DNA of 64,000 bases from Microbispora sp. H13382 (GTDB lineage: Bacteria; Actinomycetota; Actinomycetes; Streptosporangiales; Streptosporangiaceae), in contig NZ_JABBXA010000007.1 of assembly GCF_014161445.1 (NCBI RefSeq), positions 124,001 to 188,000 of the forward strand, read 5' to 3'. Shown piece by piece: positions 1 to 64,000 of this stretch (positions are counted from its first letter, which is position 1; each line of letters begins with the position of its first letter). Below the pieces are notes generated by a model. It was not told where the DNA came from. It made no database searches and was given only the letters and a program-made list of their open reading frames with translations. The translations under genes were made by a program, and so were the position numbers.

Positions 1-1399
1 ACAGCGGCAGCAGGCCCTGCTCGCCGTTTTGGACCAGGCGGAAGAACCCGGCGATGTACGCCGTGCCGACCGCGTACTGCTCGGCGGCGGTCAGCCGTGA
101 CGGGGCGGCGCCGCCGCAGACCGGGTCGTCGCGCTTCGACCAGTCGTCGGACGCGGGCGCGTGCGCCACGCCCGGGGTCCACTCGGTGTTGAAGAAGTTG
201 TGGTCGGCGCCCATGACCATCAGCGAGGAGCGGAAGGCCGGGTCGCCGGCGTCGGCGTACCGGGAGTCGTCGTAGAAGTGCTGGCCCTGCTGGTTGGAGA
301 CGTCCCCGTCGCAGTACGGCAGGATGACGGCCATCGGCGTGCCGGGCAGGGTCGCCCGCGCGAAGTCGGTCGGCGCGAGCGGGAGCACCGCCCTGATCCC
401 GTACGGCCTGGCCCGGCCGGCGTTCATCAGCGCGGCCTTGACGACGCCCTCGCCCCCGCGCGAGTGGCCCATCAGGCCGACGTCGGCCATGTCGAGGCGG
501 CCCCTGAAAAGGCTCACCAGCTTCGCGTCGCCCACGCCCTTGCCGGCGTCGGCGAGCAGGTCGAGGTGCCGCATGACGACCTCGCCCCGGGCCAGCGCGC
601 CCCGGTCCTCGCTGTAGGGGTTGTCCGCGGCGTTGACCCCGTTGGCGCTGACCGACACGACGACGTACCCGTGACTGGCCAGCACGTCGGCGGGGCCGTC
701 GTAGCCCTGGTAGCTGGCGATGGGCCGCTGCCCGGCCGGGCACGGCCACTGGCTGTTGGACGTCGTCCAGGCCGTGGGGTTGTAGCAGGCCGAGTGGCGG
801 CCGTGCAGGAAGACGACCAGCGGGCGCCTGCCGCGGGCGCCCTCCGGCAGGTAGACCTTCGCCCGGATCTCGGCCTGACGGCCGCCGAGTCCCGCCAGGG
901 CGATGGCGGTGTCGCCGAGGTCGTACTCGTCGTGCCGCACGGCGTAAGGACCGGGCGCGGCCGGATCGACGGGCGTCGGGGCCTTCTTGCCGTGCGACTT
1001 GGGGGGCTGCGGGGCGGCCTTGCCGATGCCCGCCACGGTGGTCTCGGGCACCTCGCCGTTCCAGGCGACGTCGACCGACGACGCCGTTGCGACGGCGGGG
1101 TCGGGGGTGACGACCGTCAGCGTCATGCCGTCGGGCGACTCCTCGGCCGGGCCGAGGAGGCGGCCGTCCGCCGCGAGTTCGGGGACCGCGTCGCGGACCG
1201 GCAGCGGGTTGTTCAGGTGGAGCGTGACCCGGTGGCCGCCGCTGACGGGTTCGACGGTCCAGGTGCCGTCCCCGCCACTCGGGCCGGCCGGTGCCGGCGG
1301 CGCGGCGTGCGCGGGTCCCGTGAGGAGGGGGATGGACAGGGTCGCGGCCGTGACGGCCGCGGCGAGCGCCTTGGTCAAGGCGCGCACAGGAGAGCGCAT
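1..1399 (-). CDS. Secreted alpha/beta hydrolase, C-terminus outside window
   Basis: The gene runs leftward off the window, so its C-terminus is missing. The ATG at 1399 begins a typical Sec signal peptide (basic MRSPVR start, hydrophobic core, cleavage near AHA-APP around residue 33). A beta-sandwich-like spacer of roughly 100 residues follows, then an alpha/beta hydrolase domain. The motif VVFLHG marks the oxyanion strand, and the nucleophile elbow GHSRGGEG carries Ser313. The ending DHNFFNTEW probably supplies the catalytic His. The architecture fits extracellular lipase/chlorophyllase-like or PET-hydrolase-like families; the substrate cannot be told. It is divergent from the beta-oxidation operon and separated from it by 232 bases. 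Confidence 0.85.
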   Translation of the reverse strand, partial: MRSPVRALTKALAAAVTAATLSIPLLTGPAHAAPPAPAGPSGGDGTWTVEPVSGGHRVTLHLNNPLPVRDAVPELAADGRLLGPAEESPDGMTLTVVTPDPAVATASSVDVAWNGEVPETTVAGIGKAAPQPPKSHGKKAPTPVDPAAPGPYAVRHDEYDLGDTAIALAGLGGRQAEIRAKVYLPEGARGRRPLVVFLHGRHSACYNPTAWTTSNSQWPCPAGQRPIASYQGYDGPADVLASHGYVVVSVSANGVNAADNPYSEDRGALARGEVVMRHLDLLADAGKGVGDAKLVSLFRGRLDMADVGLMGHSRGGEGVVKAALMNAGRARPYGIRAVLPLAPTDFARATLPGTPMAVILPYCDGDVSNQQGQHFYDDSRYADAGDPAFRSSLMVMGADHNFFNTEWTPGVAHAPASDDWSKRDDPVCGGAAPSRLTAAEQYAVGTAYIAGFFRLVQNGEQGLLPL

Positions 1400-1578
1400 C
1401 GGTTCCTTTTTCGAGTGCAATGCCCCAAGAAAGCCACTCTCGTGAGTGGTTCTTGAGGTTTGTGAAGTTGCATCCCGAATGAGATCGTCACCGGCGACAT
1501 GTACTGATTCCGACCGGTTTCCTGCCGGTTAACGATCTTTCACCGGCCCCGATGGCCCCACCGATCCCCGAGACCGGT

Positions 1579-1621
1579 TACCGACCAGTAGCATAGGCCT
1601 CCGGAAGCTACCGACCAGTAG
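1579..1621. promoter_or_regulatory. Direct repeat TACCGACCAGTAG x2 upstream of thiolase
   Basis: The 13-mer TACCGACCAGTAG occurs at 1579-1591 and again at 1609-1621, exactly 30 bases (about three helical turns) apart. Each copy is an imperfect palindrome (TAC-G--C-GTA). The second copy runs into the AGGAG ribosome binding site of the thiolase gene, so a bound protein would block both transcription and translation start. A TetR-type fatty-acid degradation regulator is the natural candidate, but no regulator gene is adjacent. The rest of 1400-1631 shows no gene. Confidence 0.6.
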
Positions 1622-1631
1622 GAGCGAACCC

Positions 1632-2816
1632 GTGCCTGCGTCCCGTGAAGTCGTCTTCGTCGACGGCGTTCGGACGCCTTTCGGCAAGTCGGGCCCGAAG
1701 GGCCTGTACGCCGAGACGCGTGCCGACGACCTGGTAGTCCGCGTCATCCGCGAGCTGATGCGGCGCAACCCCGGCCTCCCCCCGGAGCGGGTGGACGAAG
1801 TGGCCATCGCGGCCACCACCCAGATCGGCGACCAGGGCCTGACGATCGGCCGGTCCGCGGCGGTGCTCGCCGGCCTGCCGAAGTCGGTCCCCGGCTACGC
1901 CATCGACCGCATGTGCGCCGGCGCGATGACCGCCGTGACCACGGTGGCGGGCGGCATCTCCTTCGGCGCGTACGACGTGGCCATCGCCGGCGGCGTGGAG
2001 CACATGGGCCGTCACCCCATGGGCGAGGGCGTCGACCCCAACCCCCGGTTCCTGTCCGAGCAGCTCGTCGACGGCTCGGCGCTGATCATGGGCATGACCG
2101 CGGAGAACCTGCACGACCGCTACCCGTCCATCACCAAGGAGCGGGCCGACGCGTTCGCCGTCGCCTCCCAGGAGAAGGTCGCCAAGGCGTACGCCGACGG
2201 CAGGATCCAGCGCGACCTGGTGCCGGTGGCCGCCCGCAAGGCCGCCGAGGGCTGGGGCCTGGCCACGGCGGACGAGGCGCCGCGCCCCGGCACGACGCTG
2301 GAGGGCCTGCGCTCCCTCAAGACGCCGTTCCGGGCGCACGGGCGGGTGACCGCGGGCAACGCCTCCGGCATCAACGACGGCGCGACCGGCTGCATCGTGG
2401 CCGCCGAGGACGTGGCGCGGGAGCTGGGCCTGACCCCGCGCATGCGGCTGGTGTCCTACGCCTTCGCCGGTGTGGACCCCGAGGTGATGGGCGTCGGGCC
2501 GATCCCCTCCACCGAGCGCGCGCTGCGCCTGGCCGGGCTGTCCATCGGCGACATCGGCCTGTTCGAGATCAACGAGGCGTTCGCCGTACAGGTGCTGGCG
2601 TTCCTCGAGCACTTCGGCATCGCCGACGACGACCCGCGCGTCAACCCGTACGGCGGCGCGATCGCGTTCGGCCACCCGCTCGCCTCGTCGGGCGTGCGGC
2701 TGATGACGCAGCTCTCGCGCGAGTTCGCCGAGCGTCCCGACGTCCGGTACGGGATCACCACGATGTGCGTCGGCATGGGCATGGGCGGCACCGTCATCTG
2801 GGAGAACCTGTCATGA
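1632..2816 (+). CDS. fadA: Acetyl-CoA acyltransferase (thiolase)
   Basis: Thiolase of 394 residues that would catalyse the last step of fatty acid beta-oxidation, releasing acetyl-CoA from 3-ketoacyl-CoA in the cytoplasm. The full active site is visible: nucleophilic Cys95 in DRMCAGAM, His348 in the GHPLASSG motif, and Cys379 in MCVGMGMGGT near the C-terminus. Length is normal for the family. The GTG start at 1632 sits eight bases after an AGGAG ribosome binding site. The stop overlaps the start of the next gene (ATGA), so the two subunits of a trifunctional-like complex are translationally coupled. The two direct repeats upstream suggest repression in the absence of fatty acids. Confidence 0.95.
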   Translation: MPASREVVFVDGVRTPFGKSGPKGLYAETRADDLVVRVIRELMRRNPGLPPERVDEVAIAATTQIGDQGLTIGRSAAVLAGLPKSVPGYAIDRMCAGAMTAVTTVAGGISFGAYDVAIAGGVEHMGRHPMGEGVDPNPRFLSEQLVDGSALIMGMTAENLHDRYPSITKERADAFAVASQEKVAKAYADGRIQRDLVPVAARKAAEGWGLATADEAPRPGTTLEGLRSLKTPFRAHGRVTAGNASGINDGATGCIVAAEDVARELGLTPRMRLVSYAFAGVDPEVMGVGPIPSTERALRLAGLSIGDIGLFEINEAFAVQVLAFLEHFGIADDDPRVNPYGGAIAFGHPLASSGVRLMTQLSREFAERPDVRYGITTMCVGMGMGGTVIWENLS

Positions 2817-4918
2817 GCACCCTCGACACCTGCAAGGCCCTCCTGGAGGGCAAGAACGCCGACGAGGTCGTCACCAAGGCCCTCGTGCGCGACGTCGAGC
2901 TGCCGTACGGCGCGGGCACGATGGCGCTGATCACGCTCGACAACGGCCTCGACCACACCAAGCCCAACACCTTCGGCCCGCACGGCCTGCTCGCGCTCAA
3001 CGAGGCGCTCGACGCCGTCGCCGCGCGGTCCGATCTGGCGGCCGTCGGCGTCGTCGGCAAGCCGTTCATCTTCGCCGTCGGGGCCGACCTCAAGGGCGCG
3101 GCGGCGGTCTCCTCCCGCGAGGAGGCGCTCGCCATCGGGCAGCTCGGGCACCACGTCTTCCGCCGCCTGGGCGAGCTGGACGTGCCGTCGTTCGCGTTCG
3201 TCAACGGCGCGGCGATGGGCGGCGGTCTGGAGATCGCCCTCCACTGCACCTACCGCACCGTGTCGTCGGGCGTCCCGGCCATCGCGACGCCGGAGTGCTT
3301 CCTCGGCCTGGTGCCCGGATGGGGCGGCACCCAGCTCCTCCCCCGCCTGATCGGCCCGGAGAAGGCGCTCAAGGTCATCATCGAGAACCCGCTGTCGCAG
3401 AACCGCATGATCAAGGGCCGCGACGCGTTCGCCCTCGGGATCGCCGACGCGATGTTCGAGCCCGCCGACTTCGTCGAAGAGTCGCTGCGGTGGGCCGCCC
3501 AGGTGCTGCGCGGCGAGGTGACCGTCGAGCGGGCCGACCACACCGCCGAGGACTGGGCGCCGGTGGTCGACCAGGCCCGTACCCTCGTCGACCTCAGGCT
3601 GCGGGGAGCCTCCCCCGCTCCGTACCGGGCGCTCGACCTCGTGGCCCTGGCCCGTACGGCGTCCCGCGACGAGGGCTTCGCCGCCGAGGACGAGGCGCTG
3701 GCCGACCTGCTCATGAGCGACGAGCTGCGGGCCGGGCTGTACGCCTTCGACCTGGTGCAGCGCAGGGCCAAGCGGCCGGCCGGCGCGCCGGACAGATCGC
3801 TCGCCCGCCCGGTCACCAAGGTCGGCGTGGTGGGCGCCGGGCTCATGGCCTCGCAGCTCGCGCTGCTGTTCGCCCGCCGCCTGGAGGTCCCGGTCGTGCT
3901 GACCGACCTCGACCAGGCCCGGCTGGACAAGGGCGTCGGCTACGTCCACGCCGAGGTCGACAAGCTGCTCGGCAAGGGCCGGATCTCCGCCGACCAGGCC
4001 AACCGGCTGAAGGGCCTGGTGAGCGGGTCGCTGACCAAGGACGCCTTCGCCGACGCCGACTTCGTGATCGAGGCCGTGTTCGAGGACCTCGCCGTGAAGC
4101 AGAAGGTGTTCGCCGAGGTCGAGGAGGTCGTCTCCGGCACCTGCGTGCTCGCCACCAACACCTCCTCGCTGTCCATCACGGACATGGCCTCCGGCCTGCG
4201 GCATCCGGAGCGGGTCGTGGGCTTCCACTTCTTCAACCCGGTCGCGGTGCTGCCGCTCCTGGAGATCGTCCGGGGCGCGGCCACCGACGACGCCACGCTG
4301 GCCACGGCGTTCGCGGTCGGCAAGACGCTGAAGAAGTCGTCCGTGCTGGTCAAGGACGCGCCCGCGTTCGTCGTCAACAGGCTGCTGACGCGCTTCATGG
4401 GCGAGGTCACGGCCGCCGCCGACGAGGGCACCCCGCTGGAGGTCGCCGACCACGCGCTCGACTCGCTCGGCCTGCCGATGACGCCGTTCGCGCTGCTGCA
4501 GCTCGTCGGCCCGGCCGTCGCGCTGCACGTGGCCGAGACCATGCACGCGGCGTTCCCGGACCGCTTCGGCGTCTCGGAGAACCTCGCCAAGCTGGTCGCC
4601 GCGGGCAAGCCCGGCATGTACGGCGCGGACTTCCAGATCGACCCGGAGGTGCGGGCGCTGTTCGAGGGCGGCTCGTCCCCCTCGACCGCCGACGAGGTGC
4701 GGCTGCGCGCGCTGCGGGCCCTCGCCCAGGAGATCAGGCTCATGCTCGACGAGGGCGTGGTCTCCGCGCCGCAGGACATCGACCTGTGCATGATCCTCGG
4801 CGCGGGCTGGCCGTTCCAGACCGGCGGCATCACGCCGTACCTCGACCGTACGGGCATCTCGGAGGAGGTCACCGGCTCCCGCTTCCTGGAGCCCGGTGTG
4901 GCCTCCGTACCGGCCTGA
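2813..4918 (+). CDS. fadB: Enoyl-CoA hydratase / 3-hydroxyacyl-CoA dehydrogenase
   Basis: Bifunctional beta-oxidation protein of 701 residues. The N-terminal crotonase domain (about 1-330) has the oxyanion region GAAMGGGLEIAL and the ETPE-like stretch ATPECFLGLVPGWGGTQ, which contains the hydratase glutamates. The C-terminal part (about 330-700) begins with the NAD-binding motif VGVVGAGLMAS, where the third glycine of the usual GxGxMG is Ala, and continues with the dehydrogenase signature GFHFFNPVAVLPLLEIV. ATG at 2813 overlaps the thiolase stop. With fadA it forms the complete hydratase-dehydrogenase-thiolase cycle; an acyl-CoA dehydrogenase is not in the window. A strong hairpin at 5063-5097 lies downstream. 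Confidence 0.95.
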   Translation: MSTLDTCKALLEGKNADEVVTKALVRDVELPYGAGTMALITLDNGLDHTKPNTFGPHGLLALNEALDAVAARSDLAAVGVVGKPFIFAVGADLKGAAAVSSREEALAIGQLGHHVFRRLGELDVPSFAFVNGAAMGGGLEIALHCTYRTVSSGVPAIATPECFLGLVPGWGGTQLLPRLIGPEKALKVIIENPLSQNRMIKGRDAFALGIADAMFEPADFVEESLRWAAQVLRGEVTVERADHTAEDWAPVVDQARTLVDLRLRGASPAPYRALDLVALARTASRDEGFAAEDEALADLLMSDELRAGLYAFDLVQRRAKRPAGAPDRSLARPVTKVGVVGAGLMASQLALLFARRLEVPVVLTDLDQARLDKGVGYVHAEVDKLLGKGRISADQANRLKGLVSGSLTKDAFADADFVIEAVFEDLAVKQKVFAEVEEVVSGTCVLATNTSSLSITDMASGLRHPERVVGFHFFNPVAVLPLLEIVRGAATDDATLATAFAVGKTLKKSSVLVKDAPAFVVNRLLTRFMGEVTAAADEGTPLEVADHALDSLGLPMTPFALLQLVGPAVALHVAETMHAAFPDRFGVSENLAKLVAAGKPGMYGADFQIDPEVRALFEGGSSPSTADEVRLRALRALAQEIRLMLDEGVVSAPQDIDLCMILGAGWPFQTGGITPYLDRTGISEEVTGSRFLEPGVASVPA

Positions 4919-5062
4919 CGCACGGGGCCGCCCGGCCGGCACACGGGTGGCCCGCCTGAGCCTTCCGCCACGGACCCGCGAACCACGAAATCGCGGACCC
5001 ACCAGGCCCTTCACCACAGGGCCGCGCGGAACACCGGGGCCCCGCACCACAGGGGCCCCGAC

Positions 5063-5097
5063 CCGAGCCGCCGCGCCGTATCGGCGCGGCGGCTCGG
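5063..5097 (+). terminator. 16-bp stem, 3-nt loop hairpin after fadAB
   Basis: A perfect inverted repeat with 16-bp arms (5063-5078 and 5082-5097) and loop TAT lies 145 bases past the fadB stop and 93 bases before the DUF6247 gene. There is no U-tract, as is common in actinomycete terminators. The spacer before it (4919-5062) has no gene. Confidence 0.75.
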
Positions 5098-5189
5098 CGT
5101 CACCGAGGTGGTGGCGGCATTCCCGCTCTGCCGGGCCGGAAGATGTCGTCCCTTCTCTGTACGCTCTATGAGCAGGAAGGGAGCAGGCC

Positions 5190-5522
5190 ATGACAGCGCA
5201 GCCGCACGACTTCGTACTGGGTGAAACGCCGTTGCCGGAGAAGAACCTGCGTGCCATACGCGCCGCGTTGGTCATCCCCCAGGACCGCGAGGCGTTCGAC
5301 GCTGGACTGAAGGCGGTGCTCGACGAGGTCAGGGTCAGCCTGGACCTGAGTGCACTGAATACGTTCGTGCACCGGTGGTGGATTTCCGCCTGTGACTCGG
5401 TACGCGATCCCGAAGGCCGTCGGCAGATGCACAACCGGGCCGAACAGGTCCTCGCCGGCGGCCCCCGGACCGAGGGAAAACCCTGGCGCGAGATTCTCGC
5501 CGCTCGCGGAATCGACATGTAG
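5190..5522 (+). CDS. DUF6247-like protein, putative antitoxin
   Basis: Small acidic protein of 110 residues. The pattern of an IRAALVIPQDREAFD segment followed by a helical stretch ending in HRWWISACDS resembles the actinobacterial DUF6247 family, which I recall only as of unknown function. ATG at 5190 follows a GGGAGC ribosome binding site. Its TAG stop is immediately followed by the GTG of a RelE/ParE-like gene with no gap, an arrangement typical of type II toxin-antitoxin operons, so it is probably the antitoxin. A start-less copy of its 5' third lies at 7444-7577. Family assignment is moderate; the antitoxin role is inferred from context. Confidence 0.7.
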   Translation: MTAQPHDFVLGETPLPEKNLRAIRAALVIPQDREAFDAGLKAVLDEVRVSLDLSALNTFVHRWWISACDSVRDPEGRRQMHNRAEQVLAGGPRTEGKPWREILAARGIDM

Positions 5523-5768
5523 GTGTACAAGCTCGTCATCGACCCGATAGCCGAAGAGCAAATCGCCGCGCTCCCTGAGGAAGCGCTGCGCCCGCTCGCG
5601 GAACTGTTCACGCTTTTGGAGACCACTCCATGGAGCGGGGAACCCTACAACCGGGCCAAGCCGAGATCGAACATGCTCACCCACACCTTCGGCGAACGGG
5701 GACTCGCCACCTACATCGTCCTCGACGAGCAACGTGAGAGCTACCTTGTTCGCATCGAGTGGCCATAG
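5523..5768 (+). CDS. RelE/ParE-like toxin
   Basis: An 81-residue protein starting at a GTG that touches the stop of the upstream gene. The N-terminal YKLVIDPIAEEQIAALP and the C-terminal strand pattern GLATYIVLDEQRESYLVRIEW are characteristic of the compact RelE/ParE fold: two helices followed by an antiparallel sheet. The basic patch around RAKPRSN could bind RNA or a partner protein. Catalytic residues of RelE RNases are poorly conserved, so an mRNA-cleaving activity cannot be read out; ParE-type gyrase poisoning is the alternative. It probably forms a complex with the DUF6247-like protein. Confidence 0.75.
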   Translation: MYKLVIDPIAEEQIAALPEEALRPLAELFTLLETTPWSGEPYNRAKPRSNMLTHTFGERGLATYIVLDEQRESYLVRIEWP

Positions 5769-5820
5769 CGTTTTCCGCCGCGTCGCCCTGGCTACGGAAA
5801 TCTCAGCGGCCACATGCGGT

Positions 5821-5894
5821 CAGGCCGCGTGCCTATAGGCGGAGTAGGCGAGGTAGCCCGCATCGCCGCCCTGGTACCAAATGGACTCGTCGTC
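5821..5894 (-). pseudogene. 74-bp duplicate of the 3' end of the old yellow enzyme gene
   Basis: This stretch matches 8056-8129 (the last 25 codons of the intact OYE gene) at 66 of 74 positions by my hand alignment, in the same orientation. The homology stops abruptly on both sides. No promoter or start belongs to it, so it is a gene tail left by duplication or recombination. Confidence 0.85.
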
Positions 5895-5913
5895 GCCACA
5901 GCAAGTTCGTCAC

Positions 5914-6345
5914 CATGGCTCAAGACGACGGATGGACCGTCCAAATCGTCGCTACCCCGAACGCGCTCGACTTCATCGACGTCCCCATACTGGAGAAGCA
6001 GACCGGCCGCCCCCGTCCGCAGCCGGTACCGCAAGCCAGACGATCCCAAGCCCCCGAGGCCGACGCCATCATCGTCGCCCCGCGACCTACAACACCATCA
6101 ACAAGTTCGCCCAAGGCATAGCCGACACCTACCCACTCGGTCTCCTCGCCGAAGCCTCCGGCCTCGGCATCCCCGTCGTTGTCCTACCTTCGTGAACAAC
6201 GCCCTTGCCTCGCGTATTACCAATCCGCCATAGCCTGGAGGCGCTACGCGCCGAAGGCGTTCACGTAATTGGTCCCGGCCAACTCGAAGCCCACCCACCT
6301 GGTGCCGGAACCGATCGGATTGGCTCCTATCCATGGCATCAGGGG
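5914..6345 (+). pseudogene. Frameshifted flavoprotein (PPC decarboxylase-like)
   Basis: Pieces of one protein lie in successive frames. DGWTVQIVATPNALDFIDVP is followed in another frame by RSRYRKPDDPK, then ATYNTINKFAQGIADTYPLG with LLAEASGLGIPVVVLP, then FVNNALASR, then HSLEALRAEGVHVIGPGQ. Read together they match the flavoprotein fold of PPC-decarboxylase/DfpA-like proteins common in actinomycetes: the AP-T-NTINK loop binds FMN and phosphate, and G-PVV-P-- follows. At least three frameshifts are needed and no start is visible, since the 5' end joins the OYE tail fragment. It is a decayed gene, perhaps once partnered with a helix-turn-helix regulator as in Streptomyces. Confidence 0.8.
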
Positions 6346-6650
6346 TTATCGGTGATGCGCAAACCAGCGGAGCGCCGCCAATCCGACCAGGAGATGGGCT
6401 CAGCATGCTGACGCGCAAACACTGGCGGCCATGCTAATCAAGAAGGTTGACTCCACGTCGCGCCGAACAATCCACGAACTCCGGCAGGAGCGTGAACGCG
6501 ACCCCGGAGCAGGTGGCCGAAGCGGTAACCCGCATCAACTCACACGCCGAGACCTTCCCCTCGTGACCTTGCACGAGGCGGGATATCTCGTTGGGCCCGC
6601 AACAGCGCCCATCATCGCTGACGCCCTGAATCAAAACGGCCGATAATACC
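6346..6650 (+). other. Unassigned decayed sequence
   Basis: No intact gene. Two overlapping frames give short protein-like pieces (NATPEQVAEAVTRINSHAETFP in one, then VTLHEAGYLVGPATAPIIAD in the next), which suggests another frameshifted gene, but I do not recognise it. Codon third positions are visibly less GC-rich than in the flanking genes, consistent with acquired or decaying DNA. Confidence 0.35.
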
Positions 6651-6750
6651 TTCCCTCGCAGCCACGACCGTCCCGGTTCCATCGGCGTAATGGAAATGAC
6701 GCAATCGCCACCGCGATGACATCACGGTTCCAGCGGGCAGCAAAAGTGAC

Positions 6751-6780
6751 CGGGTGCAGGGCGCCGATGCCCTGCACCCG
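6751..6780 (-). terminator. 12-bp perfect hairpin
   Basis: Perfect 12-bp arms (6751-6762 and 6769-6780) with a 6-base loop. It lies 14 bases past the stop of the leftward small gene at 6794-7033. Read on the minus strand it is followed by GTCACTTTTGC, so it is a plausible intrinsic terminator for that gene. Confidence 0.75.
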
Positions 6781-6793
6781 ATTGTTGCCTGGA

Positions 6794-7033
6794 TCAGCGA
6801 CCGCGCGTCCTGCGCCGTCCGGGTACACGAACGCTCGCGGCCTTCCGGCCATCGCCTCTGCCCGCACTGAGGGTGACGGTTCCACCCCGGTAGGCGAAGA
6901 CGACGAGCAGGACGGCCAGAGATACGGCACACGCCACGGCTATGCCGATGCTCACCCAGGGGTGATCGGGCCAGGCCATCACAGCCGTGATCGGTGCGGC
7001 GATCGGCAGGAGCACAGTCTTGCCCAGCTTCAT
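6794..7033 (-). CDS. Small membrane protein, unknown
   Basis: A 79-residue protein starting MKLGKTVLLPIAAP. Two hydrophobic stretches (about residues 5-20 and 27-48, the second reading IGIAVACAVSLAVLLVVFAY) predict two membrane passes or a signal plus anchor, followed by a strongly basic tail ending RRRTRGR. ATG at 7033 has an AAAGGG ribosome binding site eight bases upstream, and a good hairpin terminator follows, which supports a real, expressed gene. I do not recognise a family; small basic-tailed membrane proteins of this type occur on actinomycete integrative elements, but nothing here proves that origin. Confidence 0.5.
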   Translation of the reverse strand: MKLGKTVLLPIAAPITAVMAWPDHPWVSIGIAVACAVSLAVLLVVFAYRGGTVTLSAGRGDGRKAASVRVPGRRRTRGR

Positions 7034-7160
7034 GGAGCACACCCTTTCGGTCGGAAACGGCCGAAGGGATCACCCCAAAACCCGGCCCACCCGGCTGCAA
7101 GCGGGTAAAGTGGTCAGCGTAAACGCCCAGTTTACGGCTGAGGGAATCGCCCTTCGGCAG

Positions 7161-7197
7161 GAGTACGCCGGGTCGATGCCCTCGATCCGGCGTACTC
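7161..7197. repeat. 16-bp inverted repeat (one mismatch)
   Basis: Arms at 7161-7176 and 7182-7197 (core AGTACGCCGG / CCGGCGTACT) with loop TGCCC. It lies 128 bases upstream of the small membrane gene start. It could be a terminator of lost upstream genes or an operator. The remainder of 7034-7440 holds no recognisable gene and is relatively AT-rich. Confidence 0.6.
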
Positions 7198-7380
7198 AAG
7201 AAGTTAAGCGACAAGAGCCGCACTTGACGCCCATACCGCGCATTTCGTTGACTCAGCCGCGAGCAAATGATCCTAAGCGGCTAGTTTGAATCGGGAGTTG
7301 ACTAGTCTCTTCGTCACAGCCGCATCAGGCCCCTATTAGGGGATGCCACTTTCCAGGCTTAGGCCATGGCTGATTATCTC

Positions 7381-7410
7381 TCGTGCGGCCGTCCCACAAC
7401 GGCCGCACGA
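7381..7410. terminator. 12-bp perfect hairpin before the DUF6247 fragment
   Basis: Arms 7381-7392 and 7399-7410 pair perfectly around loop CCCACA. It occupies the same relative place as the 16-bp hairpin (5063-5097) upstream of the intact DUF6247 gene, although the sequence differs. No U-tract. Confidence 0.6.
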
Positions 7411-7443
7411 CGCCGTACCGGGACCGCACAAGCGTCATCCAGA

Positions 7444-7577
7444 CAGGAAGGGAAGCAGGGTCCGCACGAAATCTCGTACCGGGCAACACGCCGTTGCCGG
7501 AGAAGAATCTGGCGGCCATACGCGCCGCGTTGGTCATCCTGCAGGACCGCGAGGCGTTCGACGCCGTGCTGAAGGCG
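7444..7577 (+). pseudogene. Start-less duplicate of the DUF6247 gene 5' end
   Basis: Positions 7473-7577 match 5211-5315 of the intact DUF6247 gene at about 91 of 105 positions by hand alignment. The match continues upstream through the ribosome binding site region (CAGGAAGGG-AGCAGG). About a dozen bases that would contain the ATG and first codons are deleted. The homology ends at AAGGCG, next to the stop of the FtsX-like fragment. It encodes no complete protein. Confidence 0.85.
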
Positions 7578-7588
7578 CCCCGGCGCGG

Positions 7589-8054
7589 TCAGCATTCGGC
7601 CAGCAGACAACGCTCGACCGGCCGGGCCTGCCAGAGGCCTTTCATCCCGCGGAAGCGGTCGATCACGGTGGCGACATCGTCGGGGTCCTTGAGCTTCAGG
7701 TGGTAGTAGGACACCTCTGCCGTGAAATCGCTGTCGGTGCGGCACCGCAGGTCCTTGATGGCGTGTTTCGGGTCCTCGAAGTAGAACGTCTCGACCTCCG
7801 ACGTGCCGCGGATGGCCTCGACGTTCGCGTCCTGCTGCGCGGTAGTAAGGGCCGCAGGGCACCCGGTTCCCTCGCCAGGCTTGGGCAGGCACAGGCGCAA
7901 CGTCACATGGGCCTCGCCGTACCAGAATCCGTCGCCCTGGGGAAAGACACCGTCCACACCAGGGAGCGCACGGATGGTGCGGGAGAGTTCACGGGATTTC
8001 GCTCGGTCGAGCAGGACGCCGACGATGGAGTCGGTCCTGCACGCTGCGGGGGGT
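7589..8054 (-). pseudogene. FtsX extracellular domain-like fragment
   Basis: An open frame enters from the OYE stop side without its own start and ends at 7589. It reads LSRTIRALPGVDGVFPQ, then HVTLRLCLP, CPAALTTAQQ, EVETFYFEDPKHA and YYHLKLKDPDDVATVIDRFRGM. This is the pattern of the FtsX extracellular domain found in actinobacterial FtsX-like permeases and small lipoproteins, apparently the end of one domain followed by a second. The 5' part is missing: the frame is fused at base 8054 to the end of the OYE gene. A GTG at 7957 could in principle start a 122-residue product, but no clear ribosome binding site is seen. Confidence 0.55.
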
Positions 8055-9128
8055 TCAGGCCGCGTGCCGGTAGGCGGGGTAGGTGAGGTAGCCCACGTCG
8101 CCGCCCTGGTACCAGGTGGACTCGTCGTCCGGCGCGATGGGGAGTCCCTGGCGCAGCCGCTCCACGAGGTCGGGGTTGGCGATGAAGGCGCGGCCGAAGC
8201 TGATCAGGTCGGCGCCGAGCCCCAGCCAGTGATCGGCCGCGGCCTTGTCCGCCCGCCGGGGGCCCATCGGGAAGACCGGGTTGACGACGAGCGTGCCGGG
8301 CCAGGCCTTGCGCAGCTCGACGAGCACGTCCTCGTCGGTGGTGGCCTCGATGTGGACGTACGCCAGGTCCAGGGGTGCCAGTTCGGCGAGCAGCGCACCG
8401 TACAGCTCGGGGACGTCGCTGTCCTCCGCGCCCCAGAAGCCCGCGCCGGGGGAGAGCCGGATGCCCGTCCGGTCGCCGCCCACCGCCTCGGCGGTAGCCG
8501 ACACCGCTTCCACGGCGAAACGAATCCGGTTGGCGATCGGCCCGCCGTACGCGTCGGTGCGCAGGTTGGCGGTGCCCGACAGGAACTGGGCGATGAGATA
8601 CCCGTTCGCGCCGTGCAGTTCCACGCCGTCGAAGCCGGCGTCGACGGCCCTGAGCGCGGCCTGCGCGTAGGACAGGGCCTGCTCGGGCACCTCGGCGGTC
8701 TCCAGCGCCCTCGGCACGGGCGCCGGCTTGGGTCCTGACGGGGTGAACACCTCGCCGGGAGCGGGGACGGCAGAAGGGCCCACTGGCCGCATCCCCGTGG
8801 TGTCGGGGTGGGAGACGCGGCCCCCGTGCATGATCTGGGCGAAGACGCGGCCACCGTTGGTGTGGACCGCGTCGGTGACCGGCCGCCACGACGCGACCTG
8901 CTCGTCGGTGTACAGCCCCGGAGTGCCCGGGTTGGACTGCCCCACGAGGCTCGGCTGCACTCCTTCCGTCACGATGAGCCCGGCGGTGGCGCGCTGGGCG
9001 TAGTAGGCCGCCATCGACGGTGTGGCCAGGCCGCCCGCGGCGGCGCGGACGCGGGTCATCGGGGCCATCACCACACGGTTGGGCAGGGTCAGCGCGCCGA
9101 GCCGGTAGCGGTCGAAGAGGGTCGTCAT
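8055..9128 (-). CDS. Old yellow enzyme family NADH:flavin oxidoreductase
   Basis: An FMN-dependent ene-reductase of 357 residues with a TIM-barrel fold. The N-terminus MTTLFDRYRLGALTLPNRVVMAPMTR is the canonical start. QIMHGGR and the substrate/FMN motif GVELHGANGYLIAQFLS, containing the His and Asn that hold the substrate carbonyl plus a Tyr, are intact. The C-terminus has the phosphate-binding ISFGRAFIANPDLVERL. ATG at 9128 is close behind AGGA. It is divergent from a MerR regulator with a shared dyad operator, so it is probably induced by electrophiles or redox-cycling compounds. Its final 74 bases are duplicated at 5821-5894. Confidence 0.95.
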   Translation of the reverse strand: MTTLFDRYRLGALTLPNRVVMAPMTRVRAAAGGLATPSMAAYYAQRATAGLIVTEGVQPSLVGQSNPGTPGLYTDEQVASWRPVTDAVHTNGGRVFAQIMHGGRVSHPDTTGMRPVGPSAVPAPGEVFTPSGPKPAPVPRALETAEVPEQALSYAQAALRAVDAGFDGVELHGANGYLIAQFLSGTANLRTDAYGGPIANRIRFAVEAVSATAEAVGGDRTGIRLSPGAGFWGAEDSDVPELYGALLAELAPLDLAYVHIEATTDEDVLVELRKAWPGTLVVNPVFPMGPRRADKAAADHWLGLGADLISFGRAFIANPDLVERLRQGLPIAPDDESTWYQGGDVGYLTYPAYRHAA

Positions 9129-9196
9129 TCCTGAACGCCTTTCGGAAACCTGCGGATGGTCGTGTCCGCTGGCTGGACACACGACTACGCTAAGAC

Positions 9197-9212
9197 CTGA
9201 CATTGACGTCAG
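9197..9212. promoter_or_regulatory. MerR-type dyad operator/promoter for the OYE gene
   Basis: CTGAC-N6-GTCAG forms a dyad. On the minus strand it lies inside the spacer of a promoter-like pair, TTGCAT and TTAGCG/TAGCGT, about 19-20 bases apart, the long spacer typical of MerR-activated promoters. It sits between the OYE start (9128) and the MerR start (9253). Confidence 0.65.
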
Positions 9213-9252
9213 ATGCAAGCGTTCGAGCCGAGGTTTTCCGACAGGAGGCGCG

Positions 9253-9621
9253 ATGCGGATCGGCGAGTTGGCGTCGCAGGCGGGAGTGAGCGTCCGTTCC
9301 CTGCGCTACTACGAGGAGCAAGGCCTGCTCACCAGCACGCGCAGCCCCAGCGGCCAGCGCCACTACACCGAGGACGAGGTCGAGCGGGTGCGGTTCATCC
9401 AGCGCCTGTACGGCGCGGGGCTGTCGAGCCGGACGATCGCCGAGGTGCTGCCGTGTGTCGACTCGCCGAGCGAGCGGAACTCCGACGAGGCGTTCGAGCG
9501 GCTGGTCCAGGAGCGCGACCGGATGAGCCGGCACATCGACGAGCTCGCCCAGGCCCGCGACGCCCTCGACCTGCTCATCGACGCCAACCGCGCGCACCGC
9601 GCGCACCTGATGCCTCGCTGA
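9253..9621 (+). CDS. MerR family transcriptional regulator
   Basis: A 122-residue MerR protein. The winged helix-turn-helix MRIGELASQAGVSVRSLRYYEEQGLL is followed by RYTEDEVERVRFIQRL-type wing residues and a coiled-coil dimerisation helix (about 78-112). One cysteine lies at the hinge (VLPCVDSPS), a position often seen in MerR proteins that pair with OYE-like reductases, where it may sense electrophiles. ATG at 9253 follows an AGGAGG-like site. It is expected to bend and activate the divergent OYE promoter. A bidirectional hairpin follows at 9679-9708. Confidence 0.92.
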   Translation: MRIGELASQAGVSVRSLRYYEEQGLLTSTRSPSGQRHYTEDEVERVRFIQRLYGAGLSSRTIAEVLPCVDSPSERNSDEAFERLVQERDRMSRHIDELAQARDALDLLIDANRAHRAHLMPR

Positions 9622-9678
9622 CCACGGACATGACGACGGCGGCGCGCCGCCGATCGTGACCTCCGCGACAGACCGCCA

Positions 9679-9708
9679 CGACCCTCCCGTGCACGTACGG
9701 GAGGGTCG
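9679..9708. terminator. Bidirectional 12-bp hairpin
   Basis: Arms 9679-9690 and 9697-9708 (CGACCCTCCCGT / ACGGGAGGGTCG) with a 6-base loop, located between the convergent MerR and esterase genes. Confidence 0.8.
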
Positions 9709-9722
9709 CCGCGAGGACGGGG

Positions 9723-11894
9723 TCAGCGCTTGAACAGGCGCGGTGCCAGGTCGATGAGGTTCTTCTGCCACACGTCCCAGCCGTGCGGCCCCGGGGTGAC
9801 CCCGTCGAACTCGTAGCGGATGCCGAGATCGTTGAGCGTGGTCAGGGACCCCATGAAGAACGGCTGCACGAAGTCGGTCTGGTCGCCGACGTACAGGCGC
9901 AGCATCTTCGTCCCGTTGTTGATCGCCGCCACGTCCACGCCGGCGCCGTCGCCGAACCAGGCCGAGAACGCCGCGACGTAGGCGAACCGGCCCGGGTACG
10001 CCTTGAGCACCCCGAGCGTCTGCACCCCGCCCATCGAGAGACCGGCCAGGGCCTGGCGCGACGGGTCGCCGGAGATGTTGTAGCGGGCGCGGGCCGCCGG
10101 GACGATGTTCTCCAGCAGCTCCTTGTTGAAGTCGGGCACGTTGCCGTTGCCCATCACGACCACCATCGGCACCAGCTTCCCGTCGAGGAACTGGTGGTCG
10201 AGGATCTGCTTGGCACGGCCCATCTCGACCCAGTCCGTGTAGCTCTGACCGCTGCCGTGCTGCAGGTAGAGGACGGGATACGGCTCCGCGCGCCTGGCGT
10301 CGTAGCCGGGCGGGGTCCACACCAGCGCGGTCCGGTCCTGGTTCGCCACCGTGCTCGCGTACGTCAGGCTCTCGACCTTCCCGCCCCGGCCGGCCGGAAC
10401 ATCCGAGAGCAGGCGTGACCTCTCGCCCGGGATGAAGAAGGAGCTCCAGTTCGGCTCGGAGGTCACCTTCGTCGGGTTCGACGCGTCCTTGACCGCGACC
10501 CGGTCCACGATCCACTGGTAGTAGTAGAACCACGGATCCAGCGGACCGATGGTCACCCGCCACCGGTCGCCGTCGCGGGACATCGGAACGCGCAGCCAGC
10601 TCCCGCCGGGAGCGTCGTTCGCCCACACCGTGACGTGCTTGGCGTCCTTGAAGTCCGTCGAGGTCTCGAAGGTGACGAAGCCGTCCTGCACGAACGGCGT
10701 CGGGGTGGTGCCGGGCGCCGGCGGGGTGAACTCGCCCTTCAGCGGCCCGTGACCGGCGCTCGGACCGTGATCCCGCACCGTGCGGAACAGCCGGGGCACG
10801 AAGTCGATCAGATTCTCCTGCCAGGCCTTCCAGTTCGCCCCGGCGTCGGGGTTGACCCCGTCGAACTCGTACCTGATGCCCGCGCGGCTCAACGCCCTCG
10901 TGAGGTGGACGGTGGCGTTGTACGCGGGATCGGTCACGTTCCCGGTGTACAGGCGCAGCAGCTTGAGGTCGCGGTTGATCGCCTTGGCGTCCGGCCGGTC
11001 GGCGCCGTCCGTCAGCAGACCCGAGAACGAGCCGGCGTAGGCGAAGTCGTTCGGCTTGGTCAGCGCGGCACGCAGCGCCTGCGTCCCGCCCTCGGACACA
11101 CCGGCGATCGCCTGGTGCGCCGGGTCGCGGAGGACGCGGTAGGCGTCCCCGACCGCCTTGCGGAGGTCCTTCAGATCCTTGTCGCCGGCCGCCCCGTCGC
11201 CGATTACGACCACCATCGGCTCCATGGAGCCCTGGGCCGACAGGTTGTCGAGGATCTGCCTGGCACGACCGAGGTCGAGCCAGTCGGTGGCGCTCTGCCC
11301 GTCGCCCGCCTGCAGGAACAGCACCGGGTAACCCTTCGGCCCCTTGGCCTGGTAGCCGGGCGGCGTCCACACCAGCGCCGAGCGCTCCTTCTTCTTGACC
11401 TGGTAGGTCAGGGTCTCGACCTTGCCGCCCTGTCCCTGCGGCGCGTCCGCCAGCAGGCGCGCCGAGTCACCCGGAACGAGGAAGGTGCTCCACAGGGGCT
11501 TGGACGCCACACTGGTGGCGTTCGTCGGATCCTTGAGGCTCTTGGTGTCGTCGCCCGTGACCTGGTAGGAGTACAGCCCCGGCTTGAGCGGGCCGAGGGC
11601 CCCCCACCAGACGTCGCCCCGGCGGGTCAGGCCGTACTCCGCCCAGGCGGAGGAGGGGCCGAAGTTCCCCTCGACCGCCAGCTGCGACACCGGGCCCGCG
11701 TTGGCCTCGATGTAGGCCGCCGGGATGCTGATCGCCACGTAGCCGTCGTCCGAAACACTCAGCCACGGTGTGTCCGCCACCGCTGGTCGCGGCGCGACCA
11801 GAATCGCCGCGACCGCCATGACTCCGGCGGTGATCACCGCCGAGAGCCGGCGCACGCCCTTGCGGCGCAGGCCGCCGTGCTGGAATAACGTCAT
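9723..11894 (-). CDS. Secreted tandem CBM48-esterase D protein
   Basis: A 723-residue exported protein. Start ATG 11894 has GGGAG nine bases upstream, and the signal peptide ends near AVADTPWL. Two homologous modules follow (about 42-375 and 385-723), each an N-terminal E-set/CBM48-like sandwich (SVSDDGYVAISIPAAY; VQDGFVTFETSTDF) plus a Fes/feruloyl-esterase-like alpha/beta hydrolase. Module 2 is complete: LQHGSGQS oxyanion region, GLSMGG nucleophile Ser620 and PHGW with His704. Module 1 keeps GVSEGG (Ser267), but its oxyanion histidine is Ala (LQAGDGQS) and the catalytic His position is Ala353. Module 1 is therefore probably not a hydrolase and may bind substrate or stabilise the pair. Substrate is unknown (acetyl- or feruloyl-sugars, siderophore esters or glycans). 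Confidence 0.9.
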   Translation of the reverse strand: MTLFQHGGLRRKGVRRLSAVITAGVMAVAAILVAPRPAVADTPWLSVSDDGYVAISIPAAYIEANAGPVSQLAVEGNFGPSSAWAEYGLTRRGDVWWGALGPLKPGLYSYQVTGDDTKSLKDPTNATSVASKPLWSTFLVPGDSARLLADAPQGQGGKVETLTYQVKKKERSALVWTPPGYQAKGPKGYPVLFLQAGDGQSATDWLDLGRARQILDNLSAQGSMEPMVVVIGDGAAGDKDLKDLRKAVGDAYRVLRDPAHQAIAGVSEGGTQALRAALTKPNDFAYAGSFSGLLTDGADRPDAKAINRDLKLLRLYTGNVTDPAYNATVHLTRALSRAGIRYEFDGVNPDAGANWKAWQENLIDFVPRLFRTVRDHGPSAGHGPLKGEFTPPAPGTTPTPFVQDGFVTFETSTDFKDAKHVTVWANDAPGGSWLRVPMSRDGDRWRVTIGPLDPWFYYYQWIVDRVAVKDASNPTKVTSEPNWSSFFIPGERSRLLSDVPAGRGGKVESLTYASTVANQDRTALVWTPPGYDARRAEPYPVLYLQHGSGQSYTDWVEMGRAKQILDHQFLDGKLVPMVVVMGNGNVPDFNKELLENIVPAARARYNISGDPSRQALAGLSMGGVQTLGVLKAYPGRFAYVAAFSAWFGDGAGVDVAAINNGTKMLRLYVGDQTDFVQPFFMGSLTTLNDLGIRYEFDGVTPGPHGWDVWQKNLIDLAPRLFKR

Positions 11895-12593
11895 ACCGAA
11901 ACTCCCATGATGGCCGCAGCGGTCGGTCTGACCCACCGACCTTACTCGTCGGTAGAATGCGCAACCGATTCTGTGACCGTCCATCCGTCGGCACAGGCGC
12001 ATTCGCTCTCTATTAGTCGCGAGCAATATCGGTCGCGATTCCAACGAGTCAAGTTAATTGATAAGGTCCCGATACACAAGCCTGCTTCGCCCCGACCGGC
12101 CAGGACACGGCCGTTGCGCCGGCACCGCCTCGGAGCATGCCGCATCCACGGGAGCCCGGCGGACACGGCACCGATTGGACGCAGGGGTGACCTCCCACAT
12201 GTCCGCCGCCCGGGCAGCGGACGGCGCCGGGCGGCCGCTGCACGGGAAGTGAAACGGACGGCAGCGGAGCGCTGTCCCCGCCGGAGACGCGACCGGTGCC
12301 GACCGCGGCGAACGGTTGCCGCTGCTTGACCGGCGTCTCTGACACCGCCGGAACGGCAGCTCATTCAGAAGACGCCGTTTCCCGGAGACGGCGATCCGGT
12401 CGCCCCTCGTCGCACGGCCTCCACCCCGGCAGCGTGCGGTCACCTGAACGCGAATTCGTTCTCTTCGCGGCGGCTCGCGCTGTTCGCACCGCCGGGTTAA
12501 CCATCCCCCAATAGCGCGCAAGTCGCATACTCTTCCGCGATCGGGTAAGCGGCCCTTCGTGTCAAAGTTCGCGACGACGAGAAGAGGCCGGAC
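11895..12593. other. Long intergenic region, no gene recognised
   Basis: About 700 bases between the esterase start and the SnoaL-like gene. Open frames exist on both strands, but none gives a family-like protein or a credible ribosome binding site. The part nearest the esterase (about 11930-12065) is relatively AT-rich and should carry its promoter. Otherwise nothing identifiable. Confidence 0.5.
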
Positions 12594-12962
12594 ATGGAAA
12601 GGACACAAGACGAGCTGATCGCCCTGGAAACAGCGGGCTGGGCAGCGCTTTCCTCCACCCCCGAGGCCGCCACCGAGTTCTACGAGCAGGTCCTCGACCG
12701 TACCGTCGTCATGCTCCTGCCCGGCGGCATGGTGCTCGACGACCGAGCGGCGATCGTGAAGTCGATGGCGGGGCAGCCATGGTCCTCCCACGAACTCCAG
12801 GACGCGCGAGTGGTGCACCTCACCGACGACACCGGGCTGGTCACGTACGGCGTCGTCGCCGAACGGGACGGCGATTCCGCGTACTCGGCGCTGATGAGCA
12901 GCCTTTACGTGCGCAGGCAGGACGGCTGGAAGCTCGCCTTCCACCAGCAGACCCCGCATTGA
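12594..12962 (+). CDS. SnoaL/DUF4440-like NTF2-fold protein
   Basis: A 122-residue protein with the cone-shaped NTF2-like pattern: an N-terminal helix (ELIALETAGWAALSS), FYEQVLDRTVVMLLPGGMVLDDRAAIVKSM, alternating strands, and the closing YVRRQDGWKLAFHQQTP that is typical of DUF4440/SnoaL-like proteins. No conserved catalytic residues can be assigned. It could be a small-molecule isomerase-like or binding protein. ATG at 12594 is preceded by a GAGAAGAGG purine stretch. It stands alone, facing a decayed gene on the other strand. Confidence 0.8.
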   Translation: MERTQDELIALETAGWAALSSTPEAATEFYEQVLDRTVVMLLPGGMVLDDRAAIVKSMAGQPWSSHELQDARVVHLTDDTGLVTYGVVAERDGDSAYSALMSSLYVRRQDGWKLAFHQQTPH

Positions 12963-12979
12963 GGCCCACACGAGCACCG

Positions 12980-13208
12980 GCGCCTGTTCCGGACCGTAGT
13001 GCGCGCCGACCTCGTCCAGGTGCCGCCTCGACGACGCGCAGGCGGCGTCGTAGTCCGCGCGCAGGCCGAAGGCGAGCCGGTTCAGCGCGGGGCTGGCGGC
13101 GGCCTGCCCGGACTTGACCACGAGTACCTCGGAGAAGCCGAGCACCGACACGGTGACCTTCAGGTCCACGCCCGGCAGCACCTCGGCATACGTCGCGGCT
13201 CCCTCAGG
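12980..13208 (-). pseudogene. Remnant of a DNRLRE/RHS-type secreted protein
   Basis: The minus strand encodes YAEVLPGVDLKVTVSVLGFS followed by EVLVVKS and NRLAFGLRAD. This is the signature segment I associate with very large actinomycete DNRLRE/RHS wall-associated proteins (the LPGVDL...SEVLVVK motif). Only about 50 codons are recognisable (13065-13208); the rest is unfamiliar. There is no start, and the frame continues into antisense of the neighbouring gene. It is a gene fragment. Confidence 0.55.
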
Positions 13209-13279
13209 GCGCCGGCCGCGTCCCCCCGCTGTCCGACCGGCGATACCCTCTCGTGCGGACGAAACGGGAGGTTACGGGC

Positions 13280-13900
13280 GTGACGGAACTACTGATGGGG
13301 CTCAGCCTCGGCCTGGGGGCGGGTGTCACACCCGGGGCGCTGCTGACCCTCGTCATCACGGCCAGCCTGCGCGGCGGGTTCCGCGCGGGGGTGCGCCTGG
13401 CCTGCGTGCCGCTGCTGTCCGATCTTCCCGTGGTGCTGCTCGCCGTGACGGCCGTCGGGGCGCTGCCGCAGGTGCTCCTGCGCGTCCTGGCGGTCGGGGG
13501 TGGGCTCTACGTCGTGTACCTCGGCGTGGAGACGCTGCGCGAGGCCCGTACGGCCCTGCTGCCCCGGCCGGGCGATGCGGCGCCCTCCTCGGCCGGGGAG
13601 GTCCTGCGCGGCGTCGTGGTGAACCTGCTCAACCCGCACCCCTGGCTGTTCTGGATCGCCGTGGGCTCCCCGATCTTCGTCTCCGCGTGGGACCACGCCC
13701 CGGCGTACGCGCTGGCCTTCGTGGGTGGCTTCTACCTGGTCCTGGTGGGGTCCAAGGTGGTGCTCGCGGGGGCCGTGGGGGCCGGCCGGCACCGGCTGAC
13801 CGCCCGCGGCTACCGCCTGCTGCTGGGCGCGAGCGGCGTGCTGCTGGCCGCCGTCGGCGTCGTGCTCACCGTCCGAGGACTGCTTCCCCGGGCGTTGTAG
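13280..13900 (+). CDS. LysE/RhtB family exporter
   Basis: A 206-residue polytopic protein. GTG at 13280 is chosen because GGGAGG lies eight bases before it; an upstream in-frame start would lack this. The family hallmark LGAGVTPGALLTLVI near the N-terminus, about six hydrophobic helices, and the NLLNPHPWLFWIAVG motif in the middle identify a LysE-type amino acid or metabolite exporter. Its 3' end overlaps the convergent amino-acid permease gene by 35 bases. Substrate cannot be predicted. Confidence 0.9.
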   Translation: MTELLMGLSLGLGAGVTPGALLTLVITASLRGGFRAGVRLACVPLLSDLPVVLLAVTAVGALPQVLLRVLAVGGGLYVVYLGVETLREARTALLPRPGDAAPSSAGEVLRGVVVNLLNPHPWLFWIAVGSPIFVSAWDHAPAYALAFVGGFYLVLVGSKVVLAGAVGAGRHRLTARGYRLLLGASGVLLAAVGVVLTVRGLLPRAL

Positions 13901-15347
13901 TCGCCACCCTGCTGCGACGGTGGCCGTACAGGAAGTAGACGACCGCGCCGACGGCCATCCAGACGAGGAACCGGATCCAGGTCTCCACGGGCAGGTTGAG
14001 CATCAGGTAGGCGGATGCCAGCACCGACAGGATCGGCACCAGCGGCACCAGCGGCGTACGGAAGGAGCGGGGCAGGTCGGGGCGGGTCCTGCGCAGGATC
14101 ACCACCGCCACCGCGACGATCACGAACGCGAACAGCGTGCCGATGTTCACCAGCTCCGCGATGGCGCTCAGCGGGATCAGCGCCGCGAGCAGCGCGGTGA
14201 CCGCGCCGATGACGATCGTGATCCGGTACGGCGTGCGGAACACGGGGTGGACCTGGGCGAGGGAGCGGGGCATCAGGTTGTCGCGGCACATCGCGAACAG
14301 CACGCGGCTCTGGCCGAGCATGAGGATCATCACGACCGTGGTGAGCCCGGCGATGGCGCCGATGCTGATCAGCGTCGCCATCCAGGGCTGGCCCACCGCC
14401 CGGAACGCGTCGGCGAGCGGGGCCGACGCGCTGAGCTCGGAGTAGTGCTGCATGCCGACGACCACGAGCGAGACCGCCACGTAGAGGATCGTGCACACGA
14501 CGAGCGAGGCGATGATCCCGATCGGCAGGTCGCGCTGGGGGCGGCGGGTCTCCTCGGCCGCGGTCGCCACGACGTCGAACCCGATGTAGGCGAAGAACAC
14601 CAGGGCGGCGGCCGTGAAGACGCCGAAGACGCCGTACGCGACCGGCTGCACACCGAACAGCACCTGGATGAGCGGCGCCTTCATGCCCTCGGTCGCGGGC
14701 ATCGCCTGGGCCGGCGGGATGAACGGCCGGTAGTTGGCTCCCTTGACGAAGAACAGCCCGGCGACGATCACGAGCAGCACCACGGCCATCTTGACCGCCA
14801 CCATGGCGCCGTTGAACCGGGCCGACATCTTGATCCCGGCCACCAGCACCCCGGTCAGCAGGATCACGATCAGCGCCGCCGGGATGTTGAAGACGGCCTC
14901 GTCGCCGGCGATGGACGGCGGCAGGTAGACGCCGAAGTTCTTCAGCAGCGACGCGAAGTAGCCCGACCAGCCCGAGGCGACCACCGCCGCGCCCAGGGCG
15001 AGCTCCAGCATCAGGTCCCAGCCGATGATCCAGGCGGGAAACTCGCCGATCGTGGCGTACGCGTAGGTGTAGGCCGAGCCGGCGACCGGCACCGTGGCGG
15101 CGAACTCGGCGTAACACAGGGCCGCGAGCGCACACACGACCCCGGCGACCACGAAGGAGATCGCGACGGCCGGTCCGGCCGTGTTGCGCGCCGCCACGCC
15201 GGTCAGCACGAAGATCCCGGTGCCCACGATGACGCCGACGCCGAAGACGGTCAGGTCGAGAGCGCTCAGACTGCGCCTGAGCCGATGCTCGCCGCCTTCG
15301 GCATCCTCAATCGACTGTTCTACCGGCTTCGTCCGGAACACGCTCAT
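13866..15347 (-). CDS. APC family amino acid permease
   Basis: A 493-residue cationic-amino-acid-transporter-like permease with about 12-13 membrane helices. The first-helix motif VFGVGVIVGTGIFVLTG binds the substrate backbone, and FFAYIGFDVVATAAEETRRPQRDLP is the conserved helix 6-7 loop. The start at 15347 (MSVFR) is preferred because AGGAG lies seven bases upstream; two upstream in-frame ATGs lack this. A homologous permease lies next to dxs in Streptomyces (SCO6014, from memory), so the position is conserved. Substrate is not determined. Confidence 0.92.
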   Translation of the reverse strand: MSVFRTKPVEQSIEDAEGGEHRLRRSLSALDLTVFGVGVIVGTGIFVLTGVAARNTAGPAVAISFVVAGVVCALAALCYAEFAATVPVAGSAYTYAYATIGEFPAWIIGWDLMLELALGAAVVASGWSGYFASLLKNFGVYLPPSIAGDEAVFNIPAALIVILLTGVLVAGIKMSARFNGAMVAVKMAVVLLVIVAGLFFVKGANYRPFIPPAQAMPATEGMKAPLIQVLFGVQPVAYGVFGVFTAAALVFFAYIGFDVVATAAEETRRPQRDLPIGIIASLVVCTILYVAVSLVVVGMQHYSELSASAPLADAFRAVGQPWMATLISIGAIAGLTTVVMILMLGQSRVLFAMCRDNLMPRSLAQVHPVFRTPYRITIVIGAVTALLAALIPLSAIAELVNIGTLFAFVIVAVAVVILRRTRPDLPRSFRTPLVPLVPILSVLASAYLMLNLPVETWIRFLVWMAVGAVVYFLYGHRRSRVATTTPGEAVLGR

Positions 15348-15413
15348 CCGCAGGCTCCTCGTCATGTCGATGACCTGCAAGCTTCCCGGTCACACCGGTA
15401 TTACTCCTGGTTG

Positions 15414-17327
15414 TCAATCGGTGGGCTGCACCAGCCGCGCCGGATGGCTCTCCATCACCGGCGACCGGCGTGCCACGGCCTCGGTGATCTGACGGGCGAG
15501 GTCCTGCCCGGTCAACCCGATCTCGGAGAGGATCTTGGCCCGCTTGGCGTGGTCGAGGAAACGCTGCGGGATGCCGTAGGTGCGCATCGGCACGTCCACG
15601 TCGGCGTCGCGCAGCAGGCGCGCGACGGCGTCGCCCACGCCGCCGACCCGGCCGTTGTCCTCCACCACGACGACCAGCTTGTGCGCCGCGGCGGCCAGCA
15701 CCAGGGCCCGGTCCAGCGGCTTCACCCAGCGGGGGTCCACCACGGTGGCCGAGATGCCCTGCGCGTCGAGGAGGCCCGCGGCCTCCAGGCAGATCTCGGC
15801 CATCGGGCCGACCGCGACCAGCAGCACGTCGGCGTCGCCGGCCCGCAGGACGTCCATCTCGCCGAGCTTGCCGACGGCCTCCACGTCCTGCGGCAGGGCG
15901 CCCTTGGGGTAGCGGACCACCGACGGGCCGTCGTCGATGCGGACCGCCTCGGCCAGCAGCTCGCGCAGCCGCGCGCCGTCGCGCGGGACGGCGATCGACA
16001 GCCCGGGGATCACCTGCAGGATCGACAGGTCCCACATGCCGTTGTGGCTGGGGCCGTCGTCTCCCGTCACGCCCGAGCGGTCGAGCACGACGGTGACCGG
16101 CAGGCGGTGCAGCGCCACGTCCATCAGGAGCTGGTCGAAGGCCCGGTTGAGGAACGTCGCGTAGAGGGCCACGACCGGGTGGACGCCGCCGAGGGCGAGC
16201 CCCGCGGCGCTGGTCAGGGCGTGCTGCTCGGCGATGCCCACGTCGTAGATGCGGTCCGGGTAGGCCTCGGCGAACGCGGCCAGGCCGACCGGGTGGAGCA
16301 TCGCCGCCGTGATCGCGACGACGTCGTCCCGCTCGCCCCCGATCTTCACGATCTCCTCGCTGAACACGTTGGTCCAGCTGTGCGGCTTGGGCCGCTCCTC
16401 ACCCGTCAGCGGGTCGAACGGGCCGGGGCCGTGGAAGCAGTCCTCGTCGTGGTTCTCCGCGTGGGTGTAGCCGTTGCCCTTGCGGGTCAGCACGTGGACG
16501 ATGACGGGCCCGCGGAAGCCCCGGGCGCGGCGCAGGGCGGCCTCCACGGCCCCCTCGTCGTGCCCGTCGATCGGGCCGACGTACTTCAGCCCGAGGTCCT
16601 CGAACATGACCTGGGGGGTCACGATGTCCTTCAGGCCCTTCTTGATGCCGTGCAACGTGTCGTAGAGCGGCGCGCCGACCACCGGAACCCTGGCGAGGTT
16701 GTTCTTCACCAGTTCGAGCACGTGCTCGTAGCCCTGGGTCATCCGCAGGGACGACAGGTGGGAGGCCAGACCGCCGATCGTCGGCGAGTAGGAGCGGCCG
16801 TTGTCGTTGACCACGATGATCAGCGGCAGGTCCTTGCGCCCGGCGATGTTGTTCAGCGCCTCCCAGGCCATGCCGCCGGTCAGCGCGCCGTCGCCGATCA
16901 CGGCCACCACCGTGCGGCCGGTCTCCCCGCGCAGCGTGATCGCCTTGGCCAGCCCGTCGGCGTACGACAGGGCGGTGGAGGCGTGGGAGTTCTCGATCAC
17001 GTCGTGCTCGGACTCGGCCTGGCTGGGATATCCCGACAGGCCGCCCTCCTGGCGCAGCGTGCCGAACTGCCCGGCCCGCCCGGTCAGCATCTTGTGCACG
17101 TACGCCTGGTGGCCGGTGTCGAACAGGATCGGGTCGCGCGGCGAGTCGAAGACCCTGTGGAGGGCGATGCTCAGCTCGACGACGCCCAGGTTGGGCCCGA
17201 GGTGGCCGCCGGTCTTCGCGACGGAGGAAACCAGCAGATCGCGGATCTCCGCCGCCAGCGCGGGCAACTCCCCCGCCTCAAGGCGCTTCACGTCGAGCGG
17301 GTCCTTGATCGTCTCCAGAATCCCCAC
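15414..17327 (-). CDS. dxs: 1-deoxy-D-xylulose-5-phosphate synthase
   Basis: A 637-residue thiamine-diphosphate enzyme that condenses pyruvate and glyceraldehyde-3-phosphate, the entry reaction of the MEP isoprenoid pathway. The N-terminal domain starts [16 protein letters not shown] and contains GHQAYVHK and the ThDP motif [13 protein letters not shown]...N, with VVNDNG. The central transketolase domain has [16 protein letters not shown] with the catalytic His, and [15 protein letters not shown]. Length is normal. A 16-base palindrome (17369-17384) lies 42 bases upstream of the start. The gene is next to a xylose-type importer and its regulator, the same neighbourhood as in Streptomyces. Confidence 0.97.
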
Positions 17328-17368
17328 CGCGCATCCTTCCGCTCGCCATCGAACGGATCGAGTCTAGT

Positions 17369-17384
17369 TCCAGGCAGGCCTGGA
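17369..17384. promoter_or_regulatory. Palindrome upstream of dxs
   Basis: TCCAGGC-AG-GCCTGGA, perfect 7-bp arms, 42 bases upstream of the dxs start. It could be an operator or part of a leader hairpin. No regulator is known to me for this sequence. Confidence 0.4.
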
Positions 17385-17563
17385 GGTATCAGGGGTGGCA
17401 CCGAACCTCCACAAGACCTTTCCCGTGACGACATCGATTCCGCTTTACCCGTTGCCGCCTCCTGCCCTACCCTCATGATCCACGTGGGGAAAGTCCGTAT
17501 TACTGCGCCTTCGGGCTCCTCGCCACATTCCTGACTCTCTCTGTCCGCTTGGGATGCCCACTC

Positions 17564-18376
17564 ATGATTCGCATAAGCCTCCGCCCGGCGGCCGTCGCGG
17601 CCACGGCGGTGGCCGGAGTCCTGTCCCTCACCGGCACCGCGGGGGCGTCCGGCGCGACGGCGGCGCCGACCACGTCCTCGGCGCGGCCCATGCCCACGGG
17701 GCCCGGGGCGCTGACGAGGAACCCGCTCTACACCACCGGCGAGTTCGAGTTCTTCGAGTGCACCGAGCTGAGCCGCAGGCCCGGCGACATCGACACCTAC
17801 CGGGTCTACCTGGACAACCTGCTCGACTGCCTCAACCGGACCTGGACCGAGGAGTTCCGGCAGGCCGGGCTGAAGTTCTCCCCGCCCAAGGTGCGTTACA
17901 TCACCAAGAGCGTGGCGACGGGCTGCGGCAAGTACCCGGCCGGCTACGCGGCGGGCCTGTACTGCCCCAGGAACGGCACGATGTGGATCCTGCTGTCCAA
18001 GGGACAGCTGTCCGACCCCAACGAGTTCAGCCTCTTCACGGTCATCGCCCACGAGTACGGCCACTACGCGCAGGACCGCGCCGGCATCCTGCTCGAGTTC
18101 GCCCGGCAGTACCCCAGGCTGAGCAAGAAGCGCATCGGCGACCTCAACCGCCGCATCGAGCTGCAGGCCGAGTGCTTCTCCGGCGCCTTCATCGGCAGCG
18201 TCTGGCGCTCGCTCGGCCGTGACCAGGTCGACTGGGACGACCAGCTCAAGTGGATCATCGGCGACAAGTGGCACGGCAAGGCGGCCAGCATCCGCTACTG
18301 GCTCAAGCGCGGCTGGTACGGCAACGGCCCGAAGGTGTGCAACACCTTCTCCGCCCCCGCGGCGAAGACGGCCTAG
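17564..18376 (+). CDS. Secreted neutral zinc metallopeptidase
   Basis: A 270-residue exported protein of the putative neutral zinc metallopeptidase family (PF04228-like). The signal peptide runs to about residue 29 (GTAGASGA). The zinc motif HEYGH is at residues 163-167, and the distal acidic ligand is probably the Glu in ELQAECFSGAF. Four or more cysteines (FECTEL, LDCLN, GCGKY, LYCPR) suggest disulphides in the secreted form. ATG 17564 is preferred over an upstream TTG because the signal peptide begins there. The stop codon overlaps that of the convergent ROK gene by four bases. Confidence 0.88.
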   Translation: MIRISLRPAAVAATAVAGVLSLTGTAGASGATAAPTTSSARPMPTGPGALTRNPLYTTGEFEFFECTELSRRPGDIDTYRVYLDNLLDCLNRTWTEEFRQAGLKFSPPKVRYITKSVATGCGKYPAGYAAGLYCPRNGTMWILLSKGQLSDPNEFSLFTVIAHEYGHYAQDRAGILLEFARQYPRLSKKRIGDLNRRIELQAECFSGAFIGSVWRSLGRDQVDWDDQLKWIIGDKWHGKAASIRYWLKRGWYGNGPKVCNTFSAPAAKTA

Positions 18377-19578
18377 GGAGCGACCCGGGACAGCGCTTCG
18401 AGGGGGTCGGCGAGCACCTGGGCGAAGGCCAGCTCGGCGGCCCCCATCAGGGTCGCGTCGTCGCCCAGGGCCGAGGTGCGCAGCCGCACCTGCTCCCGCG
18501 TCGCGCGCAGGGTGCCGGTCGCGATCCGGCTGCGCACCTGGGCGGCCGAGCCCAGGTAGATCTCCCGCAGGATGCCGCCGAAGACGACCATCTCGGGATT
18601 GAAGATGTTCACCAGGCTGGCCACGCCGAGCCCGAGCCAGTTCCCCACGCGGGCGAGGGCCTCCTGGGCCATCACGTCGCCGCGGTCGGCGGCGTCGACG
18701 ACGGCGCGGACCGCGTCCCGCCCGATGATCTCGCCGTACCGGCCGGCGTGCTGCATGAGGGCGGGCTCCCCCACCTCGGCCTCCAGGCAGCCGCGCGAGC
18801 CGCAGGCGCAGGGGCGGCCGTCCGGGTTGACCACCATGTGGCCCACCTCGCCGCCGTACCCGCCGTACCCCCCGAGGAGCTGGCCGTTCACGATGATCCC
18901 GCCGCCGATCCCCACGTCGGCGTGCAGGTAGATCAGGTCGCGGCAGCCCGCGCCGATCCCGCGGGTGTGCTCGGCGAGCGCGCCGAGGTTGGCCTCGTTG
19001 CCCACCGCCACCGGCAGCCCGAGCGCGAGCCGCCTGGTCAGCTCCTCCCCCAGCGGCACCTCGAACGCGCCGATGTTGGGCCCGATCCTGACCACGCCGT
19101 CGGAGGCCCGGACCACGCCGGAGACCGCCGCGGCCGCGCCGACGCAGATCGTGTCCTCACGCGTCTTGCGCCGCATCTGCCGGGCGAAGCCCGCCAGCGT
19201 CCCCACGACCTGCGCCATGTCGAACGGCTGGCGCGCCCGTGCGGTCTCGCGGCGGTCGAGGATCACGCCGCCGAGGCCGATGCGCGCGGCGGCCAGCCGG
19301 TCGACCCCCACCTCGAAGGCGAGCACGTAGACGCGGGCCGTCTCCGGGCGGACGACCAGCGACGGCCGTCCCGCCCGGCCGGTGTCCTTGGGCAGTTCCT
19401 CCCTGACGAGACCGGCCGCCGTGAGGTCCGCCGTGAGCGCCATGATGGTGCTGCGGTTCAGCCCCATCAGCGCGGTCAGCTCGGCCCGCGAGGTCGGCCC
19501 GCCCAGGTGGACGTGCCGCAGGAGCGTCCCGAGATTGTGCTTGCGGATCTCCTCCTGTGAGGGACCGGCGCGCATCAT
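18373..19578 (-). CDS. rok7B7: ROK family regulator, Rok7B7-like
   Basis: A 401-residue ROK protein with an N-terminal winged helix-turn-helix (SRAELTALMGLNRSTIMALTADLTAAGLV) and a sugar-kinase-like ROK domain. The domain carries the zinc motif region GHMVVNPDGRPCACGSRGCLEAE (three Cys plus His) and a DVGIGGGIIVNG sugar-phosphate loop. It lies 90 bases downstream of a xylFGH-type transporter and near dxs, the same position as Rok7B7 (SCO6008) in S. coelicolor, which I recall as controlling xylose transport and antibiotic production. It probably represses the transporter and responds to a pentose or related sugar. The symbol is by synteny. Confidence 0.85.
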   Translation of the reverse strand: MMRAGPSQEEIRKHNLGTLLRHVHLGGPTSRAELTALMGLNRSTIMALTADLTAAGLVREELPKDTGRAGRPSLVVRPETARVYVLAFEVGVDRLAAARIGLGGVILDRRETARARQPFDMAQVVGTLAGFARQMRRKTREDTICVGAAAAVSGVVRASDGVVRIGPNIGAFEVPLGEELTRRLALGLPVAVGNEANLGALAEHTRGIGAGCRDLIYLHADVGIGGGIIVNGQLLGGYGGYGGEVGHMVVNPDGRPCACGSRGCLEAEVGEPALMQHAGRYGEIIGRDAVRAVVDAADRGDVMAQEALARVGNWLGLGVASLVNIFNPEMVVFGGILREIYLGSAAQVRSRIATGTLRATREQVRLRTSALGDDATLMGAAELAFAQVLADPLEALSRVAP

Positions 19579-19668
19579 CGGGGCAGCCTCGCGGATTCCG
19601 TGGGGGGCGGTCAGGGGGGACGTGAGAGAGCTCAGGGGGCGCAGATCACCTTAGCGGCCCCGATCACG

Positions 19669-20916
19669 TCATCTTCTGCCGGTCGCCGCCGCACGCTTCC
19701 TTGACAGCGCGTCCACGCCCGCGGCGAGCAGGAGCACCGATCCGGTCACGACGAACTTGACGCCGGCGCTGTAGCCCATGAGGCCCATGCCGTTCTCGAT
19801 GACCGCGACCACCGCGCCGCCGAGCACCGCGTCGAGCGCCCGGCCCTTGCCGCCGAAGAGGCTGGTGCCGCCGATGACGGCCGCGCCCACCGCGAACAAC
19901 AGCACGTTGCTGCCGCCGGTGTTGGGGTCGACCGAGTTGGCCCGCGACGCCGCGATGATGCCGCCGATCGAGGCCATGAAGGAGCAGATCACGAACGCGG
20001 AGATGCGGATGCGGTCCACGTTGATGCCGGCCCGGCGGGCGGCCTCGGCGTTGCCGCCGACCGCGTAGATGTGCCGGCCGTACCCCGTGCGCCGCAGCAC
20101 GAAGGTCCAGACGATCAGCAGGATCACGATCAGCGGGACGACGATCGGCACGCCCTTGAGCGACACGATCGCCGCGTTGCGGCTGCGCTCCAGGTTGAGC
20201 ACGTACACCGCGAACCCGGCGACCACGGCGAGCGTCACGATCCGGGCGGCGATCACCGCGACCGGGGTGGCGACCAGGCCGCGGGACACGCGGCGGCGCG
20301 CCTGCAGGAACTGCAGGGCGGCGTACGCGGCGACGCCCACGACCAGCGCCGCCCAGCCGGCGACCGGGGGGACGTTCTTGTTCGCGATCGCGAGGATCGT
20401 CTCGTCGCGGATCGAGATGTTGGTGCCGTCCTTCACCAGCAGCAGCACGACGCCCTGGAAGGCCAGGAACGCCGCCAGCGTGACCACGAAGGACGGGATG
20501 CCGAGCTTGGCCACCAGGGACCCGAGGACCATGCCGATGACGGCGCCGGTGATCATCGCGGCCAGGACCGCGAGATACCAGGGCCAGCCCTGCAGGGTCA
20601 GCAGCACGGCGAGCACCGCCGCGCAGACGCCGCTCGCGAAGCCGGCGGACAGGTCGATCTCGCCGAGGAGGAGCACGAAGATCAGGCCCATGGCGATGAC
20701 GGCGACCGCCGCGCCCTGGGTGAACAGGTTCGCGAAGTTGACCGCCGACAGGAACGCCGGGCGCAGTACGGAGAAGACCACGCAGAGGATGACGAGGCCG
20801 AAGACCGCGGGCAGCGCCCCCAGCTCACCGCCCTTGACCCGGTCGATGTAGCCCTTGACGTGCACGCCGATCGAGGAGTCGGCGTTCTCCTGCTTGGGGA
20901 GCGTTTCGGTTGTCAT
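19669..20916 (-). CDS. xylH: Sugar ABC transporter permease (XylH-like)
   Basis: A 415-residue permease of the ribose/xylose ABC family with about 10-12 helices. The conserved cytoplasmic loop YAVGGNAEAARRAGINVDRIRISAF is the contact for the ATPase, and GEIDLSAGF lies in the early membrane region. A short soluble N-terminus precedes the first helix. The ATG at 20916 overlaps the stop of the ATPase gene (ATGA), indicating coupled translation. With the binding protein and ATPase it forms a complete pentose-type importer. Confidence 0.92.
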   Translation of the reverse strand: MTTETLPKQENADSSIGVHVKGYIDRVKGGELGALPAVFGLVILCVVFSVLRPAFLSAVNFANLFTQGAAVAVIAMGLIFVLLLGEIDLSAGFASGVCAAVLAVLLTLQGWPWYLAVLAAMITGAVIGMVLGSLVAKLGIPSFVVTLAAFLAFQGVVLLLVKDGTNISIRDETILAIANKNVPPVAGWAALVVGVAAYAALQFLQARRRVSRGLVATPVAVIAARIVTLAVVAGFAVYVLNLERSRNAAIVSLKGVPIVVPLIVILLIVWTFVLRRTGYGRHIYAVGGNAEAARRAGINVDRIRISAFVICSFMASIGGIIAASRANSVDPNTGGSNVLLFAVGAAVIGGTSLFGGKGRALDAVLGGAVVAVIENGMGLMGYSAGVKFVVTGSVLLLAAGVDALSRKRAAATGRR

Positions 20917-21689
20917 GATGCCGCTCCGTTGCCGTTCCTGAGCCCGAGCTCCCCGCTCCGCCCGGAGGTGATGAGTTCCACGACCTGCGAGTGGGTCACC
21001 TCGGAGGCCTTCACCTGGGCCGCCATCCGTCCCAGGTACAGCGCCGCGATCCGGTCGGAAACGGCGAAGACGTCGTTCATGTTGTGCGAGATGAGCACCA
21101 CCGCGAGGCCCTTGTCGGCCAGGCGGCGGACCAGCTCGAGCACCTGGGCGGTCTGCGCCACGCCGAGGGCGGCGGTCGGCTCGTCGAGGATGACGACCTT
21201 GCTGTTCCACAGCACGGCCTTGGCGATCGCCACGGTCTGCCGCTGGCCGCCGGACAGGCTGGAGACGTGCTGGCGCAGCGACTTGACGGTGCGGACCGAC
21301 AGGCCGGCCAGGGTCTTGGCCGCCATCTCCTCCATCGTGTCCTCGTCCAGGACCAGCCCGCTGCGGCGCTCGCGGCCGAGGAACATGTTCTGCACGATGT
21401 CGAGGTTGTCGCAGAGCGCGAGGTCCTGGTAGACGATCTCGACGCCCAGCGCCGCCGCGTCCCTGGGCCCGTGCACCTGGACCCGCTCGCCCTCGAAGAA
21501 GTACTCGCCCGAGTCGATCGGGTGGATGCCGCCGATGCATTTGACCAGCGTCGACTTGCCGGCGCCGTTGTCGCCGACCAGTGCTGTCACCTCGCCCGGA
21601 TAGGCCGAGAAGGCGACGTCGTGAAGGACCTGCACGGGGCCGAAGCTCTTGTTGATGCCGCGCAGTTCCAGGATCGGTCCCTGGGACAC
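20913..21689 (-). CDS. xylG: Sugar ABC transporter ATPase (XylG-like)
   Basis: A 258-residue ATPase with one nucleotide-binding domain: Walker A GDNGAGKST, Q-loop YQDLALCDN, signature LSGGQRQ, Walker B VVILDEP and H-loop SHN. Family members such as RbsA/XylG usually have two fused domains (about 500 residues). The single-domain form here must act as a homodimer, as in FrcA-like and Streptomyces XylG systems. It follows the binding-protein gene after a strong hairpin (21762-21804), which should lower its expression relative to the binding protein. Confidence 0.92.
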   Translation of the reverse strand: MSQGPILELRGINKSFGPVQVLHDVAFSAYPGEVTALVGDNGAGKSTLVKCIGGIHPIDSGEYFFEGERVQVHGPRDAAALGVEIVYQDLALCDNLDIVQNMFLGRERRSGLVLDEDTMEEMAAKTLAGLSVRTVKSLRQHVSSLSGGQRQTVAIAKAVLWNSKVVILDEPTAALGVAQTAQVLELVRRLADKGLAVVLISHNMNDVFAVSDRIAALYLGRMAAQVKASEVTHSQVVELITSGRSGELGLRNGNGAAS

Positions 21690-21761
21690 GTTGGGCTACT
21701 CCGTAGATCGATGGGGCCGGTACGGCGCCGTTGTCCGGGCCGCCAATCGTCGCTCCGGGCG

Positions 21762-21804
21762 GTGCGGGGCGCCCTGTGCCCTTTCGGGACAGGGCGCCCC
21801 GCAC
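21762..21804 (-). terminator. Attenuating hairpin between binding-protein and ATPase genes
   Basis: Inverted repeat of about 19 bp with one bulged base (arms about 21762-21781 and 21786-21804, core GGGGCGCCCTGT / ACAGGGCGCCCC). It lies between xylF and xylG. Such stem-loops commonly protect the abundant binding-protein mRNA and allow only partial readthrough. Confidence 0.8.
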
Positions 21805-21879
21805 GGTGCTCGTCGCGGCTCAGCACGTCACCCGCTCAGGGGGTCCGCGTCGCCGTACGCACCCGGTGGATGGATGGGC

Positions 21880-23001
21880 TTAGCTGATGCCGGCCTCGGT
21901 GCACTTGTCGGCGAACTCGCCGGTGCACAGCTCGTCCTTGCTCACGAAGCCGTCGGCCACGACGTCCTTGACGTTGTCGAAGAAGATGGCCTGGGGCTCC
22001 AGCAGCACGGAGGGGACGTCACGGTTGCCCTCGGTGTCCTTGACGGTGCCGCTCGCCTGCGGCTGCTCGCCCTTGGCCAGCGAGACCGCGAGCTGCGCGG
22101 CGGCGTCGGCCTCCTTCTTGATGGCCTTGTAGACCGTCATGCACTGGTCGCCGGCGAGGATGTTCTGCAGGCCCTGCACGGTGGCGTCCTGGCCGGTGAC
22201 CGGGACCTTGCCGTTCAGCTTCTGCTTCTTCAGCACGGAGATGGCGGCGTTGCCGAGGCCGTCGTTGGCGGCGAGGACACCGGCGATCTTCGGCTCCTGG
22301 GTCAGCATCTGCTCGAAGATCGTGCCGGCCTGGGTGTTGTCCCAGTCGGGAACCGACTGGTCCGGGCCCTTCTTGTACTCACCGGCGTCGTACTTCGGCT
22401 GCAGCACGCCGTCGTAGCCCTGCTTGAACAGCGTGGCGTTGTTGTCGGTCGGCGAGCCGTTCAGCTCGGCGACGATCGGCTTGTCGGCCTTCTTGTCGGT
22501 CAGGCACTTGACCAGGCCCTCGCCCTGCAGCTTGCCGACCGCCGTGTTGTCGAAGGACACGTAGTAGGAGGCGCTGCCGCCGAGCGTGAGGCGGTCGTAG
22601 TCGATCGTCGCCACGCCCTGCGACTTGGCCTTGTCCAGCACGGCCTTGCCGGTGCCGCTGTCCAGGTTGACGATCATCAGGACGGTCGCGCCGTTGGTGA
22701 TCATCTGGTCGGCGATCGTCTGGAACGCCGTCTTGTCGCCCTGGGCGTTCTGGATGTCGTACTGGACGCCCGCCGTCTTGAAGGCCTCTTCGAGGTACTT
22801 GCGGTCGGCGGTCTCCCACCGGGCGGAGGACTTGCTGTCCGGCAGGATGACGCCGATCTTGCCGGGCTTGGCGTCGCCGGCGGCGGCCGAGGGGGCGCCG
22901 CTGGTCTCCGCCGAGGTGTCACCGCTCTCGCCCCCGCAGGCGGTGAGACCGAGGGTGAGCGCCGCGGCGGCGGCGCCGATGCTGAGGATCCCCTTGCGCA
23001 T
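21880..23001 (-). CDS. xylF: Xylose-type substrate-binding lipoprotein
   Basis: A 373-residue periplasmic-binding-protein-like lipoprotein. The lipobox LTAC places the lipidated cysteine at residue 22, followed by a Gly/Ser/Glu linker. The mature protein shows the type I binding fold (IGVILPDSKSSARWETADRKY, VDYDR-like hinge regions, VLAANDGLGNAAI). It captures a pentose or related sugar at the cell surface for the XylGH channel. The ATG follows AAAGGA. The upstream region contains TTGTTTG/CAAACAA-like elements that may be ROK operators. Confidence 0.92.
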   Translation of the reverse strand: MRKGILSIGAAAAALTLGLTACGGESGDTSAETSGAPSAAAGDAKPGKIGVILPDSKSSARWETADRKYLEEAFKTAGVQYDIQNAQGDKTAFQTIADQMITNGATVLMIVNLDSGTGKAVLDKAKSQGVATIDYDRLTLGGSASYYVSFDNTAVGKLQGEGLVKCLTDKKADKPIVAELNGSPTDNNATLFKQGYDGVLQPKYDAGEYKKGPDQSVPDWDNTQAGTIFEQMLTQEPKIAGVLAANDGLGNAAISVLKKQKLNGKVPVTGQDATVQGLQNILAGDQCMTVYKAIKKEADAAAQLAVSLAKGEQPQASGTVKDTEGNRDVPSVLLEPQAIFFDNVKDVVADGFVSKDELCTGEFADKCTEAGIS

Positions 23002-23152
23002 GATGCGTGGGTCCTTTCTTTGGCTGGGGGTCTATGAGGGGGTGCGGCCGAGCCAGTGCCTCGTCCCGCCGTCTGGGCGAATGCTGCCGGTCAAGGCACT
23101 CTGGCCACCCGGTACGGCAGGAGCCGGGTCACGGCGTTCACCGCTCCAGGGA

Positions 23153-23219
23153 ATGTTGTTTGAGACAACGTAAGCCCAAAGCCCAGGTGGTGAAAGACAC
23201 AGGACGGTAACGTTTGTTG
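23153..23219. promoter_or_regulatory. xylF promoter region with TTGTTTG-type elements
   Basis: Within the 385-base gap 23002-23386, TTGTTTGAGACAA (about 23157-23169) is a small dyad, and GTTTGTTGTCC recurs near 23211-23221. Half-sites of the GTTTGTT / AACAAAC type are what ROK/XylR proteins commonly bind, and the ROK gene is in the same cluster. Exact operator limits are uncertain. No gene is seen in the gap. Confidence 0.4.
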
Positions 23220-23386
23220 TCCGCGGTAACAATGAAGAAACGCACGATCAACATCGGGCGGCGTTCCGTCCCGACAGGCTCGACAGCGTCAGCGAGGCCA
23301 TGAGCCGCACGGTCACCGTCAGGGACGGGCGGATCGGCGCTGCGGGTCGAGCGCCTGCGCGAGTCGTCCACCTGAAGGCTCACGAC

Positions 23387-24112
23387 CTAGTGGGCGAGGC
23401 TCTGCCCCAGCAGGGCGCAGGCGGAGACGGCGGCCACCGCCAGGACCGCGGTGCGGACCCGTCCGCCGTCGAGATAGCGGCGCAGCGGTCCCGACACCGC
23501 GAACCCGAGCAGGACGAAGGGCACCAGCGCCGCCCCCGCGGCCAGCGCGCGCCCCGGGAGCCTGTCGAGGGCGGCGAGGATGACGAGCGACTGGGCGGCG
23601 CTCAGGCAGAAGTACGTCGCCAGCGTCGCGCGGATCTGCGGGCCGCGGGCGCTCTGGTAGACCAGGGCGATCGGCGGGCCGCCGATCCCGGTGGCCGTGC
23701 CGGTGATCCCCGACAGGAAGCCCGCGACGGTCAGCGTCGCGCCGTTGCGCGGCACGCAGACCGCCCGGGCCGTCAGCGCCACCGCGACCAGCACCATCAC
23801 GCCGACCAGCGCGCCGAGCGCCGCCGTACTCACGTAGACGACCACGAGGGCGCCGATCGCGCTGCCCGGCAGCCGGCCCAGCAGGGCGAACCCGGCCCCC
23901 CGCCACTCGGTCCTGCGCCACTCCCGGGCCAGCGTGAACACCGGCATCGCGAGGTTGACGACCTGGACCGCCCCCGGCATCACCGAGGGATCGAGCAGCG
24001 CGATCAGCGGTGCGGCCACCAGGCCCAGCCCGAACCCCACGCCGCCCTGCACGACGGCCCCGATGAAGACGGCCACTCCCCCGATGAGCAGCAGCACCAC
24101 GTCGTGATCCAT
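23387..24112 (-). CDS. TauE/SafE family membrane transporter
   Basis: A 241-residue protein with about eight hydrophobic helices arranged as two repeats. The family motif GAVVQGGVGFGLGLVAAP opens helix 1-2, and GFLSGITGTATGIGGPPIALVYQ opens the second half. The family exports or imports sulfonates, sulfite or other organic anions; the substrate cannot be decided here. It is monocistronic and convergent with nothing obvious. Confidence 0.9.
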   Translation of the reverse strand: MDHDVVLLLIGGVAVFIGAVVQGGVGFGLGLVAAPLIALLDPSVMPGAVQVVNLAMPVFTLAREWRRTEWRGAGFALLGRLPGSAIGALVVVYVSTAALGALVGVMVLVAVALTARAVCVPRNGATLTVAGFLSGITGTATGIGGPPIALVYQSARGPQIRATLATYFCLSAAQSLVILAALDRLPGRALAAGAALVPFVLLGFAVSGPLRRYLDGGRVRTAVLAVAAVSACALLGQSLAH

Positions 24113-24288
24113 GCGCGGACCCTAGCGGCGTCGCCCGGCGTCCCGGCAACCGGTTATCCGGGGCCAGGAACTCGGACAATCACCGTCAGTAAGTGGAATA
24201 TGTTGCGATGGTAATCAGACAGTCCGTAAGCTCGGCGGCGGCGACATCGCCGTAGCGCTTTTTGTAGACAGGATCGTAGCCTCGCGGT

Positions 24289-24603
24289 ATGGGCAGCGAG
24301 CAACGCCACACGACGATCCGGGTCAGCACTCTTACTCGCGACAAGGTCGCGGCAATCGCCAAGCAGGAAGGCAGACCCATGACAGCAGTGATCGACGACG
24401 CCGTCGCGGAATACGAGCACAAGAAGTTCTGGGAGGAGATGCGAGCAGCGGTCGAGCGGACCCAGCGAGAGGACCCCGAGGGCTGGGCCGATTACCTGGC
24501 GGAGACAGCCGTCTTCGATCGCGCCGCTCCAGACGGTCTCGAGCCGGAGGACTGGTCCTCCCACCTGCCCCCGAAGGAGCATGATGCGGATAACACGCGG
24601 TGA
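24289..24603 (+). CDS. Ribbon-helix-helix antitoxin (MazE-like)
   Basis: A 104-residue protein. The N-terminal HTTIRVSTLTRDKVAAIAKQ followed by MTAVIDDAVAEYE is a ribbon-helix-helix DNA-binding domain. The acidic C-terminal half (REDPEGWADYLAE, EPEDWSS) is the toxin-neutralising tail. It overlaps the MazF-like gene by 23 bases, so the two are co-translated. It is likely autoregulated by the antitoxin-toxin complex. Confidence 0.85.
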   Translation: MGSEQRHTTIRVSTLTRDKVAAIAKQEGRPMTAVIDDAVAEYEHKKFWEEMRAAVERTQREDPEGWADYLAETAVFDRAAPDGLEPEDWSSHLPPKEHDADNTR

Positions 24604-24919
24604 CCTCTGGCTGGCCGACTACGGTCAACCGATGGGCCGAGAGCAGGGCGGGCCGAGGCCGACGGTGGTGATGAGCGGCCGCGCGGTCAACGACGTGCGG
24701 ATGGGTCTCGTGTTCAGCGTGCCGCTCACCACCACTGAGCGTGGCTGGCCCAGCCATGTCGAGGTCCCCCCGGGCACGGGTCTGGAGAAGCAGAGCTGGG
24801 CGATGGTGGAGCAGTTCCGCGCCATCTCCGTGCAGCGGCTGACCAGGAGGATCGGCTGGGTGGAGGAGCCGACGCTGGAGAAGATGCGCGTCATCCTGAG
24901 CCACCTCATCAGGCCGTAG
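24581..24919 (+). CDS. MazF/PemK family mRNA interferase toxin
   Basis: A 112-residue toxin. The opening RITRGDLWLADYGQPMGREQGGPRPTVVMS is the MazF signature, with the conserved Gly-Asp-Ile/Leu-Trp, the basic loop and RPxVV. The later VPLTTTERGWPSHVEV and EQFRAISVQRL segments carry the catalytic Thr/Ser and Arg region. It would cleave single-stranded RNA at short motifs; the motif cannot be predicted. ATG 24581 or 24584, both inside the antitoxin gene. Confidence 0.92.
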   Translation: MMRITRGDLWLADYGQPMGREQGGPRPTVVMSGRAVNDVRMGLVFSVPLTTTERGWPSHVEVPPGTGLEKQSWAMVEQFRAISVQRLTRRIGWVEEPTLEKMRVILSHLIRP

Positions 24920-25035
24920 GCGAGCCGCTTGGAGCATCTCCCTATGCCCGGAGGACGCGAGCACGAGCTCCTCGAGCCGTGCCGCGAGGACTCAGGTCCT
25001 TCTACGGGCCACGCTTCCGGCCTCAGCGCGGTGCC

Positions 25036-25070
25036 GGCCCGGGCCGGCAGGTTGACTGCCGGCCCGGGCC
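25036..25070. terminator. 15-bp hairpin between mazF and acnA
   Basis: Perfect arms 25036-25050 and 25056-25070 (GGCCCGGGCCGGCAG and its complement) with loop GTTGA. It lies ten bases past the acnA stop (minus strand) and downstream of mazF, so it serves both directions. Confidence 0.85.
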
Positions 25071-25080
25071 GCCCAAGGTG

Positions 25081-27855
<2,775 letters not shown>

Positions 27856-27934
27856 GAAGTTCGCCTCCCCAGGGTTACGGGCTTGTCACAGGTTTCGTGT
27901 GCATCCTCCCGCACGCACGGGACACTCCTGACAA

Positions 27935-27953
27935 TTAGGTTGCCCTAACCTGT
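27935..27953. promoter_or_regulatory. IdeR/DmdR (DtxR-type) iron box
   Basis: TTAGGTTGCCCTAACCTGT is 80 bases upstream of the acnA start. It matches 14 of 19 positions of the consensus I recall for actinobacterial iron boxes (TTAGGTTAGGCTAACCTAA), with both GGTT/AACC half-sites intact. Confidence 0.75.
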
Positions 27954-27968
27954 GCGGCTCGGCGGATG

Positions 27969-28009
27969 TCTCGACATCAAGATATCCCTCAAGATATCTC
28001 GACATCAAG
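27969..28009. promoter_or_regulatory. Repeated TCTCGACATCAAG elements upstream of acnA
   Basis: TCTCGACATCAAG occurs at 27969-27981 and 27997-28009, 28 bases apart, and CAAGATATC occurs at 27978-27986 and 27990-27998. Read toward acnA these give TCTTGA-type palindromic sites. The MarR-family regulator TamR is known to act on aconitase in Streptomyces and is a candidate, but I am not certain of its exact site. Confidence 0.6.
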
Positions 28010-28088
28010 TTACTCACAGGTAGGAAGATCGCCGTGCGGTCGACGTCCGCAAATAGCCAGATTTTTCACGGTTCGCCAAGACGATCGC

Positions 28089-28811
28089 TCAGGCCGGCAT
28101 CATCCGCAGGCAGAACAGCGCGATCACCACGATCGACAGGGCCGGGCCGAGGAACTGCTTCTCGAACGCCTTGCCGGTCTTGATGCCGATGTCCCACGGC
28201 AGGAGCCAGCGCCCCTTGATCGGCCATAAGACGGGACAGCCTCGCTCGGTCAGACAGTCGCCGATCACGTGCACCAGGCAGCCGACCCCGATGGCCAGGC
28301 CCAGCCAGGCGTAGGTGACCCCGAGCGTCAGGAACGTGAAGAACAGCGCCGCCGTGAGCCCCACATTCACGATGGCGGAGGTGAGCGTCCTGCCGGGCAC
28401 GCCGATGCCCACGGCGCGGATCGCGAGGCCGATCATCAGCACGACCAGGATGTCGCGGCCGATGGCGTAGTGCTCCCCGAGCAGGTGCGCGCCCACGCCG
28501 GCCAGGACGCTGAACAGCAGCGAGTGTGTGGCGTGCCGGTGCCCGCCGCTGACGAAGTTCACGCCCTTGCTGAGCAGCCAGGTCACCGGTCCGAACGTCT
28601 GGGCGATCGTGGCGCTGGGGTGATCGAGATCGGGCAGCATGGCCGCGCCGGCGCACACGACGGCGCCCGCGACGAGCTCGGGCGGGGTCAGGATCGGCCC
28701 CGTCAGCGTCGCCAGCTCCGGGTGCCCCACCGCGTCGGGCAGCGCCATCAAGGCCGGCGCGACCGCCAGCCACACCGCCGCTCCGCTGAGGGCGTGCGAG
28801 TGCCCCATCAT
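28089..28811 (-). CDS. YdjM-like membrane metal-dependent hydrolase
   Basis: A 240-residue inner-membrane protein of the YdjM/DUF457 family. Histidine and aspartate motifs typical of the family are present: MMGHSHALSGAA at the N-terminus, LPDLDHPSATIAQTFGP, SGGHRHATHS, and GDCLTERGCPVLWP. About six to seven hydrophobic segments are visible. ATG 28811 (or the adjacent 28808) starts exactly at the family motif. YdjM in E. coli is SOS-induced, but no LexA box is evident here. Biochemical role is undefined. Confidence 0.85.
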   Translation of the reverse strand: MMGHSHALSGAAVWLAVAPALMALPDAVGHPELATLTGPILTPPELVAGAVVCAGAAMLPDLDHPSATIAQTFGPVTWLLSKGVNFVSGGHRHATHSLLFSVLAGVGAHLLGEHYAIGRDILVVLMIGLAIRAVGIGVPGRTLTSAIVNVGLTAALFFTFLTLGVTYAWLGLAIGVGCLVHVIGDCLTERGCPVLWPIKGRWLLPWDIGIKTGKAFEKQFLGPALSIVVIALFCLRMMPA

Positions 28812-28912
28812 GACAAGATCACGCTTGCAGACTGTACGGCAAAGCACCGACAAAGTCCGCGAAGCGCCCACCGCCCGGGCACGTGTCGCACGCGACGGCG
28901 GCCGGAACGACA

Positions 28913-28976
28913 AAGACGGGATCGTCCCGCTCCAAGAGCACCCCCCAGCCCTCTCAGAGCAGAACGATCCCGTCTT
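28913..28976. repeat. 64-base inverted repeat with C-rich loop, possible structured RNA
   Basis: Perfect 13-bp arms (28913-28925 AAGACGGGATCGT and 28964-28976) enclose 38 bases that contain a shorter inner stem (GCTC...GAGC) and a run of six Cs. It lies in the 321-base gap between two divergent genes (28812-29132), where a simple terminator is not needed. It could be a small RNA, a leader of the leftward gene, or a leftover terminator. Nothing else but promoter-like DNA is seen in the gap. Confidence 0.55.
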
Positions 28977-29078
28977 CGTGTGAGATAACGCTACGGTCTC
29001 GGAGCCTGTTCCGCCTACTCAAAAAACTTCCGCGTGAGCTACGTCACTCTTACCTAGGCATTGTCGCCAGAACGGTCG

Positions 29079-29088
29079 CGATATATCG
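29079..29088. promoter_or_regulatory. CGATATATCG palindrome, putative PadR operator
   Basis: A 10-base perfect palindrome (GCGATATATCG context) 45 bases before the PadR gene start. AT-rich ATATAT-centred palindromes are typical PadR autoregulatory sites. Confidence 0.6.
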
Positions 29089-29132
29089 TTGAACCATCGA
29101 GAACAGGTCGCAAACCAGAAGGGGGCACTGCG

Positions 29133-29861
29133 ATGAGTTCGGCACACGCGATGGGCGCGCCCTGGGCCCGCCCGGACTGGAGACAGCAGTTCAGACAGGA
29201 GATGCGGCGCGCCATGCGCGACAGGCTCATCAAGGGGGCGGCCATGTGGCATCAGGAACAGGGCGGCGGCCCTCACGAGCACCGGCACAGGGGCGGCATG
29301 CGGGGGCGCGGCCCATGGGGCGGTTTCGGGCCCGGCGGCCCCTTCGGGCCGTGGGCGGGCGGCAACTTCCCGTTCGGCCCCCGGGGCTTCGGCCGGCCGA
29401 GGAAGGCCAAGCGCGGTGACGTACGGGCCGCGATCCTCGCCCTGCTCGCCGAGCAGCCGCGCAACGGCTACCAGATCATCCAGGAGATCGCCGAGCGCAG
29501 CCAGGGCGGGTGGAAGCCGAGTCCCGGCGCCGTCTACCCCGCGCTGCAGCAGCTCACCGACGAGGGCCTGGTGCGCGCGGAGGAGACCGAGGGGCGCAAG
29601 ACGTTCCAGCTCACCGAGGCCGGGCGCACCTACGTGGAGGAGCACGGGGACGAGGTCCGGGCGCCGTGGGAGGAGATGACGCCGGACATCGGAGACGACG
29701 TACACGAGCTGTTCGACCTGTCCAGGCAGGCGGCCTCCGCGCTGTTCCAGATCGCCCACTCGGGCTCCGCGGGGCAGGTCGGGCAGGCGAGGCAGGTCCT
29801 GACCGAGACCAGGCGGCGGCTCTACCAGATTCTCGCCGACGGCGACCCGGCGGAGGAGTGA
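29133..29861 (+). CDS. PadR family regulator with His/Gly-rich N-terminus
   Basis: A 242-residue PadR-type regulator. The winged helix-turn-helix core (RGDVRAAILALLAEQPRNGYQIIQE through SPGAVYPALQQLTDEGLV) lies at about residues 95-165 and is followed by a C-terminal dimerisation helix. Unusually, the first 90 residues contain a basic helix and then a His/Gly/Pro-rich segment (HEHRHRGG, GGFGPGGPFGPW). Such a His-rich extension resembles the metal-sensing E. coli PadR protein YqjI, so metal binding is possible. ATG 29133 has an AAGGGGG site. It is co-transcribed with the DUF1707 gene three bases downstream and probably autoregulated at 29079. Confidence 0.88.
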   Translation: MSSAHAMGAPWARPDWRQQFRQEMRRAMRDRLIKGAAMWHQEQGGGPHEHRHRGGMRGRGPWGGFGPGGPFGPWAGGNFPFGPRGFGRPRKAKRGDVRAAILALLAEQPRNGYQIIQEIAERSQGGWKPSPGAVYPALQQLTDEGLVRAEETEGRKTFQLTEAGRTYVEEHGDEVRAPWEEMTPDIGDDVHELFDLSRQAASALFQIAHSGSAGQVGQARQVLTETRRRLYQILADGDPAEE

Positions 29862-29863
29862 CG

Positions 29864-30598
29864 ATGGTCTCCCCCGAGGGCTTCCCCGGCCGGCCCGCCG
29901 CCGGAGGCGGCGCACACGCATCCCGTGGCGGCGACGCGCCGGGCGGCGCGTCCGCGGGCCACGCCCCGCCGGGCGGTCCGGCGTACGGCGAGCCGCGGAC
30001 CGGCGGCCTTCGCATCGGGGACAGGGAGCGCGACGAGGTGACGCGGCTCCTGCACGACGCGTTCGCACAGGGCCGCATCACCCGCGAGGAACTCGACGAG
30101 CGCCTCGACGCGACGCTCTCGGCCCGCACGGCCGAGGACCTGCGACGGGTGACCGCCGACCTCCCCGGCGCCTGGCCGGACGACCCGCGGCCGGCGGGCG
30201 CCCACGACGGCGGCCGCTGGGCCGGGGGCCCGTGGCGCCCGGGCTCCCCCGGCTCCCCCGGGCTGCCGGGCACGGGGTCCGGGCCGTACGGCGGGCCGTG
30301 GACGGGGGCCGCCACGTGGGCCGGTGCGTGGGGCCCGCACGCGGGGCCGCCCTGGGCCACGCGTCACCGCCACGGTCCGGCCTGGGGACCGGCCGGGCGG
30401 CGGGGCGCCATGATGCGCACGAGGGGCGGCCCCGCGCCGATCGCGCTCGCCGCCGTGGCGATCCTGGTCGTCGGGCTGCTCACCGGGGTCTGGCCGCTGT
30501 TCGTGATCGGCAGGCTGTTGCTGGTCGCCTGGCTGGTCACGACCGTGGTGGGTCTGATCCGGCGTCGTCACCACAGGCAGGGCATGGGATACCGGTGA
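29864..30598 (+). CDS. DUF1707/SHOCT-like membrane protein
   Basis: A 244-residue protein that begins two bases after the PadR stop. A Gly/Pro/Ala-rich disordered start is followed by the DUF1707 domain (LRIGDRERDEVTRLLHDAFAQGRITREELDERLDATLSARTAEDL, about 46-92), a second low-complexity Gly/Pro/Trp linker, and two membrane helices near the C-terminus (PIALAAVAILVVGLLTGVWPLF and LLLVAWLVTTVVGLI). DUF1707 proteins are often operon partners of PadR regulators in actinomycetes, with unknown function; a stress-sensing or membrane-anchoring role is plausible. Confidence 0.85.
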   Translation: MVSPEGFPGRPAAGGGAHASRGGDAPGGASAGHAPPGGPAYGEPRTGGLRIGDRERDEVTRLLHDAFAQGRITREELDERLDATLSARTAEDLRRVTADLPGAWPDDPRPAGAHDGGRWAGGPWRPGSPGSPGLPGTGSGPYGGPWTGAATWAGAWGPHAGPPWATRHRHGPAWGPAGRRGAMMRTRGGPAPIALAAVAILVVGLLTGVWPLFVIGRLLLVAWLVTTVVGLIRRRHHRQGMGYR

Positions 30599-30685
30599 GC
30601 GGCGGGGCGTGGCGCCGCCCGGCGCACGCCCCCCGTTGACCGGAATTGGGCCTTGACCCGGGATCGGGAGCGGCCAACGATCGTC

Positions 30686-30862
30686 ATGTCGCCCTCGGGG
30701 GAGTGTTTGCGGCCACGCCGACGAACGGAGGGTGAATTGAAGCCGGCCGAGCCAGAACCCGAGGTGGTGCGGGAGACCGAGACTGCGGGGACGAGGCAGA
30801 TCAGGATCAGGCTGCTGGACGCGGTGGAGACGGCCGTGTGCAGCAACTCGACGGGGAACTGA
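30686..30862 (+). CDS. Small acidic/basic peptide, possibly leaderless
   Basis: A 58-residue open frame starting MSPSGECLRPRRR and ending AVETAVCSNSTGN. TTGACC (30653) and AACGAT (30676) are spaced 17 bases apart and place a likely transcript start at or next to this ATG, giving a leaderless message. Alternatively GGAGGGTGAA positions a TTG start at 30737 for a 41-residue peptide. Two cysteines are present. I do not recognise a family; a modified-peptide precursor is conceivable, but no modifying enzyme lies nearby. Confidence 0.4.
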   Translation: MSPSGECLRPRRRTEGELKPAEPEPEVVRETETAGTRQIRIRLLDAVETAVCSNSTGN

Positions 30863-30968
30863 CCCCTACCAGACGTTCGCGGAAGACCCACGCGCGCCAC
30901 GAATCCAGATCCGGGCCGGAGCCGGGCGCGCTCCGACCAGCGATTCGGCTTCGGCCGAGGGAGGCTCC

Positions 30969-31598
30969 ATGCCCGGAGAAGCGTTCGAGCACGTCAGACA
31001 GGCAGCGGGAGAGGTGCTTCCCGCCGCGGAGTACCGGACCGAGCTCTACGGTCACCTGCGCGGGACCGAGGGCGTGGTGTGGAAGCTGGAACGCGCCCAG
31101 CACTTCCACGAGCCCGACACCCCGAGCTGGGTCGCGATGACGAGCGGAGACTGGGACCGGTCGCTCGCGCTGATGGACGAGATGCGCTTCGCCGACGACC
31201 TGCCGCCCCGGGCGGAGTTGCGCCGGCTGCGGATCGTCGAGATGCCGCCGACGCCGTACCTGCAGTGGGAGATCGTGTTGCTCGCGGCGCGCACCCGGGC
31301 GGGCGAGCGGGCGCGGGCGCTGCACGCCCGGTCCGTACGGCCGCTGGAGAGCCGCGCCCCGCTGCCCGAGCTGCTGATCGTGAACCACGGCCTGATGTAC
31401 GAGATCCTCTACGACGAGATCGGCGCCCACGTGGGCGGACGGCGGATCACCGACACCCGGGTCGTCGAGGGCTGCGCCCGGGCCGTCGCCGAGCTGTACG
31501 CCCGCGCCGAGGACATGGTGGCCTTCCACGACCGTGAGGTTGCGCACCTGCCGCCACCGGTCGCCGGACGCATCCTGTCCCGCCCCGGCCACCCGTGA
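30969..31598 (+). CDS. Conserved actinobacterial protein, DUF6879-like
   Basis: A 209-residue cytosolic protein. The central part WVAMTSGDWDRSLALMDEMR...LRRLRIVEMPPTPYLQWEI resembles the DUF6879 proteins often found beside XRE regulators in actinomycetes, and it continues into a longer C-terminal helical region (VEGCARAVAELYARAEDMV) not typical of that family. ATG 30969 has GAGGC upstream. Function is unknown. It is convergent with mug, 28 bases apart, and follows the small peptide gene by 106 bases. Confidence 0.6.
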   Translation: MPGEAFEHVRQAAGEVLPAAEYRTELYGHLRGTEGVVWKLERAQHFHEPDTPSWVAMTSGDWDRSLALMDEMRFADDLPPRAELRRLRIVEMPPTPYLQWEIVLLAARTRAGERARALHARSVRPLESRAPLPELLIVNHGLMYEILYDEIGAHVGGRRITDTRVVEGCARAVAELYARAEDMVAFHDREVAHLPPPVAGRILSRPGHP

Positions 31599-31626
31599 CG
31601 GCCCCCGCTCCGCACGGCGGCCGCGA

Positions 31627-32166
31627 TCACAGGTGCGCCGTACGGAGACGGCCCATCTCGGCCGCGATCGCCTCCAGCGTCCAGTGGGCGTTGAGCCCGC
31701 TGGGGTTGGGCAGCACCCACAGCGCCGTCTCGCCGATCGTCTCCTCCTGCGGGCCGACGCGGGCGGCGGGGCAGGCGAAGGCGACGCGGTAGGCCGACAC
31801 CCCCGCGACCGCCAGGACGCGGGGGTGGACCTCCGCCACCAGCCGCGCGAGCCGCGCTCCGCCTTCGCGGAACTCCTCCGGGGCCAGTTCGTCGGCCCGG
31901 GCGGTCGCCCGGGCCACGACGTTGGTGATGCCGAGGCCGTACGACGGGAGCAGGTGCTGCTCGGACGGCGCGAGCCTGCGCAGCACGAGCCCGGACAGGT
32001 GCAGCGCGGGCCAGAACCGGTTGCCCGGCCGCGCGAAGTGATGACCGGTGGCGGCCGAGTAGAGGCTGGGGTTGATCCCGCAGAACAGCACGTCGAGCCC
32101 GGGACCGAGCACGTCCTCGATCGTCGCGTTCCTGGCCGCCTCGAGGTCGGCCTTGGTGGGGGCCAT
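31627..32166 (-). CDS. mug: G/U mismatch-specific uracil-DNA glycosylase
   Basis: A 179-residue Mug/TDG-type glycosylase that removes uracil or thymine mispaired with guanine. Motif 1, GLDVLFCGINPSLYSAATGHHFARPGNRFW, contains the catalytic GINPS with its Asn; the second motif, LPNPSGLNAHWT, inserts into the DNA. The length is typical. ATG at 32166. No operon partner. Confidence 0.95.
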   Translation of the reverse strand: MAPTKADLEAARNATIEDVLGPGLDVLFCGINPSLYSAATGHHFARPGNRFWPALHLSGLVLRRLAPSEQHLLPSYGLGITNVVARATARADELAPEEFREGGARLARLVAEVHPRVLAVAGVSAYRVAFACPAARVGPQEETIGETALWVLPNPSGLNAHWTLEAIAAEMGRLRTAHL

Positions 32167-32290
32167 GCCGTGATGCTAGTGCCCCTCCCGCCGGCTCCTG
32201 GTCGCGTTCCACACGGCACTGGTGCGCAGGTGGTTGTCGTAGAGCTCCCGTGGGAGTCCTTGCGTCGGGAGTGGCAACGGCGGGCGGGAA

Positions 32291-32662
32291 TCAGACGGCG
32301 AAGAGCAGGGCGGCGCTGATGAGGACGATCACGGCGGTCGCGAAGTGGATGCCGAACGCGACCGCCCGGGTGCCGCCGTTGCGCAGCACGATCAGGGTGT
32401 CGCCCAGGGGCAGCAGGGCGACGATCAGCATGTACCAGGCCTCGGCGCGGGCGCCGGCGAAGACCAGCAGAGCCAGTCCCAGCAGGCCGTAGCCCCCGTC
32501 CCGCAGCCCCTTGATCGTCAGGTAGGCCACGTCGCCGTCCTTCTTGGCCGGGACGCCGTAGCCGGCGGCCGCGGCGTGCGGCACGAGCAGGAAGCGGGCG
32601 CCGATGAACAGGACGAGCAGGTTGAGGACGACGGCGAGGCCGTACGCGATGGGGGTGAGCAT
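32291..32662 (-). CDS. DUF4267 four-helix membrane protein
   Basis: A 123-residue protein with four hydrophobic helices and the DUF4267 pattern (FLLVPHAAAAGYGVP in the first loop, KGLRDGGYGLLGLALL in the second helix). Function is unknown; relatives often sit under TetR control. It is divergent from a TetR gene, with one CTAGC-N3-GCTAG operator just 16 bases upstream of its start. Confidence 0.85.
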   Translation of the reverse strand: MLTPIAYGLAVVLNLLVLFIGARFLLVPHAAAAGYGVPAKKDGDVAYLTIKGLRDGGYGLLGLALLVFAGARAEAWYMLIVALLPLGDTLIVLRNGGTRAVAFGIHFATAVIVLISAALLFAV

Positions 32663-32677
32663 GTCTCTCTCCGAGGA

Positions 32678-32740
32678 CTAGCAGCGCTAGGAACGAGAAC
32701 GAAGCTAGCAGAGCATTGCCACTAACGCTAGCGCTGCTAG
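32678..32740. promoter_or_regulatory. Two CTAGC-N3-GCTAG TetR operators
   Basis: CTAGCAGCGCTAG (32678-32690) and CTAGCGCTGCTAG (32728-32740) are exact reverse complements and each is a CTAGC/GCTAG dyad. One flanks the DUF4267 start, the other the TetR start. An extra GCTAGCAG half-site lies at about 32704. Confidence 0.85.
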
Positions 32741-32750
32741 AGTTCCAAGC

Positions 32751-33323
32751 ATGTCCATCCAGTCACGCAGGGAGCGCGAGCGCGCCGAGCGCGAGAAGCT
32801 GATCGTCACGGCGGCCCGGGAACTGGCCGAGGCCGAGGGCTGGGAGGCGGTCACGACCCGGCGGCTGGCCGAGCGGGTCGAGTACAGCCAGCCGGTGCTC
32901 TACAGCCACTTCAAGGGCAAGGACGCGATCATGGCGGCCGTCGCCGTGGAGGGCTGCGCCGACCTGGCCCGGGAACTGCGCGCGGCCCGGACCGCCGCGC
33001 CGGACGCCCACCGCGCCCTCGCCGGCGTCGGCGCGGCCTACGTGGCCTTCGCCGACCGGCACCCGGCCCTCTACGACGTGATGTTCAGTCAGGCCGTCCC
33101 GCTGCCGTTCGCCACCCCCGAGGCCCCGCCCGCACTGCAGGCGGCCTTCGGCGAGCTGGCCGAGGCCGTCCGCCCGCACGCGGGCGACGACAGCCTGGGC
33201 GCGCTGACCGAGACTCTCTGGGCCGCCCTGCACGGCCTGGTGACCCTCATGCGCGGCGGCCGGCTCCCGCGCGAGCACCACGAGCTCAGGCTCGGGCTGC
33301 TCCTGGCCCGCTTCACGGGCTGA
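32751..33323 (+). CDS. TetR/AcrR family regulator
   Basis: A 190-residue TetR repressor. The helix-turn-helix (IVTAARELAEAEGWEAVTTRRLAERVEYSQPVLYSHFKGKDAIMAAV) is at about 20-67; the rest is the ligand-binding helical domain (family TetR_C_33-like, by pattern). It is very likely autoregulated and represses the divergent DUF4267 gene through the two operators. The inducer is unknown. It is convergent with another TetR gene 19 bases downstream. Confidence 0.92.
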   Translation: MSIQSRRERERAEREKLIVTAARELAEAEGWEAVTTRRLAERVEYSQPVLYSHFKGKDAIMAAVAVEGCADLARELRAARTAAPDAHRALAGVGAAYVAFADRHPALYDVMFSQAVPLPFATPEAPPALQAAFGELAEAVRPHAGDDSLGALTETLWAALHGLVTLMRGGRLPREHHELRLGLLLARFTG

Positions 33324-33342
33324 GCCCGGCGGGCACCGGGGC

Positions 33343-33939
33343 TCAGCGGAAGGGCTGCGCCAACTGGTCGAGGGCCTGCTCGACGATCTGCGAGAGCGGG
33401 CGGGCCTCCTGCTCCTCGATCCACACGTGGGTGGCGATGCGCAACGCGACCAGGAAGGCGGCGGCCATGATCCGCGACTTCAGGTCGGCGGCGGGATCCC
33501 CCGGCCGGTCGCGTTCGCCGATCGCCTGGACCAGATCCCGTTCCAGCGCGGCATGGTTGGCGAGCTGCCGGGCGAGCAGGGAGGGGTGGCGCTTGGTGAG
33601 CGCGGTGCGCACCGCCCACTCACGGTCGAGCTCGCCCATGTCCTCCAGCATGTCGCGCACGGCCCCGCGCAGCGCCTGCCAGCCCGGCTCCCCCGCCGGC
33701 CGTTCTCGGACCGCACGGACCAGGAACCGGACGCGCTCCTCCTCGCCGTACAGGAGGGCGTCCTCCTTGCTGCCGAAGTAGTTGGAGAAGGTCCGGCGCG
33801 AGATGTTGGCGGCCTCCACGATGTCGTCGACGGTGACGTGGTCGAGCCCACGCTCCACGGCGAGCCGCAGCGTGGCCTTGTGGATGGCCTGCCGCGTCTC
33901 GGCCTTCTTACGCTCGCGCAATCCCGCCGTCGGTTCCAT
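33343..33939 (-). CDS. TetR/AcrR family regulator of the MFS exporter
   Basis: A 198-residue TetR protein. The helix-turn-helix IHKATLRLAVERGLDHVTVDDIVEAANISRRTFSNYFGSKEDALL is at about 18-65; the C-terminal domain is helical with a ligand pocket. It is divergent from the DHA2 exporter with two tandem operators in the 106-base gap, the classic layout for a drug-efflux repressor that is released by the transported compound. Confidence 0.93.
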   Translation of the reverse strand: MEPTAGLRERKKAETRQAIHKATLRLAVERGLDHVTVDDIVEAANISRRTFSNYFGSKEDALLYGEEERVRFLVRAVRERPAGEPGWQALRGAVRDMLEDMGELDREWAVRTALTKRHPSLLARQLANHAALERDLVQAIGERDRPGDPAADLKSRIMAAAFLVALRIATHVWIEEQEARPLSQIVEQALDQLAQPFR

Positions 33940-33966
33940 GGTGGGTTCAGCTTAGCCGCTTAAACA

Positions 33967-33998
33967 TTGCCCACCGGGCAAAGTTGCCTGCTGGGCAT
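33967..33998. promoter_or_regulatory. Tandem TetR operators
   Basis: TTGCCCACCGGGCAA (33967-33981, perfect dyad around ACC) and TTGCCTGCTGGGCAT (33984-33998) are spaced 17 bases centre to centre, allowing two dimers to bind cooperatively. Located between the TetR start (33939) and the MFS start (34046). Confidence 0.85.
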
Positions 33999-34045
33999 GT
34001 ATCGTTGACCGGTAATCCCCTTCGAACTCGCATTGGAGGCTGCGC

Positions 34046-35632
34046 GTGAGCGCACCCACGCTGCCGGAGACGGGGGCCAAGAGCCACCGGCAGGTACTCG
34101 AAGCGCTGAGCGGCCTGCTCCTCGTCCTGTTCCTCGCGATGATCAGCAGCACGATCGTGTCCGTCGCGCTGCCACAGATCATCGGCGCGCTGAACGGCAC
34201 CCAGTCTCAGTACACCTGGGTGGTCACCGCGGCCCTGCTCACCACGACCGCCTCGACCCCCATCTGGGGCAAGCTGGCCGACCTGTTCAGCAAGAAGCTG
34301 CTGCTCGAGGTCGCCATCGGCATCTTCCTCGTCGCCTCGCTCGCCTGCGGCTTCGCGCAGAACACGCCGATGCTGATCGCCTTCCGCGCGGTGCAGGGCC
34401 TGGGCATGGGCGCGCTGCAGATCCTGGTCCAGGTGGTCATCGCCGCCATGATCAGCCCGAAGGACCGGGGCAAGTACAACGGCTACCTCGGCGCGGTCAT
34501 GGCCGTGGCCACGGTCGGCGGGCCGCTGCTGGGCGGCCTGATCACCGACACGTCCTGGCTGGGCTGGCGGTGGTGCTTCTTCCTGCCGATCCCGTTCACG
34601 GCGATCGCGCTGATCATCCTGCACCGCACGCTCGACATCGCCACGGTCCGCCGTCCGGGCACCTCGGTGGACTACCCCGGCGCGATCCTCATCGCCGCCG
34701 GCGTGAGCATCCTGCTCATCTGGGTCACCTTCGTCCGCAACTCCTTCGACTGGATCTCCTGGCAGACCTTCGCCATGGTCGGCTCCTCGGTGGTGCTGCT
34801 CGGCATCGCCGTCTGGGTGGAGTCCGCGGTCCGCGAGCCGGTCGTCCCGCTGCACGTCATCCGGCGGCGCACGCCGGCCCTCGCGATCCTCGCCAGCCTG
34901 GCCGTGGGCATGGCCATGTTCGGCGGCGCGGTCTTCCTGGGCCAGTACTTCCAGATCGGCCGCGGCTACACCCCCACCGAGGCGGGCCTGCTCACGATCC
35001 CGATGATGCTCGGCGTCCTGGTGTCGTCCACGATCTCGGGGCGGATGGTGTCCCGCAGCGGCCGGGTCAAGCCGTACATCCTCGTCGGCTCGATCGTGCT
35101 CACGCTCGGGTTCCTCGTCCTGTCCACGATGGACCACGACACCTCGCTGGTCCTCGTCGGCGGCGGCATGCTCGTGGTCGGCGCCGGCGTCGGCATGTCC
35201 ATGCAGAACCTCGTGCTGGCCGTGCAGAACACCGTCCCGCTGCGCGAGCTGGGCGCCGCCAGCGGCGCGATCACCTTCTTCCGCTCGCTGGGCGGCACGA
35301 TCGGCGTCTCGGTCCTGGGCGCCGTCCTGGCCAACCAGGTCACCGCGAACATCACCACGGGCCTGGCCAAGGCCGGCATCCGAGTCCCGGCGTCCCAGAG
35401 CAGCGGCGGCGGCAGCCTCAACATGGGGGCGCTCCCCGAGCCGATCCGCGGCATCGTGCGCGCCGCCTACGGCGACGCCACCGGCCACATCTTCCTCATC
35501 TCGGCCTGCATCGCGGTCGTCGGCATCCTCGCCGTACTGTTCCTCCCGCAGGTGCGGCTGCGCGACAGCGTGGACCTGCCCGAGCCGGCCGCCGCCGGAG
35601 CGGACGCGCCCGCCGCGGCCGAGCCCCGCTGA
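34046..35632 (+). CDS. DHA2-family MFS drug exporter (EmrB/QacA type)
   Basis: A 528-residue transporter with 14 predicted helices. Motif TWVVTAALLTTTASTPIWGKLADLFSKK covers helix 2 and the conserved loop 2-3; motif C-like GAVMAVATVGGPLLGGLITDTSWLGWRW is in helix 5. A Gly/Ser-rich periplasmic loop (SQSSGGGSLNMG) precedes the last helices. The GTG start follows GGAGG. It is regulated by the divergent TetR repressor; the substrate is probably a hydrophobic antibiotic or lipid-like compound. A terminator hairpin follows at 35658. Confidence 0.95.
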   Translation: MSAPTLPETGAKSHRQVLEALSGLLLVLFLAMISSTIVSVALPQIIGALNGTQSQYTWVVTAALLTTTASTPIWGKLADLFSKKLLLEVAIGIFLVASLACGFAQNTPMLIAFRAVQGLGMGALQILVQVVIAAMISPKDRGKYNGYLGAVMAVATVGGPLLGGLITDTSWLGWRWCFFLPIPFTAIALIILHRTLDIATVRRPGTSVDYPGAILIAAGVSILLIWVTFVRNSFDWISWQTFAMVGSSVVLLGIAVWVESAVREPVVPLHVIRRRTPALAILASLAVGMAMFGGAVFLGQYFQIGRGYTPTEAGLLTIPMMLGVLVSSTISGRMVSRSGRVKPYILVGSIVLTLGFLVLSTMDHDTSLVLVGGGMLVVGAGVGMSMQNLVLAVQNTVPLRELGAASGAITFFRSLGGTIGVSVLGAVLANQVTANITTGLAKAGIRVPASQSSGGGSLNMGALPEPIRGIVRAAYGDATGHIFLISACIAVVGILAVLFLPQVRLRDSVDLPEPAAAGADAPAAAEPR

Positions 35633-35657
35633 GCCGCGTCTCCGGGTACGACCCCGG

Positions 35658-35707
35658 GCCCCGGGCACGGCCCCCCGCCGGTGAGGCGGGAGCCGTGCCC
35701 GGGGGCC
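35658..35707 (+). terminator. Hairpin after the MFS gene
   Basis: Stem of about 15 bp (35658-35672 with 35692-35707, core CCGGGCACGGC / GCCGTGCCCGG, one bulged base) with a loop that itself can pair (CCGCC/GGCGG). It could also serve the leftward pnkp gene. Confidence 0.75.
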
Positions 35708-35790
35708 GTCAGGCCAGAGACACGGCCCGTCAGGTCAGGGACACGGGCCGTCGGGTCACAGACGCGGGCCGTCGGGTCACAGACGCGGGT
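35707..35790. repeat. Four 21-bp tandem repeats at the pnkp 3' end
   Basis: Units at 35707, 35728, 35749 and 35770, of the form CGTC-GGTCA-AGAC-CGGGC. Units three and four differ only at the last base; the outer ones are more diverged. The fourth unit covers the last codons and stop of pnkp, so the array grew from the gene end. Confidence 0.85.
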
Positions 35791-38263
35791 CGACCGGCTC
35801 GGACTCCAGCGCGAGGACGGCGAAGACCGCCTCGTGGATCCGCCAGAGCGGCTCACCCTCCGCCAGGCGCGCCAGCGCCTCGAGGCCGAGCCCGTGCTCC
35901 CGCAGCGCGAGCGACCGCTTCCTGCCGGTGAACCTTCGCCGAAGCACGTCGAGCGACTCGGTGTAGTCGGGACCGTAGATGATGCGCAGATACTCCCTGC
36001 CACGCACCTTGACACCCGGCTGCACCCGCCCCTCCGGGTGGGCGGCCGGTTTCACCACCATGCCCTCGCCTCCGGCCTCGGTCAGCGCCGTCCACCACGC
36101 GACCGCCGCCTCCCGCTCCCGCGGCGAGTCGAGGGAGACGAAGACGTGGCGGGTCGGCGCGACGAGCGGCGAGTCCATCAGCCCGAGCGTCTTCAGGTGC
36201 CACTCGTGCGGCTCCTCCACCGCCGTCGCCCTGCCCTCGCACGCGAGGATCTGGAACGGCGCGAGCCGTACGCCGTCGAGGCCCGAGACCGGCCAGCAGT
36301 AGCGGGCATAGGCGTCGCGGAAAAGGGCAGCGTTGTGGGCACGGCGGCGGGTGCGGTCGAGCAGAGGGCCTACATCCAGGCCACGTCCCGCCGCCATCTC
36401 CAGCGCCGCGACCGCCTCGGGCAGCGCCGCCCGGGCGGCCGCCCCCACCGAGGCGTACTGGTCGCGGATCAGCCCCTCCGCCTTGGCCGACCACGGCAGC
36501 AGCTCGCAGTCGAGCACCACCCAGTCGGTCTCCAGCGCCTCCCACAGCGGCGCCGCGGCCTCGCGCAGCCGGTCGACCAGTTCCGGCATGCGGGCGTCGA
36601 AGAAGGGCCGCCCGGTGCGGGTGTAGACGCTGCCCGCCGTGCCGTCGGCGACGGCGAAGCAGCGCGCCGCGGCCTCCGGCGTCCGCGCCAGCACGGCGAT
36701 CGCCCGCGAGCCCATGTGCTTCTCCTCGCACACGACCCGGGACACGCCCGCGCGGGCGAACTCCTCGAACGCCTCGGCCGGGTGCTCCAGGTAGCCGTCC
36801 AGCGCGGAGGTCTCCGGCGGCGCCATGGTCGGCGGAAGGTAGACCAGCCAGCGGGGGTCCACGGCGAACCGGCTCATGATCTCCAGCGCGGCGCGGGAGT
36901 TCTCCTCCGCGATCCTGATCCGGCCGCCGAACCGCGACTCCACGAAGCGGGTGCCGTCCACGTCGCCGATGTCCAGCACGCCGGGATCGCGGGCGGGGGC
37001 CGGCGCTGTGAGGGGCCGCGTGGGCTCGTACCAGACCTTCTCCGCCGGGACCGAGACGAGCTCCCGCTCGGGGTAGCGAAGGGCGGTCAGCCGCCCGCCG
37101 AAGACCGCGCCGGTGTCGAGGCAGATCGTGTTGTTGACCCACTCCGGCTCAGGCACCGGGGTGTGGCCGTAGACGACCATGGCACGTCCCCGGTAGTCGT
37201 TCGCCCAGGGGTAGCGCACCGGCAGGCCGTACTCGTCGGTCTCCCCGGTCGTGTCGCCGTACAGGGCGAACGCCCGCACCCGCCCGGAGGCCCGCCCGTG
37301 GTAGGCCTCCTTCAGCCCGGCGTGCGCGACCACCAGCCGGCCGCCGTCGAGGCGGTAGTGGCTGATGAGCCCGTCCATGAACGTCCTGGCGGCCGCGCGG
37401 AACTCCGCCGGCTCGGCGGCGAGCTGCTCCAGCGACCGCTCCAGGCCGTGGGCCACCCGCACCTTGCGGCCGTCGAGCGCCCGGACCAGCTTCTGCTCGT
37501 GGTTGCCGGACACGCACAGCGCGGTCCCCGCCTCGACCATGCCCATGACCAGCCGCAGCACCCCCGGCGTGTCCGGGCCGCGGTCGACCAGGTCGCCGAC
37601 GAAGACCGCCGTACGCCCCTCGGGGTGGACGGCGCCGTCCGGCCCGGCCTCCCAGCCGAGCTTCACCAGCAGCGACTCCAGCTCGGCCCGGCAGCCGTGC
37701 ACGTCGCCGATGATGTCGAACGGCCCGGTGAGGTGGGTCCTGTCGGTCCACGCCTTCTCGTACGTGACGGCCACGTCGTCGATCTCGTCGCCGCGCAGGA
37801 CGTGGACCCGGCGGAAGCCGTCCTTGGCTATCTTGCCGAGCGACCGGCGCAGCTCCTTGCGCTGCCGGGTGATCACGTGGGGGCCGAAGGCGCGGTCGGG
37901 GCGGGTCGCGTTGCGGGCGCGCGCCACCTCCTCCGCCACGTCGAGCACGATCGCGTCGGCGAGCACGTCGTGCGACCTGGCCAGCTCGATGAGCTTCTTG
38001 CGGGCCTCCCACTGCACGTTGGTCGCGTCCACCACGGTCAGCAGGCCCCGGCGCAGACGGATGCCCACGATGTGGTGGAGCAGGTCGAACGCCTCGGGCG
38101 TGGCCGTCTGGTCGTTCTCGTCGTCGGCGACCAGGCCACGGCAGAAGTCGGACGAGACGACCTGGGTGGGCGCGAAGTGCCGGGCCGCGAACGTCGACTT
38201 GCCGCTCCCGGAGATGCCGACGAGCACCACCAGCGACAGCTCCGGCACGCTGATCTCGGTCAC
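35777..38263 (-). CDS. pnkp: Bacterial polynucleotide kinase-phosphatase-ligase Pnkp
   Basis: An 828-residue RNA end-healing enzyme with three domains. The 5' kinase has the P-loop GISGSGKST (16-24). A metallophosphoesterase follows, with GDVHG (186-190), GDLVDRG (223-229) and GNHE (253-256), which removes 2',3'-cyclic phosphates. The C-terminal adenylyltransferase/ligase has Lys515 in EEKHMGSRA. Its GTG start overlaps the Hen1 stop (GTGA) with a GGAGGGA ribosome binding site, so the two are made together and form the known Pnkp-Hen1 heterotetramer, which repairs ribotoxin-cleaved tRNA and marks the junction with a 2'-O-methyl group. Confidence 0.96.
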   Translation of the reverse strand: MTEISVPELSLVVLVGISGSGKSTFAARHFAPTQVVSSDFCRGLVADDENDQTATPEAFDLLHHIVGIRLRRGLLTVVDATNVQWEARKKLIELARSHDVLADAIVLDVAEEVARARNATRPDRAFGPHVITRQRKELRRSLGKIAKDGFRRVHVLRGDEIDDVAVTYEKAWTDRTHLTGPFDIIGDVHGCRAELESLLVKLGWEAGPDGAVHPEGRTAVFVGDLVDRGPDTPGVLRLVMGMVEAGTALCVSGNHEQKLVRALDGRKVRVAHGLERSLEQLAAEPAEFRAAARTFMDGLISHYRLDGGRLVVAHAGLKEAYHGRASGRVRAFALYGDTTGETDEYGLPVRYPWANDYRGRAMVVYGHTPVPEPEWVNNTICLDTGAVFGGRLTALRYPERELVSVPAEKVWYEPTRPLTAPAPARDPGVLDIGDVDGTRFVESRFGGRIRIAEENSRAALEIMSRFAVDPRWLVYLPPTMAPPETSALDGYLEHPAEAFEEFARAGVSRVVCEEKHMGSRAIAVLARTPEAAARCFAVADGTAGSVYTRTGRPFFDARMPELVDRLREAAAPLWEALETDWVVLDCELLPWSAKAEGLIRDQYASVGAAARAALPEAVAALEMAAGRGLDVGPLLDRTRRRAHNAALFRDAYARYCWPVSGLDGVRLAPFQILACEGRATAVEEPHEWHLKTLGLMDSPLVAPTRHVFVSLDSPREREAAVAWWTALTEAGGEGMVVKPAAHPEGRVQPGVKVRGREYLRIIYGPDYTESLDVLRRRFTGRKRSLALREHGLGLEALARLAEGEPLWRIHEAVFAVLALESEPVDPRL

Positions 38264-39909
38264 GGCCGTCCCTCCACTCTGCTGAGAACCGCCATCTGGG
38301 TGGGCGGGCCCACCTCGGGGTCGTCCACGCCGACCGGCCGCAGATCGGCCGCGTAGCCGTACGTCTCGCAGACGCCCGCCACCCATCGGGCGAACTCCGC
38401 CCTGCTCCACTCGAACCGGTGGTCGGGGTGGCGCCGCGCCCCCGCGAGGAGCTCGTACCTGACGTTGTGCTCCACGTTGGGCGTGGTCACGATCACGTGT
38501 GCCGGCCGCGCCGTGCCGAAGACCACGCGCTCGAGCGCGGGCAGCCGCGGCGGGTCCACGTGCTCGACGACCTCCATCAGCACCGCGGCGTCGTACCCGG
38601 CCAGGCGCGCGTCGGTGTACGTCAGCGAGCCCTGGAACAGCTCCAGCCTGGACCGCTTGGCGTCCGGCATCCGCTCGGCGCGCAGGCGCCGCTTGGCCAG
38701 CGCGAGCGCGCGGGCCGACACGTCCATGCCGGCCACCTTGGCAAAGGCCGGCCTGTCCAGCAGCGCCGACAACAGCTGGCCCGAGCCGCACCCGAGGTCG
38801 AGCACGGTGCGGGCGCCGAGCTCCTCCAGCGCCGCCACGACGGCCTCGCGGCGCAGCGTGTTGAGCGGCACCCGCGCCTCACCGGCCCCGTCGCCCGGGG
38901 CGGACCCGTCGCCTGAGGTGGGACCGCCGTCCGGAGCGGAGCCGTCGCCTGAGGTGGGGCCGTCGCCGTACACGGGGCCGTCGTCTGGGATGGGACCGCC
39001 GTCCGGGCGCGGACCGGCGTCGCCGGAAGCCTCGGCATCCGGCTCCCGCACGATGTCGTCAACCACGGCGCGCTCTTCCGCGGTGTCGCCCACCGGGACG
39101 TGCTCCTCCGCCGTGTCTCCCTCGGCGGCGTGCTCCTCTTCGACCGGCGGGTCCAGGCTCTCCTCCACGTCGTCCCCGAGTTCGGCGAGACGGGCGAACG
39201 CGGTGCGGGTGAGCGCCCATCTCCGGCCGAGGTATCGGCGGGTGATCAGCCCCTTGTCCGGATGGGCGGCCAGCCATCCCTCCCCCGCGCGGACGAGCTT
39301 GTCGACCTCGTCGCCCGCCAGCCAGTAGTGCTTGGCGTCGTCCAGCACGGGGAGCAGGACGTACAGGTGGTTGAGCGCGTCGGCCAGGCGCACGCTCCCG
39401 CGCAGCGCGAGCCGCACGTACCGGGACTCGCCCCATTCGGGGAAGCCGGGGTCGAGCGGCACGGGCGCGGCGTCTACCTCCCAGCCCAGCGGCCCGAACA
39501 GCCGGTGCGCGAGATCGGCCCCTCCCCGGCACGGCAGCGCGGGCAGGGTGATCTCCAGGGGGATCGGCCCGTCCGCGAGGTCCTGCCGCGAGGCGCACCG
39601 CCCGGCCCGCGCCGTGCGGAACACGTCCGCGAGCGCCGACGCCAGCAGCGAGGACGCGGCGTACGGCCGGTCGTTGACGTACTGGCCGAGGGAGAAGTCG
39701 GGTGAGGACGAGCCCCGGGATCGGGCCAGCCGCACTGGGTCGACCTCCAGCAGCAGCGCCGCGGTGCACCGGTCCTCGCCCGCCTCCGGGTAGAACACCC
39801 TGGCGACGCCGAACGACCGCTCGAACTCCTGCACCCGGTCGGGGTGCTTGTGCAGGAGGAAGCCGAGGTCCGTGGCGGGCCGCAGAGTCGTCGAGATCGT
39901 GAGGAGCAC
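38260..39909 (-). CDS. hen1: 3'-terminal RNA ribose 2'-O-methyltransferase Hen1
   Basis: A 549-residue Hen1 whose N-terminal domain (1-255, MLLTISTTLRPATDLGFLLHKHP) activates the Pnkp ligase; the C-terminal SAM methyltransferase (about 345-549) has VLDLGCGSGQLL, the Mn-binding EVVEH (446-450) and His481 in NVEHN. Between them is an extended linker (about 256-345) built of acidic and then degenerate GDGP/DGGP repeats, longer than I recall for clostridial Hen1 proteins (about 465 residues). It methylates the 3' end before ligation so the repaired RNA resists re-cleavage. GTG start; it is first in the operon. Confidence 0.95.
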   Translation of the reverse strand: MLLTISTTLRPATDLGFLLHKHPDRVQEFERSFGVARVFYPEAGEDRCTAALLLEVDPVRLARSRGSSSPDFSLGQYVNDRPYAASSLLASALADVFRTARAGRCASRQDLADGPIPLEITLPALPCRGGADLAHRLFGPLGWEVDAAPVPLDPGFPEWGESRYVRLALRGSVRLADALNHLYVLLPVLDDAKHYWLAGDEVDKLVRAGEGWLAAHPDKGLITRRYLGRRWALTRTAFARLAELGDDVEESLDPPVEEEHAAEGDTAEEHVPVGDTAEERAVVDDIVREPDAEASGDAGPRPDGGPIPDDGPVYGDGPTSGDGSAPDGGPTSGDGSAPGDGAGEARVPLNTLRREAVVAALEELGARTVLDLGCGSGQLLSALLDRPAFAKVAGMDVSARALALAKRRLRAERMPDAKRSRLELFQGSLTYTDARLAGYDAAVLMEVVEHVDPPRLPALERVVFGTARPAHVIVTTPNVEHNVRYELLAGARRHPDHRFEWSRAEFARWVAGVCETYGYAADLRPVGVDDPEVGPPTQMAVLSRVEGRP

Positions 39910-40004
39910 CCGGCAAAGTGTGCCGGATGCCCCCTTTCGTTAGCGAGCGGAATTCCGCGCGATCCCGGCGCCGCCTCGGGTGGTGTCGCGGGCCGGGCGG
40001 CGGG

Positions 40005-40931
40005 TCACGCCGCCGACACGTGCGGCAGCACCTCGGCCGCGATCAGCTCCAGGTGCTCCAGGTCGTGCATGTCGAGGACCTGGAGGTAGAGCCGCTCGGC
40101 GCCCATCTCGGCGAACCGGCCGATCTTGTCCACGATCTCCTGCGGCGTGCCCGCCAGCCCGTTGACGCGCAGCTCGTCGACCCCGCGGCCGATATTGGCG
40201 GCCCGCCGGGCGACCTCCGCCTCGTCCCGCCCGGCGCAGACGACCTGCGCCGCCGACAGCAGGACGGTCTCCCGCCCCGCGTCGTCGCACGCCTGCCTGA
40301 CCCGGTCGAAGGCCGCGGCGGTGTCCTCGGGGAGGTGGAACGGCACGTTGTACTCGTCGGCGAACCGCGCGACGAGCCGCGGCGTCCGCTTGGCGCCCCC
40401 GCCGCCGATGATGACGGGCGGCCGGGGCCGCTGCGCCGGCTTGGGCAGCGCCGGGGAGTCGGCCAGCCGGTAGTGCGCGCCCTCGAACGAGAACGGCTTG
40501 GCCGCCGCCCACAGCCCGGTCACGATCTCGAGCTGCTCCTCCAGGCGCTCGAACCGCTCCCCCAGGGAGGGGAACGGAATCCCGTACGCCGTGTGCTCCT
40601 CCTCGAACCAGCCGGTGCCGAGACCCAGCTCCACACGACCGCCGCTCATCTGGTCCACCTGGGCGACGCCGATCGCCAGCGGACCGGGCAACCGGAACGT
40701 CGCGGCGCTCACCAGCGTGCCGAGCCGGATGGTCGAGGTCTCCCGGGCGAGACCGGCCAGGGTGATCCACGCGTCGGTGGGGCCGGGGGCGGGATCGCCG
40801 TCGCCCATCCGCAAATAGTGGTCAGACCGGAAAAACGCGTCGAATCCGAGCCGCTCGGCGGCCTGCGCCACCCTGAGCTGATCGTCGTAACTCGCCCCCT
40901 GCTGGGGTTCGGTGAAGATCCTCAATTTCAT
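40005..40931 (-). CDS. LLM class F420-dependent oxidoreductase
   Basis: A 308-residue luciferase-like TIM-barrel protein. The start MKLRIFTEPQQGASYDDQLRVAQAAERLGFDAFFRSDHYL, the GRVELGLGTGWFEEEHTAYGIPFP segment and PVIIGGGGAKRTPRLVARFADEYN match F420-dependent members rather than FMN luciferases. The substrate is unknown. It has no operon partner; the next gene is divergent. It implies that the organism makes coenzyme F420. Confidence 0.9.
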   Translation of the reverse strand: MKLRIFTEPQQGASYDDQLRVAQAAERLGFDAFFRSDHYLRMGDGDPAPGPTDAWITLAGLARETSTIRLGTLVSAATFRLPGPLAIGVAQVDQMSGGRVELGLGTGWFEEEHTAYGIPFPSLGERFERLEEQLEIVTGLWAAAKPFSFEGAHYRLADSPALPKPAQRPRPPVIIGGGGAKRTPRLVARFADEYNVPFHLPEDTAAAFDRVRQACDDAGRETVLLSAAQVVCAGRDEAEVARRAANIGRGVDELRVNGLAGTPQEIVDKIGRFAEMGAERLYLQVLDMHDLEHLELIAAEVLPHVSAA

Positions 40932-41023
40932 CCGTCCATTATCCCCTCCCCTGAGTCCCCGGCTTGCTAGAGTGCGAGCCGCCTGTGCGCTCCGTGTTCG
41001 TATCGCAACTCAGGGTGGTGAGC

Positions 41024-42232
41024 GTGGACTCCGCACGTCATTCCCGCGAAGCGGGCCGCCCCCCGCGATCCCTCGTCCTCCTGGCGTCGGCCGCGCTCGT
41101 CGCGGGGACCGGCGCGGCGCTGTGGGCCCTGCCCCCGGCCCCGCCCGGCGGGTGGAACGTCGCATCCGGCGTCGCGGCCGGGACCAGGCCCCCCGCCGGT
41201 GCGCGGACCCCGGCCTCCGCCACGCCGGAGACGCTGGTCGCCGCGCGCCAGACGGTCACGGCGTCGCCCGCACCGTCCGCCGCTTCCCCCGCCGGCGGAC
41301 CCACGGCCCGTTACCGGGGCTTCCTCGACGCCGCCGGTAGTCCGCACCCCGAACTGCTGGAGGCGGGCGTGCGGTCCTACAGCATCGGCCATGTCGTCGC
41401 CGGCCCCGGCGGTTGCGCTCCTCACTGGGCGGGGGTGCGGCCGCGGGGCGGGGAGGCCGTCGCCGCGCGGATCGGGCGGCTGCGGGCCGGGGGCGGCGAG
41501 GTGTGGCCGGCGTTCGGCGGGCCGTACGGGCAGGAGCTGTCGGTCGCGTGCGAGGACCCGGAGCGGCTGCTCGCGGCCTACCGGCGGGTCGTCGCCGCGC
41601 TGGCCCCTCCCGGCGTCGACTTCGAGCCCGCGGATCCGGCGATTCCGCCCGGGGGGCCGGAATGGACCGGCACGGCGGACCCGGAAGGGGAGGCGGTCGC
41701 CCACCGCCGCGCCGCCGCACTCGCCCGCCTGCAGCACGAGGCGCGGACCGGGGAGAGACCGACCGGCGAGGCCGGCTCGCTGCGGGTGACCTTCACGCTT
41801 CCCGCCTCCCCGGACGGTCTGAGGCCGGCCGACCGGGAGGCGTTGCGGATCACCAGGGAGGCGGGAGTGGAGATCGAGTCGGTCGGCCTGCTCGTGCCGA
41901 TGAACACCGGTCCCACCGCGCTCCACGGCCTGGCCGTGGCGGCCCGCGCGGCGCGCCCGCAGATCGCGGCGGCGTTGGGCGTCCCGCCCGACGCGGCGTG
42001 GCGGCGCATGGGGCTGGTGCCCGTCCTCGCCGATCCGGGCGACCTGGGGCCGGGCGACGCGGCGCGGCTCGCGGCGTTCCGGGCCCGCAACGGCCTGGCC
42101 TGGCTGTCCCTGCGCGGCGCCAGACCGGCCGACGACGTCGTACGGATCCTGGCCAGGCCGTCGTCCCACCCCGGGGCCGGTGTCGCCCGGCCCGAAGCCG
42201 CGCCCGGCGACCGCGGCGTCCGCCCCTGGTGA
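41024..42232 (+). CDS. Exported GH18 chitinase-like protein, altered active site
   Basis: A 402-residue protein with an N-terminal membrane/signal segment (SLVLLASAALVAGTGAALWAL) and a Pro/Ala/Thr linker, then a domain that follows actinomycete GH18 chitinases: VRSYSIGHVVAGPGGCAPHWAG, VAARIGRLRAGGGEVWPAFGG, RVTFTLPASPDGL, and NGLAWLSLRGAR. Where those enzymes have a DFDIEG-like motif with the catalytic glutamate, this protein has DFEPAD (199-204); the Glu position is Ala203. It may therefore bind chitin or peptidoglycan without cleaving it, unless Glu201 substitutes. GTG 41024 is chosen because AGGG lies eight bases upstream. Confidence 0.75.
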   Translation: MDSARHSREAGRPPRSLVLLASAALVAGTGAALWALPPAPPGGWNVASGVAAGTRPPAGARTPASATPETLVAARQTVTASPAPSAASPAGGPTARYRGFLDAAGSPHPELLEAGVRSYSIGHVVAGPGGCAPHWAGVRPRGGEAVAARIGRLRAGGGEVWPAFGGPYGQELSVACEDPERLLAAYRRVVAALAPPGVDFEPADPAIPPGGPEWTGTADPEGEAVAHRRAAALARLQHEARTGERPTGEAGSLRVTFTLPASPDGLRPADREALRITREAGVEIESVGLLVPMNTGPTALHGLAVAARAARPQIAAALGVPPDAAWRRMGLVPVLADPGDLGPGDAARLAAFRARNGLAWLSLRGARPADDVVRILARPSSHPGAGVARPEAAPGDRGVRPW

Positions 42233-42388
42233 TCGTTGTCGCCGGCGCCGCGGTCCACGCGTGAGCGGCCGGCCGGGCGTATCGGTTCGCGGCGGAGGCC
42301 GCGATCGGCTCCGGAAGTCCCGGCCCGTGAGTGACGCGACGAGGGGTCTGGTGTCCGGCAGACACACCCGGCGAGTGCGCCGCGCGCC

Positions 42389-43338
42389 TCAGTCGTGCTC
42401 GCCGTGAGCGAAGGGAGCCGTGATGACGACCTTGCCCTGCCGTGGCCCTCGCGCGGCGGCCGCGTGCGCCTCGGCCGCCCGGTCCATCGGGAACACCGCC
42501 CGCACCGGGACCCGGAACCGCCCCTCTTTCGACAGTGCGGCCGCGAGGGCGAGACCGTGCCGCCCGTGCGGCTCGCCGCCGAGCGCACCCTGAGAGACGG
42601 CGACACCGAGCTCCGGGCCGGTGAAGTCCGCGATGGTGAGGACCGACGCCGGCGTACCGGTGATCGCGACGAGCTCGCGGAGCGAGCCGGCGCCGGCGAC
42701 GTCGAGCGCGAGATCGGCCCGTCCGCCGGCGACATCGCGGACGCGCTCGGCGAGCCCCGGCCCGTGGGCGACCGGGACCGCGCCGAGCCGGGAGATGAAG
42801 GCGTGGTTCTCCGGACGGCCCGTGCCGATCACCCGGGCGCCGCGGGCGACCGCCAGTTGGACGGCGACGCTGCCGACGCCGCCGGAGGCGCCGTCGATCA
42901 GGAGCGTCGTTCCCTCGCGTACGCCGAGCCGGTCGAGCGCCCGGGTGGCGGTCTCGACGCTCGTGCCGGCGGCGCCGGCCTCCTCCCACGACATCGAGGG
43001 CGGCTTCGCGGCCCAGAACGCCAGCACGGCGAACTCGGCGGCCGCGCCGCCCAGCCGCGAGACGTCGACGGCGCCGAAGACCTCGTCCCCGAGGGCGAAA
43101 CCGGTGACGCCGTCGCCGACCTCGTCGACCAGCCCGGCGGCGTCGACGCCGGGGATGTGCGGCAGGGGAGCCGCACGCGCGACGGCGACGTGCCGGCGCG
43201 CAGCGCGAGGTCGACCGGTGCGACCCCGGCGGCCCTGACTCTGACGCGCACCTCCCCGGGACCCGCGTGCGGTTCGGGGCACTCCCCCACTCTGAGGACC
43301 TCGGGGGGACCGAACCGGTCGAGGCGCACTGCAAACAT
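42389..43338 (-). pseudogene. Zinc-free MDR/quinone oxidoreductase, frameshifted
   Basis: The NADPH-dependent quinone oxidoreductase-like reading frame starts at ATG 43338 (MFAVRLDRFGPPEVLRVGECPEP) and must shift by one base between about 43171 and 43205. There VDLALRAGTSP leads out of frame, and the other frame supplies AAPLPHIPGVDAAGLVDEVGDGVTGF onward. The rest is complete, including the Rossmann motif DGASGGVGSVAVQLA and a normal C-terminus. Either the gene is recently inactivated or the assembly has an indel. It is divergent from a TetR gene only about 40 bases away, the usual regulator-target pairing. Confidence 0.8.
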
Positions 43339-43379
43339 AATCACCTATCAGGCTGTTCCGACTGGGCGTCGACCACGGT

Positions 43380-43997
43380 ATGCAGACAAGCCGGAGCGGA
43401 TGCCTCGGATCGCCGGAAGTGAGAGGGGCGCGGACCACATTGACTCGGAAATTCCGGACGGACGCGGAGCACAACCGGCGGCGCATCGTGGCGGTCGCCC
43501 GTGCCGCGTTCGCCGCGGACGGGCTCGACCTGCCCGTGCACGAGATCGCCCGGCGTGCCGGTCTGGGCGTCGCGACCGTCTACCGGCACTTCCCGTCGCG
43601 GCAGGACCTCGTCGGCGCCGTGCTCACCGAGCAGGTGGCCGTGTGCGGCGCCCAGATGCGTGCCGCCCTGGACGATCCCGACCCCTGGCGCGCGCTGCGC
43701 GCAACCGTCCACCGGTTCGCCGAAAACCAGGTACGGCACCGCGGGCTGAACGAGGCGCTGCTCGGTTCCCATCCGGCGGGCGCGGCGTTCGCAGGGCAGC
43801 GCCGCGCACAGGCCCGAGGTCTCGAGCAGCTCGTCGAGCGGGCCCGGAGCGCGGGCGGCGTCCGTCCCGAGCTGTCGGTCGAGGACGTGCGGATCGGCCT
43901 GAGGGCCATCGCCTCCTTCCGCGCCGGTTCACCCGAGGGCGGGATCCTGGCGGTCCGGAGGCTGGCGGACCTCCTGGTCGCCGGCATGTCCCGCTGA
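43380..43997 (+). CDS. TetR/AcrR family regulator
   Basis: A TetR protein of 205 residues from ATG 43380, or about 185 from a TTG at 43440, which has GAGAGGGG upstream and gives the more typical short N-terminus. The helix-turn-helix is IVAVARAAFAADGLDLPVHEIARRAGLGVATVYRHFPSRQDLV. The C-terminal domain has the pattern of the SCO5648-like/TetR_C_21 groups, but I do not assign it firmly. It probably controls the divergent, frameshifted oxidoreductase. It is convergent with the RNA methyltransferase. Confidence 0.88.
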   Translation: MQTSRSGCLGSPEVRGARTTLTRKFRTDAEHNRRRIVAVARAAFAADGLDLPVHEIARRAGLGVATVYRHFPSRQDLVGAVLTEQVAVCGAQMRAALDDPDPWRALRATVHRFAENQVRHRGLNEALLGSHPAGAAFAGQRRAQARGLEQLVERARSAGGVRPELSVEDVRIGLRAIASFRAGSPEGGILAVRRLADLLVAGMSR

Positions 43998-44010
43998 GGC
44001 GGCGCCGGGA

Positions 44011-45255
44011 TCAGTCCCTGACGAGCAGGGCCACGCACTCCACGTGGTGGGTCATCGGATACTGGTCGAAGGCCCGCAGGTCCTCCAGCCGGTAGCCGTG
44101 CTGACCGAACCACGCGACGTCCCTGGCCAGCGTCGCCGGGTCGCACGAGACGTACACCACGCGCGAGGCCTCGAGGGCGGCGACGCGCTCGACCACCGGG
44201 CGGCCGAGCCCCGCGCGGGGCGGGTCGGCCACGACCAGGTCGGCCCGGTCGATCCGCAGCCGGTCGAGCGCCTCCTCGACCCTGCCCCGCTCGACCCGCG
44301 CCTGCGGCAGGTCGCGCAGGTTGAACCGGGCGTCCTGCGCCGCCTGCGGCTCGGACTCGATGCCGAGCACGGCCCCCTCCGGGCCGACCGCCCCGGCCAG
44401 CGCGGCGGCGAACAGGCCGGCGCCGCAGTACAGGTCGAGCGCCCACTCCCCCGGCTCGGGCCGGCCGAAGTCGAGCACCGCGTCGAGCAGCGTGGCCGCC
44501 GCACCCGGGTGGACCTGCCAGAACCCGCTGGCGGTGACCCGGAAGTCCCGTTCACCCACCCGCTCGGTGAGCGAGGCCCGGCCGCGCAGCGCGCGTGTGC
44601 CCCGCCTGCCCTCGTCGAGCAGGACCGCGGCGTCCACGTCCGGGATGACCGCCCTGCGGCGCGGCTCGGGTTCGACGATCACGGCGCGCTCGCCGCCCGA
44701 GGCCGCCACCACCTCGACCGAGGCGGCTCCCGGCCAGGCGAGGCGTTCCGCGCCGACGCCCTCGACGGCGGGGTGCGCGATGAGGCACTCGGTGACGTGC
44801 TCGATCTCGTGCGACCGGTGCTTGCGCAGCCCGGCCGTGCCGTCCCGGTCCACGGCGAACCGGACGCGGGTGCGCCACCCGAGGCCGTCCTCCGACCCCG
44901 GCACCTCCTCGACCACGACCTTGATGTCCAGGCCCGCCAGCCGCCGGAACTGCTCGGCGACCACGTCGGCCTTGAGCCGGCGCTGCGCCTCCAGCGACGC
45001 GTGCTGCCAGTCGCAGCCGCCGCACCGGCCGGGGCCGGCGAACGGACAGGGCGGCGTGACCCGGTCGGGTGAGGGCTCCAGGATCTCGACGGCGTCGGCC
45101 CGCAGGAACCGCGCGGTCTCCTCGGTCACCTCGGCCACGACCCGCTCGCCGGGCAGGGCGTGCCGGACGAACACCACCCGGCCCTCGTGCCTGGCCACGC
45201 ACCAGCCGCCGTTGGCGACGGCGTTCACCGTCAGCTCGAGCCGTCCCTTGTTCAT
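44011..45255 (-). CDS. TRAM-domain RNA m5U methyltransferase
   Basis: A 414-residue RlmCD/TrmA-like enzyme. The N-terminal TRAM domain (NKGRLELTVNAVANGGWCVARHEGRVVFVRHALPGERV) is followed by an Fe-S cysteine set (CPFAGPGRCGGCDWQH), a SAM domain (LDLYCGAGLFAAALA) and the catalytic SCDPATLARD with the Cys nucleophile. It methylates a uridine in rRNA or tRNA. ATG 45255 is chosen over an upstream start since it begins at the TRAM domain. It is the homologue of Rv2689c by position, next to the APC permease. Confidence 0.93.
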   Translation of the reverse strand: MNKGRLELTVNAVANGGWCVARHEGRVVFVRHALPGERVVAEVTEETARFLRADAVEILEPSPDRVTPPCPFAGPGRCGGCDWQHASLEAQRRLKADVVAEQFRRLAGLDIKVVVEEVPGSEDGLGWRTRVRFAVDRDGTAGLRKHRSHEIEHVTECLIAHPAVEGVGAERLAWPGAASVEVVAASGGERAVIVEPEPRRRAVIPDVDAAVLLDEGRRGTRALRGRASLTERVGERDFRVTASGFWQVHPGAAATLLDAVLDFGRPEPGEWALDLYCGAGLFAAALAGAVGPEGAVLGIESEPQAAQDARFNLRDLPQARVERGRVEEALDRLRIDRADLVVADPPRAGLGRPVVERVAALEASRVVYVSCDPATLARDVAWFGQHGYRLEDLRAFDQYPMTHHVECVALLVRD

Positions 45256-45330
45256 CCGGTCGGCCTCTCTCGTCTCGTCATCGGTCTTGAAATGTGCGGC
45301 ATGCCGCACCGGTCGCAGGCGGACGGACTG

Positions 45331-47373
45331 TCACGTCTTGACCTGCGTGTCCTTCGGCGGCGGCTGGTAGGAGCGGCGGGACGCGCCGGGCGCGACCGGC
45401 TCCCTGCGGCCCTTGAGACGGTCGGAGGAGGCGAGCTGGAACGGCACGCTCGTGACCATGACCCCGGGCTTGAACAACAGCCGGCCCTTGAGCCGCAACG
45501 CGCTCTGGTTGTGCAGAAGGTGTTCCCACCAGCGGCCGACCACGTACTCGGGGATGTAGACCGTCACGACGTCGCGCGGCGAGCGCCGCCGCAGCGACTT
45601 CACGTAGTCGAGCACGGGACCGGTGATCTCCCGGTACGGCGAGTCGAGGATCTTCAGCGGTACGTCGATGCCGCGCCGGTCCCACTCCTCCCTGAGCCTG
45701 TTCGCCTCGTCGGCGTCCACCATGACGGTCACGGCCTCCAGGCTCGACGGGCGGGTCGCCCTGGCGTACGCGAGCGCGCGCAGCGTCGGCTTGTGGATCT
45801 TCGAGACGAGCACGATCGCGTGGTTGCGAGCCGGCAGCATCGACTCGTCGATCTCGCTCTCCTCCGGCGCGGCGAGCTCCTCGGCGACCCGGTCGTAGTG
45901 CCGCCTGATGCCCTTCATCATCAGGAACAGCACCGGCATCGCGATGCAGACGATGTACGCCCCGTGGGTGAACTTGGTGGCGAGCACGACGACGAGCACG
46001 AGCGCGGTCATGATCGCACCGAAGCCGTTGATCAGCCGCGAGCGCATCATGTGGAAGCGCGCCCTCGCGTCGCTCTCGGTCCTCAGGTGACGGGTCCAGT
46101 GCCGGACCATGCCGATCTGGCTGAGGGTGAACGAGACGAACACCCCGACGATGTAGAGGTTGAGCAGCTTGCTCACGTCCGCGTCGAACGCCCAGATAAG
46201 CAGGCAGGCCCCGGCCGCGAGGATGACGATGCCGTTGCTGAAGGCGAGGCGGTCGCCCCGGGTGTGGAGCTGACGCGGCAGGTAGCGGTCCTGGGCGAGG
46301 ATCGACCCGAGCACCGGGAAGCCGTTGAACGCGGTGTTGGCCGCCAGGAACAGGATGAGGGCGGTCACCGCGGCGATCACGACGAACAGGACCGAGCCGT
46401 TGCCGAAGACGGCCGACGCGACCTGCGCGATGATCGGCTGCTGGTAGTAGCCGGGCCCGGCCGGGTGACCGTTGATGATGATGTCCCTGGCCGCGGTGGC
46501 GGGGTCGGCCACCGTCACCCCGGACTTCAGGCCGAGGAAGATGATCCCGCTGAACATCGTGACCGCGATGAGGCCCATCATCAGCAGCGTCGTCGCGGCG
46601 TTCCTGCTCTTGGGCTTGCGGAAGGCCGGCACGCCGTTGCTGATCGCCTCGACACCGGTCAGCGCCGCGCAGCCGGAGGAGAAGGCGCGCAGCACCAGGA
46701 ACGCCAGCGCGAACCCGGCCAGGTCCGCCTGCTCGGCGACGAGTTTGTAGTCCGCCGTCGGGGCACGTAGCTCCTCGCCCAGTACGACCAGGCGGAACAG
46801 CCCCCACAGGATCATGCCGATGACCGCGGCCATGAAGGCGTAGGTCGGAACAGCGAAAGCGACACCCGATTCCCGGATGCCGCGCAGGTTCATGATGGTC
46901 AGCAGTACGACGATGGCTATCGCTACCAAGGGGCGATGCTCGGCGACGAAGGGAATCGTCGCGCCCACGTAGTCGGCGCCGTTGGCGACCGACACCGCCA
47001 CGGTCAGCACGTAGTCGACGAGCAGGGCGCTCGCGACGGTCAGCCCCGCCGTCGGTCCCAGGTTCGTCGTGGCCACCTCGTAGTCGCCGCCGCCGCTGGG
47101 GTAGGCGTGCACGTTCTGCCGGTAGGACGCCACCACGACGAGCATGACGAGGACGACCCCCGCCGCGACCCACGGGCTGATGCTGTAGAGGCCGACCCCG
47201 GCGATCGACAGGATGATCAGGATCTCCTGCGGCGCGTACGCCACAGAAGACAGTGCGTCACTGGCGAAGACGGGCAGCGCCACACGCTTGGGCAGCAGCT
47301 GATGGTGGAGCGCGGTGCTTCGCAGAGCCCGCCCCACGAGGAGCCGCTTGACAAGATCTGGCACCTTGGACAC
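45331..47373 (-). CDS. KimA-like APC permease, putative potassium importer
   Basis: A 680-residue APC-superfamily transporter: 12 helices (about 30-480) and a soluble C-terminal domain (about 490-680) with a universal-stress-like fold (HAIVLVSKIHKPTLRALAYARATRPSSLEAVTVMVDADEANRLREEW). This composition is that of KimA/YdaO, the proton-potassium symporter whose cytoplasmic domain binds cyclic di-AMP in Bacillus. It is divergent from two TrkA-type potassium proteins 107 bases away, in the order of Rv2690c-ceoB-ceoC. Potassium specificity is inferred from this setting. Confidence 0.85.
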   Translation of the reverse strand: MSKVPDLVKRLLVGRALRSTALHHQLLPKRVALPVFASDALSSVAYAPQEILIILSIAGVGLYSISPWVAAGVVLVMLVVVASYRQNVHAYPSGGGDYEVATTNLGPTAGLTVASALLVDYVLTVAVSVANGADYVGATIPFVAEHRPLVAIAIVVLLTIMNLRGIRESGVAFAVPTYAFMAAVIGMILWGLFRLVVLGEELRAPTADYKLVAEQADLAGFALAFLVLRAFSSGCAALTGVEAISNGVPAFRKPKSRNAATTLLMMGLIAVTMFSGIIFLGLKSGVTVADPATAARDIIINGHPAGPGYYQQPIIAQVASAVFGNGSVLFVVIAAVTALILFLAANTAFNGFPVLGSILAQDRYLPRQLHTRGDRLAFSNGIVILAAGACLLIWAFDADVSKLLNLYIVGVFVSFTLSQIGMVRHWTRHLRTESDARARFHMMRSRLINGFGAIMTALVLVVVLATKFTHGAYIVCIAMPVLFLMMKGIRRHYDRVAEELAAPEESEIDESMLPARNHAIVLVSKIHKPTLRALAYARATRPSSLEAVTVMVDADEANRLREEWDRRGIDVPLKILDSPYREITGPVLDYVKSLRRRSPRDVVTVYIPEYVVGRWWEHLLHNQSALRLKGRLLFKPGVMVTSVPFQLASSDRLKGRREPVAPGASRRSYQPPPKDTQVKT

Positions 47374-47479
47374 GTCTGTTGAGCCTAGTCCCCCCGTGTC
47401 GTGCCCGGGTCATGCGGTGCGCCATGAGGGCGACATACTGTCTGCAATAGGAGACCGCCACAACCCACGGCGGGGGAGC

Positions 47480-48148
47480 ATGCATATTGTGATCATGGGA
47501 TGCGGACGGGTCGGCTCGACCCTGGCGCACATCCTTGAGGACAACGGGCACTCGGTCGCCGTGATCGACCGTGACCCGCAGGCCTTCCGGCGGCTGCGGG
47601 CAGGCTTCCGGGGCCGCAGGGTAACCGGCATCGGCTTCGACCGCGACGTCCTGGAAGAGGCCGGCATCGCCTCGGCCGCCTCCTTCGTGGCCGTCAGCAG
47701 CGGGGACAACTCCAACATCATCTCCGCCCGGGTCGCCCGGGAGATGTTCGGCGTGGACAACGTGGTCGCCCGCATCTACGACCCCCGCCGGGCCGAGGTC
47801 TACCAGCGGCTCGGCATCCCCACCGTGGCGACGGTCCGCTGGACCGCCGACCAGATCCTGCGCCGGGTGCTGCCCGAGGGCGCGGAACCCCTCTGGCGGG
47901 ACCCGACCGGTACGGTCGTCCTCGCTGAGGTGGTCTTCCACCAGGGCTGGATCGGCACCCGGGCCAGGGGGATCGAGAACGTCACCGGCGCGCGCGTGGC
48001 CTTCCTCAACCGCATGGGCGAGGCGCTCGTGCCGAAGGACGCGACCGTCGTCCAGGAAGGGGACATCCTCCACCTGGTCGCCGCCGAGAACGACATGGAC
48101 CGCATCAACAAGATGCTGTCCGCCCCGCCGTCCGACGAGGAGCACTGA
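47480..48148 (+). CDS. ceoB: TrkA-type potassium uptake regulator CeoB
   Basis: A 222-residue protein with an N-terminal RCK/TrkA_N Rossmann domain (MHIVIMGCGRVGSTLAHILEDNGHSVAVIDRD, binding NAD or nucleotide) and a C-terminal TrkA_C domain (VVFHQGWIGTRARGIENVTGARVAFLNRMGEALVP). It gates a potassium transporter in response to the energy or nucleotide state. ATG 47480 follows GGGGGAGC. The TGA stop overlaps the next start (TGATG). It is the homologue of Rv2691 by order. Confidence 0.92.
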   Translation: MHIVIMGCGRVGSTLAHILEDNGHSVAVIDRDPQAFRRLRAGFRGRRVTGIGFDRDVLEEAGIASAASFVAVSSGDNSNIISARVAREMFGVDNVVARIYDPRRAEVYQRLGIPTVATVRWTADQILRRVLPEGAEPLWRDPTGTVVLAEVVFHQGWIGTRARGIENVTGARVAFLNRMGEALVPKDATVVQEGDILHLVAAENDMDRINKMLSAPPSDEEH

Positions 48149-48816
48149 TGCGCGTCACCATCGCCGGCGCCGGAGCCGTCGGCCGCTCCATCGCGGCGGA
48201 GCTCCTGGAGAACGGCCACGAGGTCCTGCTCATCGACATCGACCCCCACGCCATCAAGATCGACAGTGTGCCGCGGGCCGAGTGGCTGCTGGCCGACGCC
48301 TGCGAGATCTCCTCACTGGACGAGGCCGGGCTGAACAGCTGCCAGGTCGTGATCGCCGCCTCCGGCGACGACAAGGTCAACCTCGTGGTCTCGCTGCTCG
48401 CCAAGACCGAGTACGGCGTGCCGCGGGTGGTCGCCCGGGTCAACCACCCCAAGAACGAGTGGCTGTTCAACGAGTCGTGGGGCGTGGACGTCGCGGTCTC
48501 CACCCCGCGTCTGCTGTCGGCCCTGGTCGAGGAGGCGGTCAGCGTCGGCGACCTGGTGCGTCTCATGACCTTCCGGCAGGGTCAGGCCAACCTGGTGGAG
48601 CTCACGCTGGCCGAGGACGCGCCGGTGGTGGGCCAGCGGGCGGGCTCGGTGCCGTGGCCGGTGGACGCCGCCCTCGTGGCGATCCTGCGCGAGGGCCGGG
48701 TGCTGGTCCCCTCGGCCGACGACCCGCTGGAGGTCGGCGACGAGCTGCTGTTCGTGGCCAACCAGGAGGTCGAGCACGAGCTCACCGTCCTGCTGTCGGC
48801 CCACGGACGTTCCTGA
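48148..48816 (+). CDS. ceoC: TrkA-type potassium uptake regulator CeoC
   Basis: A 222-residue second TrkA protein, translationally coupled to the first. The Rossmann start MRVTIAGAGAVGRSIAAELLENGHEVLLIDID and a TrkA_C end (VELTLAEDAPVVGQRAGSVPWPVDAALVAILREGRVLVP) are intact. The pair likely forms hetero-octameric gating rings. No Trk channel subunit is next to them; the KimA-like permease may be the partner, or a distant TrkH. A terminator with a U-rich tail follows at 48831. Confidence 0.92.
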   Translation: MRVTIAGAGAVGRSIAAELLENGHEVLLIDIDPHAIKIDSVPRAEWLLADACEISSLDEAGLNSCQVVIAASGDDKVNLVVSLLAKTEYGVPRVVARVNHPKNEWLFNESWGVDVAVSTPRLLSALVEEAVSVGDLVRLMTFRQGQANLVELTLAEDAPVVGQRAGSVPWPVDAALVAILREGRVLVPSADDPLEVGDELLFVANQEVEHELTVLLSAHGRS

Positions 48817-48830
48817 CCCGCACGAACTCA

Positions 48831-48865
48831 GGCCCCGGGACACGCGCCCGGGGCCTTCCTTCTTC
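48831..48865 (+). terminator. Intrinsic terminator with T-rich tail
   Basis: GGCCCCGGG (48831-48839), a 7-base loop and CCCGGGGCC (48847-48855) are followed by TTCCTTCTTC. It lies between ceoC and the convergent DUF3159 gene. Confidence 0.9.
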
Positions 48866-48873
48866 GCGTTCCG

Positions 48874-49566
48874 TCAGACGGACGGCTGAACGGGCGGCTG
48901 GGCGGACGGCTGGAGACCGGGCTCGATCGGGGTGCGGCCCCGGGCGAGCACCCACACCATCGCGGCCAGCGCCGCGACCTGCAGCGGCCAGCCCAAGGCG
49001 ATCTTGGCCACGCCGAGAGCGGTCACGTGGTCCGCCCAGTAGAGCGGCAGTTGGACCACCACCCGCAGCAGGCAGGGCAGCATGAGCAGCCACGTCAGCC
49101 GCGAGCACAGCCGGACCAGCGCGGAGTCGTTGTGCCAGGCCGTCGGGTCGCCGGTCACCGAACCGATCAGGAACCCCACGACCGGCCAGCGGACCACGAT
49201 CGACAGCAGCATGCCGGCGGCGTAGGCCCCGTTGTAGAGGATCCCCGGCAGGAACACGTCCTTGGCGTCGCCGGTGCGGGTCGCGAAGAACGCGCCGATG
49301 CCGATGCCGACAAGGCTGTTGAGCACGAACTGCGGCGTCGTGCGCTGCGCGAGCCGCACCAGCAGGAGCACCACCGCCGAGGCGATGCCGACGATCAGCG
49401 AGGCCTTCAGCTGGCTGGTGCCCACCCACGTGCCGGTGAAGGCGATCGTGGGCACGGCCGCCTCGACGATCCCGCGCCTGCCGCCCAGCGCCTTGCTCAT
49501 CTGGGCACGAACGGCCGCCTCAACGGTGGCGTGCGCCGCAGGGGCCGTCATGTCGGCTGTGCTCAT
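48874..49566 (-). CDS. DUF3159 membrane protein
   Basis: A 230-residue protein with about five to six hydrophobic helices after a soluble N-terminus. The pattern LGGRRGIVEAAVPTIAFTGTW...LKASLIVGIASAVVLLLVRL and a FFATRTGDAKDVFLPGIL loop define the family (Rv2693c-like). ATG 49566 has GGAGA just upstream. Function is unknown. It follows the OB-fold gene by 16 bases in the same direction, so they share an operon. Confidence 0.9.
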   Translation of the reverse strand: MSTADMTAPAAHATVEAAVRAQMSKALGGRRGIVEAAVPTIAFTGTWVGTSQLKASLIVGIASAVVLLLVRLAQRTTPQFVLNSLVGIGIGAFFATRTGDAKDVFLPGILYNGAYAAGMLLSIVVRWPVVGFLIGSVTGDPTAWHNDSALVRLCSRLTWLLMLPCLLRVVVQLPLYWADHVTALGVAKIALGWPLQVAALAAMVWVLARGRTPIEPGLQPSAQPPVQPSV

Positions 49567-49582
49567 ACGGTCTCCAGAGAGA

Positions 49583-49975
49583 TCAAGGGCCACCGGCCGG
49601 GCGTAGCTCGTAACGGGGGTTGAACATGACCTTGCGGCCGTCCTGGACGCTGACCAGCCCTTCGGCCCGCACCACCCGGCCCGGCTCGATGCCGGCGATC
49701 TTCCGGCGGCCGAGCCAGACCAGGTCGATCACGTCCGACCCGTCGTACAGCTCCGCCTCGAGGGCCGGCGCGCCGCCGCGCGGGCGGAGGGTGACGGTGC
49801 GCAGCGTGCCCGCGACGCAGGTGCGCTGACGCTCACCGCACCGGGCGATGGGTGTGGCCCCCTGCTGCTCCAGGTCCTCCTGGAGCTCGGCGGCCTCCAG
49901 TTCGGCCTGGCTGGTGGTCAGCCGTCGGAAGAAGCCCCGCAGTCCGCCTCGTCTGGCAGGCTCCGGCGTGCCCAT
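49583..49975 (-). CDS. OB-fold nucleic-acid-binding domain protein
   Basis: A 130-residue protein. An N-terminal basic, helical part (RRGGLRGFFRRLTTSQAELEAAELQEDLEQQG) precedes an OB-fold (RCGERQRTCVAGTLRTVTLRPR through KVMFNPRYEL) of the RecG-wedge-like type seen in Rv2694c. It probably binds nucleic acid or acts with the DUF3159 protein; nothing more can be said. It is co-directional with DUF3159 and DUF3710. Confidence 0.85.
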   Translation of the reverse strand: MGTPEPARRGGLRGFFRRLTTSQAELEAAELQEDLEQQGATPIARCGERQRTCVAGTLRTVTLRPRGGAPALEAELYDGSDVIDLVWLGRRKIAGIEPGRVVRAEGLVSVQDGRKVMFNPRYELRPAGGP

Positions 49976-50146
49976 CGGTCACTCACCCAGCTTCCTCCCC
50001 CTGCGGGGGATTCGTCGTCCCGGCTTCCAGCCTAGGCCCGTCGTTTCCCACCGCAGCATACGTGAGCCGCAGACGGGCCAGAAGGACGGTCAGGGCAGGG
50101 CTTGCTCCTCGATTCGGTCAACCGGCGCGCCGCCCCGCGGCGCAGG

Positions 50147-50830
50147 TCAGCGGATCTCGCTGATCTCGGGACCGCGTTCGAAGGGCCGGAACTCCTGGCG
50201 GCCCCCCTGCTCCTCCATGGCATGCCGCGCCTCGGCCGGCAGGCGGAGCTGGATCGCCTCCCTGGGCGGCATCGGCTCGTCGCCGCGCACGACGACGATG
50301 TCGCGCACGACGTCCTCCAGGATTCGCGCCGCCTCCGGATCGACCGCCGCCCTACCGCTGATCACGGCCCGCAGGAACCAGCGCGGCCCGTCGACGCCGA
50401 CGTAGCGCACCGGCTGCCGTCCCTGCGCCTGGCCCTGTGCGGGCACCTCGGCCGCGATCTCGGGGCCGAACGGGCCGTCCCGCTCCTCGGCCGCTCCGCC
50501 CGCGGCCACCACCTCGCGGGCCAGCTCGGCCCGCACCTCGTTCCAGATCCCGCTGCGCTTGGGCGCGGCGAAGGCGTTCACCTGCAGGGCGCTCTCCTCG
50601 ACCAGGACGATCACACCGTCGACCTGGTCGCCCGCCATGCTGAGCTGGATCTCGAACCCGGGGCCGACGGGCAGGCGCAGGCCCCCCAGGTCCACTCGCT
50701 CGGCCTCCGGATAGTCGTCGCCGGAGTCCCAGGGGCCCGTCGTCCGCGCCGGGGCGGGGCTTTCCTCCCGCCCGACGGCTGCTGCGGTCTCCTCCTCCGC
50801 GCGTCGCCGGCGTCGCAACACTTGTCTCAC
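50147..50830 (-). CDS. DUF3710 protein
   Basis: A 227-residue protein with a basic start (MRQVLRRRRRAEEE), an acidic linker, and the DUF3710 core (VDLGGLRLPVGPGFEIQLSM, ALQVNAFAAPKRSGIWNEVRAELA, VRYVGVDGPRWFLRAVISGRAAVDP, with the repeated aromatic/Gly pattern of the family). No catalytic site is recognisable. It lies 38 bases downstream of dut, matching the dut-Rv2696c arrangement; an operon is likely. Confidence 0.9.
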   Translation of the reverse strand: MRQVLRRRRRAEEETAAAVGREESPAPARTTGPWDSGDDYPEAERVDLGGLRLPVGPGFEIQLSMAGDQVDGVIVLVEESALQVNAFAAPKRSGIWNEVRAELAREVVAAGGAAEERDGPFGPEIAAEVPAQGQAQGRQPVRYVGVDGPRWFLRAVISGRAAVDPEAARILEDVVRDIVVVRGDEPMPPREAIQLRLPAEARHAMEEQGGRQEFRPFERGPEISEIR

Positions 50831-50868
50831 TCTCCTCGCATCGTGGCCCGTTCCCGGGCCCCGCGGTG

Positions 50869-51309
50869 TCAGCTCCCCGTCGAGCCGAACCCGTTCGTGC
50901 CCCGTACGGAGCCGGGCAACCGGTCGACCTCGTAGAACGCCGCCCGTTCCACCCGCTGGACGACGAGCTGAGCGATGCGGTCGCCGCGCCGGAGCCGTAC
51001 CGCGTCCTTGGCGTCGGTATTGATCATCGTCACCCTGATCTCGCCCCGGTAGCCGGCGTCGATCGTGCCCGGCGCGTTGACCAGCGTGACACCGTGCCGG
51101 GCCGCCAGGCCCGAACGCGGGTGGACGAAGGCGGCGTAGCCGTCCGGCAGCGCGATGGCGACACCGGTCCGCACGACCGCCCGCTCACCGGGCAGCAGCT
51201 CGACGTCCTCCGCCGCGTACAGGTCAGCCCCGGCGTCACCGGGATGGGCGTACGACGGGAGCGGAAGGCCGGGGTCGAGCCGGTGTATCAGGATCTCGAC
51301 ATCGCTCAT
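50869..51309 (-). CDS. dut: dUTP diphosphatase
   Basis: A 146-residue trimeric dUTPase. All five motifs can be followed: [32 protein letters not shown] with the catalytic Asp, GDRIAQLVV, and the C-terminal [11 protein letters not shown] lid. It hydrolyses dUTP to dUMP, keeping uracil out of DNA and feeding thymidylate synthesis. ATG 51309; the AI-2E-type permease gene ends 11 bases upstream. It fits with mug elsewhere in the window, which acts on uracil in DNA. Confidence 0.97.
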
Positions 51310-51320
51310 GAGGCAAGACC

Positions 51321-52556
51321 CTACCCGTTGCGCTGGGGGGACACCGCCTCTCCCGCTCCGGAGGACGGGCGTGCCGTCTCCGGTTCCTGCCCGCTCTGCC
51401 CGGGGGCGGCGGGCTCCGGCTCCTGGGAGGGTGCGGACTTCGGAAGGCCGGCCTCTTCGGCGCCGGGCGGGCCGCCTTCGGCCGGCGGCTCGATCTCGGG
51501 CTGGGCGCGGCGCAGCTCGGGCAGCGCGCGGTAGATGACCGCCGTGAGCGGCACGGCCACCACGGCGCCCGCGATGCCGCCGAGCACACCGCCCACCGCG
51601 AGGACGAGGATGATCGCCAAGGGGTGGAACTCCAGGGCCCGGCCGACGATGAGCGGCTGGAGCACGTGGTTTTCCAGCTGCTGCTCGACCACGAGGACGC
51701 CGACGAAGATCAACGCGTAGACCCAGCCCTGGGAGCCGAAGGTCACCAGCGTCGCGATGCCGCCCGCCAGCAGGATGCCGACGACCGGGACGAAGCTCGC
51801 CAGGAAGACGAGCACCGCGAGGGGCGCCCACAGCGGCACCCGCATCCCGGCGAGCACCACTCCGATCACGACTCCGTGGATGGCCGCGACCGCGACCGTG
51901 CCGTGCACATAGTGCGAGATCGTCGCCCAGGCCGCCCGGCCCGCCCGGTCCACCCGCGGCGCGGTGCCGCCGAAGGCGCGCAGGAACCAGCCCCAGATCC
52001 GTTCGCCGTCCTTCAGCAGGAAGAAGGTCACGAAGAGGATCAGCACGATCGAGGTGAGCACCTCGACGACCGCGGTGGCGCCGCTCAGCACCGTGCTGGT
52101 GATCTGACTGCGGTACTGGGTGATCTGGCTGCTGAGCTGGTCCACGAAGTCGGCGATCTGCGCCTCCTTCAGGTGGAGGGGACCGTGCAGCAGCCAGTCC
52201 TGGACGTTGCGCACGGTGACCTGGATCTGCAGGACCAGCCGGGGGAACTCCTCGTTCGCCCGCACGCCGATCAGGAATCCGATGCCGACTATCAACGCGA
52301 GGCCCAGCAGCATCGTGATCCACGTCGCGTAGATCGGCCGGAGCCCGGCGGAGCGCAGCCGTCGCGTCAGCGGATAAAGCAGGGCCGCGAGCAGCAGCGC
52401 CACGACCACCGGCATGACGACGAAGCTGATCCTGCCGATGATCTGCCACAGGAAGTAGACCATCGCGCCGAGCAGCAGCAGCCGCCAACTCCACGCGGCC
52501 ATCGTGGCCAGGGTCGGCGGAACCCTCTCATGGGTACTGCGGTTAGACGGGATCAC
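51321..52556 (-). CDS. AI-2E family transporter
   Basis: A 411-residue membrane protein with about eight helices and the family pattern ([35 protein letters not shown] near the start; [58 protein letters not shown] near the end). The C-terminal 65 residues form an acidic, Pro/Glu/Ser-rich tail. The family is named for autoinducer-2 export but includes Na+/H+ antiporters and efflux proteins; the substrate is unknown. The GTG start at 52556 is only moderately supported; MAAWSWR (residue 19) is a possible later start. Confidence 0.88.
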
Positions 52557-52701
52557 GGATCCAGCCTGGCATGTCGGCGGGCACGGCGCGCGGCCGTTTT
52601 ACCCGTGATTGGGGATCGATTCGGCGCGATCCGCGGCCGGCCGCCGCGCCGCCGCGCCGCGGGATCGCCCCGCGGCGCGGCGGTGGCCGGCGGCGTCGTC
52701 G

Positions 52702-55224
52702 TCAGGCGGTCAGCTCGGCGACCGCGTCGAGCGGGGCGTCACCGGGTTCGAGGACGAACTCCTCGACGTTGCCGGCCGCGCACAGGTCGTCCTGGGCCAG
52801 CCGGACCAGCTCCGCCTGGTCCCCCGACACGGTCAGCCGGGAGACCTCGGCCCGCATCGACAGCCGGGCCTCGGACTTCGCCCGGCGCACACGGCGGAGC
52901 ACCTCCGCCACGGCGTCGAGCACCGCGGTGTCGCCGAGCCCCGCCTCGGGCAGCTCGCCGGCGGACGGCCAGGCGGCGCGGTGCACCGAGCCCTCCCGCC
53001 ACCACGACCAGACCTCCTCGGTCACGAACGGCAGGAACGGCGCGAACAGCCGCAGCAGCACGCCGAGCGCGCGCCGCAGGGCGGCGACGGCCGAGGCGTC
53101 CCCGGCGTACGCGCGGGCCTTGACCAGCTCCAGGTAGTCGTCGCAGAACGACCAGAAGAACCGCTCGGTCCGCTCCAGCGCCCGGGTGTAGTCGTACGCC
53201 TCGAACGCCTCGGTGGCCTCGGCGACGACCGCCCGCAGCGCGGCCAGCATGGACAGGTCGACCGGCTCGGTGACCTCGCCGCCGCCCTCGGACCGGAAGC
53301 CGAGCACGAACTTCGACGCGTTCAGGATCTTGATGGCCAGCCGACGGCCGATCTTGATCTGCCCGGTGTCGAACGCCGTGTCGGTGCCGGGACGCCCGTT
53401 CGCCGCCCAGTAACGGACCGCGTCGGAGCCGTACTCCTCCAGCAGGCCCAGGGGCGTGACGACGTTGCCCTTGGACTTCGACATCTTCTTGCGGTCGGGG
53501 TCGAGGATCCATCCCGAGATCGCCGCGTGCCGCCAGGGCAGCCCACCGTGCTCCAGGTGCGCACGCACGACCGTGGAGAACAGCCAGGTGCGGATGATCT
53601 CGTGGGCCTGCGGCCGCAGGTCCATCGGGAAGACGCGGCGGAACAGGTCGTCGTCGCGCTCCCACCCGGCGGCGATCTGCGGGCTCAGCGAGGAGGTCGC
53701 CCACGTGTCCATGACGTCGGGATCGGCGACGAAGCCGAACGGCTTGCCCCGCTGGTCCTCGGTGTACCCGGGCGGCACGTCGCTGGACGGGTCGACCGGC
53801 AGCGCCGACTCGGGCGGGACGATCGGAGCCTCGTGGATCGGCTCGCCCTCGGCGTCGAGCGGGTACCAGACCGGGATCGGCACGCCGAAGAACCGCTGCC
53901 GGGAGATCAGCCAGTCGCCCGCCAGGCCCTCGACCCAGTTGTCGTACCTGACCCGCATGTGCGGCGGATGCCACTCCAGCTCCCGGCCGCGCTCCAGCAG
54001 CTCCGCGCGCAGCCGCGCGTCCCTGCCGCCGTTACGGATGTACCACTGCCGGGTGGTGACGATCTCGAGCGGCCGGTCTCCCTTCTCGTAGAACTTCACC
54101 GGCCGCTGGATCTTGCGCGGCTCGCCGTCCAGGTGGCCGGACTCGCGCAGCATCTCCACGATCCGCTCGCGCGCGCTGTGCACCGTCTTGCCGGCCAGCT
54201 CGGCGTACGGCTCGGCGGGCACGCCCTGCGGCGGCTCGGGGAGCAGGCGGCCGTCCCAGCCGATCACCGGCCGGGTCGGCAGGTCCAGCTCGCGCCACCA
54301 GGTGACGTCGGTGACGTCGCCGAACGTGCAGATCATCGCGATGCCCGAGCCCTTGTCCGGCTCGGCGAGGTGATGGGCCACGACCGGCACCTCGACCCCG
54401 AAGACCGGGGTGCGGACGGTGGTGCCGAACAACGGCCGGTAGCGCTCGTCGTCGGGGTGGGCGACCAGCGCCACGCAGGCCGGGATCAGCTCGGGGCGGG
54501 TCGTCTCGATCCACACCATGCCCTCGCCGGGCCGCTCGAAGCCGATCCGGTGGAAGGCGCCGGGCCATTCCCGGTCCTCCAGCTCGGCCTGGGCCACGGC
54601 CGTACGGAACGTCACGTCCCACAGGGTCGGGGCCTCGGCGACGTACGCCTCGCCGCGGGCGAGGTTGCGCAGGAACGCGCGCTGGGACGCAGCCCGGGCG
54701 CCCGCGTCGATGGTCGCGTACGTCATCGACCAGTCCACCGACAGGCCGAGACGGCGCCACAGCTCCTCGAACGCCTTCTCGTCCTCGGCGGTCAGCCGCT
54801 CGCACAGCTCGATGAAGTTCCGGCGCGAGATCGGCACCTGCCGCTTGGCGTCCGGCTTCTCCGGCGGCGTGAAGTCCGGGTCGTACGGCATGGAGGGATC
54901 GCAGCGCACGCCGAAGTGGTTCTGCACGCGACGCTCGGTGGGCAGGCCGTTATCGTCCCACCCCATCGGGTAGAAGACCTCGCGCCCCCGCATCCGCTGG
55001 TAGCGGGCGATCGTGTCCGTGTGCGTGTAGGAGAAGACGTGCCCCACATGGAGGGACCCGGACACGGTGGGCGGCGGGGTGTCGATGGAGTAGACCTCGT
55101 CCCTGCCCCGGGACCGGTCGAACCGGTAGGTGCCCTCGGCCTCCCAGCGCCCTACCCATACCGCTTCCAAGCCGTCGAGTGTGGGTTTCTCGGGCATGGC
55201 TGCGGGGAGTCGCTGTTCGGTCAT
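52702..55224 (-). CDS. valS: Valyl-tRNA synthetase
   Basis: An 840-residue class I aminoacyl-tRNA synthetase. HVGH (59-62) is the HIGH motif and KKMSKSKGN carries KMSKS. The editing CP1 domain lies between, with the Thr-rich WIETTRPEL. The sequence around [25 protein letters not shown] and the lack of a long C-terminal coiled coil place it with the archaeal/rickettsial-like type of ValS rather than the E. coli type. ATG 55224 is at the natural start [14 protein letters not shown]. Divergent from the DUF4235 gene. Confidence 0.97.
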
Positions 55225-55293
55225 GCCACCACATGGTATGGCGTGGACCGCCACCCCGTGCGGAGACACTAAGGTCGTTATCGAGGAGGAATC

Positions 55294-55611
55294 ATGGCGG
55301 ACATGGCTCGGGAGGCCAAGCGCGAACTCGGCGCGATGGACAAGCCCGACATGCAGTGGCGTATCGTCGGCGGCCTGCTCGGCCTGGCGGTGGGCTTCTG
55401 CTCGCGCAAGGTGCTGTCGTTCGCGTGGGAGAAGGCCACCGGCAAGAAGCCGCCGGCGAGCGCCGACTCCCCCGACATCGGGCTCGGCGAGGCGATCGCG
55501 TACGCCGTGGTGATGGGCCTGGGCATGGAGATCACCAGGATCGTCGTCACCCGGTCGGCGGCGAGGAAGTGGCGCAACTGGAAGGACGCCGCCCGGGACC
55601 TCACTCCGTAG
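55294..55611 (+). CDS. DUF4235 membrane protein
   Basis: A 105-residue protein with a soluble N-terminus and two hydrophobic segments ([46 protein letters not shown]), then a basic tail. This matches DUF4235, a small actinobacterial family of unknown function. The ATG is preceded by GAGGAGG. Its 3' end overlaps the convergent otsA gene by 11 bases. Confidence 0.88.
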
Positions 55612-56998
55612 GAGCGGCCCGCTCCCCGGACTCCAGGGCGGTGAGGAAGTCGCTCGCCCACCTGTCCACGTTGTAGGTGGCGACCCTGCGCCTGAGCGAG
55701 CGCATCCGGCGCGCCAGCTCGTGCGGGGTCGCCCGCATCGCCGCCAGCATCGTCCGCTTCATGCCGTCGATGTCGTACGGGTTGACCATGTAGGCCTGGC
55801 GCATCTCGTCGGCCGCGCCGGCGAACTCGCTCAGCACGAGCGCCCCGCGCAGATCGTGGCGGCAGGCGACGTACTCCTTGGCGACGAGGTTCATGCCGTC
55901 GCGCAGCGGCGTGACGACCATGACGTCGGCCGCCAGGTAGAGAGCCGCCAGCTCCTCCTTGTCGTACGACTGGTGCAGGTAGGAGATCGGCATGCGGCCG
56001 AGCACGCCGTGCTCGCCGTTGATGCGGCCCACTCTCAGCTCGATGTCGTTGCGCAGCCGGATGTACTCGGCGACGCGCTCCCGCGTGGGCGTCGCGACCT
56101 GGACGAAGACCGCCTCGTCCGGCTTGATCACGCCGTCGTCGAGCAGCTCGCCGAACGCCTTGAGCCGCTGGCCGATCCCCTTGGTGTAGTCGAGCCGGTC
56201 GACGCCGAGCAGCACGTGCTCCGGATCGCCCAGCTCGGCGCGGATCTCCCTGGCCCGCTGCTGGACGCGCGGCTCGCGGACGAGCTGGTCGAGCTCGCCG
56301 TAGTCGACCGAGATCGGGAACGACTCCGCGCGGACGGTCCGGTCTTCGAGCTGGATCTCGTTGCGGAGGTACTGCACCCCGAGCAGGCGGCGGCACAGGC
56401 GCAGGAAGTTGGCCGCGCCGCCCGGCCGCTGGAAGCCCACGAGATCGGCCCCGAGCAGGCCTTCGAGGATCTCGTTGCGCCACGGCAGCTGGTAGAACAG
56501 CTCACCCGGCGGGAACGGGATGTGCAGGAAGAACCCGATCTTCAGATCGGGCCGCAGCTTTCGCAGCATCGCGGGCACGAGCTGGAGCTGGTAGTCCTGC
56601 ACCCACACGACCGCGCCGGGCGCGGCGGCGTCCGCGGCCGCGCGGGCGAACCGGTCGTTGACCGCTCGGTAGGCGTCCCAGAGCACGCGCGAGTAGACGG
56701 GCGTCGCGACCACGTCGTGGTAGAGCGGCCACAGGGTGGCGTTGGAGAAGCCCTCGTAGTACAGCTCGACCTCGAGCTGGGACATCGGGATGGGGATGAG
56801 ATGCATGCCGTCGTGGTCGAAGGGCTTCAGCTCCTCTCCGGCCGCTCCGGTCCAGCCGAGCCAGGCCCCGTCACGGCGTTGCATGACGGGCGCGATGGCG
56901 GTGACAAGCCCTCCCGGGCTGCGCCGCCACTCGTTCTCGCCCACGCGATCGACCGGTAGCCGGTTCGCGACGATCAGAAATGAGCTGGTGCCACGCAT
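55601..56998 (-). CDS. otsA: Alpha,alpha-trehalose-phosphate synthase
   Basis: A 465-residue GT20 glycosyltransferase that makes trehalose-6-phosphate from UDP-glucose and glucose-6-phosphate. It shows the N-terminal loop [17 protein letters not shown], the acceptor motif [30 protein letters not shown], and the donor-binding [19 protein letters not shown] and [15 protein letters not shown]. It provides osmoprotectant and spore-reserve trehalose; the phosphatase otsB is not in the window. A DasR-like site lies 132 bases upstream. Confidence 0.96.
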
Positions 56999-57129
56999 GC
57001 ATCTCCTCCAGGTGGTCGCCTGTGACCACCATACGGAAAGTCACCAGTGACCCCCATACCCGTAAGAACGTGCACAATTCCCACCGGTTGTTGTGAGAAT
57101 GATCTCACGCAGCTCATACGGGGTCGGCA

Positions 57130-57145
57130 AGTGGTTTAGACCACT
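57130..57145. promoter_or_regulatory. DasR-like dre site upstream of otsA
   Basis: AGTGGTTTAGACCACT is a near-perfect 16-base dyad that fits the GntR/DasR consensus as I recall it (A-C/G-TGG-T-C/T-TAGACCA-C/G-T). It lies 132 bases upstream of the otsA start and 111 bases beyond the stop of the next gene, so otsA is the natural target. Confidence 0.7.
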
Positions 57146-57256
57146 GGGTGACACTTCCCTACCTGAAAGATCAGGACGGTCCGAGAGGGCCGATAGGGAC
57201 GGCACCTGGGCCGATGCCCGTTCTCCCCGGGGGACGGAACCGGATCGGCAGGGGGA

Positions 57257-58066
57257 TCAGCCGGATGCGGAGGGTCCGCCTGGAGACGGGGGCGTCAGCT
57301 CGGAGATAGGGGTGGCGGCATGGGGCAGAGCGCGCTGGCGGCGCAGGTCCGCGCGCACGGCGGCGGCGAGCTTCTTGGTGGCGGCCCGGTTCAGCGCGCC
57401 GCCGGCCACGGCGCCGGTGAGGAAGGGGCCGAGTGTGGTGAGGTGCCGACCGAGCGTGCGCATCAGGCGGTTGCGCAGCGCGGTCTTGGCGGCGGTCCCG
57501 AGCGCGATCGTGGCCGAGCCGGGGGCGAGGGGGTTGACGCCCCGCTGCTTCGACCAGGCGAGCGCGAACGCGGCCGCCCTCTGGGTGCCGTTGCCGGGGA
57601 CCCGCACGTCGTACACCTCGTGTAGTTCGGCGAGGAGCTTCACCTCGATGGCCGCGACGACCAGCGTCTCGGCCACGATCTGGGCGGGTGCGGACAGCAG
57701 GAGCGGCGGAGCGGCGAACTCGGCCGCGGCGAGCGCCCCGCCGACCGCGCCGACCGCCGTCGTCGCCTTGGCGGCGGTGCGGACGAGGTCGTCGGCGAGC
57801 TGCTCGCCGGTGAGCCCGTAGTGGTGTTCCCGCAGGGTCTCAAGGTCCCTGACCGGTAACCGCGGAGCGATGTTCATGAATACGTCGGCAAGCCATCGGC
57901 CACGGCCGACTCCCCGTTGGCGCGCCTTCCCCGCGGACCGTGCCAGGGCCCCGCTGAGGCGGCCGAGCAGCCGGCGCCGCTCGGCCCCGTCCGTCTCCTC
58001 AGAGGCGACGAGCTTGCCGACCAGGTCGGCGACCTCGTTGTTTGAATCATCCGCTGCTGAAGTCAC
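57257..58066 (-). CDS. Conserved actinobacterial membrane-associated protein
   Basis: A 269-residue protein that I recognise only as a conserved actinomycete hypothetical. It is mostly helical, with Ala/Gly-rich hydrophobic stretches (TAVGAVGGALAAAEFAAPPLLLSAPAQIVAETLVVAAIEVKLLAEL; LTTLGPFLTGAVAGGALNRAAT) that could insert in the membrane, and a basic C-terminus. GTG 58066 follows GGGAGGG four bases upstream. It lies 19 bases from the DUF4193 gene and may share its transcript. No catalytic motif. Confidence 0.65.
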   Translation of the reverse strand: MTSAADDSNNEVADLVGKLVASEETDGAERRRLLGRLSGALARSAGKARQRGVGRGRWLADVFMNIAPRLPVRDLETLREHHYGLTGEQLADDLVRTAAKATTAVGAVGGALAAAEFAAPPLLLSAPAQIVAETLVVAAIEVKLLAELHEVYDVRVPGNGTQRAAAFALAWSKQRGVNPLAPGSATIALGTAAKTALRNRLMRTLGRHLTTLGPFLTGAVAGGALNRAATKKLAAAVRADLRRQRALPHAATPISELTPPSPGGPSASG

Positions 58067-58085
58067 GGACCCTCCCAAGGGTCTC

Positions 58086-58385
58086 CTAGGCGGCGCACTC
58101 GCGGCAGACCTGCTGGCCGTTCTTCTCCGAGGCCAGCTGGCTGCGGTGGTGCACCAGGAAGCACCGCGAACAGGTGAATTCGTCGGCCTGCCGAGGAATC
58201 ACCCGCAGCGAGAGCTCCTCGTTCGACAGATCCGCCCCCGGCAGCTCCAACGACTCGGCCAGATCGGTCTCGTCGATGTCGATGCTGCCCGACGACTTGT
58301 CGCTCCTACGCGCCTGGAGTTCCTGAAGGCTGTCCTCGTTGAGGTCGTCGTCGGTCTTACGCGGGCTGTCGTAGTCGGTAGCCAT
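58086..58385 (-). CDS. DUF4193 zinc-ribbon protein
   Basis: A 99-residue acidic protein ending in a four-cysteine zinc ribbon (CSRCFLVHHRSQLASEK...QVCRECA). The N-terminal half is very acidic (DYDSPRKTDDDLNEDSLQEL). This is the DUF4193 family, highly conserved in actinobacteria (Rv2699c-like), which normally sits near dut; here it is about 7 kb away. Function is unknown; a transcription or RNA polymerase-associated role is speculative. Confidence 0.93.
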   Translation of the reverse strand: MATDYDSPRKTDDDLNEDSLQELQARRSDKSSGSIDIDETDLAESLELPGADLSNEELSLRVIPRQADEFTCSRCFLVHHRSQLASEKNGQQVCRECAA

Positions 58386-58643
58386 CTGCTACTCCATCCC
58401 CCTCATCTATCTGCCTGCGCCTGTGTCGCGCGTGGATAACGCTCGGAAGGCCGGTGTTGTGCCCGCGGGGGCCGGTAAATTGTGCAATCGGTACCCGCTT
58501 GAACGAACACTGAACCTTCCGACACGCGAGGGGCGTCCCGCCGGAGGCTGCGGTTAGCCAAATATGGCGAAAACCACAGTATCGGCGGTATCCCTACCGC
58601 GTTCGACGGCACATCCAACCACATGTACGGCGCGCTCGCTCCA

Positions 58644-60128
58644 TCAGCGCGCCGACTGCGGCGTCCCCGGAGATCCCCCGGTTCCGGAGAGTCGTACCGT
58701 CACCACGAGACCGCCCCCGTCTCGGGGAACGGCGGCGACCGTACCGCCGTGCGCACGGACGATCGCGCGCACGATGGACAGGCCGAGACCCGCGCCCTTG
58801 GCGGACTGGACCCGGTCGGCATTCAGGCGCCGGAACGGCTCGAACAGGCTCTCCACCTCGTACGCGGGAACGTGCGGTCCCGTGTTCGCGACCTGAACAA
58901 CCGCACCCCCGTCGACAATTCCCGTCCGGACCCATACTTTTCCGGACTCGCCAAGATTGTGCTTGATGCCGTTCTCAACCAGGTTGGAGACGCAGCGTTC
59001 TATGAGAACGGGGTCGCCGGTCGTGGCCGCCGGGTGGAGGTCGTGCTCGACCGTGACGCCCTCTTCCCCGGCGAAGGGGGCCAGTTGCTCCACCGCCGTC
59101 CTGGCGACCTCCTGGACGTCCACGGGCTTGCGCACCGACAGCTCGCGCTCGCTGCGGGCGAGCAGGAGCAGGCCCTCGATGAGCCGCTCGTTGCGGGCCG
59201 TGGTGCCCAGGAGCGTACGCCCGAGCACCTTCAGATCGTCGGAGGCCTCGGGGTCGGACAGGGCCACCTCCAGCACCGTCCGGTTGATCGCCAGCGGCGT
59301 GCGCAGTTCGTGCGAGGCGTTGTCCACGAACCGCCGCTGCGCGTCGAAGGCGGTGTTGAGCCTGGTGAGCATGGCGTCGAAGGTGTCGGCCAGCTCCTTC
59401 AGCTCGTCGTCGGGGCCCTGGAGGTCGATGCGCTCGTGGGCGAGCGAGGTCTCCGACAGCTTCCGCGCGGTCGCCGTCATCTTCATTACCGGCCGCAGGG
59501 CCCGGTCGGCCACTACGTAGCCGAGCATCAGGGCGAAGATCCCCACGCCCAGCAGCGCCAGCAGCGCCCGCTTCAGCAGTTCGCTGCGCGCCGCCGCGGT
59601 CACCGCCGCCTGCGACTGGGCGAACTGCCTGTTGACCTGGTCGACCCACTCCTGCGGCACGATCCCGCTCGGGATGTAGATCTTCGGCACGTTCTGCCAG
59701 CCGACGTCGATCGCCTGGCCGACCAGCACGTACATGACCATCACCAGCAGCGCGCCGGCGACGAAGACCAGCGCGGCGTACGTAAGGGTCAGGCGCCACC
59801 GGATGCTGACGCGGTTCTGCAGCGACCTGATCTCGTCGAGCAGGTTGCCCCGCTGCACCGGGTGGGCGACCAGCGGCGGCGGCCCGTCCCAGGCGGGCGG
59901 GCCGCTGGGCGGCGGCACCTGGCTGCGGTAGGGGCCGGTGCCCATCGGGTTCGACATCCTGCGGGTCGGACCCGCCGCCTGCGCTCCGGCCGGAGCCGGC
60001 GAGCCCGGCGCGGTCGCGGAGCCCGGCGCGGTCGCGGAGCCCGGCGCGGTCGCGGCGGAGCCCGCTTCGCCGGGCGGCGGAAGGATCTGCGGCGTCCCCC
60101 TGTCGGAGGCGTCACGCGGTTCGGTCAC
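58644..60128 (-). CDS. Sensor histidine kinase
   Basis: A 494-residue two-component kinase. A 120-residue disordered N-terminus contains ATAPGS repeats, then come one membrane helix (LTYAALVFVAGALLVMVMYVLVG), an extracytoplasmic sensor segment of about 65 residues, a second helix, a HAMP domain, the H-box NASHELRTPLAINRT with His273, the N-box NLVENGIKHN, and G-boxes GLGLSIVRAIVRAHGG. It phosphorylates the response regulator encoded just upstream (49 bases apart). The signal is unknown. Confidence 0.93.
   Translation of the reverse strand: MTEPRDASDRGTPQILPPPGEAGSAATAPGSATAPGSATAPGSPAPAGAQAAGPTRRMSNPMGTGPYRSQVPPPSGPPAWDGPPPLVAHPVQRGNLLDEIRSLQNRVSIRWRLTLTYAALVFVAGALLVMVMYVLVGQAIDVGWQNVPKIYIPSGIVPQEWVDQVNRQFAQSQAAVTAAARSELLKRALLALLGVGIFALMLGYVVADRALRPVMKMTATARKLSETSLAHERIDLQGPDDELKELADTFDAMLTRLNTAFDAQRRFVDNASHELRTPLAINRTVLEVALSDPEASDDLKVLGRTLLGTTARNERLIEGLLLLARSERELSVRKPVDVQEVARTAVEQLAPFAGEEGVTVEHDLHPAATTGDPVLIERCVSNLVENGIKHNLGESGKVWVRTGIVDGGAVVQVANTGPHVPAYEVESLFEPFRRLNADRVQSAKGAGLGLSIVRAIVRAHGGTVAAVPRDGGGLVVTVRLSGTGGSPGTPQSAR
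60001..60054 (-). repeat. Three 18-bp tandem repeats in the kinase gene
   Basis: The unit GAGCCCGGCGCGGTCGCG is repeated exactly at 60001, 60019 and 60037, encoding ATAPGS repeats in the cytoplasmic N-terminus. Perfect identity suggests recent slippage expansion. Confidence 0.9.
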
Positions 60129-60177
60129 AGGACCCCCTCCCCCGGGGAACTCGCGGAGACGGCGGCGGCGCGGGTCG

Positions 60178-60831
60178 TCACAGCCGGTACCCGACGCCCG
60201 GCACGGTCTCGATCACCGGCGGATCGCCCAGCTTCTTGCGCAGCGTCATCATGGTCACCCTGACCACGTTGGTGAACGGGTCGATGTTCTCGTCCCACGC
60301 CTTGTCGAGCAGGTCCTCCTGGCTGACGACGGCGCCCTCGGCCCGCATCAGCTCCTCCAGCACCGCGAACTCCTTCTTGGTGAGGTGGATCTCCGCGCCG
60401 TCCCTCGTCACCTGACGCCTGCCGGGGTCGAGCCGGATGCCCGCGCGTTCGAGAACGGGCGGCAGCGGCGGCGCGGACCTGCGGCCGAGCGCGCGCACCC
60501 GGGCCACGAGCTCCATGAACACGAAGGGCTTGGCCAGGTAGTCGTCGGCGCCGATCTCCAGCCCCTCGACCTTGTCGTCCACGTCACCCGCGGCCGTCAG
60601 CATGATGATCCGCGAGGCCGACCGCTGGGCGACCAGGCGGCGGGCCACCTCGTCACCGTGCACCTTGGGCAGGTCGCGGTCGAGCACGATCACGTCGTAG
60701 TCGATGTAGCCGGTCTTCTCCAGAGCGGCGGCGCCGTCGTAGGCGACGTCGACAGCCATCGCCTCCCGGCGGAGGCCGGTGGCGATCGCGTCCGCGAGCA
60801 CCCGCTCGTCCTCCACCACAAGCACGCGCAT
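60178..60831 (-). CDS. OmpR-family response regulator
   Basis: A 217-residue regulator. The receiver domain has MRVLVVEDE, phospho-acceptor Asp51 in VIVLDRDLP, and the Lys in DDYLAKPF. The C-terminal winged-helix (ILLDPGRRQVTRDGAEIHLTKKEFAVLEELMRAEGAVVSQEDLLDKAWDENIDP in pattern) binds DNA. ATG 60831 is preferred over the adjacent TTG, since AGGAGG lies five bases before it. Promoter-distal partner is the histidine kinase. An upstream palindrome (60905-60923) may be its own site. Confidence 0.95.
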   Translation of the reverse strand: MRVLVVEDERVLADAIATGLRREAMAVDVAYDGAAALEKTGYIDYDVIVLDRDLPKVHGDEVARRLVAQRSASRIIMLTAAGDVDDKVEGLEIGADDYLAKPFVFMELVARVRALGRRSAPPLPPVLERAGIRLDPGRRQVTRDGAEIHLTKKEFAVLEELMRAEGAVVSQEDLLDKAWDENIDPFTNVVRVTMMTLRKKLGDPPVIETVPGVGYRL

Positions 60832-60904
60832 CAAGTCCTCCTAGCTGGTACGACGTCCTAATTGTGGTCACATTCGACGTAAGCCGCCGGTAAGCGGTTC
60901 CAGC

Positions 60905-60923
60905 GCTCTACGTGACGTAGAGC
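60905..60923. promoter_or_regulatory. GCTCTACG-TGA-CGTAGAGC palindrome
   Basis: Perfect 8-bp arms, 74 bases upstream of the response regulator start. A candidate operator, possibly autoregulatory; OmpR-type proteins usually prefer direct repeats, so another regulator is also possible. Confidence 0.5.
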
Positions 60924-61072
60924 ACAGAAATTCACAGGTTTGCGGTCGGTCCGGACATGGGTAAGGCCCGTGACACCCTCCATTGTCGTGTGCCGGGGAA
61001 GGGCGTGCCTCACCGCAGGAGCCGCGCCGGAGCCCCCAGTGACACGTTTCGCCCCCTGAGAAAGAAGGTGAG

Positions 61073-61237
61073 ATGGGCGAGTTCACGACCACGATCGAAA
61101 CCAGGCTCGACCAGGCCTACAAGGGTCTTGAAGAGGCCACCACGAGCGGGGACGACTTCCTCGCCGACACCCTCACCGCCGAGATCGAGGACCTGCACCG
61201 CCTCGCCGAGGATCACGGCATTTCCATCCCGCGCTGA
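61073..61237 (+). CDS. Small acidic helical protein
   Basis: A 54-residue protein (MGEFTTTIETRLDQAYKGLE ... LAEDHGISIPR) with a strong ribosome binding site (GAAGGTGAG). It is predicted to be two amphipathic helices joined by a TTSGDD turn, cytosolic. The codon pattern is typical of real genes, and an excellent terminator follows 18 bases later. I do not recognise it; it could be a conserved actinomycete micro-protein. Confidence 0.65.
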   Translation: MGEFTTTIETRLDQAYKGLEEATTSGDDFLADTLTAEIEDLHRLAEDHGISIPR

Positions 61238-61254
61238 CCGCTACGAACACTGAC

Positions 61255-61284
61255 GAGGGGGCCCGCCGATCGGCGGGCCCCCTC
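61255..61284 (+). terminator. 14-bp perfect hairpin
   Basis: GAGGGGGCCCGCCG-AT-CGGCGGGCCCCCTC, fully self-complementary over 30 bases, directly after the 54-residue gene. Confidence 0.88.
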
Positions 61285-61393
61285 GACTGTGTGCCCGGGC
61301 GAACTCCGGGCGTCCGCGCCGGGCGGACGCACGCGCGTCGTGCCCGGCGCTCTCTGCGCGCGTTGTGCCCGGCGGACTCCGCGCGAAATCACC

Positions 61394-61426
61394 GCGAACC
61401 CTGGGCGAACCCTGCGCGAACCCCGC
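61394..61426. repeat. Three 11-bp tandem repeats
   Basis: GCGAACCCTGG, GCGAACCCTGC and GCGAACCCCGC stand in a row. They lie in a 303-base gap (61238-61540) that otherwise holds only the terminator and no gene. A function is not evident. Confidence 0.7.
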
Positions 61427-61540
61427 ATGTACTCGGCGGGAGTTCACAGCGGCTCCTGGTCAGGCGCGCGGCGGCCGCCGGCTCGGCGCCCCGGGCCATA
61501 GTCGCGCAGAGCGTGGCACCGCCGGTGTCACGCGAAGTCG

Positions 61541-61717
61541 TCACGCGAAGTCGTCACGGTCCACGTCGGCCTCGGACATGGCCTCTTTGAGCTTGGCGGC
61601 CATCTCGGTGTCCTGTGGGCCGCGTCGCGAGTCGCCCCGCTGTGCGGGCGCGGCCTGCCGCGACAGGGCCGGGTCGTTCTGATCGGTCTTGGGGGCGTTC
61701 TCTTCGGGAACGGTCAT
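61541..61717 (-). CDS. Small acidic hydrophilic protein
   Basis: A 58-residue protein (MTVPEENAPKTDQNDPALSR ... LKEAMSEADVDRDDFA), highly charged, without hydrophobic segments, probably intrinsically disordered. ATG 61717 has a very strong GGAAGGAG ribosome binding site five bases upstream. A 14-base element (TGACGACTTCGCG) is duplicated across the stop codon. Function is unknown; it may be a small stress or regulatory protein. Confidence 0.55.
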   Translation of the reverse strand: MTVPEENAPKTDQNDPALSRQAAPAQRGDSRRGPQDTEMAAKLKEAMSEADVDRDDFA

Positions 61718-61912
61718 GTTCTGCTCCTTCCGCCGTCGTCCTGCGCCGCGTACCCGCGAGGCGGCCGGGCATGCCGCCGGGACCTGGGCAATCGACCGAC
61801 GAGCACAGAGCATCGCGGTTGATGAGCACCGAGCAACGCGACGATGAGCGACCGCGGCGCCGGCCGGATCGACCGGCCGGCGCCGCGCGGACGTTGTCGA
61901 AGCCGGGGGCCT

Positions 61913-62734
61913 TCAGTCGCGTTCGGGGTCGAGGGGGACGAGCAGGTCGTGCAGTTCCTCGAAGAGCCCGGGGGCCGCGCACAACGTCATGTCGGGGCTG
62001 ACCGGCCTGCCGTTCAGGCCGCCGAGCCGGGCCCCGGCCTCCACGGCGATCAGGCCCGCCGCCGCGTGGTCCCAGTAGTTGGTGCCGCGCTCGTAGTAGG
62101 CGTCGACGCGGCCCGTCGCGACGGAGCAGAGATCGACGGCGCACGAGCCGCCGCGCCGGATGTCCCTGACCTGGGGAACGACCTGTGCCAGCACTTCGGC
62201 CTGCACCCGGCGACGCCCGGCTTCGTAGCCGAACCCGGTGGCGACGAGGGCCTTGGCCAGCGGGACGCCGGTGTTGCAGCGCAGTCGCTCGCCCCTCAGC
62301 CAGGCGCCCCCGCCCTTCGACGCGGTGAACAGCTCGCCGCGCGGCACGTTGTGCACCGCTCCCGCGACGATCTCGCCGTCCACCTCGACGCCGATGCTCA
62401 CCGCCCAGTCCGGCAGGCCGTACAGGAAGTTGACCGTGCCGTCGATGGGGTCGACGACCCACCGGACGGCGCCCTCGCCGGGGGTGTCGCCGCCCTCCTC
62501 GCCGAGGATCGCGTCGTGCGGCCTGGCCTCGGCGATCCTGCCGCGGATCAGTTCCTCCGCGGCCCGGTCGAGGGCGGTGACGACGTCGGTGGGGCTCGAC
62601 TTGGTGGCGAGCACCTCGGGCCGCGCGGGCCGCTTGGCGAGGAGCATCTGGCCGGCCTCCTCCGCTATGCCGGTCGCCAGTTCCAGCAGTTCCTCCACCC
62701 GCGCGCGGTCATGCCGGTACTCCCGCTCGTCCAT
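61913..62734 (-). CDS. suhB: Inositol monophosphatase family protein
   Basis: A 273-residue Mg-dependent, Li-sensitive phosphatase. The metal-binding residues are in ILGEEGG, VVDPIDGTVNFLYGLPDWAVSI (DPxDGT) and NYWDHAAAGLIAVEAGARL (WDxAA). It dephosphorylates inositol-1-phosphate for inositol, mycothiol or phosphatidylinositol synthesis. ATG 62734 starts MDEREYRHDR. It is related to SuhB/ImpC; exact paralogue not decided. Next to an S9 peptidase. Confidence 0.92.
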   Translation of the reverse strand: MDEREYRHDRARVEELLELATGIAEEAGQMLLAKRPARPEVLATKSSPTDVVTALDRAAEELIRGRIAEARPHDAILGEEGGDTPGEGAVRWVVDPIDGTVNFLYGLPDWAVSIGVEVDGEIVAGAVHNVPRGELFTASKGGGAWLRGERLRCNTGVPLAKALVATGFGYEAGRRRVQAEVLAQVVPQVRDIRRGGSCAVDLCSVATGRVDAYYERGTNYWDHAAAGLIAVEAGARLGGLNGRPVSPDMTLCAAPGLFEELHDLLVPLDPERD

Positions 62735-62849
62735 CCTGGCCTGCCCCCTCCTCGTACGTGCTCGGAAAACGAAGCGCGGCCGGCGCCCGGCTCGGGCGTC
62801 GGCCGCATGGAGACATCCTTCCAAATCAGGATGTACCGCCACTCAACGG

Positions 62850-64000
62850 TCAGCTCAGGGACGGCGGCCGGGTCCACTCCTCGTCCAGGACGTGCTGAGA
62901 AAGGAAGGCCAGGACGGTCTCGTACCAGGCGATCGCGTTGCCGGGCTTGAGCACCCAGTGGTTCTCGTCGGGGAAGTAGAGGAACTTCGACTCGACCCCC
63001 GAACGCTGGAGGTCCCACCACAGCCGCAGGCCCTCGCCGATCGGCACGCGGTAGTCCTTGTCACCGTGGATCACCAGCATCGGCGTCCTGATCTCCCCGA
63101 GCGACCGGTGGGGCGACAGCCGGGCGTACCGGGCGGACCCGAGGACGCCGAACTCCCGCTGCCAGTAGTTCGCGCCGTCGGTGGTGCCCGCGAACTGGTC
63201 CAGGTTCCACAGCGAGGCGTGCGTCACGATGGCCCGGAACCGGTCGGTGTGCCCGGCGACCCAGTTGGCCATGTAGCCGCCGAACGACCCGCCCATCGCC
63301 GCCGTCCGCTGCTCGTCGATCTCCGGCCGCTTGAGGCACTCGTCGGTGATCGCCATGAGGTCGGCGTGGGTCACCGGCCCCCAGTCGCCCCAGCCCCGCT
63401 CGACCATGCCCTGGCCGTACCCGGTGGACAGGCAGGGGTCGGGCAGCAGCACGGCGTAGCCGTGCCGGGCCATGAGCCAGGGGTTCCAGCGCCAGCTCCA
63501 GTCGTTCCAGCTCGACAGCGGACCGCCATGGATCCACAGCAGGAACGGCGCCGGGTCCTCGGCGGTCGCCTCCGCGGGGACGACCAGCCAGCCGCGGATC
63601 TCGGTCCCGTCCTCGGCCGTCGCGGTCACCTCGGTCAGCGTGCCGGGCAGGTCGAGCGGCGGCGTCGGCGAGGGCAGCGTCGTCACCGAGCCGTCGGCGG
63701 CGATCCGCACCGGCCGCGGCGGCGAGTCGATCGCGCCGCGCAGGGCGTAGACCGAGCCGTCGGGGGCCGGGCACAGTTCGGCGTACGCACCGTCGTCCGA
63801 GGTCACCCGGGTGACCGCGCCGTCGAGGGGGACGCGGAAGACCGGCCGCCGGCCCTGGTGGTCGGCGGCGAAGTAGAGCTCCCGTGACGAGGGCGCCCAC
63901 GCGACCGCCGCGGGGAAGATCTCCCCGGCGACCGTGCGTCCCTCGCCCGTGTCCAGGTCGACCACCCACAGGTCGAGCGCGACCGGCGCCTCCTCGGTGC
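62850..64000 (-). CDS. S9 family (acylaminoacyl) peptidase, N-terminus outside window
   Basis: The C-terminal 383 residues of a serine peptidase of the prolyl oligopeptidase/acylaminoacyl type; the gene begins beyond the window. The beginning shows beta-propeller-like repeats (ELYFAADHQGRRPVFRVPLD). The alpha/beta hydrolase domain has HGGPLSSWNDWSWRWNPWLMARHGYAVLLPDPCLSTG, the nucleophile elbow GGSFGGYMA, and the His motif DENHWVLK near the C-terminus, with the Asp between them (HGDKDYRVP). Cytosolic, probably processing peptides. It follows no obvious operon. Confidence 0.93.
   Translation of the reverse strand, partial: TEEAPVALDLWVVDLDTGEGRTVAGEIFPAAVAWAPSSRELYFAADHQGRRPVFRVPLDGAVTRVTSDDGAYAELCPAPDGSVYALRGAIDSPPRPVRIAADGSVTTLPSPTPPLDLPGTLTEVTATAEDGTEIRGWLVVPAEATAEDPAPFLLWIHGGPLSSWNDWSWRWNPWLMARHGYAVLLPDPCLSTGYGQGMVERGWGDWGPVTHADLMAITDECLKRPEIDEQRTAAMGGSFGGYMANWVAGHTDRFRAIVTHASLWNLDQFAGTTDGANYWQREFGVLGSARYARLSPHRSLGEIRTPMLVIHGDKDYRVPIGEGLRLWWDLQRSGVESKFLYFPDENHWVLKPGNAIAWYETVLAFLSQHVLDEEWTRPPSLS

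Follow-up and report, generated by a model that had tools for sequence, protein, structure and literature searches.

It is a known kind of event that genes are duplicated in tandem and that the copies then lose complementary parts, and variable insertion slots are known as regions of genomic plasticity between conserved genes. Here we describe a locus in a 64,000-nucleotide stretch of Microbispora sp. H13382 (the window), which probably goes back to a tandem duplication that has since decayed: a DUF6247-partner-(FtsX-like)-old yellow enzyme (OYE) cluster would have been doubled in a variable slot, bordered by fadB and by an esterase-like gene, and each unit would have lost other parts by deletion. 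The two copies are denoted W1 and W2, and they belong to unit A (5190-5894) and unit B (7462-9128), respectively. The features of the slot are the following, the names fadB, thiolase and esterase being read from the translations alone, without family search:

2816..4918 (start approximate), plus strand: fadB-type fatty-acid oxidation gene, an open frame; left border of the variable slot
5190..5522, plus strand: DUF6247 gene of unit A, open; PF19760 at E 1.5e-21, third-codon-position excess against three other genera
5523..5768, plus strand: 81-aa partner gene, open, abutting DUF6247 (the RelE-like toxin of the original prediction); partner found by tblastn in 31/46 DUF6247 loci
5820..5894, minus strand: drifting second copy of the OYE gene end (last 24 codons plus stop); repeat match
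5901..6340, plus strand: broken relic of a dispersed flavoprotein gene; DNA matches in other Microbispora, Pfam Flavoprotein below cut-off
6745..7356, minus strand: relic block, containing a small hydrophobic ORF at 6794-7042; 87% to G014:C201:181-792
7462..7577, plus strand: DUF6247 5' relic of unit B without start codon; repeat match and relatives
7578..8039, minus strand: gene resembling the FtsX extracellular domain, truncated at its 5' end by about 60 N-terminal residues; PF18075 exactly at cut-off
8055..9128, minus strand: OYE gene of unit B, open; PF00724 at E 1.2e-71
9253..9621, plus strand: MerR-family regulator gene adjoining OYE; PF13411 at E 1.6e-20

Of these parts, only the open DUF6247-partner pair, the OYE gene and the MerR gene would be expected to be active, and the mosaic as such is credited with no new function.

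The repeat search of the window yielded two pairs of direct repeats, the order of which is conserved between the copies: the DUF6247 start (5212-5315 and 7474-7577, 104 nt, 88% identity) and the OYE end (5820-5894 and 8055-8129, 75 nt, 89%). Their local-alignment scores (147 and 110) lie far above the maxima of 200 single-base shuffles each (30 and 28), which speaks against chance matches, and both pairs were recovered by the search of the own genome (E = 1.2e-30, 83% over 131 bp and E = 5.0e-21, 89% over 75 bp, respectively). Between the repeats the two fillings (5316-5819 and 7578-8054) have no similarity above shuffles on either strand (scores 22 and 23 against shuffle maxima of 31 and 28). 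Inspection by eye indicated that the second copy of DUF6247 has retained the upstream CAGGAAGGG stretch and is shorter there by about 11 bases, the start codon being among the lost ones. The original prediction, made from the letters by hand alignment, had described two fragments recurring in the same order and orientation with 87-89% identity, a missing ATG in the second copy and different fillings, and in all these respects it agrees with the present measurements. The genome is a draft of 70 contigs, which would leave room for an artefact of assembly; nevertheless the copies are 11-12% apart over their cores, both are located within one contig of 372,289 bases, thus a simple assembly duplication is unlikely, and since a comparable two-unit remnant occurs in M. 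catharanthi, we regard this explanation as hardly credible.

The genus set comprised 15 genomes, that of the window included; among them are M. bryophytorum (G002), M. catharanthi (G003), M. hainanensis (G005), M. siamensis (G009), M. sp. H11081 (G011) and M. triticiradicis (G014), the rest being referred to by number. The fadB stretch 3000-4918 was matched in all 15 of them, and the slot from fadB to the esterase-like gene extends from about 0.1 kb in G004, where the two genes are approximately 97 bp apart, to 10.7 kb in G013, where it is filled with other DNA including pieces that resemble the slots of G008 and G009, and neither DUF6247 nor the FtsX-like gene nor OYE is among the matches listed. 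In G012 the esterase match stands 113 bp past fadB and the contig ends 102 bases further; the slot of G014 is split over contigs, the best esterase match of G001 and G007 is on a different contig from fadB, and G001 and G014 carry an OYE gene elsewhere in the genome. Nine genomes, which have fadB and parts of the cluster on one contig (the window, G002, G003, G005, G006, G008, G009, G010 and G011), were compared block by block, with 60 shuffles per slot comparison. DUF6247 sequence, whole or as a remnant, was detected in eight of the nine slots (it is absent from G008, and G006 has only 29 bp), the OYE gene end likewise in eight (absent from G003; only about 310 bp of OYE is left in G005), and the FtsX-like gene in five (the window, G002, G003, G009 and, as a 53-bp remnant, G006). 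Two side observations concern the borders of the slot. In G009 (L035, ~1248-2622) about 1.37 kb of extra DNA is inserted at about the thiolase stop, before fadB (window ~2816). The esterase-like gene (9723-12044) contains an internal tandem repeat (10190-10344 and 11240-11394, 75%, spacing 1050); within this gene the alignments of G002, G010 and G014 are interrupted, and further copies occur elsewhere in several genomes.

The arrangement of the parts differs from species to species. The order DUF6247-toxin-OYE, which the original prediction had supposed to be ancestral, is present in G005 as DUF6247-partner-OYE, with broken genes: DUF6247 contains a stop, and the full-length partner is frameshifted. 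In G010 and G011 DUF6247 is followed by a partner cut short and then by OYE sequence. In G002 and G009 the initial part of the partner stands between DUF6247 and the FtsX-like gene, and OYE comes after these, the DUF6247 of G009 being without its first 41 codons. On contig C202 of G014 a partner copy with a stop adjoins DUF6247 sequence starting at codon 41. The slot of G003 contains the 3' end of a partner, then the middle of DUF6247 for a second time (aligned to G002 over 68 columns at 75%, E 5e-7), a partner start and the FtsX-like gene; thus the two-unit order is found in two of the nine slots, the window and G003. As a separate observation, noticed post hoc, the breakpoints in W2, G009, G014 C202 and G003 looked clustered within about 12 bp (5310-5321, DUF6247 codons 41-44).

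It should be emphasized that the FtsX-like filling is a native neighbour. Its place in the cluster is the same in G002, G009 and G003, where it is an ORF of 208, 210 and 206 aa, respectively, on the opposite strand, and the window's gene is 83-88% identical to these copies. The original prediction had proposed that the middle of one copy was replaced by an unrelated FtsX-like fragment, a reading which the near-equal length of two mutually dissimilar fillings would favour; the synteny, including the remnant in G006, largely refutes such a replacement, which is highly improbable, and what stands of the original prediction is an old rearrangement and the order DUF6247-partner-OYE in a relative. 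Since the FtsX-like gene is found at its regular place in the relatives, a duplication followed by different deletions suffices, and the parts which the two copies do not share do belong to one cluster in these relatives. In G002, G009 and G003 the gene follows a partner remnant ending at the equivalent of ~5594-5597, therefore copy 2 was probably derived from this DUF6247-partner remnant-FtsX arrangement by the loss of the DUF6247 end and the partner start. In no relative was the FtsX-like gene found directly behind a partner that is whole.

According to the preferred reading a small DUF6247-partner-(FtsX-like)-OYE cluster would have been duplicated in tandem long ago, as a single first event. 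Unit A has kept DUF6247, the partner and the OYE gene end, in the same order as in G005; in unit B the OYE gene is left whole, together with the DUF6247 start and most of the FtsX-like gene. The other parts of each unit would have been lost by deletion, possibly through illegitimate joining. The FtsX-like gene is cut at 8039, and its other end joins the DUF6247 piece at 7574-7578, where both have GGCG in common, a short sequence which might mark one such joint; no clear short homology was seen at the joints near 5894 and 8039. The two-unit remnant of G003 suggests that the duplication is old or recurrent. No OYE trace is present in the approximately 65 bp that separate the G003 units, thus the duplication in G003 may be a separate one.

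Foreign relics lie between the two units of the window, at 5901-6340 and 6745-7356. The first has DNA matches of 79-90% in six other Microbispora genomes and of 71% over 124 bp in a seventh, and its flavoprotein counterpart is a 182-aa open frame in G011. A query covering 5890-7470 matched 130 of 200 family genomes, and among the matches listed it was mostly the flavoprotein-like part (5901-6340) that was hit. The piece 6341-6744 had no match in the 10 other slot stretches compared (two from G014). The block 6745-7356 has its counterpart (87% identity) at the start of contig C201 of G014 (181-792), and the hydrophobic ORF in it (6794-7042) has similar 79-aa ORFs in G014 and G090. On C201 this block is followed by short remnants of DUF6247 (45 bp, 78%) and OYE (52 bp, 83%), just as it precedes unit B in the window, which leads to a serious rival of the tandem duplication: two slot alleles of different Microbispora lineages (fadB-DUF6247-partner-OYE and block 6745-7356-DUF6247-FtsX-OYE) could have been fused, through homologous recombination within fadB at one end and an illegitimate joint at the other, without prior tandem duplication. 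Single-unit slots of either kind do exist in other species. The sharing of the block with G014 and its absence from G006, which is the window's sister in the fadB tree (100/98; 14 rows, G013 not included), fit such a fusion as well. It also counts against duplication that no second unit is present in the slot of G006, where two other long ORFs (242 and 403 aa) were observed between the partner remnant and OYE (L038, 3787-5812 in the fadB-to-OYE orientation).

The relatedness of the two copies bears on both readings. The DUF6247 piece of W2 shows nearly the same identity to G011 (87%) and G002 (86%) as it does to W1 (88%), which counts against duplication; against fusion, W1 and W2 have two DUF6247 states in common that occur in none of the four other Microbispora rows of the alignment. 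Similarly, the W1 OYE end is nearer to W2, G002 and G008 (89% each) than to the genomes with DUF6247-partner-OYE (G005 and G010, 83%; G011, 87%). This OYE end differs from G002 and G006 in three of 24 residues and has accumulated silent and non-silent changes, as in a relic. The repeat trees were built on 104 + 75 bp (six rows in the DUF6247 part, 11 rows in the OYE part): W1 and W2 came together with weak support (43/80), and neither the grouping of unit A with G005 and G010 (p-AU 0.316) nor that of unit B with G002 (p-AU 0.070), as fusion would have it, was rejected. In the tree with other genera the placement of W1 and W2 was unresolved, W2 being on a long branch, and trees of the short repeats carry too little signal to date the duplication. 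In the fadB tree G003 groups with G002 (90/89). Considering the two-unit order in G003 together with these weak, non-rejecting trees, an old tandem duplication is favoured, and the fusion of two alleles is kept as a serious competitor, although a less likely one.

The nearest relatives of the DUF6247 gene were Microbispora records in the search for related DUF6247 genes. The 81-aa partner was present, in some cases partial or broken, at 31 of 46 DUF6247 loci (six of the 46 from Microbispora) and absent from 15, hence the two small adjacent genes are kept together across many genomes. The differences to Microtetraspora at codon positions 1, 2 and 3 number 13, 8 and 45 in DUF6247 and 12, 5 and 34 in the partner, and this excess at the third position shows that the pair, judged by its codons, has been under constraint between genera. 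Within the genus the partner is cut, frameshifted or absent in all eight other slots compared; the window's partner was the only full-length, stop-free match above 57% identity in the partner-protein search of the genus, and paralogs at 39-57% occur in several genomes, the window's included. The original prediction had named it a RelE-like toxin, for which the family searches gave no confirmation: no toxin family of Pfam, NCBIfam or PADLOC was matched, the search against PDB sequences returned noise (best E 0.33), and 19 members of the partner family had no toxin-family match, one of them giving a chance match to a viral coat family (E 0.24). The one comparison with a ParE-type toxin profile resulted in an hhalign probability of 8% (E 0.0041) over 32 columns of the partner's first half, thus "RelE-like" describes a resemblance only, and membership in RelE/ParE, for which three paralogs were also considered, is without sequence support. 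ParE_toxin had no match in the own genome and was present in 37 of 61 family genomes and in 7-8 of 14 controls. Carriage of DUF6247 by phages or plasmids was considered and discarded, as no relative was found in viral contigs, plasmids or phages (the viral-contig search gave a pattern match in 10 stretches, none of them confirmed); a full-text literature search for DUF6247 returned no paper. We tentatively suggest that DUF6247 and its partner might form a module of two genes, perhaps a toxin-antitoxin family that falls outside the sequence families known so far. It occurs in numerous genera of actinobacteria (Microbispora, Nonomuraea, Streptosporangium, Actinomadura and others), and the Microbispora slot would be the place where it is being lost from one species after another. 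The second gene of this module is without family name and may merit a direct test.

The striking "mosaic duplication" turns ordinary once it is set against eight relatives, and it provides a small example of gene slot turnover between species. Compared to type II toxin-antitoxin pairs (RelE/ParE), the likeness is that of two small adjacent genes standing together in many genera, whereas the 81-aa protein has no sequence-level match to any toxin family. With the known cases of tandem duplication and complementary deletion the locus shares the ordered direct repeats, the different retained parts and the drifting relics, the only difference being its genus-specific genes. As in other variable insertion slots, the flanks are conserved and the contents vary from about 0.1 to 10.7 kb across species, but the turnover here appears to proceed by deletion and illegitimate joining.
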